Source: Nesterenkonia aurantiaca (GTDB lineage Bacteria > Actinomycetota > Actinomycetes > Actinomycetales > Micrococcaceae). Taken from it: 64,000 bases of DNA. The stretch is taken from NCBI RefSeq assembly GCF_004364585.1, contig NZ_SOAN01000002.1, positions 127,000-190,999 on the forward strand, read 5' to 3'. The number at the start of each line of letters is the position of its first letter. The stretch's first letter is position 1. Of this stretch, positions 1-64,000 are shown piece after piece. The position numbers were made by a program, and so were the translations under genes. Under the pieces are notes generated by a model. That model ran no database searches. It was given only the letters and a program-made list of their open reading frames with translations, and was not told the origin of the DNA.

Positions 1-629
1 TGACGGATCCGCTGGTCGCGATTGCTCGGAGAGGTCTTGGCGGGGTCGTCCTCGCCGTCGAGGACCCGCACTGCGGCACCGAAGCGCTCGGCCTTGCTGC
101 GTCGGGTCAGCAGCCCCGACATCCAGGTGGACATGATCTCCGGCAGCGCCATCAGCCGGGCGGTGTGCCCGGAAGGAGCGGTGTCGAACACGATCAGGTC
201 GTGGGAGTCCAGGCCGTATTCGATCAGCACCGCGATCCGTTCCAGGATGGCTGACTCATGGGTGCCCGGTGACTGGGCGGAGAGCTTCAGGTGCGCGGCG
301 ACCTGGGGGTGGAGGTGCTCGGGCATGAAGTCCCGCAGGTTGGCTCCGACCTCGGCGAGATGTTCATCGATGGTGCGCTGCGGGTCGATCTCGATCCCGC
401 GCAGCACTCCACCGGAGTCCTCGCTGCGGTAGAGCTCCACCGGGTCATCGCCCACGGTCTGGTCCCACAGGTGGCCCAGGTTGTGCGCGGGGTCGGTGGA
501 GACCAGCAGCACCCGTCGGCCGGCGGCCGCCTGGTGCAGCGCCACGGCCGAGGCGGTGGCCGTCTTGCCCACCCCGCCCTTGCCGCCGAGGAACAGCACC
601 CGGCGTCGTTCAATCAGGTCCAGCAGCAT
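1..629 (-). CDS. ArsA/GET3-like ATPase, 3' end cut by window edge
   Basis: Reading leftward from an ATG at 629, the frame stays open to the window edge, so about 209 N-terminal residues are visible and the C-terminus is missing. Near residues 15-24 is a deviant Walker A loop, [10 protein letters not shown], which is the ArsA/MinD signature. A switch-like STDPAHN follows near 44-50, and FDTAPSGHT lies near 152-160. These mark the anion-transporting ArsA/GET3 ATPase family, soluble dimeric ATPases that drive metalloid export or handle hydrophobic proteins. No arsenite pump or ars regulator is visible. The upstream partner is a cory-CC-star gene 15 bp away, so the pair is probably one operon with a role other than arsenic resistance. 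Family assignment is firm; function is not. Confidence 0.85.
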
Positions 630-644
630 CGGTACCGAGTCCTT

Positions 645-1001
645 TCAGCAGCAGCCGAGTCCGTCCATCGGGGAGCGCTCCAGCCCCTGACGGGTGTGCC
701 ATTCATGCATCCGGTCCAACATCTCCGGCAGCAGCTCCAGGGTCATCCCGGAGGCCGGGTTCGGCAGGCCCAGCGCCTCGGAGAGCACCAGCATCATGAA
801 CAGGTCTTCCTCGTCGCGCTTGGCGCGGGCGAAGACCCGCCGGTACGGGGCGACGTAGAACTCGTGGAGTCCGGCGTTGAACCGCTTCCACAGGCCTGCC
901 GGCTCGGCAGCGCCGGGGTGACGGGATGGGGGGTCATTCCCCGCTGAGCTTGCGACGGTGTCCGCCTCCCCTGAGTGATCTGGCCTGCCGGTGTGAGGCA
1001 C
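645..1001 (-). CDS. cory-CC-star family small protein
   Basis: This 118-residue frame ends in Gly-Cys-Cys-stop. It contains the block HEFYVAPYRRVFARAKRDEE followed by LFMMLVLSEALGLPNP, which I recognise as the cory-CC-star family, short actinobacterial proteins named for the terminal Cys-Cys. Such genes commonly sit next to an ArsA-type ATPase, as here, with 15 bp between this stop and the ATPase start. The paired terminal cysteines suggest metal or thiol chemistry, possibly as a client or regulator of the ATPase, but this is inference. The GTG at 1001 is the furthest upstream start; conservation seems to begin about 35 residues in, so a shorter protein is possible. Confidence 0.75.
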   Translation of the reverse strand: MPHTGRPDHSGEADTVASSAGNDPPSRHPGAAEPAGLWKRFNAGLHEFYVAPYRRVFARAKRDEEDLFMMLVLSEALGLPNPASGMTLELLPEMLDRMHEWHTRQGLERSPMDGLGCC

Positions 1002-1100
1002 CTCATGCTACGCCAGAGCCGAGGCGGCGTGTGCGTCGCGGAAGCGCCTGGCGCTCTATGTGCAGCGCAGGGCGCGGAGGATCGGCATCATCGCCCCGGT

Positions 1101-1148
1101 GATGTCACCGGTGGTGTCATCGTTGGTGTCACCGTTGGTGTCACCGGT
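1101..1148. repeat. 12-bp tandem repeat, about 4 copies, spanning a stop codon
   Basis: Four near-identical 12-bp units (GGTGTCACCGTT-like) run from 1101 to 1148. On the minus strand each carries TGA, and the first TGA (1141-1143) is the stop of the TspO-like gene. The period is a multiple of three, so the repeated stops share one frame. Confidence 0.8.
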
Positions 1149-1926
1149 GACGTGCCGCGACGACCACCATGGTGACGGCGGCCCCGGCTGCCGTGGCGGC
1201 CGCAGACGGTGAGCGTCGACGTTGCCCGATGACGACGCCGGCGAATGCCCAGAGGAGCGTTCCGGCGTAGACGCGGGAGGAGACACTGGCCCGTTCCGGC
1301 CCCGATGCGACCCGGGAGCCCAGCGCGCCGAGCCCCGCGAGCAGGGCCGCACCCGCCGTGGCCGCTTTCGGCCCGGCGGGAACAACATCCTTGGCCACGA
1401 GCATGGCGGCCAGGTTCACCCCGCAGGCCGCCTGTCCCCAGGCCGCCAGCATCCCCGCCGCCGGGGCGGCCGCGGCCACCTCGGCGGTGCTCAACACGCC
1501 GCTCCGCTCCGCCCGGGCAATCTGCCGGCGTCCACTCTCGGCCAGCACGGCGATCGCGGCCAGCGCTCCCTGAGCGCTCCAGAACCGTCCGGAGCGCACG
1601 AGCGGCGCCCAGATGCCAGTGGCGGCGAACGCCCCGGCGAGAGGCCATCCCGCCGCACGCCAGATCTCCTGGGTGCGGGCGGGGCCGCGCGCCTGATGGA
1701 CCGCGTAGGCGATGGAGGAGGCAAAGATGGGGAACCAGACGGCGAACGTGTAGCTGGCGGGTTGGATCACGTTGGGCGGAGCGTCCTCACCCCGGAACCG
1801 TGGACCGTAGAAGGTGGGGAGCAACACCTGGGCGGCAGCCGCCGCGCAGGTGAGGATCTGACGTGAGGAATCTCCTGAAGCAGCTGCCCGCACCCGAACG
1901 GGGAGGCTGGGAACGAGGTCTCTCAT
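1141..1926 (-). CDS. TspO/MBR-like (tryptophan-rich sensory type) membrane protein
   Basis: This 261-residue protein has several hydrophobic helices. Its most informative part is NVIQPASYTFAVWFPIFA (about residues 53-70), which resembles the P-x-x-Y-x-F-x-x-W-x-x-I-x segment of actinobacterial proteins annotated as tryptophan-rich sensory or TspO-like. The classical compact 160-residue TspO pattern is not fully visible and this protein is longer, so the assignment is moderate. The start at 1926 is supported by GAGGAG five bases upstream. The C-terminal half is alanine-rich with repeated hydrophobic stretches. The gene stands alone; its stop falls inside a 12-bp tandem repeat. Confidence 0.5.
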   Translation of the reverse strand: MRDLVPSLPVRVRAAASGDSSRQILTCAAAAAQVLLPTFYGPRFRGEDAPPNVIQPASYTFAVWFPIFASSIAYAVHQARGPARTQEIWRAAGWPLAGAFAATGIWAPLVRSGRFWSAQGALAAIAVLAESGRRQIARAERSGVLSTAEVAAAAPAAGMLAAWGQAACGVNLAAMLVAKDVVPAGPKAATAGAALLAGLGALGSRVASGPERASVSSRVYAGTLLWAFAGVVIGQRRRSPSAAATAAGAAVTMVVVAARHR

Positions 1927-2331
1927 ATGAACTCCTCGGACGTGGGGGGAGAAGCCGCGGAAGCATGAATTCAGGCGGTCTTCCCCGCTGCGCCTGCGTT
2001 CAGGGTAGAGCGTCGGGGACAGGGCGGCAAGGCTCCGATGATCGACCTGGAAGGTCCCGGTCCATCAGCGGCGGCGCCTCGGAGGCATCGTCTCCCCGTG
2101 ACGGCTTCCACGGGATCAGTCCGGTGTCCGGAGTGAGGTGCAGAGAGCAGCTTCGCTCACGCCTGTCGCAGATGCAGGTTCTGTCGAAGCAACACCGACG
2201 TCGCTGGTGGCTTTCGATTCCTGGGCGGTTCCCGACCCAGCCGTTCGATCGCGCTGGAGCCCTTGACTGCCGGGCAGAGCCGGACGACACTGAGTGTAAA
2301 CGGACAGCCGTCCGCAGAATGAAAGGCGATC
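1927..2331. other. 405-bp gene-free region between divergent TspO-like and DoxX genes
   Basis: No open frame here has convincing coding character; the frames present lack family motifs and start signals. The left part must hold the minus-strand promoter of the TspO-like gene and the right part holds the DoxX promoter described separately. I saw no RNA-like structure. Confidence 0.5.
2263..2291 (+). promoter_or_regulatory. candidate promoter for the DoxX gene
   Basis: TTGACT at 2263-2268 and GACACT at 2286-2291 are separated by 17 bp, a good match to housekeeping sigma spacing. The predicted start of transcription leaves a leader of about 35 bases before the DoxX ATG at 2332. Confidence 0.5.
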
Positions 2332-2853
2332 ATGGACATCGGTCTGCTGCTGCTGCGCCTGGTGCTGGCGCTGATCCTGTTCACCCACGCCAGCCAGAAG
2401 CTCGGCGGATGGTTCGGTGGCAACGGCCTGGCCCGCCAGGGTGAGATCTTCGCGTCCCTGGGCCTGCATCCGGGGCGCGCGATGGTCCTGGCAGCAGGGG
2501 TCTCCGAGCTCCTTGCCGCGACCGCGCTCCTGCTGGGCCTGCTCACTCCGGTCGGAGCCCTGCTGGCGGCCGGGACCATGGTGGTGGCCGGAGTGACGAT
2601 GCAGCTGAACTCCGGGAAGTTCTGGAACATCGCCGGCGGCGGAGAGTACCCCTACGTGCTGGCCGCGGCTGCCGCGGTGCTGGGTTTCACCGGGGCCGGC
2701 GCGTACTCGCTGGACGCACAGGTCTCGGGGGAGGCCTGGAGCACGGTGGTCCATGAGCCCGCCACCTGGGTGGGGGCGCTGATCCTGCTGGCGGCGCTGG
2801 TGGCCGCCGTGCCGTTCGCGCTGGTCGTCCGGCGCGCCGCAGCCGCCCGCTGA
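2332..2853 (+). CDS. DoxX family membrane protein
   Basis: A 173-residue protein with four predicted membrane helices. The N-terminus, LLLRLVLALILFTHASQKL, followed by GWFGGNG, is typical of DoxX (the small subunit-like family linked to quinone or thiosulfate redox and oxidative-stress complexes in actinobacteria). Helices cover roughly residues 3-20, 45-75, 90-112 and 138-165. AAAGG six bases upstream supports the ATG at 2332. It is monocistronic: a strong hairpin follows and the next gene is convergent. The last codons and the stop lie in the first unit of a 34-bp tandem repeat, so the Ala/Arg-rich tail may have been shaped by that repeat. Confidence 0.85.
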   Translation: MDIGLLLLRLVLALILFTHASQKLGGWFGGNGLARQGEIFASLGLHPGRAMVLAAGVSELLAATALLLGLLTPVGALLAAGTMVVAGVTMQLNSGKFWNIAGGGEYPYVLAAAAAVLGFTGAGAYSLDAQVSGEAWSTVVHEPATWVGALILLAALVAAVPFALVVRRAAAAR

Positions 2854-2951
2854 GTCCCAGCCGCCGCGTTCCCCAGCCGCCCGCTGAGTCCCAGCCGCCG
2901 CGTTCCCCAGCCGCCCGCTGAGTCCCAGCCGCCGCGTTCCCCAGCCGCTGA
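2841..2951. repeat. 34-bp tandem repeat, 3.3 copies, spanning the DoxX stop
   Basis: Identical 34-bp units occupy 2841-2874, 2875-2908 and 2909-2942, with a partial fourth. The first contains the last DoxX codons and its TGA (2851). TGA recurs at 2885, 2919 and 2949. Since 34 is not a multiple of three, the repeated stops fall in all three frames. Confidence 0.95.
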
Positions 2952-2966
2952 ACCCCGGGGCGCGCA

Positions 2967-2999
2967 CTGGGGCTGCGCTCCCCTCGAGCGCAGCCCCAG
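2967..2999. terminator. bidirectional hairpin between convergent genes
   Basis: CTGGGGCTGCGCT (2967-2979) and AGCGCAGCCCCAG (2987-2999) form a perfect 13-bp stem with a 7-base loop. It lies between the ends of the DoxX gene and the convergent amidohydrolase gene. No strong U-tract is visible on the plus side, which is common for actinobacterial hairpin terminators. Confidence 0.75.
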
Positions 3000-3050
3000 C
3001 TTCCGTGCACGCAGATCGGTGCGAGAAATCACGTGCAGGCGTTCAGCCGC

Positions 3051-4541
3051 TCAGGCGTCGGGACCCCGCCCCTGCGCGGTATGGGTCTTCTCGGTGCGGT
3101 ACTCGGTATAGGTGTACGGGTTGTCCAGGATCTTGGTCTCCGGGACGTCGGGGCTCATGCCGGCCTCCCACTCGGCCTGTCCCAGCTCCGAGGCGATGTG
3201 CTCCACCGTCGCCTCCACGGTGCGGCGCACCTTGGCCAGATCCACATCAACAAGCTTGTGCTGATGCTTCACGATCCGGCCGTTGACCATCACGGTGTGC
3301 ACATCCCCGCGCTGGGCCTGGAAGACCACGTGGCCGTGCGGGTTCAGGATCGGGAACATCGCCGGGGAGTCGTCGTTCTTGATCAGCACGATGTCGGCCT
3401 TCTTGCCGACCTCCAGGGAGCCGATGGACTTCTCCATCCCGAGCGCCTCAGCGCCGCCATGGGTGGCCCAGCCGACCACCTGGTCGGCGCGCAGGCCCAG
3501 GTTGGTGCAGGTCTCTCCGGTGGCGTGATGCTCGAAGTGCTCCCGCGCCCGGTCCGAGCTGAGCGTGGAGCGCATCGCTGCGAACGGATCTGCGCTCCAC
3601 CAGACCGAGGTGTCCACCGAGAGTGAGACCGGGATTCCGTGCTTGCGCAGCTGCCAGGACGAGGGATAGCCCTGCCCGCAGCTGGACTCGGACTCCGCCG
3701 AGACCGAGGCCGAACCTCCGGTGGCGGCGATGCGCTGATAGGAGTCCTGGTTCAGCGTCGCGGCGTGGACGTAGACGGTCTTCTCGTTCATGAACCCATG
3801 CTCGTGCATGAGCCGGATGCCGTCGTCGTTGGTCGCGCCCCAGACCCCGGCGTGGGTGGTGGCGCCCACGCCCAGGTCTCGGGCGACCTCGAAGGCCTTC
3901 TGTTCCGGGAACTCCGGGTCACCGGTGACGTCGAAGGCCATCTGGAAGCCGAGCATGTCATCACCCAGTTGGCCGCCCGAGCGCGGGATCCGGCGGTCCA
4001 CGAAGTCGCGGAACTCACGCGAGGCGGACCATTCCCAGGGCCCGGCGTGGATGTTGCCGTAGGCGAAGACGAAGCGGCCGGCGACCTCTTGGAGCGCGTC
4101 CACGGCCGCATCGGCGTGATCCACGGTGGAGAGGCCGTGGGACCAGTCCACTGAGGTGGTGACTCCGGAGTCGATGGCCTCCACCGCGGAGAGCAGGTTT
4201 CCGGCGTAGATGTCCTCGGGGCGGAACTTCTTGCCGTGTTCGAGGTAGTTCCAGACGAAGTACTGGGTTAGCGTCCAGTCGGCACCGTAGCCCCGCATGG
4301 CGGTCTGCCACATGTGCCGGTGCGTGTCGATGAAGCCGGGGGTGATCATTCCACCCTCGGCATCGATCACCTGGGCATGCTCGGGCGCCTCGAGATCCGG
4401 GCCGATGGCCGCGATGGTGTCACCCAGGACCAGGACGTCGCCCCTGGTCAAGACGCTGTGCTGCTTGTCCATGGTCAGCACGATCCCGTTCTTGAACAGG
4501 ACGGGCGCGCCGGTGCCGTTGGATGCGGCTTCAGAACTCAT
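3051..4541 (-). CDS. TRZ/ATZ-type amidohydrolase
   Basis: A 496-residue protein of the metal-dependent amidohydrolase superfamily, cytosolic deaminases and chlorohydrolases acting on N-heterocycles or related amines. The sequence TPGFIDTHRHMWQT (about residues 67-80) supplies the first metal pair H74 and H76. HAGVWG and VHAATL provide later histidines, SVDTSVWW the aspartate, and the C-terminal GSLEVGKKADIVLI is the usual beta-sandwich closing motif. It diverges from the CoA-transferase operon, sharing a 253-bp control region that holds two matching palindromes. Co-location suggests it prepares a substrate, perhaps by deamination, for that pathway; the substrate cannot be read from the sequence. 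Confidence 0.85.
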   Translation of the reverse strand: MSSEAASNGTGAPVLFKNGIVLTMDKQHSVLTRGDVLVLGDTIAAIGPDLEAPEHAQVIDAEGGMITPGFIDTHRHMWQTAMRGYGADWTLTQYFVWNYLEHGKKFRPEDIYAGNLLSAVEAIDSGVTTSVDWSHGLSTVDHADAAVDALQEVAGRFVFAYGNIHAGPWEWSASREFRDFVDRRIPRSGGQLGDDMLGFQMAFDVTGDPEFPEQKAFEVARDLGVGATTHAGVWGATNDDGIRLMHEHGFMNEKTVYVHAATLNQDSYQRIAATGGSASVSAESESSCGQGYPSSWQLRKHGIPVSLSVDTSVWWSADPFAAMRSTLSSDRAREHFEHHATGETCTNLGLRADQVVGWATHGGAEALGMEKSIGSLEVGKKADIVLIKNDDSPAMFPILNPHGHVVFQAQRGDVHTVMVNGRIVKHQHKLVDVDLAKVRRTVEATVEHIASELGQAEWEAGMSPDVPETKILDNPYTYTEYRTEKTHTAQGRGPDA

Positions 4542-4599
4542 ATCAGCCTCCGTTGAAGATCTCTGTGATGGTGCTCACGATAGCTGTCGTTCGCACAGT

Positions 4600-4732
4600 G
4601 GACAAGGGTCCGTTTACCTCGCGAGGTCGATCTCAGGAATCCATTCCGGGGACCCTTGATCAGGTGAGCCTGGGGTTGACGGCCATGCGCAGGCGGTGTG
4701 AAACTGGTCACGGGATAAGCGGACGAGTGTCC
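4600..4732. promoter_or_regulatory. divergent control region with two GGAC-N4-GTCC palindromes
   Basis: GGACAAGGGTCC at 4600-4611 and GGACGAGTGTCC at 4721-4732 share the form GGAC-N4-GTCC followed by GT. The first lies 59 bp upstream of the amidohydrolase start, the second 63 bp upstream of the CoA-transferase start. A perfect 12-bp palindrome, ACCTCGCGAGGT, lies at 4616-4627. TTGACG at 4676-4681 could be a -35 for the plus-strand operon with a weak TGAAAC 17 bp on. The paired palindromes are candidate sites for the IclR regulator encoded at the operon's end; this is inference. Confidence 0.5.
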
Positions 4733-4794
4733 GTATGACGACGCATCCGGGCGTGACAGGGCCTGTGTGGGACTTGCAGAAAGAGGACTCCGAG

Positions 4795-6066
4795 ATGAAC
4801 CAGCACCATCCAGATGAGACCAGCGCCGGGGGTGCGCGGCCCGGAGGCGATGCTGCCGCGCAGGCCCATCAGGCCCCGCACGGGGCACAGCCCGAGAAGC
4901 CAGGCGGGAGCCTGCCGCTGGAGGGCATCCTGATCGCGGACTTCTCCCGGGTGCTCGCCGGTCCCTACGCCACCATGCTGCTCGCGGACCTCGGCGCCGA
5001 GGTGATCAAGGTCGAGGGCACCGGCGGAGACGACACCCGGACCTGGGTCCCGCCCCGCCGTCCGGACGGGGTCTCCACCTACTACGCCTCGATCAACCGC
5101 AATAAGAAGTCGATCGTGTTGGACTTCAAGGACGCCGATGACCTCGCCGCCGCCCAGGCGCTGGCGCAGCGCGCCGACGTCGTGATCGAGAACTTCAAGC
5201 CCGGCGGCCTTGAGAAGTTCGGCCTGGACTACGACTCGGTGGCGAAGGCCAACCCCCACGTCATCTACTCCTCGATCACCGGCTTCGGCACCGAGGGCGA
5301 AGGGGCGAAGTACCCCGGCTATGACCTGATCGTCCAAGCGATGTCGGGGCTGATGAGCCTCACCGGTTCCCCGGACGGCCCGCCCTACCGCGCCGGGATC
5401 AGCGTGTTCGATGTGATGGCCGGGCTGCATTCGACCATCGGCATCCTCGCCGCGCTGCGCCAGCGCGACCGCACCGGCGACGGCGCCCACGTCGAGGCGT
5501 CCCTGATGGCCTCGGCCATGTCCGGGCTGGTGAACCAGACCCACGCCTATGTGGGCGGCGGCACCACCCCGATGCGGATGGGCAACGCCCACCCCTCGCT
5601 CTACCCCTATGAGGCCATGCCCACCGCCGACGATGACGTGATCATCGCCGCCGGCAACAACACCCAGTTCAGCAGGCTCTGCATGGTGCTGGGGATCCCC
5701 GAGATCGCCCAGGACGAGCGCTTCGCCGAGGTCGGAGACCGCACCGACCGCCGTGACGAGCTGCGCCCGATCCTGCAGGCAGAGCTGGCCAAGCACACCG
5801 CCCAGGAGCTCTTCGAGAAGCTCAACGACGTCGGGGTGCCCTGCGGGCCGATCAACACCATCAAGCAGGGGGTCGAGTACGCCGAGGCGCTGGGCCTGCG
5901 GCCGGTGGTGCAGGTCGGCACGGGAGACAGCGCCGTCCCCGGCGTCCGGCACCCGCTGAGCTTCAACACCATGAACCCGCGCTATGACCTGGCCCCGCCG
6001 GAGCTGGGGGAGCACACCGAGGAGATCAAGGCCTGGCTGAAGACCGAGGAGAGGACGCCACGATGA
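4795..6066 (+). CDS. CaiB/BaiF (family III) CoA transferase
   Basis: The 423-residue protein begins its conserved part with PLEGILIADFSRVLAGPYA and continues LLADLGAEVIKVE, the N-terminal signature of family III CoA transferases, interlaced dimers that move CoA between acyl-CoA and carboxylic acids. The segment YPGYDLIVQAMSGL carries the family's catalytic aspartate (in GYD). An in-frame ATG exists 60 bp upstream at 4735, but AGAGG at 4782-4786 with 8-base spacing picks the ATG at 4795. The gene overlaps the next by four bases (ATGA), so activation of an acid to its CoA ester is probably followed directly by the neighbouring lyase. Confidence 0.9.
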   Translation: MNQHHPDETSAGGARPGGDAAAQAHQAPHGAQPEKPGGSLPLEGILIADFSRVLAGPYATMLLADLGAEVIKVEGTGGDDTRTWVPPRRPDGVSTYYASINRNKKSIVLDFKDADDLAAAQALAQRADVVIENFKPGGLEKFGLDYDSVAKANPHVIYSSITGFGTEGEGAKYPGYDLIVQAMSGLMSLTGSPDGPPYRAGISVFDVMAGLHSTIGILAALRQRDRTGDGAHVEASLMASAMSGLVNQTHAYVGGGTTPMRMGNAHPSLYPYEAMPTADDDVIIAAGNNTQFSRLCMVLGIPEIAQDERFAEVGDRTDRRDELRPILQAELAKHTAQELFEKLNDVGVPCGPINTIKQGVEYAEALGLRPVVQVGTGDSAVPGVRHPLSFNTMNPRYDLAPPELGEHTEEIKAWLKTEERTPR

Positions 6067-6968
6067 GCGCCGAAGAGCATCAGTATCAGACGCCGAGCTA
6101 CCCCACCGCACTGGGAACCTCCACCACCGAGGAGATCAGCCTGATGGGCCAGTCCCTCTCAGAGGATCTGATGGGCAAGGTCGGGTTCGCCGAGCTGGCC
6201 TTCTGGATGACCGCCACCCGCCGGCCCACCCCCGGTGAGCTGCGGACCTTCGAGGCGGTGCTGGTCGCGCTGGCCGATCACGGCTTCACCCCCACCGCGA
6301 TCGCCGCTCGGCTGACCTACCTCTCGGCCCCGGAGTCCATCCAGGGCGCCATCGCCGCCGGACTGCTGGGCGGCGGCTCCCGCTTCCTCGGGGTCACCGA
6401 GGACACCGGCAAGTTCCTGCACCAGGTGCTCGAGGCCGACGACGGCGAGCGCAGCACCGAGGCGGACTATGACGCCCTGGCGCGGGAGGCGATCACCCGG
6501 GCACGGGCCGCCGAGCAGATCGTTCCCGGCCTGGGCCACCCGGTGCACAAGCAGGGGGACCCGCGCACCCCGCGGCTGATCCAGATCGCCGAGGAGGGCG
6601 GGACCCGCGGGGAGCACCTGCGCCTGTTCGAGGCCATGGGCCGGGTCAGCGAAGAGGTGCTGGGCAAGAAGCTTCCGCTCAACGGCGCCGGGGTCTGCGG
6701 GGCAGCCCTGGCTGACCTCGGGCTTCCGGTGGACTTCCTGCGCGGCTTCGCACTGCTCGCCCGCACCGCCGGGCTGCTGGGGCAGATCGCGGAGGAGCGG
6801 CGGAATCCGATCGCCAACGACATCTATATGCATGTGGACCGGAACGCCAGGTTTGTCCCGCTGACCGGCGACGACACCCACGAGGACACCCATGAGGACG
6901 CCGAAGGGTCCGCTGAAGCTGATCACTCCGGTCATTCCGGTCATTTCGGTGAGTCGAAGGAGAACTGA
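6063..6968 (+). CDS. citryl-CoA lyase-like protein (citrate synthase superfamily)
   Basis: This 301-residue protein is shorter than citrate synthase but keeps the fold markers. PGLGHPVHKQGDPRTPRL (about residues 158-175) corresponds to the citrate-synthase GFGHxVYKxxDPR signature, and LNGAGVCGAALADLGLP matches the C-terminal active-site region. The site that carries a catalytic histidine in citrate synthase (xHGGAN) reads LLGGGSRF here, so it is unlikely to be a true synthase. This pattern matches proteins annotated as citryl-CoA lyase, which split citryl-CoA-like thioesters. The acidic His/Asp-rich C-terminal tail is an addition. It lies between the CoA transferase (4-base overlap) and the dioxygenase (2-bp gap). 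Confidence 0.75.
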   Translation: MSAEEHQYQTPSYPTALGTSTTEEISLMGQSLSEDLMGKVGFAELAFWMTATRRPTPGELRTFEAVLVALADHGFTPTAIAARLTYLSAPESIQGAIAAGLLGGGSRFLGVTEDTGKFLHQVLEADDGERSTEADYDALAREAITRARAAEQIVPGLGHPVHKQGDPRTPRLIQIAEEGGTRGEHLRLFEAMGRVSEEVLGKKLPLNGAGVCGAALADLGLPVDFLRGFALLARTAGLLGQIAEERRNPIANDIYMHVDRNARFVPLTGDDTHEDTHEDAEGSAEADHSGHSGHFGESKEN

Positions 6969-6970
6969 GC

Positions 6971-7942
6971 ATGGCAGAGCTGACCGCGGTGCTCGCGAGC
7001 ACCCACCACCCGTTCTACTACAAGGCCACCACCTCCCCGGAAGATCAGCGACCGCCCTATGCCGCGGACTGGCAGCGCAAGGTCGAGGCCTACCGCGAGA
7101 CGCTCACCGCCGCGGAACCCGACATCTTGGTGATGGTCGGGGCGGATCACTTCCACCAGCTCTGGCTGGACAACTATCCGCAGTTCCTGATCGGCAAGCA
7201 GGAGAGATGCGACGCGACCTTCTACAACGAGGAGCGCGAGTTCGGGATCCCGAAGTACACCCTCGCCGGAGACATCGAGCTCTCCCGCTATATGCACCAG
7301 GAGCTGCTGGGCAAGGACTTCGACTTCTCGGTCAGTCACGAGCTGAAGATCGATCACTCCATCATCTGCCCGATCATCACGGTCCGCCCCGAGGCGGACC
7401 TGCCGATCGTGCCGATCTACACGAACATCTTCGTGCCCCCGCTGCCCTCGCCGCGCCGGTTCTACCAGGTGGGGCGGGCCATCCGGGAGATCATCGACAG
7501 CTTCCCCAGCGACAAGAAGGTCGCCGCCATCGGCACCGGGCACCTCTCTCTGGAGCTCGGCGGACCCCGCCAGTTCGGCGAGCACGGGCCGGATCCGCTC
7601 TTCGACGCCGATGCGATCAAATGGCTCTCCACCGGCAACATCGACGCGATCCTGGCCAATGTCACCCACGAGTCGATGGCCGGGGCCGGCAACGCCACCC
7701 ACGGATTCATGGACCTGCTGCTGATGATGGGCGTCGCCGGCCCCGGGGTCCACGCCGACTACGTCGATCACCTGGATCTGTTCCACACCCGGGAGATGTA
7801 CATGACCTGGTACCCGAACAAGACCCAGGATCAGCTCGACGCGGCCGCCCGGGCTGCCGCGACCGCCCAGGCCAGCACCGGTCCGATCTACGCCACCGAT
7901 CCGGCCTGGGAGAAGTTCCGCGTGAATCAGGAGCAGGCATGA
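6971..7942 (+). CDS. class III extradiol ring-cleavage dioxygenase, catalytic (LigB-type) subunit
   Basis: The 323-residue protein fits the LigB superfamily, non-heme Fe(II) enzymes that open catecholic rings next to the hydroxyls. Early STHHPFYY supplies an N-terminal iron histidine, GADHFHQLW a second, and THESMAGAGNATHGFMDLL near residues 235-255 provides the glutamate typical of LigB. GTGHLSLELGG resembles the segment with the catalytic histidine. The next gene, overlapping by four bases, encodes the small LigA-type subunit, so the heteromeric protocatechuate 4,5-dioxygenase-like arrangement is likely. The true substrate may be a different dihydroxylated ring, because no LigC, LigI, LigJ or LigK genes follow. 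Confidence 0.85.
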   Translation: MAELTAVLASTHHPFYYKATTSPEDQRPPYAADWQRKVEAYRETLTAAEPDILVMVGADHFHQLWLDNYPQFLIGKQERCDATFYNEEREFGIPKYTLAGDIELSRYMHQELLGKDFDFSVSHELKIDHSIICPIITVRPEADLPIVPIYTNIFVPPLPSPRRFYQVGRAIREIIDSFPSDKKVAAIGTGHLSLELGGPRQFGEHGPDPLFDADAIKWLSTGNIDAILANVTHESMAGAGNATHGFMDLLLMMGVAGPGVHADYVDHLDLFHTREMYMTWYPNKTQDQLDAAARAAATAQASTGPIYATDPAWEKFRVNQEQA

Positions 7943-8304
7943 GCAAGTACTACGTCAACAAGTTTCTCTTCACCATCGATCGGGACCCTGAATGGGTGGC
8001 CAGTTATCGCGAGGATCCCCGGGCCACCGTGGCCCGCTGGGAGAAGGAGATCGGGAGCTGGCTGAATCCGGTCGAGCAGACCAGCTGGCTGGAGTTCACG
8101 CAAGAGGAGCGCGAGGCGCTCTGCACCCACGACTACGTGTGGCTCTTCGAGCACGGCGCCCACTTCTTCCTGAACCTGACCCTTTTCATCGCGCTCTTCG
8201 ACGAGGAGTACGCCGCCGCGAAGGGGCCGCTGGCGTTCCAGACGGAGATGGCGCAGAAGCTGGGCCACTGGACCGGGCGGGACTACCCCTCGGTGGCGAT
8301 GTGA
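7939..8304 (+). CDS. LigA-type small subunit of extradiol dioxygenase
   Basis: A 121-residue protein starting at ATGA overlap with the LigB-type gene. Motifs such as NKFLFTIDRDPEW, FTQEEREALCTHDYVWLFEHGAH and the helical rest match the alpha-chain (LigA) domain that caps the LigB active site in protocatechuate 4,5-dioxygenases. A longer version of this frame extends upstream through the LigB gene but is a shadow; the coupled ATG at 7939 gives the right family length. It is the last gene of the operon; a long-loop inverted repeat follows before the convergent IclR gene. Confidence 0.8.
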   Translation: MSKYYVNKFLFTIDRDPEWVASYREDPRATVARWEKEIGSWLNPVEQTSWLEFTQEEREALCTHDYVWLFEHGAHFFLNLTLFIALFDEEYAAAKGPLAFQTEMAQKLGHWTGRDYPSVAM

Positions 8305-8351
8305 GCCGCCGGCGATGAGCTGTTCAGCCCCGAAGATCGGGTGCGGCTCAC
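8301..8351. terminator. inverted repeat between convergent ligA-type and IclR genes
   Basis: GTGAGCCGC (8301-8309) and GCGGCTCAC (8343-8351) are perfect 9-bp complements around a 33-base loop. They overlap both stop codons, so it may serve as a shared terminator; the long loop lowers confidence. Confidence 0.4.
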
Positions 8352-9199
8352 TCCTGCGGTGAGGCCAGCAGCGGGAGGCGCCCGAGGTTGGCGGCGTCGC
8401 GCTCGCGAGTGTGGCGGGGCAGCGACTGCCAGCGGGTCCAGTCCGCGGTGACCGCCGCGGCGGCCTCGCGCAGCGGGGGCAGGTGCTTGCTCAGCAGCGT
8501 CTCCACGCTGGTCTCGGCCGCGTGGACCGTGGTGTTCATCGAGGCCAGCACCCTTCCGCGGCCATCCCGAACCGGCACCGCGATGGAACGGATGCCGCGC
8601 GCCAGCTCCTCGTCGGCCAGAGCATAGCCCTGCCGCTGCACCCGGTCGAGCTCCTCGAGGAAGGACTTCTGGTCCCACTGCACCACCGGAACCACCGAGG
8701 AGCGTGACGGGTCGGAGAGCCGTTCCAGGATCTCCCGGCGCTCCATGTCGGCCAGCAGCACCTTGCCCTGGGAGGTCGGCGGCGCCGGGAAACGGGTGCC
8801 GATGTCCACCCGAAGGCCGATCAGCTTGGGCACCGCGACTCGGGCCACATAGACGATGTCGGGTCCGTCCAGCTGGGACATCGAGGCCGATTCATGCGTG
8901 TGGGTGACCAGCGATTCCAGGTGCGGCCTCGCCACATCCCAGAGCCCCAGCGAGCTCACATAGGCCATGCCCAGTTCCATCACGCGGGGGGTGAGTGAGA
9001 AGAGCCCGTCATCGGAGCGCACGTAGTCCAACTCTTGAAGCGTCATCAGGATTCGCCGCGCCGTCGGACGTGCCAGATCGGTGGCCTTGGCCACCTGGCT
9101 CAGGGTCAGGCCCGCGGGATATTCCGGGGTGAACGCCCTGATGACGGACAGCCCGCGGGAGATGGCTTCGATGAACTCGGGACTTCGCTCCGGTGACAT
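8348..9199 (-). CDS. IclR family transcriptional regulator
   Basis: A 283-residue regulator: an N-terminal winged helix (SLSQVAKATDLARPTARRIL, about residues 30-50) followed by the IclR effector domain, with GTRFPAPPTSQGKVLLAD and ARGIRSIAVPVRDGRGRV as family landmarks. Members of the PcaR/PobR branch control aromatic-acid catabolism, matching the adjacent dioxygenase operon. The frame is open further upstream, but AAAGGA before the ATG at 9199 and the start of homology fix this start. It lies 10 bp behind the GntR gene on the same strand, so both are probably co-transcribed. Likely targets are the palindromes at 4600-4732. Confidence 0.9.
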   Translation of the reverse strand: MSPERSPEFIEAISRGLSVIRAFTPEYPAGLTLSQVAKATDLARPTARRILMTLQELDYVRSDDGLFSLTPRVMELGMAYVSSLGLWDVARPHLESLVTHTHESASMSQLDGPDIVYVARVAVPKLIGLRVDIGTRFPAPPTSQGKVLLADMERREILERLSDPSRSSVVPVVQWDQKSFLEELDRVQRQGYALADEELARGIRSIAVPVRDGRGRVLASMNTTVHAAETSVETLLSKHLPPLREAAAAVTADWTRWQSLPRHTRERDAANLGRLPLLASPQE

Positions 9200-9209
9200 C
9201 TGGTTCCTT

Positions 9210-9902
9210 TCAGTGGAGCTGGGTCTGGTGCTGGTCGGCACGGGCTTCGCGCAGTCGGGTCCAGGTCCGCACGAGCTGACTGAACTCCTTGACCTGCACC
9301 AGGACATGGTCCCGGGCGGTGTTCTCCGCGGTCTCGCCGTCACCGGTGCTGATCGCATTCACGATCGCGAGGTGCTCGGCCAGGGACCTGCGCATCCGGT
9401 CGGGGGCCCGGAGCTGGAGCCGTCGATAGGGCTGCAGCACGCGGCGCAGGTGGTGGGCCTGCTGGCGCAGGTACCCGTTGCCGCAGGAGTCGTAGATGAT
9501 CCCGTGGAACCAGGCGTTGGCGTAGTAGTAGCCGTCCGCGTCGCCCAGGGCCTCGAACCGCTCACATTCCTTCAGCGCCCTGCCGAGTTCGGCCAGAGGC
9601 TCACGCTCGATGCGCCGTGAGGCCAGGCGCGCCGCCATGCCCTCAAGCTCGGCCATCAGCTCGAAGCGCTCGGCCAGCTCGGGCAGGCTCAGCTCGGTGA
9701 CATAGGTGCCCTGTTTGGGGCGGATGCGCACCAGCCCGGAACGTTCCAGGGCCTGCAGCGCCTCGCGCACCGGGGTGCGCGAGCAGCCGAACTCCTGCTG
9801 CAGCTTGGCAGGGTCCAGCCGCTCGCCGGGGCCGTACTGCCCATCGACGATGGCGTTCTCCAGCGCATCGCGCACGCGCTGGGATTCCGGGACTCTGACC
9901 AT
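9210..9902 (-). CDS. GntR family (FadR/FCD) regulator, probably of malonate use
   Basis: A 230-residue protein with an N-terminal GntR winged helix (PGERLDPAKLQQEFGCSRTP then REALQALERSGLV) and a C-terminal FCD ligand domain, where WFHGII and SLAEHLAIVNAI provide metal-binding histidines. It diverges from the malonyl-CoA decarboxylase/synthetase fusion and the MadLM transporter, the same layout as MatR in rhizobial mat operons, so it is probably the malonate-responsive repressor. The ATG at 9902 has AGGAGG only four bases upstream, slightly close; an upstream ATG at 9923 lacks a site. An IclR gene follows 10 bp later. Confidence 0.85.
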   Translation of the reverse strand: MVRVPESQRVRDALENAIVDGQYGPGERLDPAKLQQEFGCSRTPVREALQALERSGLVRIRPKQGTYVTELSLPELAERFELMAELEGMAARLASRRIEREPLAELGRALKECERFEALGDADGYYYANAWFHGIIYDSCGNGYLRQQAHHLRRVLQPYRRLQLRAPDRMRRSLAEHLAIVNAISTGDGETAENTARDHVLVQVKEFSQLVRTWTRLREARADQHQTQLH

Positions 9903-9973
9903 GGCACCTCCTGTGACGAGCATATCGCCAGCAGCAAGGTGTGGCCTGGATCACGTTAATACCCTATAGTTCC

Positions 9974-10013
9974 TGTTATATACATCACAGCCACTGATAT
10001 ACACGTAGGGAGG
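9974..10013 (+). promoter_or_regulatory. operator-like repeats and RBS before the malonate operon
   Basis: ATATACA occurs twice, at 9978-9984 and 9997-10003, 19 bp apart. The first sits in TGTTATATACA (9974-9984), which has TGT/ACA arms. The second, TGATATACACG, resembles the right half of the MatR site that I recall from Rhizobium (TCTTGTATACACGA). AGGGAGGA (10007-10013) is the ribosome binding site for the ATG at 10018. TATAGT at 9965-9970 may be the -10. Binding by the divergent GntR regulator is inferred. Confidence 0.5.
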
Positions 10014-10017
10014 AACC

Positions 10018-12948
10018 ATGGCGACCACTCAAGGCTGGCTCCTGGCCGATCTGCTGCGCGGCCTCGGCGGGCACAAGTCCGAGTCCGGGGTCGGAACCGC
10101 GGCCCAGGCGCCGCTTGATCAGCTCACCGCAGCCTGCGCCGTGCTGATGGGGGACCTGGGGGAGGCGTCCATGCGGGCCGTGGCGGAGCGGGCTCTGGCC
10201 ACGTACCGGGAGCTCGACGACGACGCCCGGACCGAGTTCTTCACGCACCTGCTTCAGGCCTACTCCGTGGAACCGGAGGCGCTGCGCCGCGCCTACGCGA
10301 CGTGGGACTCCAGCGAGGCCCAGGCCGATCTGGCGGACCTCTTCGAGGCCAGCGAGCCTCGGCGCCAGGCACTGCTGCGCCGGCTCAACCATGCCCCGGA
10401 CGGCACGCTGCACCTGGTCAACATGCGCGCTGATCTGCGCCGGATCCTGCGCGGCCGCGCCGATCTGGCGCCGCTGGACCGCGACTTCCGGCACCTGTTG
10501 AGCTCCTGGTTCAACCGCGGATTCCTGCGCATGGAACAGCTCGGCTGGGATGCGCCCCGGGAGATGAAGAACCACCTCCTGCGCTACGAGAAGGTCCACC
10601 CGATGCGGGACCTGAATGATCTCAAGCGCCGGCTCCGGCCGAAGGACCGGACCTGCTACGCGTTCTTCCACCCCGCCACCGGGGACCTCCCGCTGATCTT
10701 CGTCGAAGTGGCGCTGGTCAGGGGGATCCCCGGGGCCGTGGAGCCGCTGCTGAGCCCGACCGAGGCGCTCGCCCCGGCCAAGGCTGACACTGCGGTGCTG
10801 TATTCGATCAACAACTCCTTAGACGGCCTGGCCGGGATCTCCTTCGGCAGCCTGCTGATCAAGCAGGTCATCGACCAGGTCTCCACAGAGCTGCCGCATC
10901 TTGAACACTTCGTCACGCTCTCCCCGATCCCTGGGTTTCGGGGCTGGCTGCGCGAGCAGGCCCGCACCGCGAGCTCCCCGGAGCTCACCGCGCTGCACGT
11001 GGACCTCTCCGAGCTCCACGGGCCCGCAGACCTCGCGGGATCCGAAGACACAGGGCAGCCCGGGGCGCAGTTGCTGCAGGGCCGGCTCCGCGCCGCACTC
11101 GCCCGCTACATCGCTCTCGAACGCCGGTCGGACGGGCAGCCGCTGGACCCGGTGGCCCGCTTCCACCTGGGCAACGGTGCCACCGCCTGGCAGCTGCACT
11201 GGCCGGCCAGCAGCGCGGACTACATGTGGGACCAGTCCTACGGGGCGATGATCACCTACCGCTATGACCCGTCCCTGGTGGAGCGGCGCCACGAGAACTA
11301 CGTCCGACACGGAACCATCGCTGTAGGGGACCAGGTCACGGGCCTGCTTCCAGACAGGACAGAAGACATCCTCAGCACCGAAGACATGCACAGCACAGCA
11401 GACATCCGCAGCGAGAAGGGAACCTCACCAGTGGACAACCACGTCGACGGCATCTACCAGGGCTTCATCCAGCAGGCACAGACGCACCCGGAGAAGCCGC
11501 TGTTCCACCTTTCCGACGGGCGCACCCTCACCTACGCGCAGGTGCTCCACACCTCGCGGCGGATCGCCGCGAAGCTGATCGGCGACGGCGTGCTCCCGGG
11601 TGACCGGGTGGCCGCCCAGGTGGAGAAGTCCCCGGAGGCCATCGCGCTCTACCTGGCGACCCTGCAGGTCGGTGGGGTCTACCTGCCGCTGAACACCGCC
11701 TACACCGGCGCCGAGATGGACTACTTCATGGCCGACGCCGCCCCGCGGGTGCTGGTCTGTGACCCGAGCAAGGCCGCGGAGCACGTGGCGCGCGGCAAGG
11801 ACGGGATCGTCGTGGAGACCCTCGGTACGGCAGGGGAGGGCACGCTGCTCGCCGCCGAGCAGGAGCACACCGAGATCGCCGTGCTGCGCGCGTCAGATCC
11901 CGGCGCGATCCTCTACACCTCCGGGACCACCGGGCGCTCCAAGGGTGCCGTGCTGACCCAGGGCAACCTCGCGGCGAACTGCGCCTCGCTGATCCAGTCC
12001 TGGGAGTACACGTCCGAGGACGTGCTGATCCACGCGCTGCCGATCTTCCACATCCACGGACTGTTCGTGGCGGTCAACATGACCCTGGTCTCCGGCGCCT
12101 CGATGATCTGGCTGCCCAAGTTCGACCCCGACGCGGTGCTCGACGCGATGCCCGAAGCCACCGTGCTGATGGGCGTGCCCACCTTCTACACCCGGCTGCT
12201 GAGCACAGAGCGGCTCAGCGCCGAGGCCTGCACCGGGATCCGGCTCTTCGTCTCCGGCTCGGCCCCGCTGCTGGCCAGCGACCACGAGGCCTTCGAGGCA
12301 CGCACCGGGCACGCCATCCTGGAGCGCTATGGGATGACCGAGACCGGGATGAACACCTCGAATCCCTACCGCGGCGGCCCGCGCCGGCCTGGCACCGTGG
12401 GGCATCCGCTGCCCGGCGTCGAGGTGCGGATCGTGGACCGGGAGACCCAGGCGACGCTGCCCCAGAACGAGGTCGGCATCATCGAGGTTCGCGGCGGCAA
12501 CGTGTTCGCCGGGTACTGGAACATGCCGGAGAAGACCGCCGAGGAGTTCCGCGAGGACGGGTTCTTCGTCACCGGGGACCTCGGGGTGATCGATGAGCAG
12601 GGCTACCTGAGCATCGTGGGCCGTGACAAGGACCTGGTGATCTCTGGAGGCTTCAACATCTACCCCAAAGAGGTCGAGGGGCTCATCGATGACCACCCCG
12701 GGGTCACCGAGTCGGCAGTGATCGGGGTGCCGCACCCGGATCTGGGCGAAGGACTGGTCGCCGTGGTGGTCCCCGCAGGCGAGGGCGTCCCGGACGAGAC
12801 CTCGATCCTGCAGGCGCTCGCCGGTGACCTGGCCCGTTTCAAGCAGCCCCGCGCCGTCCGCTTCGTCGATGCGCTGCCGCGCAACGTGATGGGCAAGGTG
12901 CAGAAGGCCGAGCTGCGCAAGCAGTACACAGAACTCTTCAGCAGCTGA
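10018..12948 (+). CDS. fused malonyl-CoA decarboxylase / malonyl-CoA synthetase (MatA-MatB fusion)
   Basis: This 976-residue protein joins two enzymes normally encoded separately. Residues 1 to about 445 match malonyl-CoA decarboxylase (for example LVNMRADLRRIL, SINNSLDGLAGISFG, HFVTLSPIPGFRGWL and VARFHLGNGA with a late YRYDPSLVERRHENY). Residues about 478-976 match an AMP-forming malonyl-CoA synthetase: SGTTGRSKGAVLTQGN near 634, YGMTETGMN, TGDLG, and NVMGKVQKAELR at the end. Together they activate malonate to malonyl-CoA and decarboxylate it to acetyl-CoA. The linker contains an 18-bp repeat coding for a six-residue motif, and an in-frame GTG at 11431 preceded by GAAGGGAA could start a free synthetase. 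MadL/MadM follow. Confidence 0.9.
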   Translation: MATTQGWLLADLLRGLGGHKSESGVGTAAQAPLDQLTAACAVLMGDLGEASMRAVAERALATYRELDDDARTEFFTHLLQAYSVEPEALRRAYATWDSSEAQADLADLFEASEPRRQALLRRLNHAPDGTLHLVNMRADLRRILRGRADLAPLDRDFRHLLSSWFNRGFLRMEQLGWDAPREMKNHLLRYEKVHPMRDLNDLKRRLRPKDRTCYAFFHPATGDLPLIFVEVALVRGIPGAVEPLLSPTEALAPAKADTAVLYSINNSLDGLAGISFGSLLIKQVIDQVSTELPHLEHFVTLSPIPGFRGWLREQARTASSPELTALHVDLSELHGPADLAGSEDTGQPGAQLLQGRLRAALARYIALERRSDGQPLDPVARFHLGNGATAWQLHWPASSADYMWDQSYGAMITYRYDPSLVERRHENYVRHGTIAVGDQVTGLLPDRTEDILSTEDMHSTADIRSEKGTSPVDNHVDGIYQGFIQQAQTHPEKPLFHLSDGRTLTYAQVLHTSRRIAAKLIGDGVLPGDRVAAQVEKSPEAIALYLATLQVGGVYLPLNTAYTGAEMDYFMADAAPRVLVCDPSKAAEHVARGKDGIVVETLGTAGEGTLLAAEQEHTEIAVLRASDPGAILYTSGTTGRSKGAVLTQGNLAANCASLIQSWEYTSEDVLIHALPIFHIHGLFVAVNMTLVSGASMIWLPKFDPDAVLDAMPEATVLMGVPTFYTRLLSTERLSAEACTGIRLFVSGSAPLLASDHEAFEARTGHAILERYGMTETGMNTSNPYRGGPRRPGTVGHPLPGVEVRIVDRETQATLPQNEVGIIEVRGGNVFAGYWNMPEKTAEEFREDGFFVTGDLGVIDEQGYLSIVGRDKDLVISGGFNIYPKEVEGLIDDHPGVTESAVIGVPHPDLGEGLVAVVVPAGEGVPDETSILQALAGDLARFKQPRAVRFVDALPRNVMGKVQKAELRKQYTELFSS
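11365..11418 (+). repeat. 18-bp x 3 coding repeat in the fusion linker
   Basis: Three 18-bp units at 11365-11382, 11383-11400 and 11401-11418 encode DILSTE, DMHSTA and DIRSEK. They lie exactly between the two enzyme domains, so the linker appears to have grown by tandem duplication. Confidence 0.8.
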
Positions 12949-12990
12949 ATGCTCGCTCAAGACACCTCAACCGCAAGTCAGGAGTAGACG

Positions 12991-13392
12991 ATGGTTCTCT
13001 ATGGAGTCGCAGCGCTGGCGCTGTGCATGCTCGTGGGAATGCTGATCGGTGATGTCCTCGGGGTCGCCGGAGGCGTCGATGCCAATGTCGGCGGGGTCGG
13101 CTTCGCCATGATCCTGCTGGTCGTGGCCACCGACCGGCTGCGCAAGCGAGGCTTGTTCCCCAAGCCCACCGAACAGGGAGTGCTGTTCTGGTCCGCCCTG
13201 TACATCCCGATCGTGATCGCCATGGCGGCCACGCAGAACGTCGCCGAAGCGATCGGCGGCGGGCCGATGGCCGCGATCGCCGGTCTGGGTGCGCTCGCCG
13301 CGGGCGCCGCCCTGGTGCCGGTGATCTCACGCATCGGAGGACAGTCTGAACCGCTGCCCGCGATGACCGAGGCAGAGAAGGCGGAGGCCTGA
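12991..13392 (+). CDS. madL: malonate transporter subunit MadL
   Basis: A 133-residue membrane protein with four hydrophobic helices. It begins VLYGVAALALCMLVGMLIG and contains GGVGFAMILLV, features of MadL, the small subunit of the sodium-dependent malonate:Na+ symporter first described in Malonomonas rubra. AGGAG lies upstream of the ATG. It follows the malonate-activating fusion by 42 bp and precedes MadM by one base, the standard madLM order, so import and activation of malonate form one operon. Confidence 0.9.
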   Translation: MVLYGVAALALCMLVGMLIGDVLGVAGGVDANVGGVGFAMILLVVATDRLRKRGLFPKPTEQGVLFWSALYIPIVIAMAATQNVAEAIGGGPMAAIAGLGALAAGAALVPVISRIGGQSEPLPAMTEAEKAEA

Positions 13393-13393
13393 G

Positions 13394-14155
13394 ATGGACA
13401 TCATTGCTGATGTGCTCGAACGCAACGGCCTGCTCTTCGCCTTCGTGGTGGTCGGGGCGCTGATGATGATCTCGGGCTGGCTCTCCAAGACGCTGACCCG
13501 AGGACGCCTGCAGGGCTCCGCCATCGCGATCATGCTCGGTCTGGTGCTGGCCTACTTCGGCGGCATCAACACCGGCGGCGAGGCCGGCATGGCCGATATC
13601 GCCATCTTCAGCGGCCTGGGCCTGATGGGCGGCGCGATGCTGCGCGACTTCGCCATCGTGGCCACCGCCTACGGCGTGGACCTCCAAGAGATCAAGAAGG
13701 CCGGCGCCGCCGGGGTGTTGGCACTGCTGGCCGGCATCGTGGTCTCCTTCGTCGTCGGGGCCGCCGTCGCAGCCGCCTTCGGCTACACCGACCCGGAATC
13801 GATGGCGACCATCGGCTCCGGTGCCGCGACCTACATCGTGGGACCGGTCACCGGCACCGCGGTGGGCGCCAGCTCCGAGGTGATCGCGCTCTCGGTGGCC
13901 GCCGGCCTGATCAAGGCGGTGGTGGTCATGGTGGGCACCCCGATGATCGCCCCATTCATCGGGCTGAACAACCCCAAGTCGGCCATGGCCTATGGCGGAC
14001 TGATGGGCACCACCTCAGGGGTGGCCGGTGGACTCGCCGCCACGGACAAGCGCCTGGTCCCCTACGGGGCGATGACCGCGACCTTCTACACCGGACTCGG
14101 CTGCCTGCTGGGCCCCTCGATCTTCTACTTCGCACTGGTCGGGCTCTTCGGCTGA
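13394..14155 (+). CDS. madM: malonate transporter subunit MadM
   Basis: This 253-residue protein is almost entirely hydrophobic with about eight helices. The stretch FGGINTGGEAGMADIAIFSG and the later GSGAATYIVGPVTGTAVGAS are characteristic of MadM, the larger subunit of the malonate:Na+ symporter. It starts one base after the madL stop and ends the operon; a strong hairpin follows at 14187-14218. Confidence 0.9.
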   Translation: MDIIADVLERNGLLFAFVVVGALMMISGWLSKTLTRGRLQGSAIAIMLGLVLAYFGGINTGGEAGMADIAIFSGLGLMGGAMLRDFAIVATAYGVDLQEIKKAGAAGVLALLAGIVVSFVVGAAVAAAFGYTDPESMATIGSGAATYIVGPVTGTAVGASSEVIALSVAAGLIKAVVVMVGTPMIAPFIGLNNPKSAMAYGGLMGTTSGVAGGLAATDKRLVPYGAMTATFYTGLGCLLGPSIFYFALVGLFG

Positions 14156-14186
14156 TCCGCCGGAGCCTCGAAGAACACGACGCCGC

Positions 14187-14218
14187 CGGCCGTTCACCTC
14201 AGCAGAGGTGGGCGGCCG
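14187..14218. terminator. hairpin terminator after madM
   Basis: CGGCCG-TT-CACCTC (14187-14200) pairs with GAGGTG-GG-CGGCCG (14205-14218) around the four-base loop AGCA, with a two-base internal mismatch. It lies between madM and the convergent MinD-like gene and probably serves both. Confidence 0.75.
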
Positions 14219-14248
14219 CAGGCCTCGGGCGCAGCGTGCACCGCTGAC

Positions 14249-15358
14249 CTATCGGTACCCGTCCACCATGGCCGCCGCGATGGTCATATACGCCCGGCGG
14301 GTCTCCTCCTGGAGCATGTCCAGGTTGATCCGGTCCCCGTCCACCACAGCCCGGTCGAAGGGCACCACCACCAGCCTGCCGCAGGAGCCGCGCAGGCTCT
14401 CCTGGATGGCCTCCTTGTCCACCCGGTCCGAGACGCGCTCCTTATCGGTGATCACCACGATGGATTCCCGGGCCAGGCGCTCGTAGCCGTGGTTGGCCAA
14501 CCAGTTCAGTGTCTGGAGTGCACGTTGGGCACCGGAGATCGCGAAGCCGGCGGCGATCACGATGTTGTCTGCGGTGTGCAGGATCCCCTTCATGGCGTTG
14601 TGGGTGACCCCGGTGCCACAGTCGGTGACGATCACCGGGTAGTACTTGGCGAACTCCGCGTGGATCCGGCGCCACTCCTCGGCCGTCAGGCTGTCCGAGA
14701 GGGCCGGATCCTGCTCTCCGGCGAGCACGTGCAGCCGTCCGGCCTGCTGCAGATAGCCCTGCAGCGCGGTTAACGAGTCGACCTGATCGAGCCTCTCGAG
14801 CAGATCGGTGATGCTCGGCGGCTGGTGCGCCTGGGTGGCCCGCTCGCCCAGGGCCCGCTCCACCAGGTCCCCGGAATCCGGGTTGGCGTCGATCGCGCAG
14901 GGAATGTCACCACGGTGCCGGGCCAGCGCCATGCCGATCCCCACCGTGGTGGAGGTCTTCCCGATGCCGCCCTTGAGCGAGAGCACCGCGGTGTTGTGGC
15001 TGCCCTGCAGCGGGCGGGCGATCCGTTCGATCAGCTCCTGCTCCTGGAGCTCCTTCTGGCTGGGGCCGATGTTGATCACCCCGCCGCTCGCGGTATAGAG
15101 GAATCGGCGCAGACCGCCCTGCGGCTTCTCCGGCGCCACCGAGATGAAGGGCCGGCCTGCTTCGGCGAGACGCCGGCGTTCGGCCCGGGTCGGGAGGTCC
15201 CTGGCCTCACCGTCCAGCGGTGCGGGGGAGATCCCCTCCGGCGGCAGCTCGGCGCCATCGCCGGCATCGCGGTCATCGACCACGCCTGTAGGTTCTGCGC
15301 GCCCCGGCGTCGGGGCGACGGCGGCTGCGCGGTGGCGCTCGGCTGGACTCTGTGACAT
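14249..15358 (-). CDS. MinD/ParA-like ATPase with disordered N-terminal extension
   Basis: The 369-residue protein has a proline/acidic, low-complexity N-terminal region of about 95 residues. A P-loop ATPase domain follows, with deviant Walker A SLKGGIGKTSTT near residues 125-136 and CAIDANPDSGDL soon after. VIVTDCGTGVTH is the Walker B/switch region, and VVITDKERVSDRVDK lies late. Overall it resembles the MinD-like proteins seen with ESX secretion or as orphans in actinobacteria (EspI-like). No ESX, plasmid-partition or pilus genes adjoin it, so the cargo is unknown. GGGAGGG six bases upstream supports the ATG at 15358. Confidence 0.8.
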   Translation of the reverse strand: MSQSPAERHRAAAVAPTPGRAEPTGVVDDRDAGDGAELPPEGISPAPLDGEARDLPTRAERRRLAEAGRPFISVAPEKPQGGLRRFLYTASGGVINIGPSQKELQEQELIERIARPLQGSHNTAVLSLKGGIGKTSTTVGIGMALARHRGDIPCAIDANPDSGDLVERALGERATQAHQPPSITDLLERLDQVDSLTALQGYLQQAGRLHVLAGEQDPALSDSLTAEEWRRIHAEFAKYYPVIVTDCGTGVTHNAMKGILHTADNIVIAAGFAISGAQRALQTLNWLANHGYERLARESIVVITDKERVSDRVDKEAIQESLRGSCGRLVVVPFDRAVVDGDRINLDMLQEETRRAYMTIAAAMVDGYR

Positions 15359-15572
15359 GGGGAACCCTCCCGCTCAATGGTGTGACACCTGAGGATTCCC
15401 GGTCCGTGCATCCTGCTGAAGCATGTTTCTGCACGTGGTGTGGAATCGGGCGGAGACAGAGTTCGAACAGCTGCACAAACGTAGTAGACCCTGTCCACAC
15501 CTTACGGGAATCCCTGGTCTGCGAAAGGGGTACGACAAGGAGTTCCCGCCCGTTCAACAGGCGCTCAACATG

Positions 15573-15604
15573 GTCCTGCGGTCCTGCGGTCCTGCAGTCC
15601 TGCG
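15573..15604. repeat. 8-bp tandem repeat (GTCCTGCG), 4 copies
   Basis: GTCCTGCG recurs four times from 15573 to 15604, with one A/G change in the third unit. It lies just beyond the hairpin that follows the GH65 fusion gene. Confidence 0.9.
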
Positions 15605-15612
15605 GCCCGGCA

Positions 15613-15637
15613 GCCCACCCGGAGAAGCCGGGCGGGC
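15613..15637 (-). terminator. hairpin after the GH65 fusion gene
   Basis: On the plus strand GCCCACCCGG (15613-15622) and CCGGGCGGGC (15628-15637) form a 10-bp stem with one wobble/mismatch and a 5-base loop. It lies about 10 bp downstream of the minus-strand stop codon. Confidence 0.65.
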
Positions 15638-15646
15638 CGCCTCGGC

Positions 15647-18600
15647 TCAGACCTCGGCGGGCTGGCGCTGGTGGACTCGCGCGGAGTGCGCCAGCTTCAC
15701 CGTCCAGGTCTCGCCCGGGGCCATGGTCTTCGGGGTGCCCTCGACGTTGACGTCGATCGGCTCCGCCGAACCCTCGGAGAGCTTGAGCTCCACCTCGTCG
15801 TGGTTGATCGAGACCACGATGGGCTGGTTGCGGTAGCGCATCCGGAAGGTCAGCGAGGGCAGCTCGTCGGGCAGCAGCGGGTGCAGCCAGAGTGCATCGG
15901 AGCGGGTCTCCACGCCGCCGTAGCAGCGCAGCACCATGTCCACGGTGCCGGCCATCGCGCCCAGGTGCACTCCCTCGCGGGTGGTCCCGCCCTGGGTGTC
16001 CGCGAGGTCAGCCTCCAGTGCCTCCTTGAACAGGTTCCAGGAGCCGGAACGGTCGAACCGGGCCGCCACCCAGCCGTGGACCAGCCGGGAGAGCGTGGAG
16101 CCGTGGGAGGACCGGGCCAGGTAATACTCGACCGTGCGGCCGAAGTCCTCCATGGAGAGCGTGTAGCCCATATGATCCAGGGTCTCCACGAGCTCATCGG
16201 CGGAGAAGATGTAGCACAGCATCAGCACGTCGGCCTGCTTGGAGAGCTTGTACCGGTTGGTCGAGTCGCCCTCGGCCTGCAGGATCAGGTCGAGCCGGCC
16301 GATGTTGCCGTACTTCGCGCGGTAGCCCTCCCAGTCGAACTCCTCCAGCGCCTCGTAGCCCTCGAACTGGCTGATCACGTTGTCCTCATGGAAGGGCACG
16401 TGCAGCCGCTTGGCGATGTGCTCCCAGTGGTCCAGCTCGTCTTCGAAGATGTCGAGCCATTCCGAGAGCGGGTCATCGCGGCCGTCGAGGTCGCGCACCA
16501 GCCGGGAGGTGTGGCGCAGCATCCAGGAGGTCAGCACGTTGGTGTACGCGTTGTCGCGCAGACCCGTGCCGGGCGCCTCGGCGGTGCCGTCGTGGTACTC
16601 GTCCGGGCCCATCACGCCGTCGATGCTGAACCGGTCGGCCTCGGCGTCGTAGGTCGTCATCGAGACGAAGAACCGGGAGATCTCCACCAGGATCTCGGCC
16701 CCATAGTCGGCCAGGAAGGTGTAGTCCTGCGTGGTCTCGAAGTACTGCAGCACCGAGTACGCGATGGCCAGCGAGACGTGGCGCTGGCGGTGGGAGTTGT
16801 CCGGCATCCACATCCCGGAGCGTGGGTTCCACAGCTCGGTGGGGGTCTCTTCGCGGCCGTCGGAGCCGGCCTGCCAGGGGAACATCGCGCCGTCGTAGCC
16901 CTCGCTGCGGGCCATCGAGCGGGCCTCGCTGAGTCGCCGGTAGCGGTAGAGCAGCAGCCCGCGGGTCAGCTCGGGACGGCGCAGCGTGAGCATCGGGTAC
17001 ATGAACATCTCGTCCCAGAAGAGATGCCCCCGGTAGCCCTCTCCGGTGAGTCCGCGCGCCGGAAGCGTCGCGTCCAGGTCATGGCGGGCGCCGAACGCGG
17101 TCTGCAGCACGTGGAAGGTGTGCAGGTTCAGCGCCATCTGCTGGCGGGAGGCGTTCTCCCCGATGGAGACCGCGAAGCGGTGCCAGAGCACGCCCCACAT
17201 CTCCTCGTGGTAGGTGAGCATGGTGCGGAAGCTGGAGGCCCGCTGGACCTTCTTGACCGCGTTGTGCCAGACCGTGGAGATGGCCTGGTCGTGGGAGTTC
17301 GAGACCGCAGCGATCTTCTCCAGGATCACCGGCTTCCCGGATTCCAGCGCCAGCGAGATGTCGTGGCCGGCGACCAGTTCACCCTCGTGGATGGCGCGCC
17401 GCATCGGGTTGCTGGTTCCGGAGGTGGTCACCGAGGTGCGGGTCGCCAGGGCGATGCGCACCTCGGACTGGTTGGTCTGGGTCTCCAGCAGCACCGTCTC
17501 GCCGTCGACCTCGCGGGACTGCACCGGGTCCAGGTGGTTGCCGGCGAGCTCGCGGTCGGCGTCGACGTTGCGGTTGGCCACCCGCCCGTCGATCATCGAG
17601 CGCACATTGACGTTGCCGGACCAGTTCTCGGCCTCGATCTTCATCTCCAGCGCCGCGATCTGCACCCCGGCCAGGGACTGGAACTGGCGCATGGTGACCT
17701 TGGTCCGGCGCCCATGGAGGTCCTGATAGCGGGCGATCCGGGTGACCACGCCGCGGCGCATGTCGAGTTCCTGGTGGTAGTGGATCAGCTCGGGCGAGCC
17801 CGGCAGCAGCGGGGTGCCGGCATCCGGGGTCACCTGCAGGAAGGTCCAGTCCGGCACGTTGACCATGTGCTCGGTCTCGACGGTCTTGCCCATCAGGTCG
17901 GTCTTGAGCCGGTTGAACACCCCGGCGATGTAGCTGCCCGGATAGTGCGTGGCATCGGCCGCGGTGCCCGGGTAGTGCCCGCGGGTGCCCCAGTAGCCGT
18001 TGGCCATCGCCATCAGCACCTCGCGGGTGGGCTCCAGCTTCGGATCGAAGCCGTCGTAGGAGAGCACCCAGTCCGAGTGATAGGGGCGGGTGGTGCGGGT
18101 TGAGAGGTTCATCACGGCGAGATCGGTGACGACGACGTCGGCGCCGGCCTCCTTCAGCCGGGCCGGGTCCTGGCCGCGGTTGAGTCCCACGACCATCCCG
18201 AAGTCTCCGGCGCGTCCGGCCTGGACCCCTGAGGCCGCATCCTCGATCACGATCGTGTCCTGGGGCTCCACGCGCAGCAGCTCGGCTGCGTGGAGGAACA
18301 TATGCGGGTTCGGCTTGCCGGGCAGGCCCAGCTCCAGCGCGTCGGAGCCGTCCACGATCACGGTGAACGCGTCGAGCAGCCCCGCGATGGTGAGCACCTC
18401 GCGGCCGTTGCGCGAGGAGGTCACCAGTGCGGTGGGGATTCCGTCCTTGCGCAGCTGTTCGATCAGCTCCACGGTGGTGTGGAAGACCTCCACGCCGTCC
18501 CGGGCGAGCACGGACTCGAAATAGCCCTGCTTGCGCGCCGCGAGCCCGTTGACGGTCAGCGAGTTGGGGGCGTCATCCGGCCTGCCCTCGGGCACGTCGA

Positions 18601-18868
18601 GGCCGCGCGCCTTCAGCAGCGAGCGCACCCCGTCCTCCCGGGGCCGGCCGTCGACGAAGTTCAGGTAGTCCTCTTCGGTGAACTCCGGCTGCGGGGAGCC
18701 GACGATCTCCGGCAGGGCGGTGTCGAAGAGTTCCTTCCATGCGCGCGTGTGCACCCCGGCGGTGTCGGTGACGACCCCGTCCATATCGAAGATCACGGCG
18801 CGGAAATGACGCAGCGCGTGGCGCTTGGCTTCAGCGCTGTGTCGGAACGGATTCTCAAAGGGGTGCAT
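15647..18868 (-). CDS. HAD beta-phosphoglucomutase-like domain fused to GH65 disaccharide phosphorylase
   Basis: About 1,073 residues. Residues 20-240 form a HAD-superfamily domain of the beta-phosphoglucomutase type (FDMDGVVTDTAGVHTRAW; TSSRNGREV; EDAASGVQAGRAG). The rest is glycoside hydrolase family 65 (trehalose, maltose or kojibiose phosphorylase): YWGTRGHYPGT, GHLFWDEMFMYPML, and MGPDEYHDGT near residue 752 with the general-acid glutamate. The phosphorylase would release beta-glucose-1-phosphate and the HAD part could convert it to glucose-6-phosphate. The frame is open to 18949, but GAGG five bases before the ATG at 18868 fits better. Trehalose is the likeliest disaccharide by family frequency, not by sequence proof. 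Confidence 0.85.
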   Translation of the reverse strand: MHPFENPFRHSAEAKRHALRHFRAVIFDMDGVVTDTAGVHTRAWKELFDTALPEIVGSPQPEFTEEDYLNFVDGRPREDGVRSLLKARGLDVPEGRPDDAPNSLTVNGLAARKQGYFESVLARDGVEVFHTTVELIEQLRKDGIPTALVTSSRNGREVLTIAGLLDAFTVIVDGSDALELGLPGKPNPHMFLHAAELLRVEPQDTIVIEDAASGVQAGRAGDFGMVVGLNRGQDPARLKEAGADVVVTDLAVMNLSTRTTRPYHSDWVLSYDGFDPKLEPTREVLMAMANGYWGTRGHYPGTAADATHYPGSYIAGVFNRLKTDLMGKTVETEHMVNVPDWTFLQVTPDAGTPLLPGSPELIHYHQELDMRRGVVTRIARYQDLHGRRTKVTMRQFQSLAGVQIAALEMKIEAENWSGNVNVRSMIDGRVANRNVDADRELAGNHLDPVQSREVDGETVLLETQTNQSEVRIALATRTSVTTSGTSNPMRRAIHEGELVAGHDISLALESGKPVILEKIAAVSNSHDQAISTVWHNAVKKVQRASSFRTMLTYHEEMWGVLWHRFAVSIGENASRQQMALNLHTFHVLQTAFGARHDLDATLPARGLTGEGYRGHLFWDEMFMYPMLTLRRPELTRGLLLYRYRRLSEARSMARSEGYDGAMFPWQAGSDGREETPTELWNPRSGMWMPDNSHRQRHVSLAIAYSVLQYFETTQDYTFLADYGAEILVEISRFFVSMTTYDAEADRFSIDGVMGPDEYHDGTAEAPGTGLRDNAYTNVLTSWMLRHTSRLVRDLDGRDDPLSEWLDIFEDELDHWEHIAKRLHVPFHEDNVISQFEGYEALEEFDWEGYRAKYGNIGRLDLILQAEGDSTNRYKLSKQADVLMLCYIFSADELVETLDHMGYTLSMEDFGRTVEYYLARSSHGSTLSRLVHGWVAARFDRSGSWNLFKEALEADLADTQGGTTREGVHLGAMAGTVDMVLRCYGGVETRSDALWLHPLLPDELPSLTFRMRYRNQPIVVSINHDEVELKLSEGSAEPIDVNVEGTPKTMAPGETWTVKLAHSARVHQRQPAEV

Positions 18869-19023
18869 ATCGGCCTCACGCGGAGATGGTTCTAAGGTCG
18901 GATGGCTGCCCAGGAACGGGTGCTGCTCCGTCTGGATACGGTGCCCCATCTTAGGTCTCTTGGGTTAACGATATACACCCGCCCGGTTACGACCTATGGC
19001 ACAGGTCTCCTGCGCGGGGGTGC

Positions 19024-19029
19024 TAGCGT
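19024..19029 (+). promoter_or_regulatory. -10 element of a leaderless thioesterase gene
   Basis: TAGCGT ends seven bases before the ATG at 19037, and no Shine-Dalgarno sequence is present. This geometry would put the transcription start at the ATG, as is common in actinobacteria. Similar arrangements occur before 20015 (TAAGCT), 22581 (TAGACT), 29142 (TAGCCT) and 31354 (TACGGT). Confidence 0.5.
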
Positions 19030-19036
19030 CGTGGTC

Positions 19037-19981
19037 ATGGCGCGGCGAAGCAGCATCGAACTGACTTTTCGAGAGGTGGCGGGCTCCTCTCCGGACTCCT
19101 TCGTGGCCGCTGGCACGGTGGTGGACTGGATCGACAAGACCGCCTACGCCTGCGCCGCATCCTGGACCCGGACCGACTGCGTGACCTCCTATGTGGGCAA
19201 TATGCACTTCACCGTGCCGGTCCCACGTGAGACACCTGTCACGGTGCAGGCCCGCGTGGTCCACACCGGGCGCACCTCGGTGCACATCCAGACCCGGGTG
19301 CTGATCCGTAAGGAGGAGGGCTGGGTGGTCTGCACCGAGTGCTTCATGATCTACGTGGCGGTGGGCGACGACGGAGAGCCCGCCGCCGCCGCCGGGTTCG
19401 AGCCGCAGACCGAGCTGGAGCGACGGAGAGACCTCGACGCCTCCCAGCGGATGGTCTACCGGCGGCAGATGGAGGAGACCATCCGGTCGCTGCCTGAGGG
19501 AATGGGCAGCTCCGAGGCGCTGACCCTGCGCTTCCTGGCCGACACCGATGAGCGCTACCCCGACGGGAAGATCCGTGGCGGCGCGGTGATGAAGTGGATC
19601 GATAAGACCGCCGAGATCTGCGCCGAGCGCTACAGCGGCCATGAGGTCGCCGCGGTGCTCACCGGCGGGGTCCGGTTCTACCGCCCGGTGACCGTCGGGG
19701 ACCTGGTGGAGGTCGATGCCCGGCTGGTGCTCACCGGCTCCAAGTCCATGCACGTGCTGGTCCGGGTCCGCGCCGGGGACCGCCGGGTGAAACACCCTGA
19801 TGTGGTGGCCTACGGGCTTCCGGTGATGGTCGCTCCGGACGGCACTGGTTCCGCCCGGCCGATCGCACCCTGGGAGCCGATCACCGATGAGGACCATGCG
19901 GTGGCGGCTCAGGCGCGCAAGCTGCGTGACCTGCGCAACGCCACCCTGCTGACGCCGAGCCCGATCACCTCACAGAACTGA
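19037..19981 (+). CDS. double hotdog acyl-CoA thioesterase (ACOT/BFIT type)
   Basis: A 314-residue protein with two tandem hotdog domains. Each has the phrase (V/M)-x-W-I-D-K-T-A (VVDWIDKTAYACAA in the first, AVMKWIDKTAEICAE in the second). Each is followed by a beta-strand run toward ARVVHTGRTSVHIQTRV or ARLVLTGSKSMHVLVRV. This internal duplication is typical of acyl-CoA hydrolases that release free acid and CoA in the cytosol. The frame extends upstream to 18902, but the first hotdog domain and the leaderless -10 at 19024 favour the ATG at 19037. It diverges from the GH65 fusion. Confidence 0.85.
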   Translation: MARRSSIELTFREVAGSSPDSFVAAGTVVDWIDKTAYACAASWTRTDCVTSYVGNMHFTVPVPRETPVTVQARVVHTGRTSVHIQTRVLIRKEEGWVVCTECFMIYVAVGDDGEPAAAAGFEPQTELERRRDLDASQRMVYRRQMEETIRSLPEGMGSSEALTLRFLADTDERYPDGKIRGGAVMKWIDKTAEICAERYSGHEVAAVLTGGVRFYRPVTVGDLVEVDARLVLTGSKSMHVLVRVRAGDRRVKHPDVVAYGLPVMVAPDGTGSARPIAPWEPITDEDHAVAAQARKLRDLRNATLLTPSPITSQN

Positions 19982-20014
19982 CCCCGTCACTTCACGGAAC
20001 TAAGCTGGTACGCG

Positions 20015-21097
20015 ATGACTCAGCCTCCGCAGAACCCCTATGGCCACGATCCGCGCTACCCGGCGCCCGATGTCTATGGCCCGGGGGCCGGCCTCTACGG
20101 CCAGCCCCCGCAGCAGCATGCCCAGCCCGCGTACCCCTACGGCGAGCCGCCACAGCCCGGCCCGCCGCAGCCCGGCCCGCCGGACCAGCACGGCTGGCCG
20201 CCAGCCTCGCTCCCGCCGCGCAAGCGGCAGCGCGACTCGGAACCCGGCCGGTTCGTCTGGGGCGATCTCATCGCGGTGCTGGCCTATGTGGTCGTGATGC
20301 TGGTCGGCGGCGTGAGCCTGCTGGCCCTGGTCCCGCCGTTCTCCACGATGCTGGGCTCCGGGGTCGAGCAGCAGGAGCAGCAGGCGCTGTTCCTGCTCAA
20401 CGTCATCGGCTACGGCGTGATGGTGGTCATCGCGCTCGCGCTCTCTGCGAAGGCCCTGTGGCGCTCGGTGCGCGCCTTCGGTCACCTGTGGTGGCTGAAG
20501 CTGCTGTTGGTGCCCGTGGCCTGGGTGGGCACGCTGATCCTCACCGCGCTGCTGGTGCTGGGCCTGGGCGGGGAGCCGGAGACCTCGGAGAACCAGCTCG
20601 CGATCGAGTCGATGCTGGCCTTCGTGCCGTTCCTGGCCGCGGTGTTGGTGATGGGGCTGCTGGGCCCCTATGTGGAGGAGTACTTCTTCCGCCACCTGCT
20701 CATCGGCAAGCTCTCCCGGTATATCAATATCTGGATCTGCGGCGTCATCTCGGTGATCACCTTCCCGCTGCTGCACTTCATCCCGGCCCTGGTGCTGATG
20801 CTGGCCGACCCCAGCGCTCCCACGGATCTGACGGTGATCTCGGTGGTGCCCTATGTGGTGATGGGCTCGGTGTTCACCCTGGCCTATATCCTCACCGGGC
20901 GCTCGCTGATCTATGCCTGGTTGCTGCATGCCTTCAACAACGTCATGGCCCTGGTGATGGCCTACTTCGTCCAGCCCCAACTTGAGCAGTTTCTCGAGGA
21001 CAGCGGCATCGACGACGTCGGTGGCCTGGTTGCGCACACCGGTGCGGTGCTGCGCGTGCTCACCGAGACCACCCTGGCGCTGACCGGCGGCAAGTGA
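20015..21097 (+). CDS. CPBP (Abi) family intramembrane metalloprotease
   Basis: The 360-residue protein starts with about 75 Pro/Gln/Tyr-rich cytosolic residues and then has roughly eight membrane helices. The glutamate motif GPYVEEYFFRHLL (near residue 221), a following FPLLHFIPA histidine, and LLHAFNNVMAL near 305 are the three conserved CPBP/Abi motifs (EExxxR, FxxxH, HxxxN/B) of intramembrane proteases related to Rce1. Substrate is unknown; bacterial members process peptides or confer bacteriocin immunity. TAAGCT eight bases upstream suggests a leaderless transcript. The MATE gene follows after 16 bp. Confidence 0.85.
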   Translation: MTQPPQNPYGHDPRYPAPDVYGPGAGLYGQPPQQHAQPAYPYGEPPQPGPPQPGPPDQHGWPPASLPPRKRQRDSEPGRFVWGDLIAVLAYVVVMLVGGVSLLALVPPFSTMLGSGVEQQEQQALFLLNVIGYGVMVVIALALSAKALWRSVRAFGHLWWLKLLLVPVAWVGTLILTALLVLGLGGEPETSENQLAIESMLAFVPFLAAVLVMGLLGPYVEEYFFRHLLIGKLSRYINIWICGVISVITFPLLHFIPALVLMLADPSAPTDLTVISVVPYVVMGSVFTLAYILTGRSLIYAWLLHAFNNVMALVMAYFVQPQLEQFLEDSGIDDVGGLVAHTGAVLRVLTETTLALTGGK

Positions 21098-21113
21098 ACC
21101 AGCAGCACCCCTG

Positions 21114-22469
21114 ATGCCGTCAACACCTGAGTCTGCGCCCGCGCGCGATCCGCGACCGTTGGGTCGCCAGATCCTGGCGCTGGCGGTCCCCGCCCTCGGG
21201 GCGCTGGTGGCCGAGCCGCTGTTCCTGCTGGCGGACACCGCGATCATCGGGCGGCTCGGCGTCGAGGAGCTCGCGGGCGCGGCGCTGGGCATCACCGTGA
21301 TGCACACCGTCACCGGGCTGATGATCTTCCTGGCGTACTCGACCACCCCGGCGGTGGCGCGCTTCGTCGGCGCCGGTCGGCTCTCCCGGGCGCTCGCCGC
21401 GGGCCGCGACGGGCTCTGGCTTGCGGTGATGCTCGGAGCGGTGCTGGCCTTCGCTGGACTGGCCTTCGGTGAGCAGCTGCTGCTGTCCATGGGCAGCTCC
21501 GGAGGGATGCAGGTCCACGCCTGGAGCTACCTGCTCTGGTCGCTGCCAGGGGTCCCGGCGATCCTGCTGGTCTTCGCCGCCGTCGGGATGCTGCGCGGGC
21601 TCCAGGACACCAAGACCCCGCTGGTCGTGGCCGCTGTGGGCTTCGGCGCGAACATCGTGCTGAACCTGATCCTGGTGCACCCGCTGGGGCTGGGCACCGC
21701 CGGCGCCGCCATCGGCACCTCGATCGCCCAGTGGGGGATGGCGATCACCTACCTGGTGATGCTCCTGCCCAGGATGCGCGCCGCCGGAGTGCCCCTGGGA
21801 GTGGACCCGATCGCGCTGCGCCAGGCGGCCAGCGTCGGCTCCTGGATGATGCTGCGCACGGTCTCGCTGCGCGCCGCCATCGTGGCCACGGTCCTGGTCG
21901 CCACCGATCTGGGGACTCACACCCTCGCCGCGCACCAGGTGGCCTTCACCATCTTCTCCACCCTGGCCTTCGTGCTCGACGCCCTGGCGATCGCGGCGCA
22001 GGCGCTCATCGGCAAGGAGCTCGGCGCCTCCCGGGTGAGTCAGGCCAAGGCGATGACCCGCACGATGATCCGTTGGGGCCTGGGGTTCGGCGTGATCACC
22101 GGTGGGCTGATCGCGCTGGCCGCCCCGTTCGCTCCGGTGCTGTTCACCCCGGATGAGCGGGTCGCCGCCGGGATCACCGCCGCGCTGCTCGTGATGGCGG
22201 TGGCTCAGCCGCTCGCCGGTTTCGTGTTCGTGCTCGACGGGGTGCTCATGGGCGCCGGGGATGTGCGCTATCTCGCCGTCGCCGGCCTGGTCAACCTCGC
22301 GGTGTACCTCCCGCTGCTCTGGTGGATCGCAGGCGCCGGGTTCACCGGAGCCGAGGCGATCGTGTGGCTCTGGTCCGGGTTCGCGGTGGTCTTCATGGGC
22401 GCCCGCGGGGTCACGCTCGGGGTCCGCGCCTACGGGGAACGCTGGATGGTTCCCGGGGAACACCGTTGA
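21114..22469 (+). CDS. MATE family efflux transporter (DinF-like)
   Basis: A 451-residue protein with about 12 predicted helices in two similar halves. The beginning, ILALAVPALGALVAEPLFLLADTAIIG, is the classic DinF/MATE opening helix, and GTSIAQWGMAITYL and AHQVAFTIFSTLAFVLDALAIAAQALIGKE are further family segments. MATE proteins export drugs, cations or metabolites in exchange for H+ or Na+. It follows the CPBP gene closely and is probably co-transcribed with it. Substrate is unknown. Confidence 0.9.
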   Translation: MPSTPESAPARDPRPLGRQILALAVPALGALVAEPLFLLADTAIIGRLGVEELAGAALGITVMHTVTGLMIFLAYSTTPAVARFVGAGRLSRALAAGRDGLWLAVMLGAVLAFAGLAFGEQLLLSMGSSGGMQVHAWSYLLWSLPGVPAILLVFAAVGMLRGLQDTKTPLVVAAVGFGANIVLNLILVHPLGLGTAGAAIGTSIAQWGMAITYLVMLLPRMRAAGVPLGVDPIALRQAASVGSWMMLRTVSLRAAIVATVLVATDLGTHTLAAHQVAFTIFSTLAFVLDALAIAAQALIGKELGASRVSQAKAMTRTMIRWGLGFGVITGGLIALAAPFAPVLFTPDERVAAGITAALLVMAVAQPLAGFVFVLDGVLMGAGDVRYLAVAGLVNLAVYLPLLWWIAGAGFTGAEAIVWLWSGFAVVFMGARGVTLGVRAYGERWMVPGEHR

Positions 22470-22580
22470 GCCGCCGCTGGGCAGTGCCGCTGGGCGGCTG
22501 CTGGACAGCACCGCGGAACACCCGCCGGGCGGGCCCCTGGTTGGGTCGGCCCTCCGGGCCGCAGCGGTAGACTCTGTTGC

Positions 22581-23150
22581 GTGCCTGTGAAGAAGATCCC
22601 CGCCGCCACCGCCGAAGAGCTGACCCGCCCGGTCTGGCTGCGCGCGGTCATCACCGTCGTCTTCGCCGTGGTCGCGATCTTCTGGCAGGGAGAGACCGTC
22701 ACCCTGCTGAAGTTCTCGATCGCCGGGTACTTCGTGCTCGGTGCCACGGCCGTCTGGGACTACGCCAAGGTCGAGGCGGTGCCGATCACATTGCGCGGAC
22801 CGCTGGCCATGGGCTCCGCGGCGTGGGTGCTCTCAGGAGTGGCCGTGATCTTCGTGGACACCGCCGCCGCGGCCGCCGTGGTGGCAGCCATCGGATTCGC
22901 CGCGATGGGTGCAGCCGAGCTCGTCGGGGGCTTCCGGGCACGGCGTGACTTCGTGCCGGCTCGGGACCAGATCGTCCTGGGCGCCGTGGGCCTGCTCACC
23001 GCGCTCGGTCTCGCGATCGGGCTCCAGCTGGACCCGCATGGGATTCTCGGAGTCGCCGGCATGGGCGTGGTCATCATGGCGGTGGTGCTCTTGATCAGCG
23101 GTTCCGGGCTGCTCCACGACGCCAGGCGGGGGCGCGCCTCGACTCGTTGA
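22581..23150 (+). CDS. conserved membrane protein, unknown function
   Basis: This 189-residue protein has about six short hydrophobic helices and no motif that I recognise; weak resemblance to the HdeD/DUF308 style (repeated Gly-rich helices) is possible. The GTG start at 22581 is supported by TAGACT at 22568-22573, seven bases earlier, with no ribosome site, pointing to a leaderless message. After the stop TGA (23148) a second TGA follows eight bases later in a different frame. The next gene encodes another small membrane protein on the same strand. Confidence 0.65.
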   Translation: MPVKKIPAATAEELTRPVWLRAVITVVFAVVAIFWQGETVTLLKFSIAGYFVLGATAVWDYAKVEAVPITLRGPLAMGSAAWVLSGVAVIFVDTAAAAAVVAAIGFAAMGAAELVGGFRARRDFVPARDQIVLGAVGLLTALGLAIGLQLDPHGILGVAGMGVVIMAVVLLISGSGLLHDARRGRASTR

Positions 23151-23264
23151 GTCGCTGAATCGGCGCCGGTCTACTACAGCACGTAGAATTGTCCATAGGG
23201 CCCTGCGCCGCAGGCGCGGGCCGGAACAGACCACACACCGATGCTCAGGAACGAGGAACTCCCA

Positions 23265-23678
23265 GTGGCTGAAGACGATAAGGGGCGCCGTTCTCTGCTC
23301 GAGACGGTCAAGGCCCCGCTGATCTTCTCCTTCGCCATGGGATTCGTGGCGGGCTTCGTGACGCTGATCACGTCCTCCGGCGGCACCGACAACCCGGCAC
23401 GGCTGGACCTGGGGCTGATCGCGTTCGGGATCGGCTTCATCGCGACGCTGCTGATCATCTCGATGCTGCACCTGGCTTCGCGGGAGAACCCGGAGCAGCT
23501 CGCCGAGGGCTCGGGCGTGAATCGGAACTCCGAGGAGCTCTACCGCCAGCAGGTGGCGACGCGCCGCGAGGCGGCCCGGCGCAAGAAGGCCGATGAAGCG
23601 GCCAAGGCCCGGCGCGAGGCCGGGGGGCCTGAGGGCGACGACGAGCCCACCTACGGGCGCCGCAACGACCGCGACTGA
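23265..23678 (+). CDS. small two-helix membrane protein with charged tail
   Basis: A 137-residue protein with two hydrophobic segments (about residues 17-37 and 49-68). A long Arg/Lys/Glu-rich C-terminal helix follows, probably cytosolic (QQVATRREAARRKKADEAAK). I do not recognise a function; similar short proteins are common in Micrococcales. The frame opens at 23241 with ATG, but GAGGA at 23253-23257 with seven-base spacing selects the GTG at 23265. The 222 bases after it, up to the convergent CGNR gene, show no gene. Confidence 0.65.
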   Translation: MAEDDKGRRSLLETVKAPLIFSFAMGFVAGFVTLITSSGGTDNPARLDLGLIAFGIGFIATLLIISMLHLASRENPEQLAEGSGVNRNSEELYRQQVATRREAARRKKADEAAKARREAGGPEGDDEPTYGRRNDRD

Positions 23679-23900
23679 TCTGCGCATCAGAACCTTGGGC
23701 GCTGAACCTTGGTGTTGTTCACCTCGGTGACCTGATCTCGAGCTGCCTGCACCTGGACTTGCACAACCCCGACATGCAGAACCCGGACCGGCTGAATCTG
23801 GTGCAGCAGCACCAGCCTCAGCCGACCCGGGTTCTACCTGTCCTGACCGATAGGTACGTCACAGCCTCCTGTTTTCCGTGACGGCCCCTCGGTCCAGCGG

Positions 23901-24731
23901 TTATTTCTTGGCCTTCTTCTCCTTCTTCAGCTTCTTGGCCGATTTCTTCTCGCGCTTCTCCATCAGCTCATCGCGCATCCGGTCCCTGAACTCCTTGGCC
24001 GCGACGGCGGACTGAGAGGTGGGCACTTCGATCTGTGCCGCCTTCTCGGCCGCGCTCGGCTTGACCAGTCGCGGACTGTCCAGCGTGTCCGTATGAGCGT
24101 CCATGTGCCGCGTCGAGGGCCCTGCGGGGGCTGTCGCCTCAGGTGTGCTGGAGAAGGTCCTGCGGTGCGCCGCCTGACGGGCCCGGTAAGCCCGTACATG
24201 AGCGCGGTTGGCGCAGTTGCCGAAGTCGCAGAACAACCGGGAGCGATTCCGTGTGAGGTCGATGATGACCGCATCGCAGCCTTCGCCCTTGCAGGTTCGC
24301 ATTCGCGCCGTCTCATCGCGCACCACCAGGTGCTGGATGGCGGTGGCCACGCTGGCTGTCATCACATCTGCGAGCTCCTTCGACGCCGGCACCGGTTCAG
24401 CGCGGTATTCACCGTCTGAACCGCGGGCGACCCTGAGTCCCACACCGTGCAGGAGCTCGTTGAGCACCCGCACCGGGGCGTCGGACTCGATCGGGGCCGC
24501 GCTCCAGATCCGCTGAACCTTTTCCCGCAGGTCCTGCACCTTCTCCAGCTGCGTGCGATCAGCACCAGACGGTGGCCAGCGCATGTCTGGAGCTCGCGCA
24601 CTCAGATACTCCTTGAGCTGCGTCACCGTCGTAAGCTGGTCCAGTCCGGGTGTGGCGCTGCGCAGTCCCACACTGGTGTTGACCAGGTCGGCTGCCGCTA
24701 CGAGGGTTCGGTCAGTATCTACATCGAACAT
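23901..24731 (-). CDS. CGNR zinc-finger (ABATE domain) putative regulator
   Basis: The 276-residue protein has an N-terminal ABATE-like domain and, near residues 143-185, a zinc-finger block. C144, C149, C169 and C174 are spaced as in CGNR proteins, ending FCDFGNCANRAHVRAYRAR (CANR instead of CGNR). CGNR proteins are thought to be transcriptional regulators. Unusually, the C-terminus is long: a Ser/Thr/Pro stretch and then a strongly basic tail rich in KKLKKEKKAKK, which could add non-specific DNA or RNA binding. AGGAG precedes the ATG at 24731. No divergent partner adjoins it. Confidence 0.8.
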   Translation of the reverse strand: MFDVDTDRTLVAAADLVNTSVGLRSATPGLDQLTTVTQLKEYLSARAPDMRWPPSGADRTQLEKVQDLREKVQRIWSAAPIESDAPVRVLNELLHGVGLRVARGSDGEYRAEPVPASKELADVMTASVATAIQHLVVRDETARMRTCKGEGCDAVIIDLTRNRSRLFCDFGNCANRAHVRAYRARQAAHRRTFSSTPEATAPAGPSTRHMDAHTDTLDSPRLVKPSAAEKAAQIEVPTSQSAVAAKEFRDRMRDELMEKREKKSAKKLKKEKKAKK

Positions 24732-24850
24732 GCATCTCCTCTCCCGAGGTCATAGCACCCGTCCGAGATCCGCGGCCTCGCGGGGGCGGGCGCTGGTGTG
24801 CGGCTAATGCTAGTCCATCGCGGGTGCAGATCTCAGGTCCGAGCGACCGC

Positions 24851-25387
24851 TCAGCCGTCAGGGGTGAACCGTCGCTGCAGCCTGGAGAGCGAGGCTTCGA
24901 TCCCGCGGCCGTTGCGGGAGTAGACCTTCGAGGCCGTCAGGGCCGCACGTACCGGTCGGAACTGAGTGCGCGCGTCGTAGGACTCGGTGACCACGGTATG
25001 GTCCATGCCCGGCTCCGATGCGGCCATCTCCCAGCGCCACCGGTGCCCCGTGGGCTGGACCCACTCCAGCACGCCGGGCCGCTGCGCCGTCGGCGGCTGT
25101 GCGATCGAGACCCGCAGCCGCAGTCGATAAGGGATGCCGAAGACGCGCATCCGGACGCTGAACCGATCACCGGTGCTCAGCCTGTGCGGTCCGGTGGCCT
25201 GGTTCTGCACGGTGCCCGACCCGTCGATCTCATGGTGCCGATGCGGATCGGCGACCAGCGCGAAGATCTCCTGCGCCGGGGCGGCGACCTCGGCGCTGAA
25301 GGCCACCACGTGCTTGCCCAGGTCCACTCGCTGAGGTGGACGCGGGGCGTCTCGAGGTCCGGAGGGGGCAGGCGTCGGTATGCTCAT
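24851..25387 (-). CDS. SRPBCC (START-like) family protein
   Basis: A 178-residue protein with the helix-grip pattern: HVVAFSAEVAAPAQEIFALVADPHRHHEIDGSG at the start is the usual SRPBCC/polyketide-cyclase N-terminal strand-helix unit, and the last 25 residues form the long C-terminal helix. Such domains bind hydrophobic ligands. The ATG at 25387 is preceded by TAGACT eight bases upstream (leaderless type); a TTG nine bases further upstream is less likely. It diverges from the membrane protein gene at 25490. Confidence 0.75.
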   Translation of the reverse strand: MSIPTPAPSGPRDAPRPPQRVDLGKHVVAFSAEVAAPAQEIFALVADPHRHHEIDGSGTVQNQATGPHRLSTGDRFSVRMRVFGIPYRLRLRVSIAQPPTAQRPGVLEWVQPTGHRWRWEMAASEPGMDHTVVTESYDARTQFRPVRAALTASKVYSRNGRGIEASLSRLQRRFTPDG

Positions 25388-25489
25388 GGGCGCCAAGTCT
25401 AGGCCGAGCGGCCGGAGGCGGACGGTCCGTCCGCTGGGAGTTCACCGCGCCAGCTTGCAAGAAGACCCACCTGCGGCAAGGCTTGGGTA

Positions 25490-26749
25490 GTGACCCGATC
25501 CCCATCCACCCATGGCATGGCCCGCCGGCTCGCGGCGCAGGCCGCGGTGGAGGAGGCCTCCCATCCTGCCGAGACCACCCGGTCCCAGGCCGAGACCCAG
25601 GCCCGGCTTCAGGTGCTCATCGAGTCCCGCGCGATCTGGTGCGCCATCGGTGGTGCGCTCATCGGGCTGGGGCTGGGATTCATCGTGTTCACCGACCACC
25701 GACCTCCGCTGGCCGGGGACGGGTCCATCCAGGTCTTCGGCTCCATCGTCGGCGGGGTCACCGCAGGGCTCGCCTTCCTGCTGGGCTTCTCGCTGAACAC
25801 CCGGTTGGCGAACATCTGGCTGGGGCAGCGACCACGCATCCGCCAGGTGATGGACACCCTGGCGCTGCTGGTGGTGCATTCCTCGATCGCCGTGATGGTC
25901 GCGCTGGGCCTCTTCCGGGTCTTCCAGGAGGCGTTCATCGGGCTGACCGTGGACTATATCGCTGGCGCGGTGCTGCTCGCCATCGTGGGCGGGACCTCCG
26001 GCTATTTCAGCTTCAACTCCGGGGCGCGGATCAATGCGTTCACCCTCTCCACGCTGTTGGCGCTGTTCACCGCCTCCGGGGTGCTGGTCTCGATGATCTT
26101 CGCCGAGAACCCGTTCTGGTGGCACGTGATGTTCTCCGAACTGGGCACCGGCCAGGCGGGACTGACCTCCTTCTGGACCTTCAACACCACGCTGGTGGTC
26201 TCCGGAACGATCATCACCACCCTGACGGCGTTCATCACCCGTGATCTGGAGATCTGGTCCGATCACATCACCGGCACTCGTGCGGAGGCGCTGGAGCAGC
26301 GGCAGGCGGGACGCCGCCGCGGAAACGGCAGCCTGCCCCTGGTCGCGCGGATCAGCGCTGGGTTGAGTCGCCGCGTCTCCAGGCCGCGGATCGGCATGAT
26401 CCGCGCGGTGATGATCAGCATGGGCGTCTGCCTCGCCGGGGTCGGGCTGGTGCCGATCAGCCTGCACCATGACATCCATGTGCTCTTCACCGCCGGCTTC
26501 GGGCTGTCCTTCCTGATCCTGCTGATCGGGATGCCGTACCTGCTGCCTGGTTTCCCGCGCACCTTCTACCTGATCAGCTACCTGGCTGCCGCGGCCGTGG
26601 TCGGTGCCGCGGCGCTGTGGGAGCCCATCGGCTACTACAACCTGACTTCCCTGGAGCTCATCGGCGCCGCTGTCCTGTTCTCCTGGATGGTCGTGTTCAT
26701 CCGAAACATCGCCGCCCTGGTCGCCCAACTGAAAGGTCCCCTCTCATGA
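25490..26749 (+). CDS. polytopic membrane protein, unknown function
   Basis: A 419-residue protein with around ten predicted helices in two groups separated by a charged loop near residues 255-300 (EALEQRQAGRRRGNG). I recognise no transporter signature; the phrase WWHVMFSELGTG recalls DUF998-like proteins, but this is weak. The GTG at 25490 has AAGG about eight bases upstream; an ATG at 25514 is an alternative start. The stop overlaps the start of the following flavoprotein gene (ATGA), so they are translationally coupled, suggesting that both work on one pathway or lipid. Confidence 0.6.
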   Translation: MTRSPSTHGMARRLAAQAAVEEASHPAETTRSQAETQARLQVLIESRAIWCAIGGALIGLGLGFIVFTDHRPPLAGDGSIQVFGSIVGGVTAGLAFLLGFSLNTRLANIWLGQRPRIRQVMDTLALLVVHSSIAVMVALGLFRVFQEAFIGLTVDYIAGAVLLAIVGGTSGYFSFNSGARINAFTLSTLLALFTASGVLVSMIFAENPFWWHVMFSELGTGQAGLTSFWTFNTTLVVSGTIITTLTAFITRDLEIWSDHITGTRAEALEQRQAGRRRGNGSLPLVARISAGLSRRVSRPRIGMIRAVMISMGVCLAGVGLVPISLHHDIHVLFTAGFGLSFLILLIGMPYLLPGFPRTFYLISYLAAAAVVGAAALWEPIGYYNLTSLELIGAAVLFSWMVVFIRNIAALVAQLKGPLS

Positions 26750-28326
26750 TGCGAGCCGCCGTTGTAGGGTCCGGTCCCAATGGGCTGACCGCCGCCTGCC
26801 TGCTGGCCCAGGCCGGCTGGGAGGTCACCGTCTACGAGGCGGCCGACGCTCCCGGCGGTGCGATGCGTTCGGCGGAGCTGTTCGCCGGGGAGCTCGGTGC
26901 GGTGGGCTCGGGAGGTGCGGTGCCCGGTGGGGAGGGCGTGATCAGCGACCTGGGAGCCAGCGTGTTCCCCTTCGGCCCGCCACCGGTCCCCGGTCTGGCC
27001 CGGCACGGCCTGGAGTACCTGCACCCTCCGATCCCCGCGGCCCATGGGCTCGACGACGGCGCCGCACCGGCCCTGCTGCACTCCTCGGTGCGGGCCACCG
27101 CGGAGGGGCTGGGTCCCGACGGCGCCGCCTGGACCAGGGTCTTCGGTCCGGTGGCGCGGGACTGGGACCAGGTGCTGCGCGCCGGAATGACCCCGATCAC
27201 CGCGCCGTGGTCCAATCTGCAGTCCGACAGTGCCGCGCGTCGGCTGCAGTCCCTGGCGCAGATCGGGGTCCGCGGCGCCTGGCCCTCGACCTGGTTGCAG
27301 CAGATCTTCGCCCAGGCACCGGCGAAGGCGCTCTTCGCCGGACTCGCCGCGCATGCCACCACGGATCTGCGCCGACCCTTGACCTCGGCATTCGGGCTGC
27401 TGCTGGGTGCCGCCGCGCAGGTCAACGGCTGGCCGGTGGCCCGCGGCGGCTCTGGTGCGGTGGTGCGCGCGCTGGTGGCGGAGCTGGAGTCCCATGGCGG
27501 CAGGGTGCTCACCGGCCGCAGGATCACCGGGTTGGATGATCTGCGCGAACCCGGGAGAGCCGGCGTCTCCGGCCATGTCCCTGACGCGGTGCTGCTGGAC
27601 CTGACCCCGGCGCAGCTGCGCAGCTTCGGCGGGCTGCGACTGCCACGCGGATACTCACGGGCGCTGCGCCGGTGGAACTACGGCACCGGCATCGTGAAGG
27701 TCGACTATCTGCTGGAAGGTCCGATCCCGTGGCGACATGAGTCAATGGGCCGGGCCGGCACGGTCCACCTCGGCGGCGGAGCTCGGCAGATGGCGACCGC
27801 AGAGGCCGCCGCGGTGCGCGGCACCCTGCCTGGGCGGCCCTATGTGCTGCTGGCCCAGCCCAGTGTGGCGGATCCTTCCCGGACCCCGGATGAGCGCACC
27901 GTGGCCTGGGCCTACGCCCATGTCCCCGGCGGGCTCGGCGGTCCCGCGTCGGCCCGCGTGGTGAGGATGATCGAGGCCGAGATCGAGGCCCAGGCCCCTG
28001 GATTCGGCGGCTCCGTCCAGGCCCGGAAGCTGTGGAGCCCCGCGGCCCTGCAGGAGTGGAACCCCAACCTGGTGGGTGGTTCGATCAGCGCCGGCGCCCC
28101 GACGCTGCGGCAGTTCCTGGCCCGCCCAGCGCTGCGCGCCGACCCCTACCGGGTGCCGCGGGCCGGGGATGCGGCGCCGGGCACCCCCGAGGGCGTCCCG
28201 CACGGTCCGATCGACGGGGCGCAGGGCCCCGAGGTCTACCTCTGCTCCGCCGCCACGCCTCCGGGAGGGGGAGCTCACGGCATGGCCGGGTTCCACGCCG
28301 CCCAATCGGTGCTGCGCCGGCACTGA
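26746..28326 (+). CDS. phytoene dehydrogenase-like FAD-dependent oxidoreductase
   Basis: The 526-residue protein begins RAAVVGSGPNGLTAACLLAQAGWEVTVYEA, an N-terminal FAD-binding GxGxxG fold typical of the CrtI/NAD(P)-FAD oxidoreductase group. GGSGAVVRALVAELESHGGRV is the matching middle block, and YLCSAATPPGGGAHGMAGFHAAQSVL is the C-terminal dinucleotide region. Actinobacterial members of this type often desaturate or saturate isoprenoids, but no carotenoid gene is nearby. It starts by four-base overlap with the upstream membrane protein. The stop lies at the start of a 17-bp direct duplication. Confidence 0.85.
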   Translation: MMRAAVVGSGPNGLTAACLLAQAGWEVTVYEAADAPGGAMRSAELFAGELGAVGSGGAVPGGEGVISDLGASVFPFGPPPVPGLARHGLEYLHPPIPAAHGLDDGAAPALLHSSVRATAEGLGPDGAAWTRVFGPVARDWDQVLRAGMTPITAPWSNLQSDSAARRLQSLAQIGVRGAWPSTWLQQIFAQAPAKALFAGLAAHATTDLRRPLTSAFGLLLGAAAQVNGWPVARGGSGAVVRALVAELESHGGRVLTGRRITGLDDLREPGRAGVSGHVPDAVLLDLTPAQLRSFGGLRLPRGYSRALRRWNYGTGIVKVDYLLEGPIPWRHESMGRAGTVHLGGGARQMATAEAAAVRGTLPGRPYVLLAQPSVADPSRTPDERTVAWAYAHVPGGLGGPASARVVRMIEAEIEAQAPGFGGSVQARKLWSPAALQEWNPNLVGGSISAGAPTLRQFLARPALRADPYRVPRAGDAAPGTPEGVPHGPIDGAQGPEVYLCSAATPPGGGAHGMAGFHAAQSVLRRH

Positions 28327-28354
28327 GCCCGGCGCCGCACTGAGCCCGGCGCCG
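28321..28354. repeat. 17-bp direct duplication containing the stop codon
   Basis: CACTGAGCCCGGCGCCG occurs at 28321-28337 and again at 28338-28354. The first copy carries the flavoprotein stop TGA (28324); the second repeats TGA 17 bp later in another frame. Confidence 0.9.
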
Positions 28355-28360
28355 CCGGGG

Positions 28361-29047
28361 TCAGAATCCGCTGAACGCCAGCAGCCCGGCGACCACCATC
28401 ATGATGGCGCCGACGAAGATGTCGAGCACCTGCCAGGTGCGCGGCCGGTTCAGCCACTTGGAGAGCACCGCGCCGCCGAGGGCCAGCGAGCTGAACCAGA
28501 GGATCGAGGCGATCACGGCGCCTGCCGCGAAGAGCCAGCGCTGATCCCCGAAGGTGTTGGCCATGGTGCCCAGCACCACCATGGTGTCCACCCAGGCGTG
28601 CGGATTCAGGATGCTCACGCTGAGCCCGGTGGCAGCGATCGATGAGATCCGGGTGACCTGGACCTGCTGCGCCTGCTTCAGGGCGGTGCCGCCCGAGCCG
28701 GAGGGGGAGGGGGCGTCGTCGTCCTGGCTGGAGAGCTCGACATGGACCCCGGGCTTCAGCGCCTGCCCCGCGCGGCGGGCGGAGCGGAAGGAGCGGTAGG
28801 CGAACCAGGTCAGATAGGACACGCCCAGCCAGCGCAGCACCTCCATCAGCCAGGGCGCATGATCGAGCACCGCCCCGACGCCGGCGGTGCCCAGTGCGAT
28901 CAGCGCGATGTCGCCGAAGACGCAGCAGGCCACCGCCAGCAGCACGCGGTCGCGGCGCAGGCCCTGGCGCAGCAGCCAGGCGCTCTGCGGGCCGATCGCG
29001 ACGATGAGGGCCAGGCAGGTCAGGAGTCCGGTGAGCAGGATGGTCAT
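28361..29047 (-). CDS. lysE: LysE/ArgO family amino-acid exporter
   Basis: A 228-residue protein with six predicted helices. LLTCLALIVAIGPQSAWLLRQGLRRD near the start and SILNPHAWVDTMVVLGTM in the second half match LysE (GPQ and NPH motifs), the lysine/arginine exporter of actinobacteria. The central loop is longer than usual and Ser/Asp-rich (about residues 105-125). The frame runs upstream to 29089, but the ATG at 29047 begins the first helix. It diverges from a LysG-like activator gene across 94 bp with a palindrome, so lysine- or arginine-induced export is likely. Confidence 0.9.
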   Translation of the reverse strand: MTILLTGLLTCLALIVAIGPQSAWLLRQGLRRDRVLLAVACCVFGDIALIALGTAGVGAVLDHAPWLMEVLRWLGVSYLTWFAYRSFRSARRAGQALKPGVHVELSSQDDDAPSPSGSGGTALKQAQQVQVTRISSIAATGLSVSILNPHAWVDTMVVLGTMANTFGDQRWLFAAGAVIASILWFSSLALGGAVLSKWLNRPRTWQVLDIFVGAIMMVVAGLLAFSGF

Positions 29048-29093
29048 GACTCCATCGTGGGCCCCGCACCACCATCCGCACCAGCTCATGATC

Positions 29094-29108
29094 CTTCACT
29101 ATCTGAAG
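29094..29108. promoter_or_regulatory. candidate LysG operator
   Basis: CTTCA-CTATC-TGAAG is a perfect 5-bp inverted repeat with a 5-base spacer. It has the T-N11-A geometry of LysR-type sites and lies in the 94-bp lysE-lysG gap. TAGCCT at 29130-29135 is a likely -10 for the leaderless LysG gene. Confidence 0.6.
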
Positions 29109-29141
29109 CAACGCTTCATATTTGAGCGGTAGCCTTGGGGC

Positions 29142-30035
29142 ATGAACACTGATCACCTGCGGGCCTTCGTCGCGGCGGTGGATGAGGGGACCTTCGATGC
29201 CGCCGCCGCGCTGCTGCAGATCTCCGGCTCCGCCTTCTCCCAGCGGATCAAGGCACTGGAGCGGGAGGTGGGCCACGTGCTCGTCACCCGCACCGTCCCG
29301 GTGGTGCCCACCGAATCCGGGGCGGAGCTGCTGCGAATCGCGCGGCAGACCGTGATGCTCGAAGACGAGGCGCGGCGCAGCCTGGGTTTCCATCGGATTC
29401 CCGGGGAGGCGGCCCCGACGGTGACCCTCTCGGTGGCCGTGAACGCAGATTCCCTGGCCAGCTGGTTCCTGCGGGTGCTGCAGGAGGCCGCCACCTGGGA
29501 CGACGTGGAGCTGCACTTCTATGCGGAGGACCAGGAGCACACCCATGAGCTGCTCCGCAACGGCACCGTGGCGGCGGCGGTGGCCGAGAATCCCGCACCG
29601 GTCTCCGGGTGTCGCTCCACCGTGCTGGGCGTCATGCGCTACTGGCCGGTGGCCAGCACCGAGCTGCTGGACCGGCACCGGTCGCCCTCCGGAACGGTGG
29701 ACTGGCATCGGGTCCCGCTGGTGGAATACGGCATCCGCGATTCGCTCCAGCGCGCCGGGCTGCGCCGACTGGGCGTCACCGGGACTCCGGCGACGCATAT
29801 GGTCCCCTCGGTGGAGGCCTATAACGCGGCCGTGGGCTACGGTCTGGGCTGGGGGATGATTCCGGAGTCGATGATGCCGCCCGGGGTGATGGAGGGAACT
29901 CACCGTGATCTGGCGATCGTCGAGGAGATCGGGCTGCAGGAGACCACGCTGCACTGGCAGCACTGGTCCAGCACCACCTCCGCGATGGACCGACTGAGTG
30001 CGGCGGTACACCGGGCTGCCGCGCGGATGCGCTGA
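29142..30035 (+). CDS. lysG: LysR-type regulator of LysE (ArgP/LysG-like)
   Basis: A 297-residue regulator. The N-terminus (DHLRAFVAAVDEGTFDAAAA, then LQISGSAFSQRIKALEREVG) is the LysR winged helix, and the exact style with ISGSAFSQRIKALE is typical of ArgP/IciA/LysG. The C-terminal effector domain would sense lysine, arginine or similar. Divergence from lysE supports the role. The message looks leaderless (TAGCCT six bases before ATG). A 15-bp tandem repeat follows about 40 bp after the stop. Confidence 0.9.
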   Translation: MNTDHLRAFVAAVDEGTFDAAAALLQISGSAFSQRIKALEREVGHVLVTRTVPVVPTESGAELLRIARQTVMLEDEARRSLGFHRIPGEAAPTVTLSVAVNADSLASWFLRVLQEAATWDDVELHFYAEDQEHTHELLRNGTVAAAVAENPAPVSGCRSTVLGVMRYWPVASTELLDRHRSPSGTVDWHRVPLVEYGIRDSLQRAGLRRLGVTGTPATHMVPSVEAYNAAVGYGLGWGMIPESMMPPGVMEGTHRDLAIVEEIGLQETTLHWQHWSSTTSAMDRLSAAVHRAAARMR

Positions 30036-30072
30036 GCGCCGCGTCGGATGCCCCGCTCGGCGCGGCGTGGGC

Positions 30073-30130
30073 TGCTCGGCACTGGACCGCTCGGCACTGG
30101 ACCGCGCGGCATTGGACCGCGCGGCACGGC
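30073..30130. repeat. 15-bp tandem repeat, about 3.7 copies
   Basis: GCTCGGCACTGGACC occurs at 30073-30087 and 30088-30102, followed by GCGCGGCATTGGACC at 30103-30117 and a partial copy. It lies between the LysG gene and the LLM flavoprotein gene. Confidence 0.9.
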
Positions 30131-30155
30131 GACGGTGGACCAAGAAATCTCCAAG

Positions 30156-30173
30156 TCCTTCAAATTTTGAGGA
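30156..30173 (+). promoter_or_regulatory. imperfect palindrome upstream of LLM gene
   Basis: TCCTTCAAATTTTGAGGA (30156-30173) is an 18-bp near-palindrome, seven of nine pairs matching. It is AT-rich in a GC-rich region, 33 bp before the LLM start at 30206, and may be an operator or part of the promoter. Confidence 0.35.
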
Positions 30174-30205
30174 ATGGAGTGGGAAACGCCGGTGTTGCAC
30201 CAGCC

Positions 30206-31279
30206 ATGACCATCAGCACAGAGCGCCACAGCGACCAGTTCGAACTCGGCCTGCACACCTTCGGGGACGTCACCAAGACCCTCGACGGCGAGCAGGACGT
30301 GCCGCAGCCCCAGGTGCTGCGCAATGTCCTGGCAGAGGCCAAGATGGCCGACGCCTCGGGGGTCGACGTGATCGGCATCGGCGAACACCACCGCCCCGAC
30401 TACGCCATCTCGGCACCCGATGTGGTGCTCTCCGCGATCGGCGCGGCCACGGAGCGAATCAAGCTCACCTCCGCCGTCACCGTGCTCTCCTCCGATGACC
30501 CGGTCCGGGTCTACCAGCGCTTCGCCACCATCGACGGGCTCACCAACGGTCGCGCCGAGGTCTCCCTGGGCCGCGGCTCGTTCATCGAGTCCTACCCGCT
30601 CTTCGGCTACGACCTCTCCGACTACGAGCAGCTCTTCGAGGAGAAGGTCGAGCTGTTCAACCGGCTGCGCTCCGAGGGCCCGATCAGCTGGCAGGGCAAG
30701 ACCCGTGGCTCGCTGAAGAACCAGGAGATCTACCCCAAGACCGATCACGAGCACGGACTGCCTACCTGGATCGCCGTGGGCGGCACCCCCAATTCGGTGG
30801 TCCGGGCCGCCCGTCACGGGCTCGGCCTGGAGCTGGCGATCATCGGCGGAGCTCCGGAGCGCTTCCGGCCGCTGGCCCAGCTCTACCAGAAGGCGCTCGA
30901 TGAGTTTGGTCACAGCGGCGACCGCCGGATCGCGGTGCACTCCCACGGATTCGTGGCACCCACCGACGAGGAGGCGCTGGACGTCTTCTACCCCTCCTGG
31001 GCCGAGTCGATGGCGAAGCTCGGCCGCGAGCGCGGCTGGGGCAACGGCCACCCCTCCCGGGCGCAGTTCGAGCAGGAGGTCCACCAGGGAGCCCTATATG
31101 TAGGCTCTCCCGAGACGGTGGCCAGGAAGATCGCACGGACCCAGAAGCTGCTGGGCAACAGCCGCTTCGGCATGAAGTACGGCAATGCCAGCCTGGCCCA
31201 CGAGCACATGATGAGCGCCGTCGAGCTCTATGGCACCCAGGTCAAGCCCCTGGTGCTGGACATGCTCAGCGACTCCTGA
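30206..31279 (+). CDS. LLM-class F420/FMN-dependent oxidoreductase
   Basis: A 357-residue protein with the bacterial-luciferase TIM-barrel motifs: GVDVIGIGEHHRPDYAIS, RIKLTSAVTVLSSDDPVRV, DGLTNGRAEVSLGRGSF and, near the end, GSPETVARKIA. The subgroup resembles CE1758-type oxidoreductases that use FMN with small organic substrates. The start at 30206 is chosen because the family begins there; an in-frame TTG at 30167 lacks support. There is no strong ribosome site. Substrate and cofactor (FMN or F420) cannot be settled. Confidence 0.85.
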   Translation: MTISTERHSDQFELGLHTFGDVTKTLDGEQDVPQPQVLRNVLAEAKMADASGVDVIGIGEHHRPDYAISAPDVVLSAIGAATERIKLTSAVTVLSSDDPVRVYQRFATIDGLTNGRAEVSLGRGSFIESYPLFGYDLSDYEQLFEEKVELFNRLRSEGPISWQGKTRGSLKNQEIYPKTDHEHGLPTWIAVGGTPNSVVRAARHGLGLELAIIGGAPERFRPLAQLYQKALDEFGHSGDRRIAVHSHGFVAPTDEEALDVFYPSWAESMAKLGRERGWGNGHPSRAQFEQEVHQGALYVGSPETVARKIARTQKLLGNSRFGMKYGNASLAHEHMMSAVELYGTQVKPLVLDMLSDS

Positions 31280-31286
31280 GCGCGTC

Positions 31287-31331
31287 CCGAGGTGGTGTCA
31301 GCGCCCCCTGGGCGCGCGGATACCACCTCGG
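31287..31331 (+). terminator. nested inverted repeat between LLM gene and 31354 gene
   Basis: CCGAGGTGGT (31287-31296) and ACCACCTCGG (31322-31331) are perfect 10-bp arms. Between them GCGCCC and GGGCGC form a second small hairpin. It lies 8 bp after the LLM stop and ends 11 bp before the TACGGT -10-like element of the next gene, so it could act as terminator, operator or both. Confidence 0.55.
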
Positions 31332-31353
31332 AACTGGGCGGTACGGTGGTTCC

Positions 31354-32520
31354 ATGGCAGCGCAGGAGACGCACGAGGATGCGGATGAGAAGCCCGGCAC
31401 CGGAACGGCCCCAGGACAGCAGGACACCCAGAACCAGGGACAGGTCGATCAGTACCCCGAGACAGACCTCCCGGTCCGCGACGGCAGCATCGTGGTCTAC
31501 TCCGATCCAGGACGCACCTCGCTTCTGGTGCGCAAGATGCTGCAACAGCCCCAGCGCGGCCGCCGTGCCGGCTGGGCCCGCGGGGCCGAGGTCACCCAGG
31601 AGCAGGTGCTGATCCCGCTGCGCGAAGACGCCACGCTCGACCTGGTGGTGGCCAAGCGCTGGGCCCGGGAGTCTGAGGCCGATATGACGGTGATCGTCAC
31701 CGAGATCCCGCGCATGGCCGGTGAGCGGCCCAAGACCGCGGAGCTGCATTTTTCGGAGCGGCTCGCGATCATCTCGCTGCCCGCGCTGGGGCCGGCCTTC
31801 ATCAGGCACTCGCTGCGCCGGGAGCTGCACCGGGTGGTCACCGCCCTGCTGAACGAGTCCGTGGACGCTGCGCGCCAGTACGGCGGGTACTACGCACACG
31901 TCGAGGAGCAGAAGGGCGACGACACGTTCTTCATCTCCCCGGGGATGCTCTTCCCCGGTCGGCTGTGGATGACCCTGGGAATGGTCGCGGCCAACGAGCC
32001 GCTCTGGTCCCTGCCCAAACTCTCCGGCGTCTTCGCCGCCGCGGCCGCCACCGGGGCCTTCGGCATCTTCTTCACCACGATCTGGGAGATGGCGAACTTC
32101 CTGCCGCACTGGCGCCTTGCCATCGTCTCGGTGACCGCCGTCAGCATCGTCAGCGCCTGGCTGATCATCAGCAATCGGCTCTGGGACCGGTCCGCCGTCG
32201 TCGGGGGCGCCCGAGAAGCCGCGATGTACAACATCTCCACCGTGGTGAGCCTGCTGGCCAGCGTCACCGCGCTCTACCTGGTGCTCTTCAGCTCGATCCT
32301 GGTGGTCGGGCTGCTGCTGATCGAACCTGGGTACATGGCTGAGATCCTGGGGGAGGGCACCGGGTTCATGAACTATGTGGAGATCGCCTGGCTCTCGGCG
32401 TCGCTGGGCACCTTCGCCGGCGCCATCGGGGCGAACTTCGATGACAGCGTGGACCTGAAGAACCTCACCCAGGGATCCCGCGAGCTGCAGCGCTACCCCA
32501 AGGACGCCGAGCAGCGCTGA
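31354..32520 (+). CDS. membrane protein with N-terminal soluble domain (paralog of 56929-57984)
   Basis: A 388-residue protein. An acidic disordered N-terminus (about 40 residues) leads to a soluble alpha/beta part with REDATLDLVVAK and VIVTEIPR near residues 90-120. Four helices occupy about 220-345, including AATGAFGIFFTTIWEMAN and SLGTFAGAIGANFDDSVDL. The gene at 56929-57984 encodes the same architecture and motifs (TEIPR, TGAFGIFYSSIWQMAD, FAGAIGSSFDSGADL), so they are paralogs. I know no function. The start is preceded by TACGGT six bases upstream (leaderless type). A nested inverted repeat lies just before it. Confidence 0.7.
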   Translation: MAAQETHEDADEKPGTGTAPGQQDTQNQGQVDQYPETDLPVRDGSIVVYSDPGRTSLLVRKMLQQPQRGRRAGWARGAEVTQEQVLIPLREDATLDLVVAKRWARESEADMTVIVTEIPRMAGERPKTAELHFSERLAIISLPALGPAFIRHSLRRELHRVVTALLNESVDAARQYGGYYAHVEEQKGDDTFFISPGMLFPGRLWMTLGMVAANEPLWSLPKLSGVFAAAAATGAFGIFFTTIWEMANFLPHWRLAIVSVTAVSIVSAWLIISNRLWDRSAVVGGAREAAMYNISTVVSLLASVTALYLVLFSSILVVGLLLIEPGYMAEILGEGTGFMNYVEIAWLSASLGTFAGAIGANFDDSVDLKNLTQGSRELQRYPKDAEQR

Positions 32521-32540
32521 GGCCTGCTGGTCTGGTCCGG

Positions 32541-33080
32541 CTAGCCGAGGAAGGTCAGTCCCCAGATCGCGAGCAGGCCGAACCCGGCGCCCCAGAGGAT
32601 CACCGAGACCAGCATCCAGGCCATGACTGCGTGCCGTGATGCGCCGAAGGAGACCATCAGCGGGGCGGTGAACTGGCTGGGCAGCGCGAGCGGCCCCAGG
32701 ATCGAGACCCCCGGCACGCCGAAGCGATCGAAGATCCTGCGGACCTTCTCGCGCTTGGCAGACTTCTCCGGGTCCATCTGCTGCGGGCGCTTGTGCAGGA
32801 CCGCGGTGCGCACCCAGTGGGCGACGTAGACGACCAGGATCAGCGAGAGCATGTTCCCGATGACGGCGGCGAGGATCGCCACGGCCGGGTTCATCCCGGC
32901 GAGGATCCCGATCGGGGCGCCGAAGAAGGACTCCACAAAGGGAATGGCAGAGACCAGGATGACCCCAAGCCACTGCAGCGCCGGGGGCATGCCCTGGGTC
33001 CACTCCTGCAGGCCCAGGACCCAGTTGTCCTCGCCGGTGGTGGAGGCGAGCTCTGTGGCAAGTGTGAGTGATTCAAGCAT
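32541..33080 (-). CDS. small multidrug export-like membrane protein (COG2426 type)
   Basis: A 179-residue protein with four to five predicted helices. WLGVILVSAIPFVESFFGAPIGILAGMNP, AVIGNMLSLILVVYVA and the cytosolic stretch RRIFDRFGVPGVSILGPLALPSQFTAP match the putative small multidrug export protein family (COG2426). Frames extend upstream to 33194, but those residues are non-homologous and overlap the TetR control region, so the ATG at 33080 is chosen. It diverges from the TetR/MFS efflux unit and may share its regulation through the palindromes at 33139-33201. Confidence 0.75.
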   Translation of the reverse strand: MLESLTLATELASTTGEDNWVLGLQEWTQGMPPALQWLGVILVSAIPFVESFFGAPIGILAGMNPAVAILAAVIGNMLSLILVVYVAHWVRTAVLHKRPQQMDPEKSAKREKVRRIFDRFGVPGVSILGPLALPSQFTAPLMVSFGASRHAVMAWMLVSVILWGAGFGLLAIWGLTFLG

Positions 33081-33156
33081 TGCTCCATTATTTCGCAGGA
33101 CCGCCCGCGTCACGTCAGCCCGAGGGGTGATCTGCAGATGCACCCAGGTGCGTACG

Positions 33157-33196
33157 TGCACTTGTGCAAAGTTATACTGATGCATAAGATGCACTA

Positions 33197-33201
<5 letters not shown>
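33157..33201. promoter_or_regulatory. paired TetR operators flanking a -10 element
   Basis: TGCACTTGTGCA (33157-33168) and TGCACTAGTGCA (33190-33201) are 12-bp palindromes of one consensus, 33 bp apart from start to start. TATACT at 33173-33178 lies between them as a -10. The second palindrome covers the GTG start of the TetR gene at 33197. A weaker third site, TGCACCCAGGTGCG, is at 33139-33152. This layout strongly suggests self-repression by the downstream TetR protein. Confidence 0.8.
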
Positions 33202-35412
<2,211 letters not shown>

Positions 35413-35495
35413 GCCGGGTCAGCGCCCGCGCGCGCCGCGCTCCCGCGTCCCCCTCCCCGCGCCGCGCCCCCGCGCCCGGTTCCGCGCCCCCCCGC

Positions 35496-35568
35496 CATCG
35501 ATTGTGCAATTTGATCGCCGGAACGACTGAATTCCGGTGAAAAACCTGCACAGATTGCACACTCGATG
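35496..35568. repeat. 73-bp palindromic repeat, copy A
   Basis: The element begins CATCGATTGTGCAAT and ends ATTGCACACTCGATG, so its ends pair over about 14 bases with one mismatch. An inner stem forms from CGCCGGAA and TTCCGGTG. Copy B at 36599-36671 is 73 bp too, with about seven differences, in the same orientation. It lies 11 bp beyond the stop of the membrane protein gene at 35580. Confidence 0.9.
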
Positions 35569-35579
35569 CCGGCGGGTGA

Positions 35580-36056
35580 TCAGAGACGCGGCGGAGGCAG
35601 CGGCTCGGGCTGCGCCGCAGCACTTCTGCGCTGCCTCCAGATCACCTGCGTGAGCCGGGTGATCCCCAGGACCACCACGGTTCCCAGGGTGCTGCCGATG
35701 CCCACGAGCATGGCCCCGACGAGCCAGAGCCCGGTGCTGTCCTCGGCCGCGGCGGTCAGGCTCCACGCCACGGTGAACGACGGCGGCAGCAGCAGCACGG
35801 TGAGCCACCAGCGGCTGCGCGAGGTCCATAGGGCGATCAGCAGCAGGGTGATTCCACAGCCGATCACCTGCCAGGCCTCATAGGGCCCGTGCTCCATGCC
35901 GGTCACCGGGTCCACCTGATACTCCTGGTCCCATGCCATCCAGCCGAACCAGGCGCCGGCGGAACCCAGGATCACGAAGAGGGACCAGGCCAGGACGTGG
36001 CGCCTCGTGGAGGAGCGGTCGGTTTCGGCAGATCCGACCGGCGGAGTGGTGGTCAT
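35580..36056 (-). CDS. four-helix membrane protein, tandem paralog 1
   Basis: This 158-residue protein has four predicted helices: about residues 21-42, 62-80, 85-103 and 113-135. Motifs SAGAWFGWMAWDQEYQVDP and GPYEAWQVIGCGI lie between the first two. The neighbour at 36081-36563 has the same layout and shared phrases (GTAGAWFG, GP-x-x-x-WQ, TVLLLP, AWS), so the two arose by tandem duplication. No function is known to me. CACAAT lies six bases before the ATG at 36056 with no ribosome site; the paralog has CATAAT at the same spacing, suggesting leaderless transcripts. Confidence 0.7.
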   Translation of the reverse strand: MTTTPPVGSAETDRSSTRRHVLAWSLFVILGSAGAWFGWMAWDQEYQVDPVTGMEHGPYEAWQVIGCGITLLLIALWTSRSRWWLTVLLLPPSFTVAWSLTAAAEDSTGLWLVGAMLVGIGSTLGTVVVLGITRLTQVIWRQRRSAAAQPEPLPPPRL

Positions 36057-36080
36057 GGCGTCATTGTGCTGCAGGCCGGG

Positions 36081-36563
36081 CTAGCTACTCTGCGACACGC
36101 TGGTGCCGCCGCGGAACGATGATCTCGGCAGCGCGTGCTCGGGCCGGGCAAATCGCGTGACGCCTAGGACGACCAGTGTCCCCACGAGGCTGCCTAGCGC
36201 CATGTATGCCGCTCCCACCCACCAAAGACCGCTCTCGTCACTCCCGCTGACCGTCACGGACCAGGCCAGAGTCAGCGACGCCGGCAACAGCAGCACCGTG
36301 GGCCAGCACCGGTTCCAGGAGGTCACCACCGCGATTCCCAGGAGCAGGATCCCGCAGACGAGGAACTGCCACGGCATCGGTGGGCCCTGCTCCACCCCGG
36401 CAGCAGGGTCTTGGATGTAGCCCAGCTCCCAGGGGAGCAGGGCGAGAGAGCCGAACCAGGCTCCGGCCGTCCCCAGGACGACGAATCCCGCCCACGCCGC
36501 CACGCGGAGGGTTTGGCTCGCCCGCGAGTCGCGGGTGGCCGGGGTCGGTGGTCTGCTCGTCAT
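36081..36563 (-). CDS. four-helix membrane protein, tandem paralog 2
   Basis: A 160-residue protein, paralogous to the next gene downstream on the same strand (35580-36056). It shares GTAGAWFGSLALLPWELGYIQDP with the pattern acidic-x-x-P-x-x-G, then GPPMPWQFLVCGILLLGIAV, TVLLLPASLTLAWSVTV and GLWWVGAAYMALGSLVGTLVVLGVTR. A longer frame reaches 36935 but runs through the 73-bp repeat and has no family support, so the ATG at 36563 is used. CATAAT six bases upstream may be the -10 of a leaderless message. Function unknown. Confidence 0.7.
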   Translation of the reverse strand: MTSRPPTPATRDSRASQTLRVAAWAGFVVLGTAGAWFGSLALLPWELGYIQDPAAGVEQGPPMPWQFLVCGILLLGIAVVTSWNRCWPTVLLLPASLTLAWSVTVSGSDESGLWWVGAAYMALGSLVGTLVVLGVTRFARPEHALPRSSFRGGTSVSQSS

Positions 36564-36598
36564 AGCGTCATTATGAGACCACGCAGGACGCTCTCGCC

Positions 36599-36671
36599 CA
36601 TCGATTGTGCAATTTGACCGCCGGGACGCGCGAATTCCGGCGAAAAACCTGCACAGATTGCACACGCGATG
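36599..36671. repeat. 73-bp palindromic repeat, copy B
   Basis: Same length and orientation as copy A. Of about seven differences, the T-to-C change in the inner stem restores a G-C pair where copy A has a G-T pair, and others fall in the loop. The element lies 35 bp upstream of the start at 36563. Spurious reading frames through both copies give the same peptide phrase (HRVCNLCRFF) on the minus strand, which reflects the repeat rather than protein homology. Confidence 0.9.
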
Positions 36672-36819
36672 CCCCACGAGCACGGCGATGACGATCAGGG
36701 CTCGAGCCGAGCGTGCCTGCGCCCCTTGAGAAGTCGCTCCCACAGCATCCGCCCACCCCCACGCTTCTTCTACGCCCTGTAGTAGACTCGCCCGCATCAG
36801 CCGAGGGAAGGGGTCTTCT

Positions 36820-37512
36820 GTGGTCAATGCCGCGGACTTCGACCCGTCGCCGCGCCGGGTGACCGGCGCCGCGCGGCTGATTCGAGGCCTGCTGGCCGCC
36901 GCGCTGGCCATCGGCTCCGCAGCGGTCTCCCACACCGCCGCCGGGCATCACATGCCGCACTGGATCGTATTGGCCCTGGCGCTCGCGGTGAGCCTGCCCG
37001 TCTGCGCCTCCCTCGTGGCGGTCCGGCTGAGCGGAGTCAGGCTCGGTGCCGCCGTCGTGTTCAGCCAGGCGGTGCTCCACGGGCTCTTCGCCCTCTTGCC
37101 GGCCGCCAGCGCTTCCGATGGCCCCGCCGGACCCAGCGGCCCCGCAACAGAGGCCGCAACAGAGGCTGCAGCCCAGGCTGGACATGCGGCGCATGATCAC
37201 AGCCTCACCATCGCCGCGGTGGCGCCGTCCAGCACGGCCGCCCAGGTGCTGCCCGACGCGCCGATGCTCCTCGCCCACGCCCTGGCGGCACTCTTCACCT
37301 TTGTGGTGTTCCGCCGCGGCGAGCTGATCCTGCAGGCACTCAGCGACCTTCTGCTGCTGCGACCGATCCTTCTGCTGTTCCTGCGCCCGATCTCGCAGAC
37401 CGGGCCCCGCGCCATCTGCGCGCACGACTCCTTCTCCACCGTCATCCTGCAGGAACTCTGGCTCGGTGGCGGCGCGCAGACCCTGCGCGGTCCGCCGGTC
37501 CTCGTGAGCTGA
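36820..37512 (+). CDS. membrane protein with His-rich loops, upstream of copC
   Basis: A 230-residue protein with four to five predicted helices. Two histidine-containing segments, SHTAAGHHMPHW (about residues 37-48) and QAGHAAHDHSL (about 122-132), lie outside the helices and could bind copper. The gene precedes a CopC gene by 68 bp on the same strand, which supports a role in copper handling, but I do not recognise a named family. The GTG at 36820 has GGGAAGGGG about seven bases upstream. TAGACT at 36783-36788 could be the -10. Confidence 0.6.
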   Translation: MVNAADFDPSPRRVTGAARLIRGLLAAALAIGSAAVSHTAAGHHMPHWIVLALALAVSLPVCASLVAVRLSGVRLGAAVVFSQAVLHGLFALLPAASASDGPAGPSGPATEAATEAAAQAGHAAHDHSLTIAAVAPSSTAAQVLPDAPMLLAHALAALFTFVVFRRGELILQALSDLLLLRPILLLFLRPISQTGPRAICAHDSFSTVILQELWLGGGAQTLRGPPVLVS

Positions 37513-37580
37513 GACCACCCTGTGGTTCCTATGGCACGACGCTGGGGACCAGTCACCTCACGACGGAAAGCATCGAACTT

Positions 37581-38321
37581 ATGTCATCCTGCGCACCCAA
37601 AGCCCGCAACTCCACGACCGGTCGCCAGCGCGCCGGTCGGATCACCGCGCTCTCCGCAACGGCCGCCCTCGGCCTGGCGGTCACCACTATGGCGGCTCCC
37701 GCCTGGGCCCACGATTCACTCATCGCCTCCTCCCCGGAGGCAGACGCGGTGCTTCAGGAGAGCCCCGAAGAGATCACTCTGGAGTTCTCCGGCGGCGGCC
37801 TGACCACCGGGGACTCCATCGCCAATGTCATCGTGGTCACGGATGAGGGCGGTGAGAACTGGGAGGGTGAGACCGAGATCGAGGGCGCGACCATGTCCAC
37901 CGAGCTCTCTGAAGAGCTTCCCGGCGGGGACTACACCGTGGCCTATCGGGTGGTCTACGCCGATGGGCACGCTGAGGAGCAGTCGTTCGGCTTCGAAGTG
38001 GCTGAATCTGAGCCGGAGCCCACCCCGGAGCCCACTCCGGAATCCACCACTGAGGCTTCAGCTCCGGAGGAGTCCGAAGCGGAGTCTGAGACCGAATCTG
38101 CTGAGCCGGCAGAGGACGACGACGTCGACTCCGCCACCGACTCCAGCACCGCTGGTCCTGATGAGGCGGACGAGCCGGCCGCAGGCGACACCGCTGCTGA
38201 CACGCAGCAGGATTCCGGTCTGCCGGTCTGGGCGGTCGTGGTCGGGGGCATCGTCGTGGCAGGACTGCTCGCCGCGATCGCGACGGCTGTGCTGCGCGGG
38301 CGCAAGAATCCTCGCGCCTGA
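37581..38321 (+). CDS. copC: CopC-domain copper-binding protein, membrane-anchored
   Basis: A 246-residue exported protein. Residues 1-43 form a signal peptide ending APAWA, so the mature protein begins with His (HDSLIASSPEAD), the N-terminal copper-ligating histidine of CopC. The CopC fold continues to about residue 135, with YADGHAEEQSFGFEV giving the second His/Asp site. Residues 140-210 are an acidic Glu/Pro/Ser/Thr stalk, then a transmembrane helix (about 215-238) and an RGRKN tail. It would bind Cu(II) on the outer face of the membrane. The neighbouring gene upstream encodes a His-rich membrane protein. Confidence 0.88.
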   Translation: MSSCAPKARNSTTGRQRAGRITALSATAALGLAVTTMAAPAWAHDSLIASSPEADAVLQESPEEITLEFSGGGLTTGDSIANVIVVTDEGGENWEGETEIEGATMSTELSEELPGGDYTVAYRVVYADGHAEEQSFGFEVAESEPEPTPEPTPESTTEASAPEESEAESETESAEPAEDDDVDSATDSSTAGPDEADEPAAGDTAADTQQDSGLPVWAVVVGGIVVAGLLAAIATAVLRGRKNPRA

Positions 38322-38403
38322 CTCAGTGCTGCTCCTCGAGATCTTGAGAAGACCAGTCCAGCTGCCCTTCTGAGTGTTACGCCGGATGCTATTGAATAGA
38401 GAG

Positions 38404-38823
38404 ATGAACTCTATGATCTCCACGATTCTCAATGTCATCTGGCTTCTCTTCGGCGGCCTGTGGCTTGCCCTGGGCTACTTCCTCGCCGGGATCGTCTGCT
38501 GTCTGCTGATCATCACGATCCCCTTCGGCATCGCGTCCTTCCGGATCGGGGTCTACGCGCTGTGGCCCTTCGGCCGCACGATCGTGGACCGCAGCCCTCG
38601 AGGTGCGGGAGCGTTCACCACGATCGGCAACGTGATCTGGGTCCTGGTGGCAGGGATCTGGATCGCGATCGGTCACGTGCTCACCGCGATCCCGATGTTC
38701 ATCAGCATCATCGGGATCCCGCTGGGCATCGCGAACCTGAAGCTGATCCCGGTCTCGCTGATGCCGCTGGGCAAGGTCATCGTGCCTTCCAACGCGGTGC
38801 TGCCGACCTACCGCCACGCCTGA
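38404..38823 (+). CDS. yccF: YccF family inner-membrane protein
   Basis: A 139-residue protein with two duplicated halves, each about two helices. NVIWLLFGGLWLALGYFLAGI and IGNVIWVLVAGIWIAIGHVL are the paired YccF-domain openings, and each half continues with ITIPFGIASFRIGVYALWPFG or IGIPLGIANLKLIPVSLMPLG. Function in other bacteria is unknown. The frame is open to 38374; the ATG at 38404 with GAGAG close by or the ATG at 38413 are both possible starts. Confidence 0.85.
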   Translation: MNSMISTILNVIWLLFGGLWLALGYFLAGIVCCLLIITIPFGIASFRIGVYALWPFGRTIVDRSPRGAGAFTTIGNVIWVLVAGIWIAIGHVLTAIPMFISIIGIPLGIANLKLIPVSLMPLGKVIVPSNAVLPTYRHA

Positions 38824-38880
38824 ACCCTCGGTGCGCGAGGTCGACGGCGGGTCGCCGGCGCCGCGTGATGGGCCTCGGCC

Positions 38881-40311
38881 TCAGCCCTTGAGCAGGATCT
38901 TGCGCATGCCCCAGGAGATCGGGGCCTTCGCCAGCCGGGTCGGGTCGAAGCCAGGCAGCTTGCGCAGCACCCCGCGCTCGTGGCTGAAGGTCGCCACGCT
39001 GTACTCCCCGTGATACCGGCCCGTGCCGCTGGCGCCGACTCCACCAAAGGGCAGGGTGGACACCGCAAGCTGCGTCAACACGGTGTTGAAGGTGATGCCA
39101 CCGGATGAGGTCTGCGCGAGAAAGTCCTCGCGCACCTCTTCCCGCTCGGTGAAGGCGTAGAGCGCCAGCGGCTTCGGTCGCGCATTGATGAACTCGATGG
39201 CCCCCTGGTGATCGGTCACCGTGAGGATCGGCAGGATAGGACCGAAGATCTCCTCCTGCATCACCGCGGAGTCGGGCTCGACGTCGAGCAGCACCGTGGG
39301 TGCGACGTAACGGTCAGAGACCTTCGCGGTGCCGCCGATGACCGCTCGGCCGGAGTCCAGCAGCCCGGCGAGGCGCTGGGCATGGCGCTCATTGATGATC
39401 CGCCCGTAGTTCTCGGCGCTGGCCGGCTCCGGGCCGAAGGCGCGGCGGGTGACCCGGGCGATCTCCTGAGCCAGCGGCTCGGCGAGCTCGAGGGTGGTCA
39501 GCAGGTAGTCCGGGGCGACGCAGGTCTGGCCGCAGTTGCTGAATTTGCCCCACACCAGCGACTCGGCAGCGGCGGTGAGATCGGCTGAGGAATCGATCCA
39601 GACCGGGGACTTGCCGCCGAGCTCCAGCGTCACCGGGGTCAGGTGCTTGGCCGCGGCGGCCATGACGATCGCGGCCACCGTGCCGTTGCCGGTGTAGAAG
39701 ATGTGGTCGAAGGGGTGCTCCAGCAGTCGGGTGGTCTCCTCGACTCCGCCCTCCACCACCTGCACGGCCTCGGCGTCGAGGTACTGCGGAATCAGCTCCG
39801 CCACGGTCGCCGAGACTGCCGGTGCCAGCTCACTGGGCTTGAGCACCACGGAGTTTCCCGCCGCCAGTGCACCGATCAGCGGCATCAGGAGCAGGTGGAA
39901 CGGGTAGTTCCAGGGCCCGATGATCAGCACCGTGCCCAGCGGCTGGCGCTGAACATGCGCCCGAGCACTGCCCACGAGGAACGGGACCGAGGTGCTGCGA
40001 TTCCGAGTCCAGCGTTCAAGGTGCTTCAGGGTCTGCTTGACCTCGGACTTCACCGAGAGGACCTCGGTGAGGTGAGCGTCGACGTCGTTCTTCCCCAGGT
40101 CCGCCGCCATGGCCGCATGAATCGCCGGTGCCTGCTCCTCCAGCAGCCGCAGGATGCCCTGCAGCTGATCACGACGCCAGTCCAGCGAGCGGGTGCGGCC
40201 GGTGGTGAAGGCTGCCTTCGTCCCGGTGACGCAGGCGTCCACGGCGGCGACGGGTGTAGAGACCTGCTTGACGGGAGTGCTGCGCACCTCGGCTGGGATG
40301 TATGGCGTCAT
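38881..40311 (-). CDS. aldehyde dehydrogenase (ALDH3-like)
   Basis: The 476-residue protein is an NAD(P)-dependent aldehyde dehydrogenase: GPWNYPFHLLLMPLIGALAAGN (NAD-binding start), VTLELGGKSPVW with the general-base glutamate, and FSNCGQTCVAPDYLL with the catalytic cysteine in the second Cys. Its length and the C-terminal SVATFSHERGVLRK place it with class-3/fatty-aldehyde dehydrogenases that oxidise medium- or long-chain aldehydes, probably membrane-peripheral. It is alone on this strand; the adjacent plus-strand genes diverge from it. Confidence 0.9.
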   Translation of the reverse strand: MTPYIPAEVRSTPVKQVSTPVAAVDACVTGTKAAFTTGRTRSLDWRRDQLQGILRLLEEQAPAIHAAMAADLGKNDVDAHLTEVLSVKSEVKQTLKHLERWTRNRSTSVPFLVGSARAHVQRQPLGTVLIIGPWNYPFHLLLMPLIGALAAGNSVVLKPSELAPAVSATVAELIPQYLDAEAVQVVEGGVEETTRLLEHPFDHIFYTGNGTVAAIVMAAAAKHLTPVTLELGGKSPVWIDSSADLTAAAESLVWGKFSNCGQTCVAPDYLLTTLELAEPLAQEIARVTRRAFGPEPASAENYGRIINERHAQRLAGLLDSGRAVIGGTAKVSDRYVAPTVLLDVEPDSAVMQEEIFGPILPILTVTDHQGAIEFINARPKPLALYAFTEREEVREDFLAQTSSGGITFNTVLTQLAVSTLPFGGVGASGTGRYHGEYSVATFSHERGVLRKLPGFDPTRLAKAPISWGMRKILLKG

Positions 40312-40410
40312 GGAGCGAACCTCTCGGGTCTGGGGGTCTTCCCCACCCTACAGATCTCGAGCCCGCGCGCACCCGGATTTCGACAGGGGCTAACACCACG
40401 GTGACTCACA

Positions 40411-40445
40411 TTGCGTTAGAAGCCCTAATAGTTGTACTTTCTAAC
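40411..40445 (+). promoter_or_regulatory. promoter with flanking inverted repeat before the Asp23-like gene
   Basis: GTTAGAA (40415-40421) and TTCTAAC (40439-40445) are exact complements 17 bases apart. TTGCGT at 40411-40416 and TACTTT at 40435-40440 could be -35 and -10 with an 18-bp spacer, so the repeat would frame the promoter. The stretch is AT-rich compared with its surroundings. Confidence 0.45.
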
Positions 40446-40516
40446 TGTAAGGTCGATGAAGACGAACGTGCGTGACTTCAACACGGGGCAGCCGCCACAG
40501 GGCATGGAGAGATCAG

Positions 40517-40894
40517 ATGAGTGCACAACGAGTCCCCGGCAGCATGGTCCCGCCGGCACACACGGCTCCGCAGCCCCTCCGGGAGCGGACGCGCGGCACC
40601 GCGGCCCCCGAGGCGGCCCGCCGACTGCGCTGCACGCGCTATGACCAGATGGCCAAGGCGGCCTCCGCCGGGCTGATGGCGCACCCGCACGTGGAATCCG
40701 CGATCGTCGAGATCTCCGGCGACGACGCCGACCTGGTCTTCCACCTGAACTGCACGATCAAGGCCGATTCTGATCCCTCGGATCTGATGGAGACGGTCTC
40801 GAACGGCGTGATCTCGAACATCGAGCGCATGCTCGGCACCGAGTTCTCCTCCCGACGCCTCCACTTCAATCGCAGCCTCTACAGCGCCACCTGA
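40517..40894 (+). CDS. Asp23-like small protein (weak assignment)
   Basis: A 125-residue protein. The first 45 residues are Pro/Arg-rich. The rest (HPHVESAIVEISGDDADLVFHLNCTI, then SNGVISNIERMLGTEFSSRRLHF) resembles the alpha/beta form of Asp23/AmaP-linked proteins, in which an Asp23 unit binds a small membrane anchor. The ATG at 40517 has GGAGA about seven bases upstream. A 56-residue membrane protein follows after 51 bp, which fits an Asp23 with its anchor. Envelope-stress function is inferred. Confidence 0.5.
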   Translation: MSAQRVPGSMVPPAHTAPQPLRERTRGTAAPEAARRLRCTRYDQMAKAASAGLMAHPHVESAIVEISGDDADLVFHLNCTIKADSDPSDLMETVSNGVISNIERMLGTEFSSRRLHFNRSLYSAT

Positions 40895-40945
40895 GCCAGA
40901 TTCCAGGGCAGCGATGCCCTGCCACGCCACTTTGAGGAGCCTGCC

Positions 40946-41116
40946 ATGGAGACCATGCTGGTCCAGACGTTCAACGCCTTCTTCCTGGCCGCCGTGGTGC
41001 TCTCCGTGCCGGTGCTGATCGTCGCCGGAATCTGGGTGGCAGCCGTGGAGCTCCGCCGCCCGGACCGCGCAGCGGCAGAGCTTCAGTCCGAGACTCGGAC
41101 GGCCCACCAGTCCTGA
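40946..41116 (+). CDS. 56-residue single-helix membrane protein
   Basis: Short reading frame with GAGGAG at 40934-40939, six bases before ATG. The protein has one hydrophobic helix (about residues 9-32: FFLAAVVLSVPVLIVAGIWV) and a charged C-terminal tail of about 20 residues. It follows the Asp23-like gene and is probably in the same operon, perhaps as membrane anchor. Its stop at 41116 abuts the convergent gene end at 41119. Confidence 0.65.
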   Translation: METMLVQTFNAFFLAAVVLSVPVLIVAGIWVAAVELRRPDRAAAELQSETRTAHQS

Positions 41117-41118
41117 GC

Positions 41119-42588
41119 TCAGTGCAGGAACTCGGTCTGCGCCACGCTCGGGGTAGCTGGACCGAGGATATCGATCAGCATGTCGCGATCCTCATAGCTG
41201 CCATGCAGGATCCATCCGGGCACGGCCCGCAGGTCTGCCCGGATCTGCTGCGCTGAACGGAACGCCTGCGCATCGGGGTGTCGCCAGTGCACCGACACCA
41301 GATGCCCGCCGGGTTCCAAGGTCTTCGCCGCGCGCCCCCGGACGGCCGCCCACTGGGCGTCGTTGAGGTAGTAGGCCAGCTCGCTGAGCAGGATCAGGTC
41401 GATCGCCCCGGCGGGCCAGTCCTCGATGCTGGACTGCTGGAATGTCACATTCTCGGCCCCGACCCGCTGCGCCGCCGTGTGCAGCGCTGCGCCAGAGATG
41501 TCGGTGGCCAGGACCTCGTCACAGCGCTGTGCGAGCAGCTCGGTGATCCCACCGATGGAGCACCCTGGTTCGAAGGCGCGGCGGTAGCGAGCTCTCGGGA
41601 GCACCGCCATGGTCAGCGCGTATTTGCGCTGCTCGTACCAGCGGCTGGTCACTCCCCAGGGGTCTGAATCCTGGGCGTGCAGGCCTTCGAAGTCCAGCGG
41701 CGTTCCCGGAAACACGATCTGGCGATCCCGCAGCACGGTCTGAAGCATGCTCGCGGTGAGCACCGGCTCTCCGGGGTTTCGGTCTGCCGGGGTGCCGTGC
41801 TCGGTCCCCAGCTGGGACACGAAGGCGGCGACGGCGCGGCCCCGGGCCTGGGTCAGCTCGGCGTCGATCGGGATGGAGCGCGCCGCGGACCAGGAGATCT
41901 CTGGCTCCGCCGGGCTCGATCCGGTCATCGGCTCCGAGTCCTGCGCGGGGTGCAGTCCTGGCGGCGTGCTGTGCATCCAGAGCCACACCGGATACTGCAC
42001 CAGAGGTGCGTTGTGCTGCGCCGCTGCGGAGGCGGCAGCCTCGCCACAGGCGTCGTGATCGGGGTGTCCGTCGCGAGAGAGCGGAGCCGCCAGGACGGTG
42101 CCGCCGGGCATCTGCCTCAGCGCGGCACCGATCGCCGCAGTGAGCGGGGCCCGGTGGTCGGCGAGCGCGCCGTCGGGCAGGTGCAGCCGCTGGCGCTGCA
42201 GGCTTCCCGCGCCGCGCGGGCCCGGAGTGAGTCCGCGCAGCTCCTCCAAGGCGGACTCGGACTCGGTGGTGCGGATCTCGGCGAGCCGTTCTGGGGGTAT
42301 GACCTGAGGTGGATGCGACCCGGTGCCGTCGCTGGCGGCCAGGATCTGCACCGGGGAGCCGCTGCGCAGACCTGCCGCGATCAGCGCCGCGGCGCCGAGG
42401 ATCTCGTCATCGGGGTGCGGAGCGACCACCAGCAGCCCGGGCAGGTTGTGCGGGATCCAGCGCCCTGCAGGGTCTACCTCGCCGATGCCCCATTCTGGGA
42501 CGCCGGCATCGTAGCGATCCAGGGCGGCGCGGGTGTTGCGTGGGGTCTGGGCGCCGTGGAAGGTCGCCGCGGTCTCACCAGGTGTCAT
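41119..42588 (-). CDS. bifunctional PIG-L deacetylase / SAM methyltransferase
   Basis: A 489-residue two-domain protein. The N-terminal part has the PIG-L/LmbE zinc motif PHPDDE at about residues 57-62 and a later DGHPDHDACG, as in GlcNAc-PI deacetylase and MshB-like enzymes. The C-terminal part (about 320-489) is a class I methyltransferase, with FEPGCSIGGITELLAQ as SAM loop and DLILLSELAYYL, resembling NodS-type N-methyltransferases. Deacetylation of an amino sugar followed by N-methylation is a reasonable reading. It is the third gene of a cluster and overlaps the acyl-CoA-dehydrogenase-like gene by 14 bp. Confidence 0.85.
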   Translation of the reverse strand: MTPGETAATFHGAQTPRNTRAALDRYDAGVPEWGIGEVDPAGRWIPHNLPGLLVVAPHPDDEILGAAALIAAGLRSGSPVQILAASDGTGSHPPQVIPPERLAEIRTTESESALEELRGLTPGPRGAGSLQRQRLHLPDGALADHRAPLTAAIGAALRQMPGGTVLAAPLSRDGHPDHDACGEAAASAAAQHNAPLVQYPVWLWMHSTPPGLHPAQDSEPMTGSSPAEPEISWSAARSIPIDAELTQARGRAVAAFVSQLGTEHGTPADRNPGEPVLTASMLQTVLRDRQIVFPGTPLDFEGLHAQDSDPWGVTSRWYEQRKYALTMAVLPRARYRRAFEPGCSIGGITELLAQRCDEVLATDISGAALHTAAQRVGAENVTFQQSSIEDWPAGAIDLILLSELAYYLNDAQWAAVRGRAAKTLEPGGHLVSVHWRHPDAQAFRSAQQIRADLRAVPGWILHGSYEDRDMLIDILGPATPSVAQTEFLH

Positions 42589-43576
42589 GGCCGTCCCCGA
42601 TCAGCTGGTCCCAGCCGAGCCCGTGCTCGGCCAGGACCGCTGGCAGTGCCGCTTCGTCGGTCTCGGCGTGGCACTGGCGGATGTAGACGCTGAGATCGGC
42701 GACTCGCTGGGCATGGATCGCGTCCGAGGCGAGCGGGCCCGGTCCGAGGGCGCGCCCGCTGCGGTCGATGATCTCGGCGGCCAGCCGGTCGATGTAGGTG
42801 CGCACCGCGAAGGCCTGTGCCTTGGCCAGAGCAAGGTTGTGCGGATCGGCGTCCACGGCGCGGGCGGTGCTGCTCAGCAGCGCCCAGCCGGCGGTGAGCC
42901 CGGCGGCCGCAGCCCCGGCGTGGGCTCGCAGCAGCGACGAGGCCTTGGGTGCGGCGGCCCGGCTGAGCAGGGGTGCTGCGACGGCGCGCGCCGCGCCGTA
43001 CCAGCAGGCGGCCACTCCGATGCCGCCGTGCCAGAAGCCGGAACGTTCCAGGTAGTCCGCATGGGTGCCCAGCGCGGTGGCGGGCACCTGCTCGAAGGAC
43101 ACCCAGCCCGAGTCGCTGGCCGCCATCCCGACCGCATGCCAGGTCTCGGGCACCGGGGTGACGCCGGGGGAGGAGAGGTTCACCGCGAAGAGCAGCTTCT
43201 GCGCCGCTGCCCCCGGGGAGTCGGGCAAGACGGTCGCGGTGACCAGCGCGTGGCTGCACAACGAGGCCCCCGAGCACCAGGGTTTGGTGCCGCTCAGGGT
43301 CCAGCCCGCGCCGCTGCGCGTTGCGGTGAGCACCGGCATCGGCGGCTCTGCGGCCCAGACGCCCCAGAGCTCACCGGCGGAGACCAGCTCGGGGTAGCCG
43401 AGGTCTGTGCCGATCGCGACCGCGTCGGCGTGGGCCTCATAGAGCCGGCCCACCACGGTGTTCTGCGCGGTGATTCCGGCCAGCCGGCGCCAGCGCGCCT
43501 GCGTCTCACCACGCCCGGGCAGCTCGGGAAGGGGCGTGTGAAGCTGCTCGTGCACTTCGTGCAGAAGATCGGTCAT
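42575..43576 (-). CDS. acyl-CoA dehydrogenase-like flavoprotein
   Basis: A 333-residue protein that matches acyl-CoA dehydrogenases in the central beta domain (TATRSGAGWTLSGTKPWCSGAS, then DSGWVSFEQVPA) and the C-terminal helical part. It is shorter than the usual 380-400 residues because the N-terminal helical domain is reduced and the catalytic glutamate region is not obvious. It may act on a carrier-bound or sugar substrate rather than a fatty acyl-CoA. Start and stop overlap both neighbours (4 bp and 14 bp), so three enzymes are co-translated. Confidence 0.75.
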   Translation of the reverse strand: MTDLLHEVHEQLHTPLPELPGRGETQARWRRLAGITAQNTVVGRLYEAHADAVAIGTDLGYPELVSAGELWGVWAAEPPMPVLTATRSGAGWTLSGTKPWCSGASLCSHALVTATVLPDSPGAAAQKLLFAVNLSSPGVTPVPETWHAVGMAASDSGWVSFEQVPATALGTHADYLERSGFWHGGIGVAACWYGAARAVAAPLLSRAAAPKASSLLRAHAGAAAAGLTAGWALLSSTARAVDADPHNLALAKAQAFAVRTYIDRLAAEIIDRSGRALGPGPLASDAIHAQRVADLSVYIRQCHAETDEAALPAVLAEHGLGWDQLIGDGHDTW

Positions 43577-44307
43577 GCGTGCAGGGCTCCCAGGGTCTGA
43601 GCGAATCCGCGCGGAGCGCGGCCGGTGGTGCGCCGGGAGGTCATCACCGGCATATCGGTGGCCGTGACGAGCACGGCGTCACTGCGGCGCAGCCTGGTCA
43701 CCAGATCGACATCCTCATCATCGGCCAGGCTGCTGAACCCGTTCACCGCACGATAGGCCTGTGCGGTGAATGCCAGATTCGCGCCATGGATGTGGCTGTG
43801 CCGACTGCCGGTGATCTGCTGTGCGTAGTCAGCCGCCCAGGCGCGGCCCACCGGGTCTGTTCCGAGGACCGGAGCCAGGATCACCGTACCGAGCACGACG
43901 TCGGCGCCGCGGTCCCGATGCTCGGCCTGCCGGGAGAACCAGTCGAGCGGAACCTGGCTGTCGGCGTCGGTGGTGGCGAGCCACGGCTCACCTGCAGGTG
44001 TCGAGGCATCGGTGGTCGTCGGTGAGTCACGGGAGTCTGCCGGTCGGCTCAGCGCGTGATCGAACCCGGCGGCGCGTGCGGCACCGACGTTGTTGGCCTC
44101 GATCACGACCACCTCGGCCCCTGCTGAGCGCGCGAGCCTCGCCGTCTCGTCGGTGCACGCGTCAGCCACGACGATCAATCGAAGCCATATGCCGGCATGG
44201 AGTGCTGAGGCTCGCACCGCGGTGAGTGCGGCCTCGATGGTTCCGGCCTCATCATGGGCAGGCATCACCACGATCACGGACGGGCTCTGCGCGGAAGGGT
44301 CGGTCAC
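43573..44307 (-). CDS. family 2 glycosyltransferase
   Basis: A 244-residue GT-A glycosyltransferase. VIVVMPAHDEAGTIEAALTAV is the nucleotide-sugar binding start, VVADACTDETARLA the next strand, WLATTDADSQVPLDW the D-x-D-like site and GANLAFTAQAYRAVNGF the acceptor region, then ADDEDVDLVTRLRR. It would move a sugar from a nucleotide donor to an acceptor in the cytoplasm. It is the first gene of the three-gene cluster, followed by the acyl-CoA-dehydrogenase-like and PIG-L/methyltransferase genes. Confidence 0.88.
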   Translation of the reverse strand: MTDPSAQSPSVIVVMPAHDEAGTIEAALTAVRASALHAGIWLRLIVVADACTDETARLARSAGAEVVVIEANNVGAARAAGFDHALSRPADSRDSPTTTDASTPAGEPWLATTDADSQVPLDWFSRQAEHRDRGADVVLGTVILAPVLGTDPVGRAWAADYAQQITGSRHSHIHGANLAFTAQAYRAVNGFSSLADDEDVDLVTRLRRSDAVLVTATDMPVMTSRRTTGRAPRGFAQTLGALHA

Positions 44308-44370
44308 AGATTGATTCTAGGCTCATGAGCGAGGTGGGAGTCACCGCTGTCCGGAGCTTAGGTCCTGGCT

Positions 44371-44534
44371 TCAGATCGGATCGCCCGGGGCGCCGAAGGC
44401 CGGTTCACCCCGGCGCCGGCGCAGCAGCTCGGCCTCCTCGTCGAGGCTGAGTCCTGATCGTCGTGGTCGCAGGGGCCCGCGCAGCCGCCCATCTTCAAGC
44501 CCCCGGTGCCGCCGAGAATCAAGATCCGCCCCAT
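44371..44534 (-). pseudogene. possible small Cys-containing gene interrupted by a frameshift
   Basis: From an ATG at 44534 the frame MGRILILGGTGGLKMGGCAGPC runs with strong third-base GC bias, then decays. In the -1 frame a coherent stretch with equal bias appears (GLSLDEEAELLRRRRGEPAF and a short tail) and stops at 44371. Joining the two near 44440-44455 would give a protein of about 54 residues. Either a frameshift, a sequencing error or recoding explains this; it may also be coincidence. The rest of the 316-bp gap (44308-44623) shows nothing else. Confidence 0.3.
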
Positions 44535-44623
44535 GGGTCGATCCAACGCGGAGACCGGGGCCGGGACAACAGTGTTTCGCTCTCAGCGGCAGGTCAGCAT
44601 CGAATGAGTCGGCGCCGGGACCG

Positions 44624-44920
44624 TCAGCGGTGATCCTCCAGAAGCGCCTTGAGTGCCTCCTTGTGCGCAAGATACGCCTCACGCCCGGCAGGGGTCAGGG
44701 CGAGCATCAACCGGGATCGACCCTGGAAGACGAAGGACTCTTCGCTGAGGTATCCGGCGTCGGTGAGCTGACTCAGATGCTTGCTCAGCGCCGATTTCGA
44801 GAGTCCGGTGCGCTCTTGGATCTCGCCGAACTCGATGCCCGAGGCCTGGGAGAGCATCGCGCAGATCCGCAATCGATGCGGGGCGTGGATCAGCGCGTCG
44901 AAGGTCGGCTCAGGCGCCAC
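44624..44920 (-). CDS. small winged-helix transcriptional regulator
   Basis: A 98-residue DNA-binding protein: LIHAPHRLRICAMLSQASGIEFGEIQ, then ERTGLSKSALSKHLSQLTDAGY as recognition helix region and a wing FQGRSRLMLALTPAGREAY. This is the MarR/ArsR-like winged-helix type (PF13601) that often pairs with a small membrane protein. The GTG at 44920 is used; it overlaps the upstream membrane gene by 11 bp. The longer reading up to 45013 runs through that gene. The promoter of the pair carries a perfect palindrome (45380-45396) that it probably binds. Confidence 0.85.
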   Translation of the reverse strand: MAPEPTFDALIHAPHRLRICAMLSQASGIEFGEIQERTGLSKSALSKHLSQLTDAGYLSEESFVFQGRSRLMLALTPAGREAYLAHKEALKALLEDHR

Positions 44921-45362
44921 GATGCCGCCGCTGATACGGGATGCCGATGGCGAGGAGTCCCGCGGCGAGGATGATGCCGCCGGCGAGCCAGACCCAGGAG
45001 CCCAGGACGTCATCCAACAGGATCGCAGCGACCGGCAGGGCTCCTGCCACCAAGCCTGCCGCGCAGACCTTGACCCACGGCACAGAGGTGCCCCGGTACC
45101 CCGGCTGGTGGAAGCTGAACCTTCCCACGAGCGCTCCGATTCCGACCGCGAGCAGCACGATCACGGCAGCCTGGAGGATGCGCAGCGTCGGGTTCAGGTC
45201 GCCCAGCGCATTGAGGCTGAAGAGTGCCAGGATCAGCCCGGCGAGGCTCGGGAAGTACCAGGCAGGAACCGGCCGGTTGATGGTGGCCTGTTCCTCCTGC
45301 TCGGCCGCGTCCAGGGCGCGGCGGGCCTCCTCCGGGGTCGGTGTTGATCGCTGTGTTTCCAT
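44910..45362 (-). CDS. membrane protein paired with winged-helix regulator
   Basis: A 150-residue protein with a 35-residue charged N-terminal part and four hydrophobic helices (about residues 37-55, 62-80, 98-118 and 122-142). No known family motif is seen, but similar proteins precede or follow PF13601 regulators in many actinobacteria. The ATG at 45362 is set by TAGTGT (45370-45375) seven bases away, a leaderless promoter. The stop overlaps the regulator gene by 11 bp. Function may be sensing or transport; unresolved. Confidence 0.7.
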   Translation of the reverse strand: METQRSTPTPEEARRALDAAEQEEQATINRPVPAWYFPSLAGLILALFSLNALGDLNPTLRILQAAVIVLLAVGIGALVGRFSFHQPGYRGTSVPWVKVCAAGLVAGALPVAAILLDDVLGSWVWLAGGIILAAGLLAIGIPYQRRHRGA

Positions 45363-45369
45363 GAGAGAA

Positions 45370-45398
45370 ACACTAGCGAGTTTCCTGCATGGAAACAA
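45370..45398 (-). promoter_or_regulatory. minus-strand promoter with overlapping operator
   Basis: On the minus strand, TTGTTT (-35, 45393-45398) and TAGTGT (-10, 45370-45375) are 17 bp apart, and TAGTGT ends seven bases before the ATG at 45362. GTTTCC-TGCAT-GGAAAC (45380-45396) is a perfect 6-bp inverted repeat that overlaps the -35 and spacer, the classic position for repression. The winged-helix product of the same operon is the likely ligand. Confidence 0.75.
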
Positions 45399-45438
45399 GA
45401 GGTGGGCTGATGTGTCTCGGCTCTCCCTGCCAGGTCCA

Positions 45439-45451
45439 GGGGAATTTCCCC
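45439..45451. promoter_or_regulatory. inverted repeat upstream of the PRISE gene
   Basis: GGGGAA-T-TTCCCC is a perfect 6-bp palindrome with one central base, 25 bp before the reductase start at 45476. It may be an operator; no binder is suggested by the sequence. Confidence 0.35.
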
Positions 45452-45475
45452 GGAGCTATCCCGCTTCCACCGAAC

Positions 45476-46567
45476 ATGACTTCCCCCGCAGAAACCCCCG
45501 CACCCAGGACCGCGCTGATCGTCGGCGCCTCTGGGATCACCGGCTCGGCGATCGCCCGCCAGCTCATCGATGAAGACTGGGAGGTCATCGCGCTCTCGCG
45601 CAGCGCCTCCTCAGCCCCGGGCATCCGCGGTGTCGCCGCCGATCTTCGTGACCCCGAGAGCCTGCGCAGCGCGCTGGCCGCAGAGCGCCCCACCCACGTG
45701 TTCTTCACTGCCTGGCAGAAGCAGGACTCCGAGGCCGAGAACATCACGGTCAACGGCGGCATGCTGCGCGATCTGCTGGCCGCCCTGACGCACGCCCCGC
45801 TGCAGCACGTGGCGCTGGTGACCGGGCTCAAGCACTACCTGGGCCCCTTCGAGGCCTACGCCGCCGGAGAGACTCCAGATACGCCCTTCCACGAGGAGGA
45901 GCCGCGCCTGGAGACCCCCAACTTCTATTACGCGCAGGAGGACGAGCTCTTCGCCGCTGCGTCCAAGCAGGGGTTCCACTTCTCGGTGCACCGTGCACAC
46001 ACGATCATCGGCCACGCCGTGGGCAACGCCATGAACATGGGCCTGACCATCGCCGTGCAGGCCACGCTGGCCAAGGAGCTCGACCTCGACTTCGTCTTCC
46101 CGGGCAGTGAGCAGCAGTGGAACGGGCTGACCGATATGACCGATGCCGGGCTGCTCGCCGAACAGATGATCTGGGCGTCCACCGATCCCAACGGATCCGA
46201 TGAGGCATTCAACATCGTCAACGGCGATGTGTTCCGCTGGCGCTGGATGTGGCCCCGGCTCGCCGCAGATCTCGGCGTGCCCGACGAGCGCGTCGTCGGC
46301 TACGCCGAGGCGCCGCGTCCGCTGGAGCAGCAGATGGCCCCGCATGAGGCGGCATGGCCGGGCATCGCCGAGAAGCACGGACTCGTGGAATCCAACATCA
46401 GCCGGCTCGCCTCCTGGTGGCACACCGACGCCGACCTGGGCCGGGACATGGAGGTCGTCACGGATATGGGCAAGAGCCGAGACGCCGGATTCCGCTCCCA
46501 CCGCCGCACCGAGCAGGCGTTCAAGGATCTCTTCGCTCGGTACCGCGCGGATCGCGTCATCCCCTGA
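45476..46567 (+). CDS. PRISE-type SDR (progesterone 5-beta-reductase / iridoid synthase-like enone reductase)
   Basis: A 363-residue extended short-chain dehydrogenase. GASGITGSAIARQL (residues 17-30) binds NADP(H). TGLKHYLGPFEAY (115-127) contains the PRISE catalytic lysine, and NFYYAQEDELF (about 148-158) its catalytic tyrosine. FSVHRAHTIIGHAVGNAMNM and EAFNIVNGDVFRWRWMWP are further family blocks. PRISE enzymes reduce enones (progesterone, 8-oxogeranial and others) using NADPH. Bacterial members exist, but their natural substrates are mostly unknown. The frame opens at 45389, yet homology starts at the ATG at 45476. It stands next to the winged-helix pair without overlap. Confidence 0.85.
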   Translation: MTSPAETPAPRTALIVGASGITGSAIARQLIDEDWEVIALSRSASSAPGIRGVAADLRDPESLRSALAAERPTHVFFTAWQKQDSEAENITVNGGMLRDLLAALTHAPLQHVALVTGLKHYLGPFEAYAAGETPDTPFHEEEPRLETPNFYYAQEDELFAAASKQGFHFSVHRAHTIIGHAVGNAMNMGLTIAVQATLAKELDLDFVFPGSEQQWNGLTDMTDAGLLAEQMIWASTDPNGSDEAFNIVNGDVFRWRWMWPRLAADLGVPDERVVGYAEAPRPLEQQMAPHEAAWPGIAEKHGLVESNISRLASWWHTDADLGRDMEVVTDMGKSRDAGFRSHRRTEQAFKDLFARYRADRVIP

Positions 46568-46642
46568 ACGGATGCCCCGCTGAGAAGCATGACCTGTCGA
46601 AAAGCACGCCGGTCGCGAGGAATGATCGGCTGAGCTGTGCGC

Positions 46643-47050
46643 TCAGTCCCGGACCGCGGCCACGGCCTCGATCTCCACGAGCTGTGCATCGTAGCCGAGC
46701 ACCGTCACTCCGAGCAGCGTGCTGGGCGAATCGTGGTCACCGAAGGCCTCGCGCACCACGCGCCAGGCGGTGACCAGGTCCGCCTGGCGGGTCGAGGCGA
46801 CCAGGACCCGGGTGCTCACCACGTCGTGGAGCCCAGCCCCGGCCTCGTCCAACGCGGTGCGCAGGTTCGCCACACACTGCTCCGCCTGGGCGGCGTAGTC
46901 GCCGGCCCCCACGGTGGCGCCCTCCCGGTCCAGCGGGCACGCCCCGGCCAGGAAGATCAGCCGCGCATCGGCGGGGGCGGTGGCCGCATAGGCGTACTCC
47001 ACGGACCCCGCGAGCGAGGGCGACCTGATGAGCGTGACGGCGGTCGGCAA
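46643..47050 (-). CDS. ridA: RidA family protein
   Basis: A 135-residue protein of the RidA/YjgF family: the block RLIFLAGACPLDREGATVGAGDYAAQAEQCVANLRTAL matches the trimer-forming core and the arginine region STRVLVAS carries the conserved arginine that positions imines. RidA deaminates reactive enamines and imines. The start is unusual: TTG at 47050, supported by AAGGAG seven bases upstream; no nearby ATG or GTG fits better. Confidence 0.82.
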   Translation of the reverse strand: MPTAVTLIRSPSLAGSVEYAYAATAPADARLIFLAGACPLDREGATVGAGDYAAQAEQCVANLRTALDEAGAGLHDVVSTRVLVASTRQADLVTAWRVVREAFGDHDSPSTLLGVTVLGYDAQLVEIEAVAAVRD

Positions 47051-47098
47051 GGGGTGGCTCCTTCTGTGAGGTGGCAGGGGTGGGTTGCCAGCGTCGTG

Positions 47099-47134
47099 CC
47101 TAGCTGTCTAGCTGTCTAGCTGTCTAGCTGCCTA
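47099..47134. repeat. 8-bp tandem repeat of stop-carrying units
   Basis: TAGCTGTC repeats three times from 47101, followed by a TAGCTGCC variant and CTAGC. On the minus strand each unit carries TAG, and the rightmost TAG (47132-47134) is the stop of the P-type ATPase gene. The eight-base period places later TAGs in all three frames. Confidence 0.9.
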
Positions 47135-49906
47135 GCGGCGTGGCGCGGTGTGAGGATTCGAGGCGCGGCCTGCGTAGAGTGCCAGCTTCAGCAGCTCGGT
47201 GAGCACCAGCACCAGCACCCCTGAACTGAGCGTGATCAGCAGGTAGAACGGGTCCAGCACCGCGGTGTCGAAGATCGTGTGCAGCCAGGGCAGGTAGATG
47301 AACCCGACCTGCAAGAGGGTCAGCGCCGCGACCATCAGCCAGGCGAGCTTGTTCTTGAACAAGACCGAGGGGCGCAGGCTGAACTTCTCCAGGGACTTCA
47401 CGCTGAAGAGGTAGAAGACCTGACAGACCACCAGCACCGTCGTGGCCAGGGTGCGGGCCACCTCGAGATCGTCGCCGGCGTCGATGCGCCAGCGGAACAC
47501 GATGATCGTCACCGCGGCGATCAGCAGCGAGACCACCGCGATCTGCACCACGTGCCGGGTCTCCACGATTCCGGCGTCTGGGTCGCGGGGCCTGCGCCGC
47601 ATGATGCCGTCCTCGGCGGGCTCGAAGGCGAACGCGAAGGCCAGCGTGACACCGGTGACCATGTTGACCCAGAGCACCTGAAGCGGGGTCAGCGGCAGGG
47701 TCCAGCCGAAGGCCACAGCGAAGAGCACCACCGTGGCCTGGGCGCCGTTGGTGGGCAGCAGGAAGACCAGCGCCTTGCGCAGATTGTCATAGATCCGGCG
47801 GCCCTCCTCCACCGCTGCCTCGATGGTGGTGAAGTTGTCATCGGCGAGCACCACCTCGGCGGCGTCCTTGGTGACCTCGGTGCCCTTGAGGCCCATGGCG
47901 ACGCCGACGTCGGCCCGGCGCAGCGCGGGGGCGTCGTTGACGCCGTCGCCGGTCATCGCCACCACTTCACCCTCGGCCTGCAGGGCGCGGACCAGTCGCA
48001 GCTTGTGCTCCGGGGAGGTGCGGGCGAACACGTGGTGGCGCTGGGCCAGCGTCCGCAGCTCCTCGTCATCGGTGGCCTCCAGCTCAGCGCCGGAGATGGC
48101 GCCCTGACCGTTGTCGATGCCCATCTGCAGCGCGATCGCGGTGGCGGTGCCGGCATGGTCTCCGGTGATCATCTTCACCTGGATTCCGGCGTCGTGGCAG
48201 ACCTTGATCGCATCGATGGCCTCCTGCCTGGGCGGATCCACGATCCCGACCACACCGACGAAGATCAGCTCCTCACCGAGGGATTCCATGCGCAGGGACT
48301 CGCGGTCCTGGGCCTGGGCCGGGCGGCAGGCGGCTGCCAGGACGCGCAGGCCATCCGCAGAGAGGGCGTCGATGTGTTCGTTCCATGCCTCGGCGTCGAG
48401 CGCAGCGGTCTGGCCCTGCGCGGTGAGCTGGGTGCTGGAGCGGGCCAACAGCCGGTCCGGGGCGCCCTTGACCAGCACGAAGGTCTCACCCTCAGGCAGC
48501 GCCGCCGTAGTGGCCATGAGCTTGTTCTCGGAGCTGAACGGCAGCGTGGCCAGTCGTGAGGCGGCGTCGTCGTCGAAGGCGAGCTTGCCCGCCAGGGATT
48601 TCAGCGCGCCCTCGGTGGGCTCCCCGGCGATGGTCCAGCTGCCGGCCTCGTTGCGAATCAGCTCGGTGTCATTGGTCAGGCTCATGATCTCCACGAAGCG
48701 GCGCAGCCCAGAATGCTCCAGGGTGACCCGCTGCCCGTCCAGGGTGACCTCGCCCTCCGGGATGTAGCCGGTCCCGGAGACCTCGAAGGTCTCATCGGCG
48801 AGGACGAGGCGCTCGGCAGTCATCTCGTTCTTGGTCAGCGTGCCGGTCTTGTCTGAACAGATGGTGGTCACGCTGCCCAGGGTCTGCACGGCGGAGAGCT
48901 TGCGGGTGATCGCGTTGCGCCTGGCCATGGTCTGCACGCCGAGCGCCAGGGTGATGGTGATCAGCGCCGGCAGGCCCTCCGGGATCGCGGCCACGGCGAA
49001 CCCGGCGGCGGCCTGGAGCAGCTCGGCGATCGGGGTGCCGTGCAGGCCCCAGCCCAGACTCACCAGCAGCAGCGTCAGCACCAGCACGCCCAGGGAGAGC
49101 ATCTTGCCGAATCGGGCGATCTGGCGGGTCAGCGGAGTCTCCAGGGTCTCGACCTCGGACATCATCGTGTTGATGCGCCCGATCTCGGTGTTCTCGCCGG
49201 TGCCGACGACGACGCCGGTCGCGGTCCCCGAGGTCAACATGGTGCCGGAGAACGCCATTGAGGTGCGGTCACCCAGGGGAGCGCCCTGCTCGCTGGTCTC
49301 GGTGGTCTTCTCGGACGGGACGGATTCACCGGTGAGCGCCGATTCCTCGATGGCCAGCTCGGCGGTGTCGATGAGGCGGACATCGGCGGGGACCTTGTCC
49401 CCGGTCCGCAGCCGGACGATGTCTCCGGGAACGACCAGCTCGGCGTCCACCGTGGCCCAGGAGCCCTCGCGACGGACATCTGCGCTGGGCGAGAGCATGT
49501 TCCGGATGCCCTCCAGGGCGCGCTCGGCGCGGCCCTCCTGCAGGAAGCCCACGACCGCGTTGATCACGACCACCAGCAGGATCACGATGGTGTCGGCCCA
49601 GTGCTGCAGCAGCGCGGTGAGTCCGGCGGCGCCGATGAGCACGTAGATCAACACGTCGTTGAAGTGCTTGATGAACCGGATGAAGGGGTGGTCCTGAGCC
49701 GGGTCCGGAAGCCGGTTCGGGCCGTGCTGTTCCAGGCTCGCCGCGGCTGCCTCGGAGCTGAGTCCCTGTTCGGGGTCAACCTCCAGGCGGCGCAGCACCT
49801 CCTGGTGCTCAAGCGCGTAGGCCGAGGCGACGTCCTCGGCGGAGGCGGCTGCGACGTCGGCTCCCGTGGTCTCGCGCGTGGACGGTGTCTGGGCGGGTGA
49901 TCTCAC
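47132..49906 (-). CDS. P-type cation-transporting ATPase (Ca2+-type, P2A-like)
   Basis: A 924-residue ATPase with about ten membrane helices. Landmarks in order: LTGES (actuator, about residue 190), VAAIPEGLPALITI (about 305) in helix 4, CSDKTGTLTKNEMT with the phosphorylated aspartate near 350, KGAPDRLL, TGDH, and GDGVNDAPALRRADVG near 652. The PEGLP rather than CPC or CPH motif argues against heavy-metal transport and for Ca2+ or other hard cations (P2). The GTG at 49906 has AAGGA six bases upstream. The stop begins an 8-bp tandem repeat. Confidence 0.92.
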   Translation of the reverse strand: MRSPAQTPSTRETTGADVAAASAEDVASAYALEHQEVLRRLEVDPEQGLSSEAAAASLEQHGPNRLPDPAQDHPFIRFIKHFNDVLIYVLIGAAGLTALLQHWADTIVILLVVVINAVVGFLQEGRAERALEGIRNMLSPSADVRREGSWATVDAELVVPGDIVRLRTGDKVPADVRLIDTAELAIEESALTGESVPSEKTTETSEQGAPLGDRTSMAFSGTMLTSGTATGVVVGTGENTEIGRINTMMSEVETLETPLTRQIARFGKMLSLGVLVLTLLLVSLGWGLHGTPIAELLQAAAGFAVAAIPEGLPALITITLALGVQTMARRNAITRKLSAVQTLGSVTTICSDKTGTLTKNEMTAERLVLADETFEVSGTGYIPEGEVTLDGQRVTLEHSGLRRFVEIMSLTNDTELIRNEAGSWTIAGEPTEGALKSLAGKLAFDDDAASRLATLPFSSENKLMATTAALPEGETFVLVKGAPDRLLARSSTQLTAQGQTAALDAEAWNEHIDALSADGLRVLAAACRPAQAQDRESLRMESLGEELIFVGVVGIVDPPRQEAIDAIKVCHDAGIQVKMITGDHAGTATAIALQMGIDNGQGAISGAELEATDDEELRTLAQRHHVFARTSPEHKLRLVRALQAEGEVVAMTGDGVNDAPALRRADVGVAMGLKGTEVTKDAAEVVLADDNFTTIEAAVEEGRRIYDNLRKALVFLLPTNGAQATVVLFAVAFGWTLPLTPLQVLWVNMVTGVTLAFAFAFEPAEDGIMRRRPRDPDAGIVETRHVVQIAVVSLLIAAVTIIVFRWRIDAGDDLEVARTLATTVLVVCQVFYLFSVKSLEKFSLRPSVLFKNKLAWLMVAALTLLQVGFIYLPWLHTIFDTAVLDPFYLLITLSSGVLVLVLTELLKLALYAGRASNPHTAPRR

Positions 49907-50010
49907 AACGATTCCTTCGTCCCCGGGGTCAACGAGTGCTCCTAAGCCTACGGGTGCTGCGTGCAGAGCGTGCGCGGGGGCCGCTCGGCCAAGTGAGTCC
50001 TCCCGACGAC

Positions 50011-50061
50011 GAACGCCCCGCCGCGCGGAGCTCGAGGAGCTCCTGGCGGGGCGGGGCGTTC
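50011..50061. terminator. hairpin between ADH end and ATPase start
   Basis: GAACGCCCCGC (50011-50021) and GCGGGGCGTTC (50051-50061) form a perfect 11-bp stem; the 29-base loop contains a further GAGCTC-GAGGAGCTC pairing. It lies 44 bp past the alcohol dehydrogenase stop (50105, minus) and ahead of the ATPase gene, so it probably terminates the former. Confidence 0.6.
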
Positions 50062-50104
50062 ATCGTGACGGGCGCTGCGGGGTTCCCGGAAGCGCCCAGC
50101 GCGT

Positions 50105-51169
50105 TCAGGCGGCGGCGTCGGCCTTGTCCAGGGACGCGATGTCGATGACGGCGCGGTAGCGCACGTCACCGGAGACGACCTTCTCGTAGTACTCATCCAC
50201 CTGGTCGGCCTTGATCAGCTCGATCGTGGAGGTGATGCCGTGCTCGGCGCAGAAGTCCAGCATCTCCTGCGTCTCGGGCAGCCCGCCGACCATGGAGCCG
50301 GCGTAGTTGCGGCGCATGGCGAGCAGCGAGAACATCTGGAAGGACTGCTCCTCGCTCGGTGCCCCGACGTTGACCATGGTTCCGCCGCGGCCCAGCAGGC
50401 CGAGGAAGGAGTCCAGGCTGACCGAGGCGCCGACCGTGTTGATGATCAGGTCGAAGCTGCCGGCGAGGTCCTTGAACGCCGAGCCGTCTTCGGTGGCGCG
50501 GTAGGCGGTGGCGCCGAAGGCCAAGCCGTCTTCCTTCTTGCTGTCGGTGCGGCTGAGCCCGGTGACCTCGGCACCCATGGCGGCGGCGATCTTCACCGCG
50601 ACGTGGCCGAGTCCACCCATGCCGATGACACCGACCTTGACGCCGGGGCCGGCGCCGTAGCGCTTGAGCGGCGCGTAGGTGGTGATGCCGGCGCAGAGCA
50701 GCGGGGTGGCTGCGGCGGGGTCGAGGCTCTCGGGAACGCTGAGCACAAAGTGATCGCGCACCACGATCTGCTGGCTGTAGCCACCGTGGGTGGTCTCGCC
50801 GTCCTTGTTCTGCCCGTTATAGGTCGCGATGACGCCCTGGCTGCAGAACTGTTCCTCACCGTCCTTGCAGGCCTCGCACTCCATGCAGGAGTCCACGAAG
50901 CAGCCGACGCCGACGGTGTCGCCGACCTTGAACTTCGAGACCTCGGCACCGACCTCGAGGACGTCGCCGACGATCTCGTGACCCGGGGTGATCGGGAAGG
51001 AGGTGCCGCCCCACTCATCGCGGACCTGATGGATGTCGGAGTGGCAGATGCCGGCGTAGCGGATGGCGATCCGGACATCGTCGGTGGCCAGGCTGCGGCG
51101 CTCGAGCGTGCGGGTCGTGAAGCTGGACTCGGCGCTGTCGGCCTGGAGTGCTGTGATCGTTGTGGTCAT
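50105..51169 (-). CDS. zinc-dependent NAD(P) alcohol dehydrogenase (CAD/YahK type)
   Basis: A 354-residue medium-chain dehydrogenase. Catalytic zinc ligands are C42 (AGICHSDIHQ), H64 (TPGHEIVGDV) and the Cys at VIGM upstream block; four cysteines in CFVDSCMECEACKDGEEQFC (about residues 95-114) hold structural zinc. The Rossmann motif is GVIGMGGLGHVAVKIA (about 175-190). It belongs to the cinnamyl-alcohol/YahK group that reduces aldehydes with NADPH. AAGGA precedes the ATG at 51169. An OsmC gene lies 118 bp upstream on the same strand, with no clear promoter between. Confidence 0.88.
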   Translation of the reverse strand: MTTTITALQADSAESSFTTRTLERRSLATDDVRIAIRYAGICHSDIHQVRDEWGGTSFPITPGHEIVGDVLEVGAEVSKFKVGDTVGVGCFVDSCMECEACKDGEEQFCSQGVIATYNGQNKDGETTHGGYSQQIVVRDHFVLSVPESLDPAAATPLLCAGITTYAPLKRYGAGPGVKVGVIGMGGLGHVAVKIAAAMGAEVTGLSRTDSKKEDGLAFGATAYRATEDGSAFKDLAGSFDLIINTVGASVSLDSFLGLLGRGGTMVNVGAPSEEQSFQMFSLLAMRRNYAGSMVGGLPETQEMLDFCAEHGITSTIELIKADQVDEYYEKVVSGDVRYRAVIDIASLDKADAAA

Positions 51170-51287
51170 GAAACGTGGTTCCTTAGGGGAAGTAGAAAGA
51201 GGGGGACACGACGCAGGGCCGCGGCGAGCATGAGATGCGCGCCGCGACCCTGCAGCAGTGTGGTGGACCCGCGTGGGCCCGTGAGGA

Positions 51288-51728
51288 TCAGCTCTCGAGG
51301 GTGGCGTCCAGGGTGATCTCGACCCCGGTGAGCGCCTTGCTGACCGGGCAGCCGGTCTTGGCGGCCTCGGCGGACTTCACGAAGGTGTCCTCGTCGATGC
51401 CGCTGACCTTGCCGTTGACCGTGACCTTAATCCCGGTCAGCTTGAAGCCGCCCGACTGGTCTGGGCCCATGGAGACGTCCGCGCGGACGTCGAGGGTCTC
51501 GACGGTGCCGCCGGCGTTGGTGAGCTCGGCGGAGAGCTGCATGGCGAAGCAGGAGGAGTGCGCTGCCGCGATGAGCTCCTCCGGGCTGGTGCTGCCGTTG
51601 GCGTCGTCGGATGCGCGCTTCGGGAAGGACACCCCGTAGGTGCCGATCTTGGAGCTGCTGAGCTCGACTTCGCCGGAGCCCTCTTCGAGTGATCCGTTCC
51701 AGGCGGTGCGTGCTGTGCGTGTAGGCAT
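51288..51728 (-). CDS. osmC: OsmC family peroxiredoxin-like protein
   Basis: A 146-residue protein of the OsmC/Ohr superfamily. The two redox cysteines are visible at C60 (HSSCFAMQL) and C127 (TGCPVSKAL), and GSTSPEELIAAAHSSC is the characteristic approach to the first. OsmC reduces organic hydroperoxides in the cytosol. AAGGAG seven bases before the ATG at 51728 supports the start. Adjacent genes (alcohol dehydrogenase, alpha/beta hydrolase) suggest an oxidative or solvent stress context. Confidence 0.9.
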   Translation of the reverse strand: MPTRTARTAWNGSLEEGSGEVELSSSKIGTYGVSFPKRASDDANGSTSPEELIAAAHSSCFAMQLSAELTNAGGTVETLDVRADVSMGPDQSGGFKLTGIKVTVNGKVSGIDEDTFVKSAEAAKTGCPVSKALTGVEITLDATLES

Positions 51729-51856
51729 AGTGATTCTCCTTGAATTGGTGGGTCCAGCGTCAGTCTTGCGGCTGTGTCCGGATGGTTCCTGGACGCCTCA
51801 GCCGAGGGCCGCGCCGAGGGGTTTCTGCTCTGGGGTGATCTCTTCGAGTCCAGGGA

Positions 51857-52776
<920 letters not shown>

Positions 52777-52873
52777 GTACACTGGGATGACGGCACCATG
52801 AAAACCGCGGAAACGTGAAGGTGCGCAAGACTCTGAACCGCCGAAGATGCGGTGACACCGGGACACGGTGGAG

Positions 52874-52937
52874 GCGAAACACAGCGATACCGAAACACAG
52901 TGAAGTCGAAACACAGCGATATTGAAACTCGAGGAAA
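52874..52937 (+). repeat. 16-bp degenerate tandem repeat in the TetR leader
   Basis: Four 16-bp units run from 52874 to 52937. GAAACACAG is exact in the first three (at a 16-bp period) and decays to GAAACTCGA in the fourth, which contains the TetR ribosome site. They occupy the leader of the TetR gene and could be binding sites or slippage products. Confidence 0.75.
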
Positions 52938-52945
52938 GGGCCGCG

Positions 52946-53554
52946 ATGGCGCGTCAGGGGGACGCACAGCTGCAACAGTCTGCCGATCCGCTGCGCCAGC
53001 GCATCATCGAGGCGGCAGATGAGCTCTATTACGCCCACGGCTTCCGCGCCGTGGGCATGGACGCGCTGCGCCAGCACGCCCGAGTCTCGCTGAAGCGGCT
53101 CTACACGGTGTTCCCGTCCAAGGAGTCCATCGTGCTCGCCGTGCTGGACTACCGCCACACGATGTGGGCCGATGAGATCGCAGCCGCCGTGGCCCAGGAG
53201 GGCACCCCCCGCGCCCGGCTCCTGGCGATCTATGACTATCTCGCCGGGTGGTTCCTCTCCGACTCCTTCCGCGGCTGCGTCTTCATCAACGCCTTCGGCG
53301 AGCTGGCCACCGAATCTCCTGCCGTGGCCATCAAGGCCGCGGACCACAAGCGCGAGTTCCGGCGCTTCATGGAGCAGCTCGCGACCGAGGCAGGGTTCTC
53401 CGAGGAGCTGGGAGATCAGCTGATGCTGCTCGCCGAGGGAGCCCAGACCACGGCTGCGATCACCGGAGACTCCGCGATGGCGCTCAAGGCGCGCCGCGCC
53501 GCCGAATCGCTGCTCAGCGTCGCAGAATCCACCCGGGCCCAGTCGGTCCGATGA
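52946..53554 (+). CDS. TetR family regulator
   Basis: A 202-residue TetR-type repressor. RIIEAADELYYAHGFRAVGMDALRQHARVSLKRLYTVFPSKE (about residues 20-60) is the DNA-binding domain in the AcrR style. GAGGAAAGG seven bases before the ATG at 52946 gives a strong ribosome site. It diverges from the alpha/beta hydrolase gene whose promoter carries two matched palindromes, and overlaps the next gene by four bases. Ligand unknown. Confidence 0.9.
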   Translation: MARQGDAQLQQSADPLRQRIIEAADELYYAHGFRAVGMDALRQHARVSLKRLYTVFPSKESIVLAVLDYRHTMWADEIAAAVAQEGTPRARLLAIYDYLAGWFLSDSFRGCVFINAFGELATESPAVAIKAADHKREFRRFMEQLATEAGFSEELGDQLMLLAEGAQTTAAITGDSAMALKARRAAESLLSVAESTRAQSVR

Positions 53555-54093
53555 AGCACCCGACGGCGCTGATCTGGTGCGCAGGCCTGCTCGGCCTGCT
53601 CAACGCGGCGCCGAGCTACTACTGGGCCGCGGGCGGGGACGCGCTGCTGGGGAGCATCGGGCAGTGGCTGATCGACCTGCGCGCCGAGATGCCGGGGCTG
53701 ACCGGCCTGGCCCTGCTGGGTATCGCGCTGGGCAAGACCGGCGCAGCGGTGGTTCCGATCGTGGCGGCCCACCAGCTGACTTCCCGCCGGCCGACTTCCC
53801 GCCGGGTGCGATCTCGCACTGCGTCCTCCGAAGGGTTGAGCCCTGTCCGACGCCGGCCGGCTTCCCGCGAGGAGCGCTGCTGGAACCTCTCCCGGCTGGT
53901 CGCCGCCGGGCTGATCGTCTACGGCGCGGCGGGTCTGCTCGTCAACGCCGGGCTGCTGCTGTGGCCCGGGCTGGACCTGCAGGACCCGACGGCGCGGCTG
54001 GGCCAGGCGCTGCTCTGGTATCCGATGCTGCTGCTCTGGGGGCTGGTGCTCGCAGCAGGTCTGCGGCGGCTCAGAGCCAGTGTCGCCGTTTGA
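53551..54093 (+). CDS. DUF3995-type membrane protein
   Basis: A 180-residue protein with four hydrophobic helices, of the DUF3995 type: LNAAPSYYWAAGGDALLGSIG at the start is the conserved Trp/Gly segment. A basic insertion (about residues 77-110), rich in Arg and Ser-Arg-Arg-Pro repeats, lies in the central loop; part of it is a DNA-level duplication (ACTTCCCGCCGG). It starts by overlap with TetR and ends by overlapping the convergent CorA gene by 23 bp. Confidence 0.65.
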   Translation: MKHPTALIWCAGLLGLLNAAPSYYWAAGGDALLGSIGQWLIDLRAEMPGLTGLALLGIALGKTGAAVVPIVAAHQLTSRRPTSRRVRSRTASSEGLSPVRRRPASREERCWNLSRLVAAGLIVYGAAGLLVNAGLLLWPGLDLQDPTARLGQALLWYPMLLLWGLVLAAGLRRLRASVAV

Positions 54094-55117
54094 ACACCGT
54101 CCACAGCGTCAGGCTGAGTCCGACCATCAGCGCCACCGCCAACGGGTAGCCCCAGAACCAGGTCAGTTCGGGCATATGCCGGAAGTTCATCCCATAGATC
54201 GAGGCGATCAGCGTCGGGGCGAACAGGATGGCCGCCCAGCCCGAGATCTTCTTACTCTGCTCCCCCTGGGCGTAGGAGGCGTCGGCCAGCCGGCGCGTGG
54301 CGTCGTTCTGCTCGATGGTCAACAGCGTCGAGTGCAGCCCGACGGCGTTCTCCAGGTGCGACCGCTGCAGCTCCACCCGGTCGCGCATCCTTCGGGTCCG
54401 CATGATCAGATCGGCCCAGCTGGAGGAGGCCTCCCCGGCGGCGTCGGACTCGGCGGCCGCTGCGGCGCGGTCGGTGGCCACCGACTCCAGGGGACGCAGC
54501 GCCCAATCGAAGCGGTGCACCTTCTGCAGCAGCTGATAGATCCGATGGGAGAGCACCGCGTCGAGCCGGGCCTCCTGAAACAGGATGCCCTCCATCGTCT
54601 CGATCGCGTTCTCGAGTTCATCCAACGCTGCCGGATACTCGCGCAGCACCGCGCCGACCAGGCTCGCGACGGCCTCCGAGGAGCTCACCGAGCTCCTCGA
54701 GTGCGAGGATCGAGCAGACTCCAGCAGCGCCTGCAGGTCCAGGGTGTCCTGCCCCGTCTCCACGGCCTGGACGGTCACCACCAGCCCGTCCACGGCGAGG
54801 AGACGCAGCTCCGAGAAGCGGAACCTGGTGTCCTGAGTCGACTCAGAGGCGGTGGTGGAGACCCGGTGCAGCACGGCGGCCACCGATTCCGCCGAGGCGG
54901 CGGGAATGGGAAGGCGACTGCGGTCCCCGCGGAGGAACTCGAGCTGGGCGGTCCTCAACCCCAATGCGGCGGCGGTTTCTCCGAAATCTGGCAGGTCTTC
55001 CCCGGTGAGGTCCACCCAGAGCAGCACCGAGGCGGGGTCTGCAGTCGGCGTGGCATCCAAGGAGGCCACCTTGGAACTCCCCGCATCAGCGGTGAACCGC
55101 CGCATGGTGATGGCCAT
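54071..55117 (-). CDS. corA: CorA family Mg2+/divalent cation transporter
   Basis: A 348-residue protein: a long cytosolic N-terminal alpha/beta domain, a helical stalk (about residues 160-285) and two C-terminal helices. The GMN signature is present as SIYGMNFRHMPE before the last helix, and WGYPLAVALMVGLSLTLWTVFKRRHW closes the protein. CorA channels import Mg2+ (or Co2+, Ni2+) as pentamers. GGGAG a few bases before the ATG supports the start. No Mg2+-responsive leader (M-box) was seen upstream. Confidence 0.9.
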   Translation of the reverse strand: MAITMRRFTADAGSSKVASLDATPTADPASVLLWVDLTGEDLPDFGETAAALGLRTAQLEFLRGDRSRLPIPAASAESVAAVLHRVSTTASESTQDTRFRFSELRLLAVDGLVVTVQAVETGQDTLDLQALLESARSSHSRSSVSSSEAVASLVGAVLREYPAALDELENAIETMEGILFQEARLDAVLSHRIYQLLQKVHRFDWALRPLESVATDRAAAAAESDAAGEASSSWADLIMRTRRMRDRVELQRSHLENAVGLHSTLLTIEQNDATRRLADASYAQGEQSKKISGWAAILFAPTLIASIYGMNFRHMPELTWFWGYPLAVALMVGLSLTLWTVFKRRHWL

Positions 55118-55209
55118 TGCGCTCCCTGGGATCGCGTCGAGATCAGCACCTGCCCTGATGCCCGATCGGATCTCAGCGTAGCCCAGCGGCTTGGCTGCGA
55201 CTCGGTGGC

Positions 55210-55247
55210 GGCTCAGTGCTGGGTCGCTGCAGGCTCAGTGCAGGGTC
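55210..55247. repeat. 16-bp direct duplication spanning the ATPase stop
   Basis: GGCTCAGTGCTGGGTC (55210-55225) and GGCTCAGTGCAGGGTC (55232-55247) differ by one base and are 22 bp apart. On the minus strand each carries TGA in CACTGAGCC; the right copy contains the stop of the ABC-class ATPase gene. Confidence 0.8.
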
Positions 55248-56932
55248 AGGCCGCGATACCGGTTGATCGCGGCGTGGATCTCCTGGGTCCGCGGACGGGC
55301 CAGGTGACCGGGGTGTCCTCGGTGCGGGGAGAGGCCGTCCAGACCCTCGACGTCGAGGCGTTCCACGAGTTCGGCGACCAGGGCGGGGATGTCCCGGGCG
55401 TCGTCGGCCTGCTCCGCGAGCCGGTCCAGCGCCTTGGCCAGCGCCTCGGTCTGGGCGGGGTCCACCAGCTGCGCCACGGCGGTGAGGTCGATGTCCTCAC
55501 GGCCATATTGGATCATTCGGTGCCCGCGGCTGCGCGCGGGCTTGGTCTTCTTCCCAGGATGCAGCGAGGCACGGCGCGGCACCCGCGCCGGGTCTGCGGT
55601 GAAGACTCCCGACTCCGGGCCCGCGGGCCGCGTCTGGTGGTCTGCGGCGATCCGGTGCGCCTCGGCGGTGACCTCGCGCAACTGGTAGTCCTGCAGTGCG
55701 ATGACCTGGTCGGCGACCTCGAAGAAGGCCCCTGACCCACCGGCCACCAGCACCGTGGAGACCCCGCGCTCGGTGAACAGCGGGCGGACCCGGTCCACGA
55801 ACGGGGTGATCGGCTCACGTTCTGCCGGGACCAGCCGGCGCATCTGGTCATCGCGGATCATGAAGTTCGTCGCCGAGGTGTCCTCGTCGATCAGCAGGGC
55901 GCAGGCGCCGGCTTCCACGGCCTCGACCAGGTTGGTGGCCTGAGAGGTGGAGCCGGAAGCGTTGGTGCTGGAGAAGCTGCGCGTGTCCGCCCCGGAGGGC
56001 AGCCCGGAGATGAAGGCGGAGATGTCGACGCCGGCGGCGCTGCGGCCGTCCTCGGCCCGGATCGAGGCCGCAGAGTCCCGGGTGATGACCCATTCGCGGC
56101 CGTCCCCGGCGATATGCGGGTAGACCCCACGTTCGATGGCGCGCAGCAGCGTGGACTTGCCGTGATAGCCGCCGCCCACGATGACGGTGACCCCTTCGGG
56201 CACGCCCATCCCGGTGACCTGCCGGCCGCTGGGCAGGGAGAAGCTGCGACGCAGCGACTCGGGGCTGTGGAACTCCACGGCCTCCACGCCGAGCGGCAGA
56301 TCGGAGTCCCCGGCCTGGCGGGGCAGCACGGACCCGTCGGCGGCGAAGCAGACCAGCTTCGCCGCGGTGAGCTGGGTGCGCAGATCCTCCTGGTCGCGCA
56401 GCAGGGTGACGTGGGAGCGCAGCGCCTCCTGGTCCAGGCTGGTGTGCAGCAGCGAGGCCTCGGCCACGCGGGGCAGGGTCTCGGTGAGCAGCCGGGCGGC
56501 CTTGACCCCCAGCGCTCGGCGTCCGGCCGCGGGCAGCGCCACGGAGAGCCGGGCGGTGATCAGGTCCTCGGTGATGACCACGCTGGTGCGCTCGAGCACC
56601 TGCTGCCCGGGGCGGCCGATGCTGATGCTCGCCGCAGAACCGGAACCCTCAGCGGCCTCGGCGGTCACCGCCTCGGCGAAGGCGCGGGCTAGGAAGTCGC
56701 TGGCGGCGATCCGGCCGAGCCGATCATCGAGCAGGTCCCCCGGCAGCCCGGCGTCCTCGCGGGACAGGCTGATCCGCATCAGCGAGGGCGGAGCGAACGG
56801 GTCCACCTGCACCTTGTCCACGTTCAGGGTGAACCGGCCCAGGGGATGGTGCCCGCTGAGCTGCTTATAGGACGCGTACCCCCGGCCGTCGATCGAGGTC
56901 AGGATCTGCTCCAGGGTCTGCTGGTGGCTCAT
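55235..56932 (-). CDS. ABC-class ATPase domain protein (COG3044 type)
   Basis: A 565-residue soluble protein of the predicted ABC-class ATPase group (COG3044): it begins with RGYASYKQLSG and later has the P-loop GGGYHGKSTLLRAIERGVYPH (about residues 250-270). LLIDEDTSATNFMIRD is the Walker B region and VSTVLVAGGSGAFFEVADQVI the switch segment. The family occurs widely as a single-copy protein of unknown function, possibly linked to RNA or translation. The start overlaps the upstream membrane gene by four bases, so they are translationally coupled. Confidence 0.85.
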   Translation of the reverse strand: MSHQQTLEQILTSIDGRGYASYKQLSGHHPLGRFTLNVDKVQVDPFAPPSLMRISLSREDAGLPGDLLDDRLGRIAASDFLARAFAEAVTAEAAEGSGSAASISIGRPGQQVLERTSVVITEDLITARLSVALPAAGRRALGVKAARLLTETLPRVAEASLLHTSLDQEALRSHVTLLRDQEDLRTQLTAAKLVCFAADGSVLPRQAGDSDLPLGVEAVEFHSPESLRRSFSLPSGRQVTGMGVPEGVTVIVGGGYHGKSTLLRAIERGVYPHIAGDGREWVITRDSAASIRAEDGRSAAGVDISAFISGLPSGADTRSFSSTNASGSTSQATNLVEAVEAGACALLIDEDTSATNFMIRDDQMRRLVPAEREPITPFVDRVRPLFTERGVSTVLVAGGSGAFFEVADQVIALQDYQLREVTAEAHRIAADHQTRPAGPESGVFTADPARVPRRASLHPGKKTKPARSRGHRMIQYGREDIDLTAVAQLVDPAQTEALAKALDRLAEQADDARDIPALVAELVERLDVEGLDGLSPHRGHPGHLARPRTQEIHAAINRYRGLTLH

Positions 56933-57984
56933 GCACTCTCCGTGTACTCGCGCTGACGTTCGCGCTGACCGTGGGTCAGTCGACGCAGGTCCGCCCCGGA
57001 GTCGAAGCTGGATCCGATGGCGCCGGCGAAGACGCCCATGACCGCGCTGAACCAGGCGATGTTCAGGTAGTTGAGCAGGCTGACCTCGCCGCCGATCACG
57101 GTCGCGAGGTATTCGGCGTCGATGATCACCAGCCCGGCCAGGAAGATCACGCCCACCAGCAGCAGGTAGAGCAGCAGGATGCAGACCAACAGGGTGATCG
57201 CGGTGGATCCGTTGTAGAGCGTGACCACGGTGGCGAGGCTGCGGTGCTTCGGCCGGTCCCAGAGTCCCTCGCGGACGACCAGCCAGAAGAGCATGGTGAC
57301 CACCGCGGCGAGGCCGACCAGGACCAGCCGCGTGGTGCTGAGCGCGTCGGCCATCTGCCAGATCGAGCTGTAGAAGATGCCGAAGGCGCCGGTGGCCGCA
57401 CCTGCACCCAAGGCGCTGGTGAGCTTCGGGACGGCGCGCAGCGGATCATTGCCCAGCACCATTCCGGCCACGGTCCGCGGACCACCCGTGATGGTGTGGG
57501 CGAACAGGCCCAGGCCCTCCCCGCGCTCGGTGGACTTCCACTGGCTCCAGCGCTGGTCATACTCCTCCGGATCCGGGCCGGCTCCGGAGGGGAGCAGGCG
57601 CAGCAGCGAACCGGTGAAGACCTTGCGGATGCGACTCTTCGTGGCCCAGGCACCCAGAGTCGGGCAGGACACGATCGCGACGTTGTGATCGGGGAAGATC
57701 TCGGAGATCAGCGGATGCCCCGTGGTATGGCGGGGGATCTCGGTGAGCATGATGACCGCGTCGGCCTCGGCGTGATCTTCTTCCATCTCGCGCACCGCGT
57801 CGATGTCCAGGGTGGCGTCGGGGCGGATGCGCAGCATCCGGGTGTCCGAGGAGACGGTGACCTCGCCGTTGAGGAGCTTGCGTGCTTCCGCGGCGAAATC
57901 TTCCTGGATGGAGTTCACGCGTCGCGTGGGCAGGCCTGGATCGGCGAGCAGCCTGATATGGAAAGGTTTCGCGGATTCAGGCAC
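56929..57984 (-). CDS. membrane protein, paralog of 31354-32520
   Basis: A 351-residue protein with a soluble N-terminal half and four helices in the C-terminal half (about residues 185-325). RPDATLDIDAVREM and VIMLTEIPRH match REDATLDL and VIVTEIPR of the paralog at 31354-32520; TGAFGIFYSSIWQMAD and FAGAIGSSFDSGADLRRLTHG complete the match. Function is unknown. It immediately precedes the ABC-class ATPase gene with a four-base overlap, so it may be its membrane partner; the paralog at 31.4 kb has no ATPase next to it. Confidence 0.72.
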   Translation of the reverse strand: MPESAKPFHIRLLADPGLPTRRVNSIQEDFAAEARKLLNGEVTVSSDTRMLRIRPDATLDIDAVREMEEDHAEADAVIMLTEIPRHTTGHPLISEIFPDHNVAIVSCPTLGAWATKSRIRKVFTGSLLRLLPSGAGPDPEEYDQRWSQWKSTERGEGLGLFAHTITGGPRTVAGMVLGNDPLRAVPKLTSALGAGAATGAFGIFYSSIWQMADALSTTRLVLVGLAAVVTMLFWLVVREGLWDRPKHRSLATVVTLYNGSTAITLLVCILLLYLLLVGVIFLAGLVIIDAEYLATVIGGEVSLLNYLNIAWFSAVMGVFAGAIGSSFDSGADLRRLTHGQRERQREYTESA

Positions 57985-58096
57985 AGCCTCAGGTGCTCCT
58001 TAGCTGTTGGCGACAAGGACCTCATCATGAGGCCACCCACCCGCAGGGCCGGTGGCCCAGCGGGACATGCCCGTGCAGCGGGCGGGTGAGCACACT

Positions 58097-58474
58097 CTAG
58101 GCGAAGAGCGGCGCGAAGCCTGTGGGCAGCTGCGAGCGCAGGTCCTTGATCTCACCTTCGGAGACCGAGTCCGCCAGGGTGGAGAACACGGCCTTGACCT
58201 GGGCAAGCGCATCCTCGGTGCCGACACCCTGCTCAAGCTTGCCGGCGACGCGACGCAGGAACTCATCCACGTCGTCGAGCGTCTCAGTTCCGGCGTGGTC
58301 GGTCAGCGGCGCCTTGAGCTCCTGGGGCAGCTGTGCGGCGAGGTTGCTCGCCTCACCACCCTTGAGCCGCTTGCCGAGATCCTCCAGCACCACGTTGACC
58401 AACTTGCTGGCCTGCTCGCGATCCGAGGGGCCGCCCTTCTCGGTGACGGTCTTGAGAAATTCGTCGTGGCGCAT
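58097..58474 (-). CDS. DUF2267 family protein
   Basis: A 125-residue all-helical protein. MRHDEFLKTVTEKGGPSDREQASKL, then LEDLGKRLKGGEASNLAAQLPQELK, and the internally similar C-terminal half (AQVKAVFSTLADSVSEGEIKDLRSQLP) are the DUF2267 repeat pattern. Function is unknown; it often occurs with stress or chaperone genes. AAGGAG precedes the ATG at 58474, which is preferred over an upstream start at 58600. Confidence 0.85.
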   Translation of the reverse strand: MRHDEFLKTVTEKGGPSDREQASKLVNVVLEDLGKRLKGGEASNLAAQLPQELKAPLTDHAGTETLDDVDEFLRRVAGKLEQGVGTEDALAQVKAVFSTLADSVSEGEIKDLRSQLPTGFAPLFA

Positions 58475-58639
58475 CTGTTGCTCCTTCACTTGCGGTGGCC
58501 AGCGGGCCTTACGCGGAGGCGCGAACGTCCGCTCTCGCGTGCCGGCAGGATCTATACGCCGCGGGCGGGCCCGGCAGGCCGGTTCCTCCACGGTAAACAC
58601 GGGACCCCGGGCTCTGTCGAACCACAGGCCCGAGGAGAC

Positions 58640-58999
58640 CTACCCGCCCCGGGCGATCCGCCAGCCGGCGAGGATGAGAGGCAGCTGGAGCGGGAGCCGC
58701 GCGAGCGCGATGTTGCGCACCGTGGGCCGGTGCCAGTACCTCTTCACCGAATAGAGGTTCGCCGGGTAGACGGCGAGCATCAGCGCCGCGGTGCATGCTC
58801 CGCCCACTCGCCGGGTCGCCGGGACCGCCAGCAGGGCCGCGCAGCCCAGCTCGGCCACACCGCTGGCGTAGGTGATCCGACGGCGGTTGCCCAGCTGGGG
58901 CGGCACGATGGCGTCGAAGGGCGCCGGCCGCAGGAAATGCATGGTCCCGGCGACACCGAGCAGTGTGGCCATCGAAGCTGCGCGCTGGGTGCTGTTCAT
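58640..58999 (-). CDS. DoxX-like membrane protein
   Basis: A 119-residue protein with four predicted helices. AGTMHFLRPAPFDAIVPPQLGNRRRITYASGVAELGCAALL is the pattern of short DoxX-like/MauE-type proteins (the HFLRPAPFDAIVP phrase is diagnostic). No partner is apparent; the UbiA gene diverges 41 bp away. AGGAG-like GGAGGACCC precedes the ATG at 58999. Confidence 0.75.
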   Translation of the reverse strand: MNSTQRAASMATLLGVAGTMHFLRPAPFDAIVPPQLGNRRRITYASGVAELGCAALLAVPATRRVGGACTAALMLAVYPANLYSVKRYWHRPTVRNIALARLPLQLPLILAGWRIARGG

Positions 59000-59040
59000 G
59001 GGTCCTCCGGGGTGGGATATCGAGGTGAGAGACTGGCGTG

Positions 59041-59892
59041 ATGACGATCCTGAGCGTGACTCGAGGCCTATGGGGATCCTCTCATCCCGGACCCACCGTC
59101 GTGGTGACGGTTCTCACCGCAGCGCTCGCGGTCTCGGCCGGAATCGGAGTGGAGCGGATCGCACTGCTGGGGTTCGCGGTGTTCCTGGGTCAGCTCTCGG
59201 TGGGCATCTCCAATGACGCCTTCGACGCCGAGCGGGACCGCGAGGTCGGGCGCAGCGACAAACCGATCGCGCGCGGCGATCTCAGCGTCCGCACCGCCTG
59301 GATCGCCGCGATCGGTGCTCTGGTGCTCGCGCTCGCGCTCTCGACCCCGCTGGGGCTCGGGCTGCTCGGCGCGCATGCGGTGTTCCTGGCGGCGTCCTGG
59401 GTCTATAACGCCGGGCTCAAGGCCACTGTGTTCTCGCTGGCCCCGTTCCTGCTCGCCTTCGGACTCTTCCCCTCCTTCGCGACCCTGGCAGCGCCCGATC
59501 CGGAGCTTGCCGCCCCCTGGGCCTGGTTCGCCGGCGCCGCCCTGGGTGCCGCGATCCATCTCACCAACGTGTTGCCGGACCTCGACGACGACGCCCGCAC
59601 CGGCATCACCGGCCTGCCGCACCGGCTCGGTGCCCGGCCCGCGGCGGCGCTGGCCGCCGCGGCGGTGCTCTGCGGCGGGATCGCGGTGACCGCCGGTGCC
59701 GCCGGGTGGCAGCCGGAACAGGTCCCGGCAGTCTCCTGGGTGTTCTTCGTCCTGGTCAGCGCGGTGGCGCTGCTGGCGCTGGGCCTGGCGATCCGGGCCC
59801 GGTCTGGGCGGGTGCTCTTCCGGCTGGTGATGTTGGCGGCGCTGCTGCTCGCCGCGCAGCTGGTGGTCGCCGGAGGCTCTCTGGCTGGCTGA
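59041..59892 (+). CDS. UbiA family prenyltransferase
   Basis: A 283-residue protein with about eight membrane helices. The first Asp-rich motif, SNDAFDAERDREVGRSDKP (residues 57-75), has N58, D59, D62 and D66 as Mg2+-diphosphate ligands. The second, LPDLDDDARTG, lies near 178-188. The family joins prenyl chains to aromatic or quinone acceptors in the membrane. An in-frame GTG at 59038 is one codon upstream; ATG at 59041 is used. It converges on the FAD monooxygenase gene with three bases between, facing the polyketide operon, so its acceptor may be that product. Confidence 0.85.
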   Translation: MTILSVTRGLWGSSHPGPTVVVTVLTAALAVSAGIGVERIALLGFAVFLGQLSVGISNDAFDAERDREVGRSDKPIARGDLSVRTAWIAAIGALVLALALSTPLGLGLLGAHAVFLAASWVYNAGLKATVFSLAPFLLAFGLFPSFATLAAPDPELAAPWAWFAGAALGAAIHLTNVLPDLDDDARTGITGLPHRLGARPAAALAAAAVLCGGIAVTAGAAGWQPEQVPAVSWVFFVLVSAVALLALGLAIRARSGRVLFRLVMLAALLLAAQLVVAGGSLAG

Positions 59893-59895
59893 GGA

Positions 59896-61083
59896 TCAAG
59901 CTTCGGCGTCGAGGCCCATGGCGTAGGCGTGGGCGAAGAGCCGGCCGGTGCCTGGACCGAGCATCAGCCGCACTCCGTTCCGGCGGGCGGAGTCCCTCGC
60001 CGGTGAAAGCGGCCGGCCGAGCCGGGTGTTCAGCGCCGCCAGCTGGGCGGCTCGGCGGGCCGAGCGCAGTCGGGTGCGCTCCCAGTGCCGCAGCTGCGCC
60101 TCCGGGGCGGTGCCGGTGCGGACCCAGTCGGTGAGCAGCGGGGCCAGGGTCGCGGCGTCGAGCAGACCCAGGTTCATCCCCTGGCCGCCGATCGGGCTGA
60201 CCTCATGGGCGGCGTCTCCGATGACCATCAGCCGGTGACGGCGCAGCGCCGGGGCGACGAACCGGCGCACCCCGAAGCCGCTGACCGCTCCGGTGAGCGG
60301 CTGACCGTGGGCGGCGAGGGTGCGTGCCATCCGGTCACGCTGAGCGGCCGGGTCCTGGAATGCCGGGTCTTGGACTGAGGGGGCTTGGGAGGCTGGATTT
60401 CCGGAGGTGGCCCCGGAGTCCCAGGCGACGAACCGGCGTCGTCCCCCGGGAAGCGGGAAAGACTCCAGCACTCCGGAGGACTCGAGGTGGACCACGGCGG
60501 TGCGCGCGTCCTGCCGGGCCGGCATCTGCGTCCCCGGGCCCTGGTCATCCGACGCGTCGGCGTCGGTCATCAGATACCGGTCCGGGTAGCTGTGCCCCAG
60601 CGCGGACCGGTAGACCAGCTCGCGGGAGCGCGGGCCTCCGGCCAGCACCACCAGCGGGGCTCGGTGGGTTCCGGAGCTGGTGTCGAGTTCGACGTGGTCA
60701 GACTCGGGGCGCAGCGCGCTGACGCCGATGCCGCGCTGCGGAGCCGGGGAGTGAAGGGCGAGCGCGGCCTCGGTGCCGGACTGGGGCAGCGTCGCGACGA
60801 AGGGGAACCGGGTGCTGAGCCGATCAAAGCGCACAACGCCGAGCAGCTTCCCCTGCGCACGGGCTTCACCACGGGTCACCCGCACCGCCTGCTCCAGCAG
60901 CCGCGCGGTCAGCCCGGAGTCCTCCAGGGCGGCGAGCACCGGGGCGTGGATCCCGATGGCACGGCTGTCTGCGCTGCCGTGTTCGCGCTGTTCCAGGATC
61001 TCCACATCCACCCCGGCGCGGCGCAGCAGGCCGCCCAGCAGCAGTCCCACCGGGCCGGCGCCGATCACCAGCACCTCAGCCAC
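59896..61083 (-). CDS. FAD-dependent aromatic monooxygenase (PHBH type)
   Basis: A 395-residue flavoprotein: VLVIGAGPVGLLLGGLLRRAGVDVEILEQ (residues 4-32) is the FAD fold, DSRAIGIHAPVLAAL the family's second region and VIGDAAHEVSPIGGQGMNLGLLDAATLAP (about 290-318) the FAD ribityl site. Group A monooxygenases hydroxylate aromatic rings using NAD(P)H. An insertion of low complexity (SQAPSVQDPAFQDPAAQ, about 225-245) is unusual. The gene overlaps the methyltransferase gene by 8 bp in an operon with the type III polyketide synthase, suggesting ring hydroxylation of the polyketide. Confidence 0.85.
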   Translation of the reverse strand: MAEVLVIGAGPVGLLLGGLLRRAGVDVEILEQREHGSADSRAIGIHAPVLAALEDSGLTARLLEQAVRVTRGEARAQGKLLGVVRFDRLSTRFPFVATLPQSGTEAALALHSPAPQRGIGVSALRPESDHVELDTSSGTHRAPLVVLAGGPRSRELVYRSALGHSYPDRYLMTDADASDDQGPGTQMPARQDARTAVVHLESSGVLESFPLPGGRRRFVAWDSGATSGNPASQAPSVQDPAFQDPAAQRDRMARTLAAHGQPLTGAVSGFGVRRFVAPALRRHRLMVIGDAAHEVSPIGGQGMNLGLLDAATLAPLLTDWVRTGTAPEAQLRHWERTRLRSARRAAQLAALNTRLGRPLSPARDSARRNGVRLMLGPGTGRLFAHAYAMGLDAEA

Positions 61084-61810
61084 GGCCGGGCGCTTCCGCG
61101 ATCAGCCGGAACGGCGCGGGGGAGGTCACGGTCCACCCTTCAGCCAGGGCGGTGGCGAGCTCCTCGGGCTGGTAGCTGCGCCGGATCGAGCGGAGCCCGT
61201 CGGTGCGCAGGAAGGTTCCCCGCGCCAGCGGGGTGATCCCGACGGCGAAGAGCCCATAGGCGAGCCGACCTCGGGCGATGTCGCTGTGCAGCACGGTGCC
61301 GGTGCAGAGCTGCCGGGAGGATTCGGTGAAGTCGAGCAGGCCGGGGGCGTCCAGGTGGTGGAGCACATGGTTGGACAGCACGACGTCGAAGCTTTCGCCC
61401 TGCTCCAGCAGGGCACCGGCATCGGCGCAGAGGAACCTGACCCGGGGAGGCTGTCGATCGCTGATGCGGGGCTTCCGGTCGTTCTGAGTCTTCTGGGCGG
61501 CCTCGTGGGCACGCGGATCGGGATCTGCCCCGGTCCACTCCACGGGCAGCCCGTCGCGGGCGGCCAGCTGCGCGAGGCGGGTGACCACATCCCCGCCTCC
61601 GGAGCCCAGATCCAGCACCCGGGCGGGCCGCTCCAGGTCCAGCAGCGCCGGGCGCAGCCGGGTCCGGTAGACCTGGTCCCAGCCGGAGATCAGCCGGTTG
61701 ACCAGGTGGAAGCGCCGCAGGGTGGCGTCCAGGCGCACCGGGTCGCAGTCGGGATCATCCATGAGCTCGCGCAGCTGCTCATCGCGGACGGAGAGATTGA
61801 CCGGGCTCAC
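61076..61810 (-). CDS. SAM-dependent methyltransferase
   Basis: A 244-residue class I methyltransferase: RVLDLGSGGGDVVTRLAQLAA (about residues 64-84) binds SAM, FDVVLSNHVLHHLDAPGLLDF is the motif II/III region. It is the middle gene of a polyketide operon (starts 3 bp after the synthase stop, overlaps the monooxygenase by 8 bp), which matches the synthase-methyltransferase-hydroxylase order of the srs phenolic-lipid genes in Streptomyces. It likely methylates the polyketide phenol. Confidence 0.85.
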   Translation of the reverse strand: MSPVNLSVRDEQLRELMDDPDCDPVRLDATLRRFHLVNRLISGWDQVYRTRLRPALLDLERPARVLDLGSGGGDVVTRLAQLAARDGLPVEWTGADPDPRAHEAAQKTQNDRKPRISDRQPPRVRFLCADAGALLEQGESFDVVLSNHVLHHLDAPGLLDFTESSRQLCTGTVLHSDIARGRLAYGLFAVGITPLARGTFLRTDGLRSIRRSYQPEELATALAEGWTVTSPAPFRLIAEAPGRG

Positions 61811-61813
61811 GGG

Positions 61814-62896
61814 TCACCGAGTCTTGTGCAGCAGGGCGGATTCCACCGTCAGCCCAGGCCCGAAGGCCAGTGCGGCGATGCGGCCGCTGACCGTGGGGTC
61901 GGCGAGGAGCTGGCGCAGGATGAACAGGATGGTCGCGCTGGACATGTTGCCGTGATCGCGCAGCACTGCACGGGAGGCGTCCAGGGCGGTGGGCTCAAGC
62001 TGAAGTCCCGCCTCCACCCGGTCCAGGACGCTGCGGCCTCCCGGATGGACCGCCCACCGGGCGGGCGCAGGCTGATCACCGAGGAAGCGGTCGACGGCGG
62101 CGCGGATCTCCCGGCCGATGATCCTCGGCACCTCGGCGGAGAGCCGCATGTTGAACCCGTGGTCCCCGATGGTCCAGACCATGTCCGATTCGCCCTCGCT
62201 GGTCAGGGCGGTGCCGAACCTCTCCAGGGTGATCCCGCCGGGGGTGCCGAGGTTCTCGTCGGCGGTGACCACCGCCGCGGCGGCGCCGTCGGCGAAGACC
62301 GAGGCGGCGACGATCTGTTCGGCGTCCGAGGCGTCGCGGATATGCAGCGAGCACAGCTCCACGCAGGCCACCAGCACAACGGCCTCGGGCTGCGCGGCGG
62401 TGATCTGGGAGGCGGTGCGCAGCGCCGGAAGCGCTGCCGCGCAGCCCATGAATCCCAGGTGGCTGCGTTCCACGGTCGGCGGCAGGCCAAGATCACGGAT
62501 CAGCCGGAAGTCCAGGCCCGGAGCGAAGAACCCGGTGCAGGAGACGGTCACGACGTGGGTCACCTGGCTCGGTGCGAGTGCCGCCTCGGTCAGGGCGCGG
62601 CGCCCGGCCTCGGTCGCCAGTTCCGGGGCGCTCTGCCGGTAGAGCTCGTTGCGGGTCCCGGTGGTGGGCGAGAGCAGCGTGGCGCCCTCGCCGACGAAGA
62701 CCCCGTCCGGGGTGCCGCCCAGACCCGTGAGCACCGAGTGCCTGGTCTCAATGCCGGCGGCGTCGAAGGCGGCCCCGATGAGCCGGCGGGTCAACCGGGT
62801 GGCGTCGGGCTGGTCCGCGAAGAAGGCGCGCAGATCTTGCTGGGGCACCGAGGTCGCCGGAAGTGCCGTGCCGATGGAGAGGATGCGCGCGGGCAT
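61814..62896 (-). CDS. type III polyketide synthase
   Basis: A 360-residue chalcone-synthase-like enzyme. The catalytic triad is visible: C120 in HVVTVSCTGFFAPG, H284 in WAVHPGG and N317 in DHGNMSSATI. The N- and C-terminal halves have the usual thiolase fold blocks (GFMGCAAALPALRTA). Type III synthases condense malonyl-CoA units onto an acyl starter; bacterial ones often make alkylresorcinols or alkylpyrones. The first gene of a three-gene operon; TTTAGT upstream may be the -10 of a leaderless message. Confidence 0.92.
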   Translation of the reverse strand: MPARILSIGTALPATSVPQQDLRAFFADQPDATRLTRRLIGAAFDAAGIETRHSVLTGLGGTPDGVFVGEGATLLSPTTGTRNELYRQSAPELATEAGRRALTEAALAPSQVTHVVTVSCTGFFAPGLDFRLIRDLGLPPTVERSHLGFMGCAAALPALRTASQITAAQPEAVVLVACVELCSLHIRDASDAEQIVAASVFADGAAAAVVTADENLGTPGGITLERFGTALTSEGESDMVWTIGDHGFNMRLSAEVPRIIGREIRAAVDRFLGDQPAPARWAVHPGGRSVLDRVEAGLQLEPTALDASRAVLRDHGNMSSATILFILRQLLADPTVSGRIAALAFGPGLTVESALLHKTR

Positions 62897-63073
62897 GTCA
62901 CCACTAAACCATGGTCACGAGCCTCTCCGCCGCAGAGGTTGCGCAGAAGCCCAGGAAGTCACGAAGAACACCTGCCGAAGAGAGGCGCCGGGCAGGGGAT
63001 GGGCCCGCGACCTCAGCGACCGGGCGGGGGGAGGTGCCCGCGGTCCACCCGACGCCGCCGGGTGGAGGAGGAC

Positions 63074-63625
63074 TCACCGGGGCTGTTCGGCCTGATCCTC
63101 CCGGACCACGGGTTCCTCGAACGCGGCAGGATTCATCCCGATGATGTAGGCGGCCTGAGCGATATGCGCCACCGCGTCCAGCGAGATGCTGATAAGCCGC
63201 GCCGCCCGGGTCACCGGCGGGTCCCACTGGGGATCGATGATCTGCTCCAGGTCCGCGTCGCCCAGCGAGTCCAGGTAGGACAGCTGGGCCTCGACGACGG
63301 CGCGCAGATGCTCCAGCAGCAGGTCCGGGTCACCGGCCCGGATCCGCCGCGCCTCGGCGCTGGTGTGGCCGAATCCCATCTCGTGGTCTGCCAGTTCCAG
63401 GCCGAACCGCTCCGCGAAGCCCTGCGCCGTCCACACCGTCTCCGCTCCGGAGAGCCCGGCGAGCTGCTCATCGATCTCTCGGGCGGAGTGCCAGAGCAGC
63501 CAGGCGATGGAGTTGTGGTGCTGCGGATGTGCGTTGAGCAGCTCGGGCGTCAGTGCTGGGCGCAGCGCCTGTGCCTCCTCGAGCGGGCGGCGCGCGATGT
63601 CTTGGAGAATCTCGATGCTGCTCAT
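63074..63625 (-). CDS. DinB/DUF664 family (mycothiol transferase-like) protein
   Basis: A 183-residue four-helix-bundle protein. NSIAWLLWHSAREIDEQLAGLSG (about residues 38-60) supplies the first metal histidine and DAVAHIAQAAYIIGMNPAA near 150-168 the last; this matches DinB_2/DUF664 proteins of actinobacteria, some of which are mycothiol-S-transferases. The frame starts at 63634 with an ATG, but GGTGA five bases before the ATG at 63625 favours the latter. A short reading frame lies upstream in the same direction. Confidence 0.8.
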   Translation of the reverse strand: MSSIEILQDIARRPLEEAQALRPALTPELLNAHPQHHNSIAWLLWHSAREIDEQLAGLSGAETVWTAQGFAERFGLELADHEMGFGHTSAEARRIRAGDPDLLLEHLRAVVEAQLSYLDSLGDADLEQIIDPQWDPPVTRAARLISISLDAVAHIAQAAYIIGMNPAAFEEPVVREDQAEQPR

Positions 63626-63652
63626 GGTGATCACCTGTTCTTCGAGGGCGGG

Positions 63653-63754
63653 CTATCCGGCGAGGAGTGCGCGGACGTGTTCGGTGCGCACCCCCGGGTT
63701 GGCGAGGTCGTGGAGAGGCTCGGGTCTGCGGCCACCGGTGACGACGACGCTCAT
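63653..63754 (-). CDS. possible 33-residue small protein upstream of DinB gene
   Basis: An ATG at 63754 is preceded by GGAGAAGTC (ribosome site, about five-base spacing) and opens a 33-codon frame, MSVVVTGGRRPEPLHDLANP and 13 further residues, with high third-base GC, ending at 63653. It could be a genuine small gene or leader peptide controlling the DinB gene 28 bp downstream. I know no homologue. Confidence 0.35.
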   Translation of the reverse strand: MSVVVTGGRRPEPLHDLANPGVRTEHVRALLAG

Positions 63755-63879
63755 GACTTCTCCGCGAGGTCTGGGCGCCGTGGTGGTGCCTGCCTGAGGG
63801 TCAACCGGGCTGGGAGGTGATGGTTTCCCGGCGGCTCGGCATGCCGCTGGGGATGCCGCAGGGAGGCCGGACGGGGCCT

Positions 63880-63942
63880 GACCGGGGCTCCGACCCGGGG
63901 CCCCGACCCGGGGCCCCGACCGGGTGCCCTGACCGGGGCTCG
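63880..63942. repeat. 13-bp tandem repeat (GACCCGGGGCCCC), about 5 degenerate copies
   Basis: GACCCGGGGCCCC occurs exactly at 63892-63904 and 63905-63917, with variants on either side (63880-63891, 63918-63930, 63931-63942). Each unit is itself nearly palindromic (CCCGGGGCCCC). It ends four bases before the stop of the partial gene at 63946. Confidence 0.85.
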
Positions 63943-63945
63943 CGA

Positions 63946-64000
63946 TCAGGCTCCGGATCGGTCATCGAGAGCACCGATCGCGGCGGCGACGACCTCCGGG
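63946..64000 (-). CDS. C-terminal end of an unidentified gene, cut by window edge
   Basis: Reading from the right edge on the minus strand, one frame gives PEVVAAAIGALDDRSGA and stops at 63946. It has strong third-base GC and a natural helical C-terminus. The remaining protein lies outside the window, so the family cannot be named; only the frame and the bias support it. Confidence 0.4.
   Translation of the reverse strand, partial: PEVVAAAIGALDDRSGA

Follow-up and report, generated by a model that had tools for sequence, protein, structure and literature searches.

A conserved bacterial gene set with unusual versions of known enzymes as a candidate route for opening highly hydroxylated benzene rings

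A central pathway through 1,2,3,5-tetrahydroxybenzene (THB) is, in the available text of the source, reported from fungi only (PMC13094099). The fungal ring opener is named in the accessible parts of two sources as a DUF3500 protein, spelled DUF3550 in one of them (PMC13094099, PMC12388069). The beta-ketoadipate pathway (PcaIJ, PcaF and the regulator PcaR) and the hydroxyquinol pathway (hydroxyquinol 1,2-dioxygenase and maleylacetate reductase) are further points of comparison. With regard to the enzymes, we take the metal triad of class III extradiol dioxygenases to be His, His and Glu and their acid-base residue to be the His of GG(L/M)SH. In the same way, we assume that the Asp of N-V-D-G is catalytic in citryl-CoA lyase, where it handles the acetyl-CoA enolate, and that COG0402-type deaminases bind metal through HxH, His, His and Asp and use the Glu of HxxE for catalysis. 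The gene set described here looks like an undescribed route that uses unusual versions of such enzymes. We know of no activity for any of its members, and the literature search, with subscription journals mostly outside its scope, returned neither a description of the set, nor a citryl-CoA lyase tied to a ring-cleavage dioxygenase or to hydroxyquinol, nor a link between dioxoadipate and a dioxygenase.

The window is a 64,000-nucleotide stretch from Nesterenkonia aurantiaca, in which four plus-strand genes overlap or nearly touch and a fifth diverges from them, a layout that our analysis confirms from the initial annotation. The first of the four encodes a family III (CaiB/BaiF) CoA transferase (CAT, 4795..6066, alternative start 4735; PF02515 at 402 bits in the family profile search used throughout) and shares 4 bases with the gene of a citryl-CoA-lyase-like protein (CCL, 6063..6968), which matches PF00285 and the 'citryl-CoA lyase' profile NF004868 (293 bits, cut-off 193). 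After a 2-bp gap follows a LigB-like protein (6971..7942; PF02900, 100 bits, cut-off 26.3), which has the LigB fold and is the putative ring-cleavage subunit with an altered metal site, and after a further 4-base overlap the small LigA-like subunit (SML, 7939..8304), whose match to PF07746 LigA is weak (21.2 bits, under the 25.3 cut-off). The divergent gene (AMH, 3051..4541, minus strand) encodes a non-canonical amidohydrolase of the NF006056/PRK08204 group, with matches to PF01979/PF07969 and to NF006056 (402 bits, cut-off 391). An IclR regulator gene of the PcaR/PcaU/PobR type lies at 8348..9358 on the minus strand (256 bits against TIGR02431, below the 284.75 cut-off); these coordinates are those of the longest open reading frame, which overlaps a GntR frame, so that the true start is probably later. 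This gene is part of the conserved set, yet lies outside the 3051..8304 interval of the other five.

A scan of genome contigs with a LigB alignment gave 109 candidates, from which the best 80 loci were kept and searched for neighbours by tblastn. Among these best 80 of 109, SML lies near LigB in every locus, CAT in 73, CCL in 74, both in 73, the IclR gene in 72 and AMH in 61. The loci with both CAT and CCL fall into four gene orders, namely CAT-CCL-LigB-SML (35), CCL-CAT-LigB-SML (18), CAT/CCL divergent from LigB-SML (17) and LigB-SML-CCL-CAT (3), while LigB-SML stands alone in 6 and CCL-LigB-SML occurs once. The association of these genes is not due to chance, and the set, which the initial annotation had allowed might not be conserved, is kept across genomes. 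Its proposal of a linked pathway also holds: the genes belong together as a single conserved unit of catabolism, which very probably carries out ring opening, CoA activation and C-C cleavage, and we regard a conserved pathway of this kind as highly likely. The distribution of the LigB family is patchy: at E 0.001 the alignment matches 21 of 396 Actinomycetota genomes, 47 of 385 genomes in the class of G396 and 32 of 197 in the family, and near-orthologues (E < 1e-140) number 9, 1 and 9 in these three sets when the query or centre genome is counted. The genes stay side by side in many soil, plant-associated and sea bacteria.

The strongest result of the analysis, absent from the initial annotation, is an exchange of ring-cleaving enzymes. 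In searches seeded with CCL, 44 loci with both CAT and CCL were collected; 28 carry LigB/SML, 11 carry an unrelated dioxygenase of the hydroxyquinol intradiol type, 5 carry neither and none carries both. The first search gave 20 places, of which four distant ones (37-41% identity) were left out and G032, G221, G046 and G274 (L183-L186) lacked CAT; the second gave 11, where L215-L219, without CAT, and L220, whose only CAT-like match is distant and 7 kb away, went uncounted; the third gave 45, of which 42 were examined for the first time, 14 of them without CAT. In the total, G1022 contributes two loci on separate contigs and G123 is counted once though it spans two. Reciprocally, no intradiol gene was found in 86 LigB-selected loci, and LigB-alignment searches of the Actinomycetota and G396-class genomes returned no near-orthologue in G161, G226, G075, G441 or G632. 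The same-strand order of flavin monooxygenase, C-C hydrolase, AMH, ring cleaver, CAT and CCL is found both in L293, with LigB/SML, and in L296, with the intradiol enzyme. For two intradiol partners, comparison with solved structures gave PnpC and hydroxyquinol 1,2-dioxygenases as the nearest matches (240 and 218 bits at best), as against 135 bits or less for catechol-type enzymes; the remaining nine were identified through tblastn with these two or related intradiol queries. Among the five loci with neither dioxygenase, the sequence of L271 ends about 150 bases past CCL, G069 and G123 have no ring-cleaving dioxygenase nearby, G576 carries a canonical LigA/LigB-like pair in place of LigB/SML and G645 a VOC protein instead. 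The 14 CCL contexts without CAT (of 42) show no ring cleaver of either kind, except for a short partial intradiol match in L294, and 8 of them have an AMP-ligase match. The intradiol tree is poorly resolved, with good support for only 2 of its 14 inner branches, and thus does not establish the number of independent swaps.

Since LigB/SML and the intradiol dioxygenase alternate beside CAT and CCL and never occur together in the loci examined, LigB/SML is very probably the ring-cleaving step, a strong inference from gene displacement, and the product is probably a hydroxymuconate common to both kinds of dioxygenase. The exchange thus points to a hydroxymuconate-type dicarboxylate and away from the earlier idea that a carboxylated ring gives a citrate-like tricarboxylate. 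A product shared by LigB/SML and intradiol cleavage, together with textbook regiochemistry, suggests a vicinal polyhydroxybenzene such as THB. Our main reading, to which we give a probability of roughly 0.55, is that the locus specifies the central breakdown pathway of a polyhydroxylated benzene bearing three vicinal hydroxyls, for which THB or a compound close to it is the likeliest candidate; THB itself has somewhat less than an even chance of being the substrate. In this pathway, LigB/SML would open the ring to 2,4-dihydroxymuconate, that is 2,4-dioxoadipate, or its lactone; AMH, or in some genomes a CocE/NonD hydrolase, would hydrolyse the lactone or ester form; CAT would transfer CoA to the dicarboxylate; and CCL would use water to split the acyl-CoA into acetyl-CoA and oxaloacetate, or malonyl-CoA and pyruvate. 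The PcaR-type IclR protein would control the pathway, and the neighbouring flavin monooxygenase, C-C hydrolase, quinone reductase, transporter and malonate genes may supply the substrate, hold it reduced or consume the product. No THB-forming enzyme was found among the window genes scanned.

The initial annotation had assumed a plain LigAB dioxygenase and a plain citryl-CoA lyase, an assumption that fails for both proteins, which lack canonical catalytic residues. LigB/SML shares with class III enzymes the LigB fold and the small alpha-type partner, and is without the Glu ligand and the acid-base His. Among the LigB residues of note (H12, H60, H129, H191, N241 and G245), H12 and H60 are present in all 80 rows of the best 80 of 109, as are Gly245, at what we take to be the Glu-ligand position, and Leu194, at the presumed position of the catalytic His of GG(L/M)SH. 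Compared with DesB and LigAB, to which identity is only about 25%, the protein also differs in an H-T-x-E motif and in His191, which is new and invariant, and its beta gene precedes the alpha gene. The three canonical references L113, L114 and L212 keep the Glu ligand, and GGxSH and Glu are kept in 20 of 22 readable paralogue rows (17 further of the 39 were off-frame and dropped). With both residues missing, the reaction may differ from ordinary extradiol cleavage, and the metal site is perhaps carboxylate-free and formed by His12, His60 and His191.

CCL keeps, by alignment, the conserved His159 and Arg168 of citryl-CoA lyases (Hydrogenobacter CCL 6hxp and the C-terminal domain of ATP-citrate lyase) and belongs to their family. 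It has LNGAG in place of LNVDG, and in all 74 rows (the window and 73 others) the catalytic-Asp position holds either Ala or Ser. Asp177 of CAT, presumably the catalytic Asp of family III CoA transferases, lies in one of the columns with 95% or higher conservation across 73 rows, and CAT scores 384 bits against the succinate-glutarate CoA transferase profile NF052585, short of its curated cut-off of 750. It is tentative, and on balance doubtful, that a bacterial THB pathway exists in which a carboxylate-free LigB-fold enzyme yields the same hydroxymuconate as an intradiol dioxygenase and an Asp-less CCL cleaves 2,4-dioxoadipyl-CoA hydrolytically; this last reaction by a citryl-CoA-lyase relative, to be held as tentatively as the bacterial THB reading with which it is joined, would be unprecedented if real.

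As for AMH, H74, H76, H142, H230, H259, E285 and D310 are present in 59 of 59 rows (the window and 58 others). The deaminase metal ligands are intact in every row and the HxxE catalytic Glu is found in none, which speaks against the proposal that the pathway begins with a deamination; a hydrolase/lactonase or hydratase step is proposed instead. In the best 80 of 109, AMH is absent near 19 loci, only 4 of which have the CocE/NonD hydrolase; these 4 and L107, the loci where that hydrolase is found, all lack AMH.

Downstream in the window lie, on the plus strand, a gene for a fused malonyl-CoA decarboxylase/malonyl-CoA synthetase (10018..12948), possibly linked to the set, and the malonate transporter genes madL and madM (12991-13392 and 13394-14155). 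Malonate genes are near the set in 6 of 9 Nesterenkonia loci (best 80 of 109) and independently in L047. In addition, L228 combines an intradiol enzyme, a YciI protein (37% against its counterpart in these loci), an FAH-family protein and malonyl-CoA decarboxylase/synthase, without CAT, CCL or AMH, as would be expected if the product can yield malonate; the malonate linkage is thus seen in two lineages and L228. Of the 86 LigB-selected loci, only 2 have FAH matches nearby, the one at L071 being weak (29%), and a further match lies near L269. A DoxX-like membrane protein gene (named by eye; 2332..2853, plus strand) represents a recurrent neighbour, with similar frames accompanying the set in 11 of the 80 loci (best 80 of 109) and a DoxX_2 protein near L047. 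Quinone/FMN reductases also recur. LeuD-like neighbours were seen in L038, L041, L056, L065 and L106, with no LeuC beside L038 or L041 by eye.

A hydroxyquinol route without maleylacetate reductase, in which LigB/SML would cleave 1,2,4-trihydroxybenzene in intradiol fashion to maleylacetate, CAT would form maleylacetyl-CoA and CCL would release acetyl-CoA and maleate, appears unlikely. It would fit the resemblance of the tested intradiol partners to hydroxyquinol 1,2-dioxygenases and the unusual metal site of LigB in all of the best 80 of 109, and a maleylacetate-reductase-like gene (53% to that of P. chlorophenolicus) with a VOC protein lies upstream in the same genome as the set. However, no class III enzyme is known to us to cleave intradiol, matches to the reductase in the 86 LigB-selected loci are confined to five Nesterenkonia loci and L083 (27%), and the malonate genes of L228 and L047 would be left unexplained. 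A gallate or protocatechuate version, with LigAB opening a carboxylated ring to 4-carboxy-4-hydroxy-2-oxoadipate and CAT/CCL standing in for the LigK aldolase, is improbable. The nearest solved structures are indeed the gallate dioxygenase DesB and LigAB, and a Niveispirillum CAT/CCL pair (L221) adjoins a protocatechuate 4,5-cleavage-like set of LigA, LigB, LigC, LigI, LigJ and LigK-like genes, but by eye that set retains its LigK-like gene, the identity to canonical enzymes is low, and LigB/SML interchanges with hydroxyquinol-type enzymes. Moreover, CCL would then be expected to yield acetyl-CoA and 2,4-dioxoglutarate, a poor product. The earlier suggestion that the lyase acts on 4-carboxy-4-hydroxy-2-oxoadipyl-CoA thus gained no positive evidence; LigC, LigI, LigJ and LigK are not among the ten window genes scanned with family profiles.

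An N-heterocycle route, with AMH deaminating or opening a pyridine or pyrimidine diol and LigB/SML cleaving it, is very improbable. AMH does fall in the deaminase/chlorohydrolase group, and the available text of one source reports KpiC, a PF01979 protein, to be the extradiol dioxygenase acting on 3,4-dihydroxypyridine and assigns PydA of mimosine breakdown to PF02900 (PMC7356986), both proteins being likened here by description. Nevertheless, with the deaminase Glu missing from AMH and the partners being carbocyclic-phenol enzymes (MhpA-type hydroxylase, hydroxyquinol dioxygenase), the idea of a heterocyclic substrate found no support. That LigB/SML is no oxygenase at all, being another enzyme or a regulator in the LigB fold like Memo1, is hardly credible, given that an intradiol dioxygenase takes its place in sets that otherwise match and that the two were never found together in the loci examined.

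Further described systems were considered. The naringenin (fde) and isoflavone (ifc) pathways came into question through the flavin monooxygenase and C-C hydrolase present in some loci, and were rejected since the ring opener there is, in the accessible parts of the sources, a putative glyoxalase (PMC11069340, PMC11303751), fde being compared by description. The 4-hydroxypyridine (kpi) route serves as precedent only, with KpiC described in the available text as an Amidohydro_1 protein acting as a dioxygenase (PMC7356986).

If the vicinal-polyhydroxybenzene reading is true, soil, plant-associated and marine bacteria would have in common a way of opening the rings of highly hydroxylated phenols, with flavonoids, tannins, syringyl lignin and algal phlorotannins as candidate sources, and this route would have gone unnamed because every gene bears a misleading family label. 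It would be a bacterial counterpart to a pathway currently listed as fungal only, would contribute two enzyme chemistries, namely a LigB-fold ring cleaver lacking a carboxylate ligand and a C-C hydrolase with the citrate-synthase fold, and would offer a clean natural example of one job done by two unrelated dioxygenases.

Compared with the hydroxyquinol pathway (for example in L230, L231 and L232), the intradiol enzymes of the swapped sets are of the same family, whereas the 11 swapped sets carry CAT/CCL and, apart from a 28% Fe-ADH in L214, no maleylacetate reductase match. With the beta-ketoadipate pathway the locus has a PcaR-like regulator in common, and the proposed likeness extends to the placing of CoA on a C6 dicarboxylate followed by C-C cleavage to acetyl-CoA; here, however, a family III CoA transferase and a citrate-synthase-fold protein would do this work, no thiolase being found among the window genes scanned. 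With the fungal THB pathway, as far as it is set out in the available text of the sources, the locus would share the ring substrate and a hydroxydienelactone/dioxoadipate-type product (PMC13094099, PMC12388069), but where fungi use the DUF3500 protein, these bacteria would employ LigB/SML or an intradiol dioxygenase, followed by the CoA steps.

The initial annotation had described a run of overlapping catabolic genes with a divergent amidohydrolase, and all of these genes were found in the window, with the overlaps it gave. In family scans, the amidohydrolase (AMH) fell in PF01979, the CoA transferase (CAT) in family III and the LigB-like protein (LigB) in PF02900, while the "citryl-CoA lyase" (CCL) showed a citrate-synthase domain and the small protein (SML) matched LigA weakly. 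The set is followed by an IclR gene (8348-9358, minus strand), a relative of PcaR, PcaU and PobR, and further along come a GntR gene and a unit of malonate genes (10018-14155), where malonyl-CoA decarboxylase fused to malonyl-CoA synthetase precedes MadLM. Some 0.4-3.2 kb before the window begins (L192:6788-9619, contig G000:C2), genes for a maleylacetate-reductase-like Fe-ADH (53% to its P. chlorophenolicus counterpart), a VOC dioxygenase-like protein and an esterase-like protein may together make up a hydroquinone-type unit close to the set. Elsewhere in this genome, contig C6 carries paired intradiol dioxygenase domains, which are probably protocatechuate 3,4-dioxygenase subunits.

The gene linkage is real and had been under-stated. 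In a pattern scan over a collection with one genome per species, from which the best 80 loci were retained, LigB was accompanied by SML in all 80, by CAT in 73, by CCL in 74, by CAT and CCL together in 73, by an IclR gene in 72 and by AMH in 61. These loci are, going by their labels, actinobacterial and mostly alphaproteobacterial, the nearest being those of Nesterenkonia (LigB 95-97% identical). The prevailing orders were CAT-CCL-LigB-SML (35), CCL-CAT-LigB-SML (18) and divergent (17), with LigB-SML alone (6), LigB-SML-CCL-CAT (3) and CCL-LigB-SML (1) being rarer. Rhizobial and rhodobacterial loci share 68-77% identity with the window in LigB but just 31-40% in CAT and 33-41% in CCL, and the persistence of the same functions in differing orders argues for a functional rather than merely positional link. 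The set has a patchy distribution, as a LigB near-orthologue (E below 1e-140) was present in 7 of the 11 sampled genomes of the genus, including the source genome.

With CCL as the search seed, so that LigB presence was not selected for, a second, unrelated type of ring cleaver appeared. In Actinomycetota, 11 close CCL places in CAT+CCL loci included six with LigB/SML, three with an intradiol dioxygenase (L180, L181, L182) and two with neither (G069, G123). In the class of genome G396, CAT adjoins 5 of 11 CCL places, with LigB/SML in one (L046, in G396 itself), intradiol genes in two (L211, L214) and neither in two (L212, L213), L212 being so counted despite its canonical LigA/LigB-like pair. 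A second actinomycete sample (44 of 394 genomes, 42 new contexts) had CAT+CCL in 28 contexts, of which 21 carried LigB/SML, six an intradiol gene and one, L271, neither, its contig stopping ~150 bases past CCL. Altogether, the 44 CAT+CCL loci comprised 28 with LigB/SML, 11 with an intradiol gene, five with neither and none with both, and no intradiol gene was found near any of 86 loci selected by LigB searches. The most direct view of the swap is the pair L293 and L296, where flavin monooxygenase, C-C hydrolase, AMH, ring cleaver, CAT and CCL lie on one strand each and the ring-cleaver slot holds either LigB-SML or an intradiol gene; the L293 monooxygenase match extends to the edge of the stretch examined. 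Likewise, AMH, CCL, CAT, YciI and TRAP genes of L211 are 64-77% identical to those of the Martelella LigB set (L108), and its ring cleaver is intradiol. Against solved structures, two intradiol partner proteins matched PnpC best (240 and 218 bits), followed by hydroxyquinol-type enzymes and, far below, catechol-type enzymes (at most 135 bits). We consider a conserved pathway of ring cleavage, CoA activation and C-C cleavage highly probable (about 0.85); its exact substrate and products are proposals.

Several active sites of the set are altered, judging by the residue roles in the parent families. All 80 LigB orthologues keep H12, H60 and H129 and have Gly at the Glu ligand position and Leu at the catalytic His position; H191, N241, H272 and E275 are also invariant. 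GGxSH and the Glu are kept in 20 of 22 paralogue rows (39 in all, 17 off-frame rows being left out). The same Glu and His loss occurs in two distant LigB/SML pairs with different neighbours, L112:8001-9163 (34% identity) and L115:6001-7160 (30%), and the altered site thus marks a larger subfamily. The Asp of N-V-D-G is missing in 74/74 CCL rows, and AMH keeps five metal ligands and lacks the HxxE Glu in 59/59 rows, whereas CAT appears intact.

Downstream enzymes so alike should accept one compound, and LigB and the intradiol enzyme should therefore form the same product. Intradiol cleavage yields two carboxylates every time, while extradiol cleavage leaves a hydroxyl beside the new carboxylate and gives a second carboxylate only with a hydroxyl on the distal carbon. 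The products would coincide for a ring with three vicinal hydroxyls, and as the partner family favours hydroxyquinol, we tentatively propose 1,2,3,5-tetrahydroxybenzene (THB) as the simplest such ring. Alternatively, the ring could be hydroxyquinol itself, in a hydroxyquinol pathway without maleylacetate reductase, a possible reading provided that the altered LigB site cleaves intradiol. Opening of THB would give 2,4-dihydroxymuconate, that is, 2,4-dioxoadipate. In L228, on a Pacificitalea plasmid, an intradiol enzyme of the swapped-set group lies with YciI, a fumarylacetoacetate-hydrolase-family protein and malonyl-CoA decarboxylase/synthase, CAT, CCL and AMH being absent; there, 2,4-dioxoadipate hydrolysis would yield malonate and pyruvate. 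The set also has malonate genes beside it in Mesorhizobium L047 and, at the position they occupy in the window, in 6 of the 9 Nesterenkonia loci. The deamination step, heterocyclic substrate and carboxy-hydroxy-oxoadipyl-CoA cleavage put forward in the initial annotation found no support.

Recurrent neighbours include MhpA-type monooxygenases and a hydrolase resembling, by eye, 2,6-dihydroxypseudooxynicotine hydrolase, as expected for hydroxylating and deacylating acylphloroglucinol-like compounds, and NADPH-FMN reductases or WrbA, which fit with a polyphenol prone to oxidation. CocE/NonD hydrolases occur in four of the 80 loci and in L107, solely where AMH is absent (15 others of the 80 lack both), which suggests that AMH performs a hydrolysis step. 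A MetE-like protein lies near CCL in different genomes (L107:8959-9984, Meth_synt_2; L185 near 9803; L213:3946-6095; L269 near 3277), and could be guessed to be an O-demethylase for methoxyphenols. A LeuD-like small subunit is found near or right after the set in L038, L041, L056, L065 and L106, with no LeuC beside it seen by eye at L038 or L041.

In the 14 CAT-less contexts of the second actinomycete sample, neither kind of ring cleaver was found except for a short partial intradiol match in L294, and eight had an AMP-ligase match. AMP- or PaaK-like ligases replace CAT beside CCL relatives in L183-L186, L215-L216, L219-L220 and eight of L280-L292 (partly by eye), some with VOC proteins nearby; the Asp is absent too in those checked (L183, L184, L186). 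On Cupriavidus necator pBB2 (L223:7965-12137), CCL, an AMP-binding protein, a divergent intradiol dioxygenase and IclR occur together, followed by CaiB, HMG-CoA lyase and LeuC. Rhizobial LigB/SML pairs without CAT/CCL (L089, L104, L109, L110) have cytochrome P450 genes nearby, L110 also having an FAH-family gene and a VirA-like sensor kinase.

The open-licence papers searched gave no account of this bacterial gene set. According to a 2025 review (PMC12388069), PhyA converts gallate to THB, and a DUF3500 protein is proposed to convert THB to 5-hydroxydienelactone. Compared with DesB and LigAB, the LigB of the set has the same fold despite its altered site.
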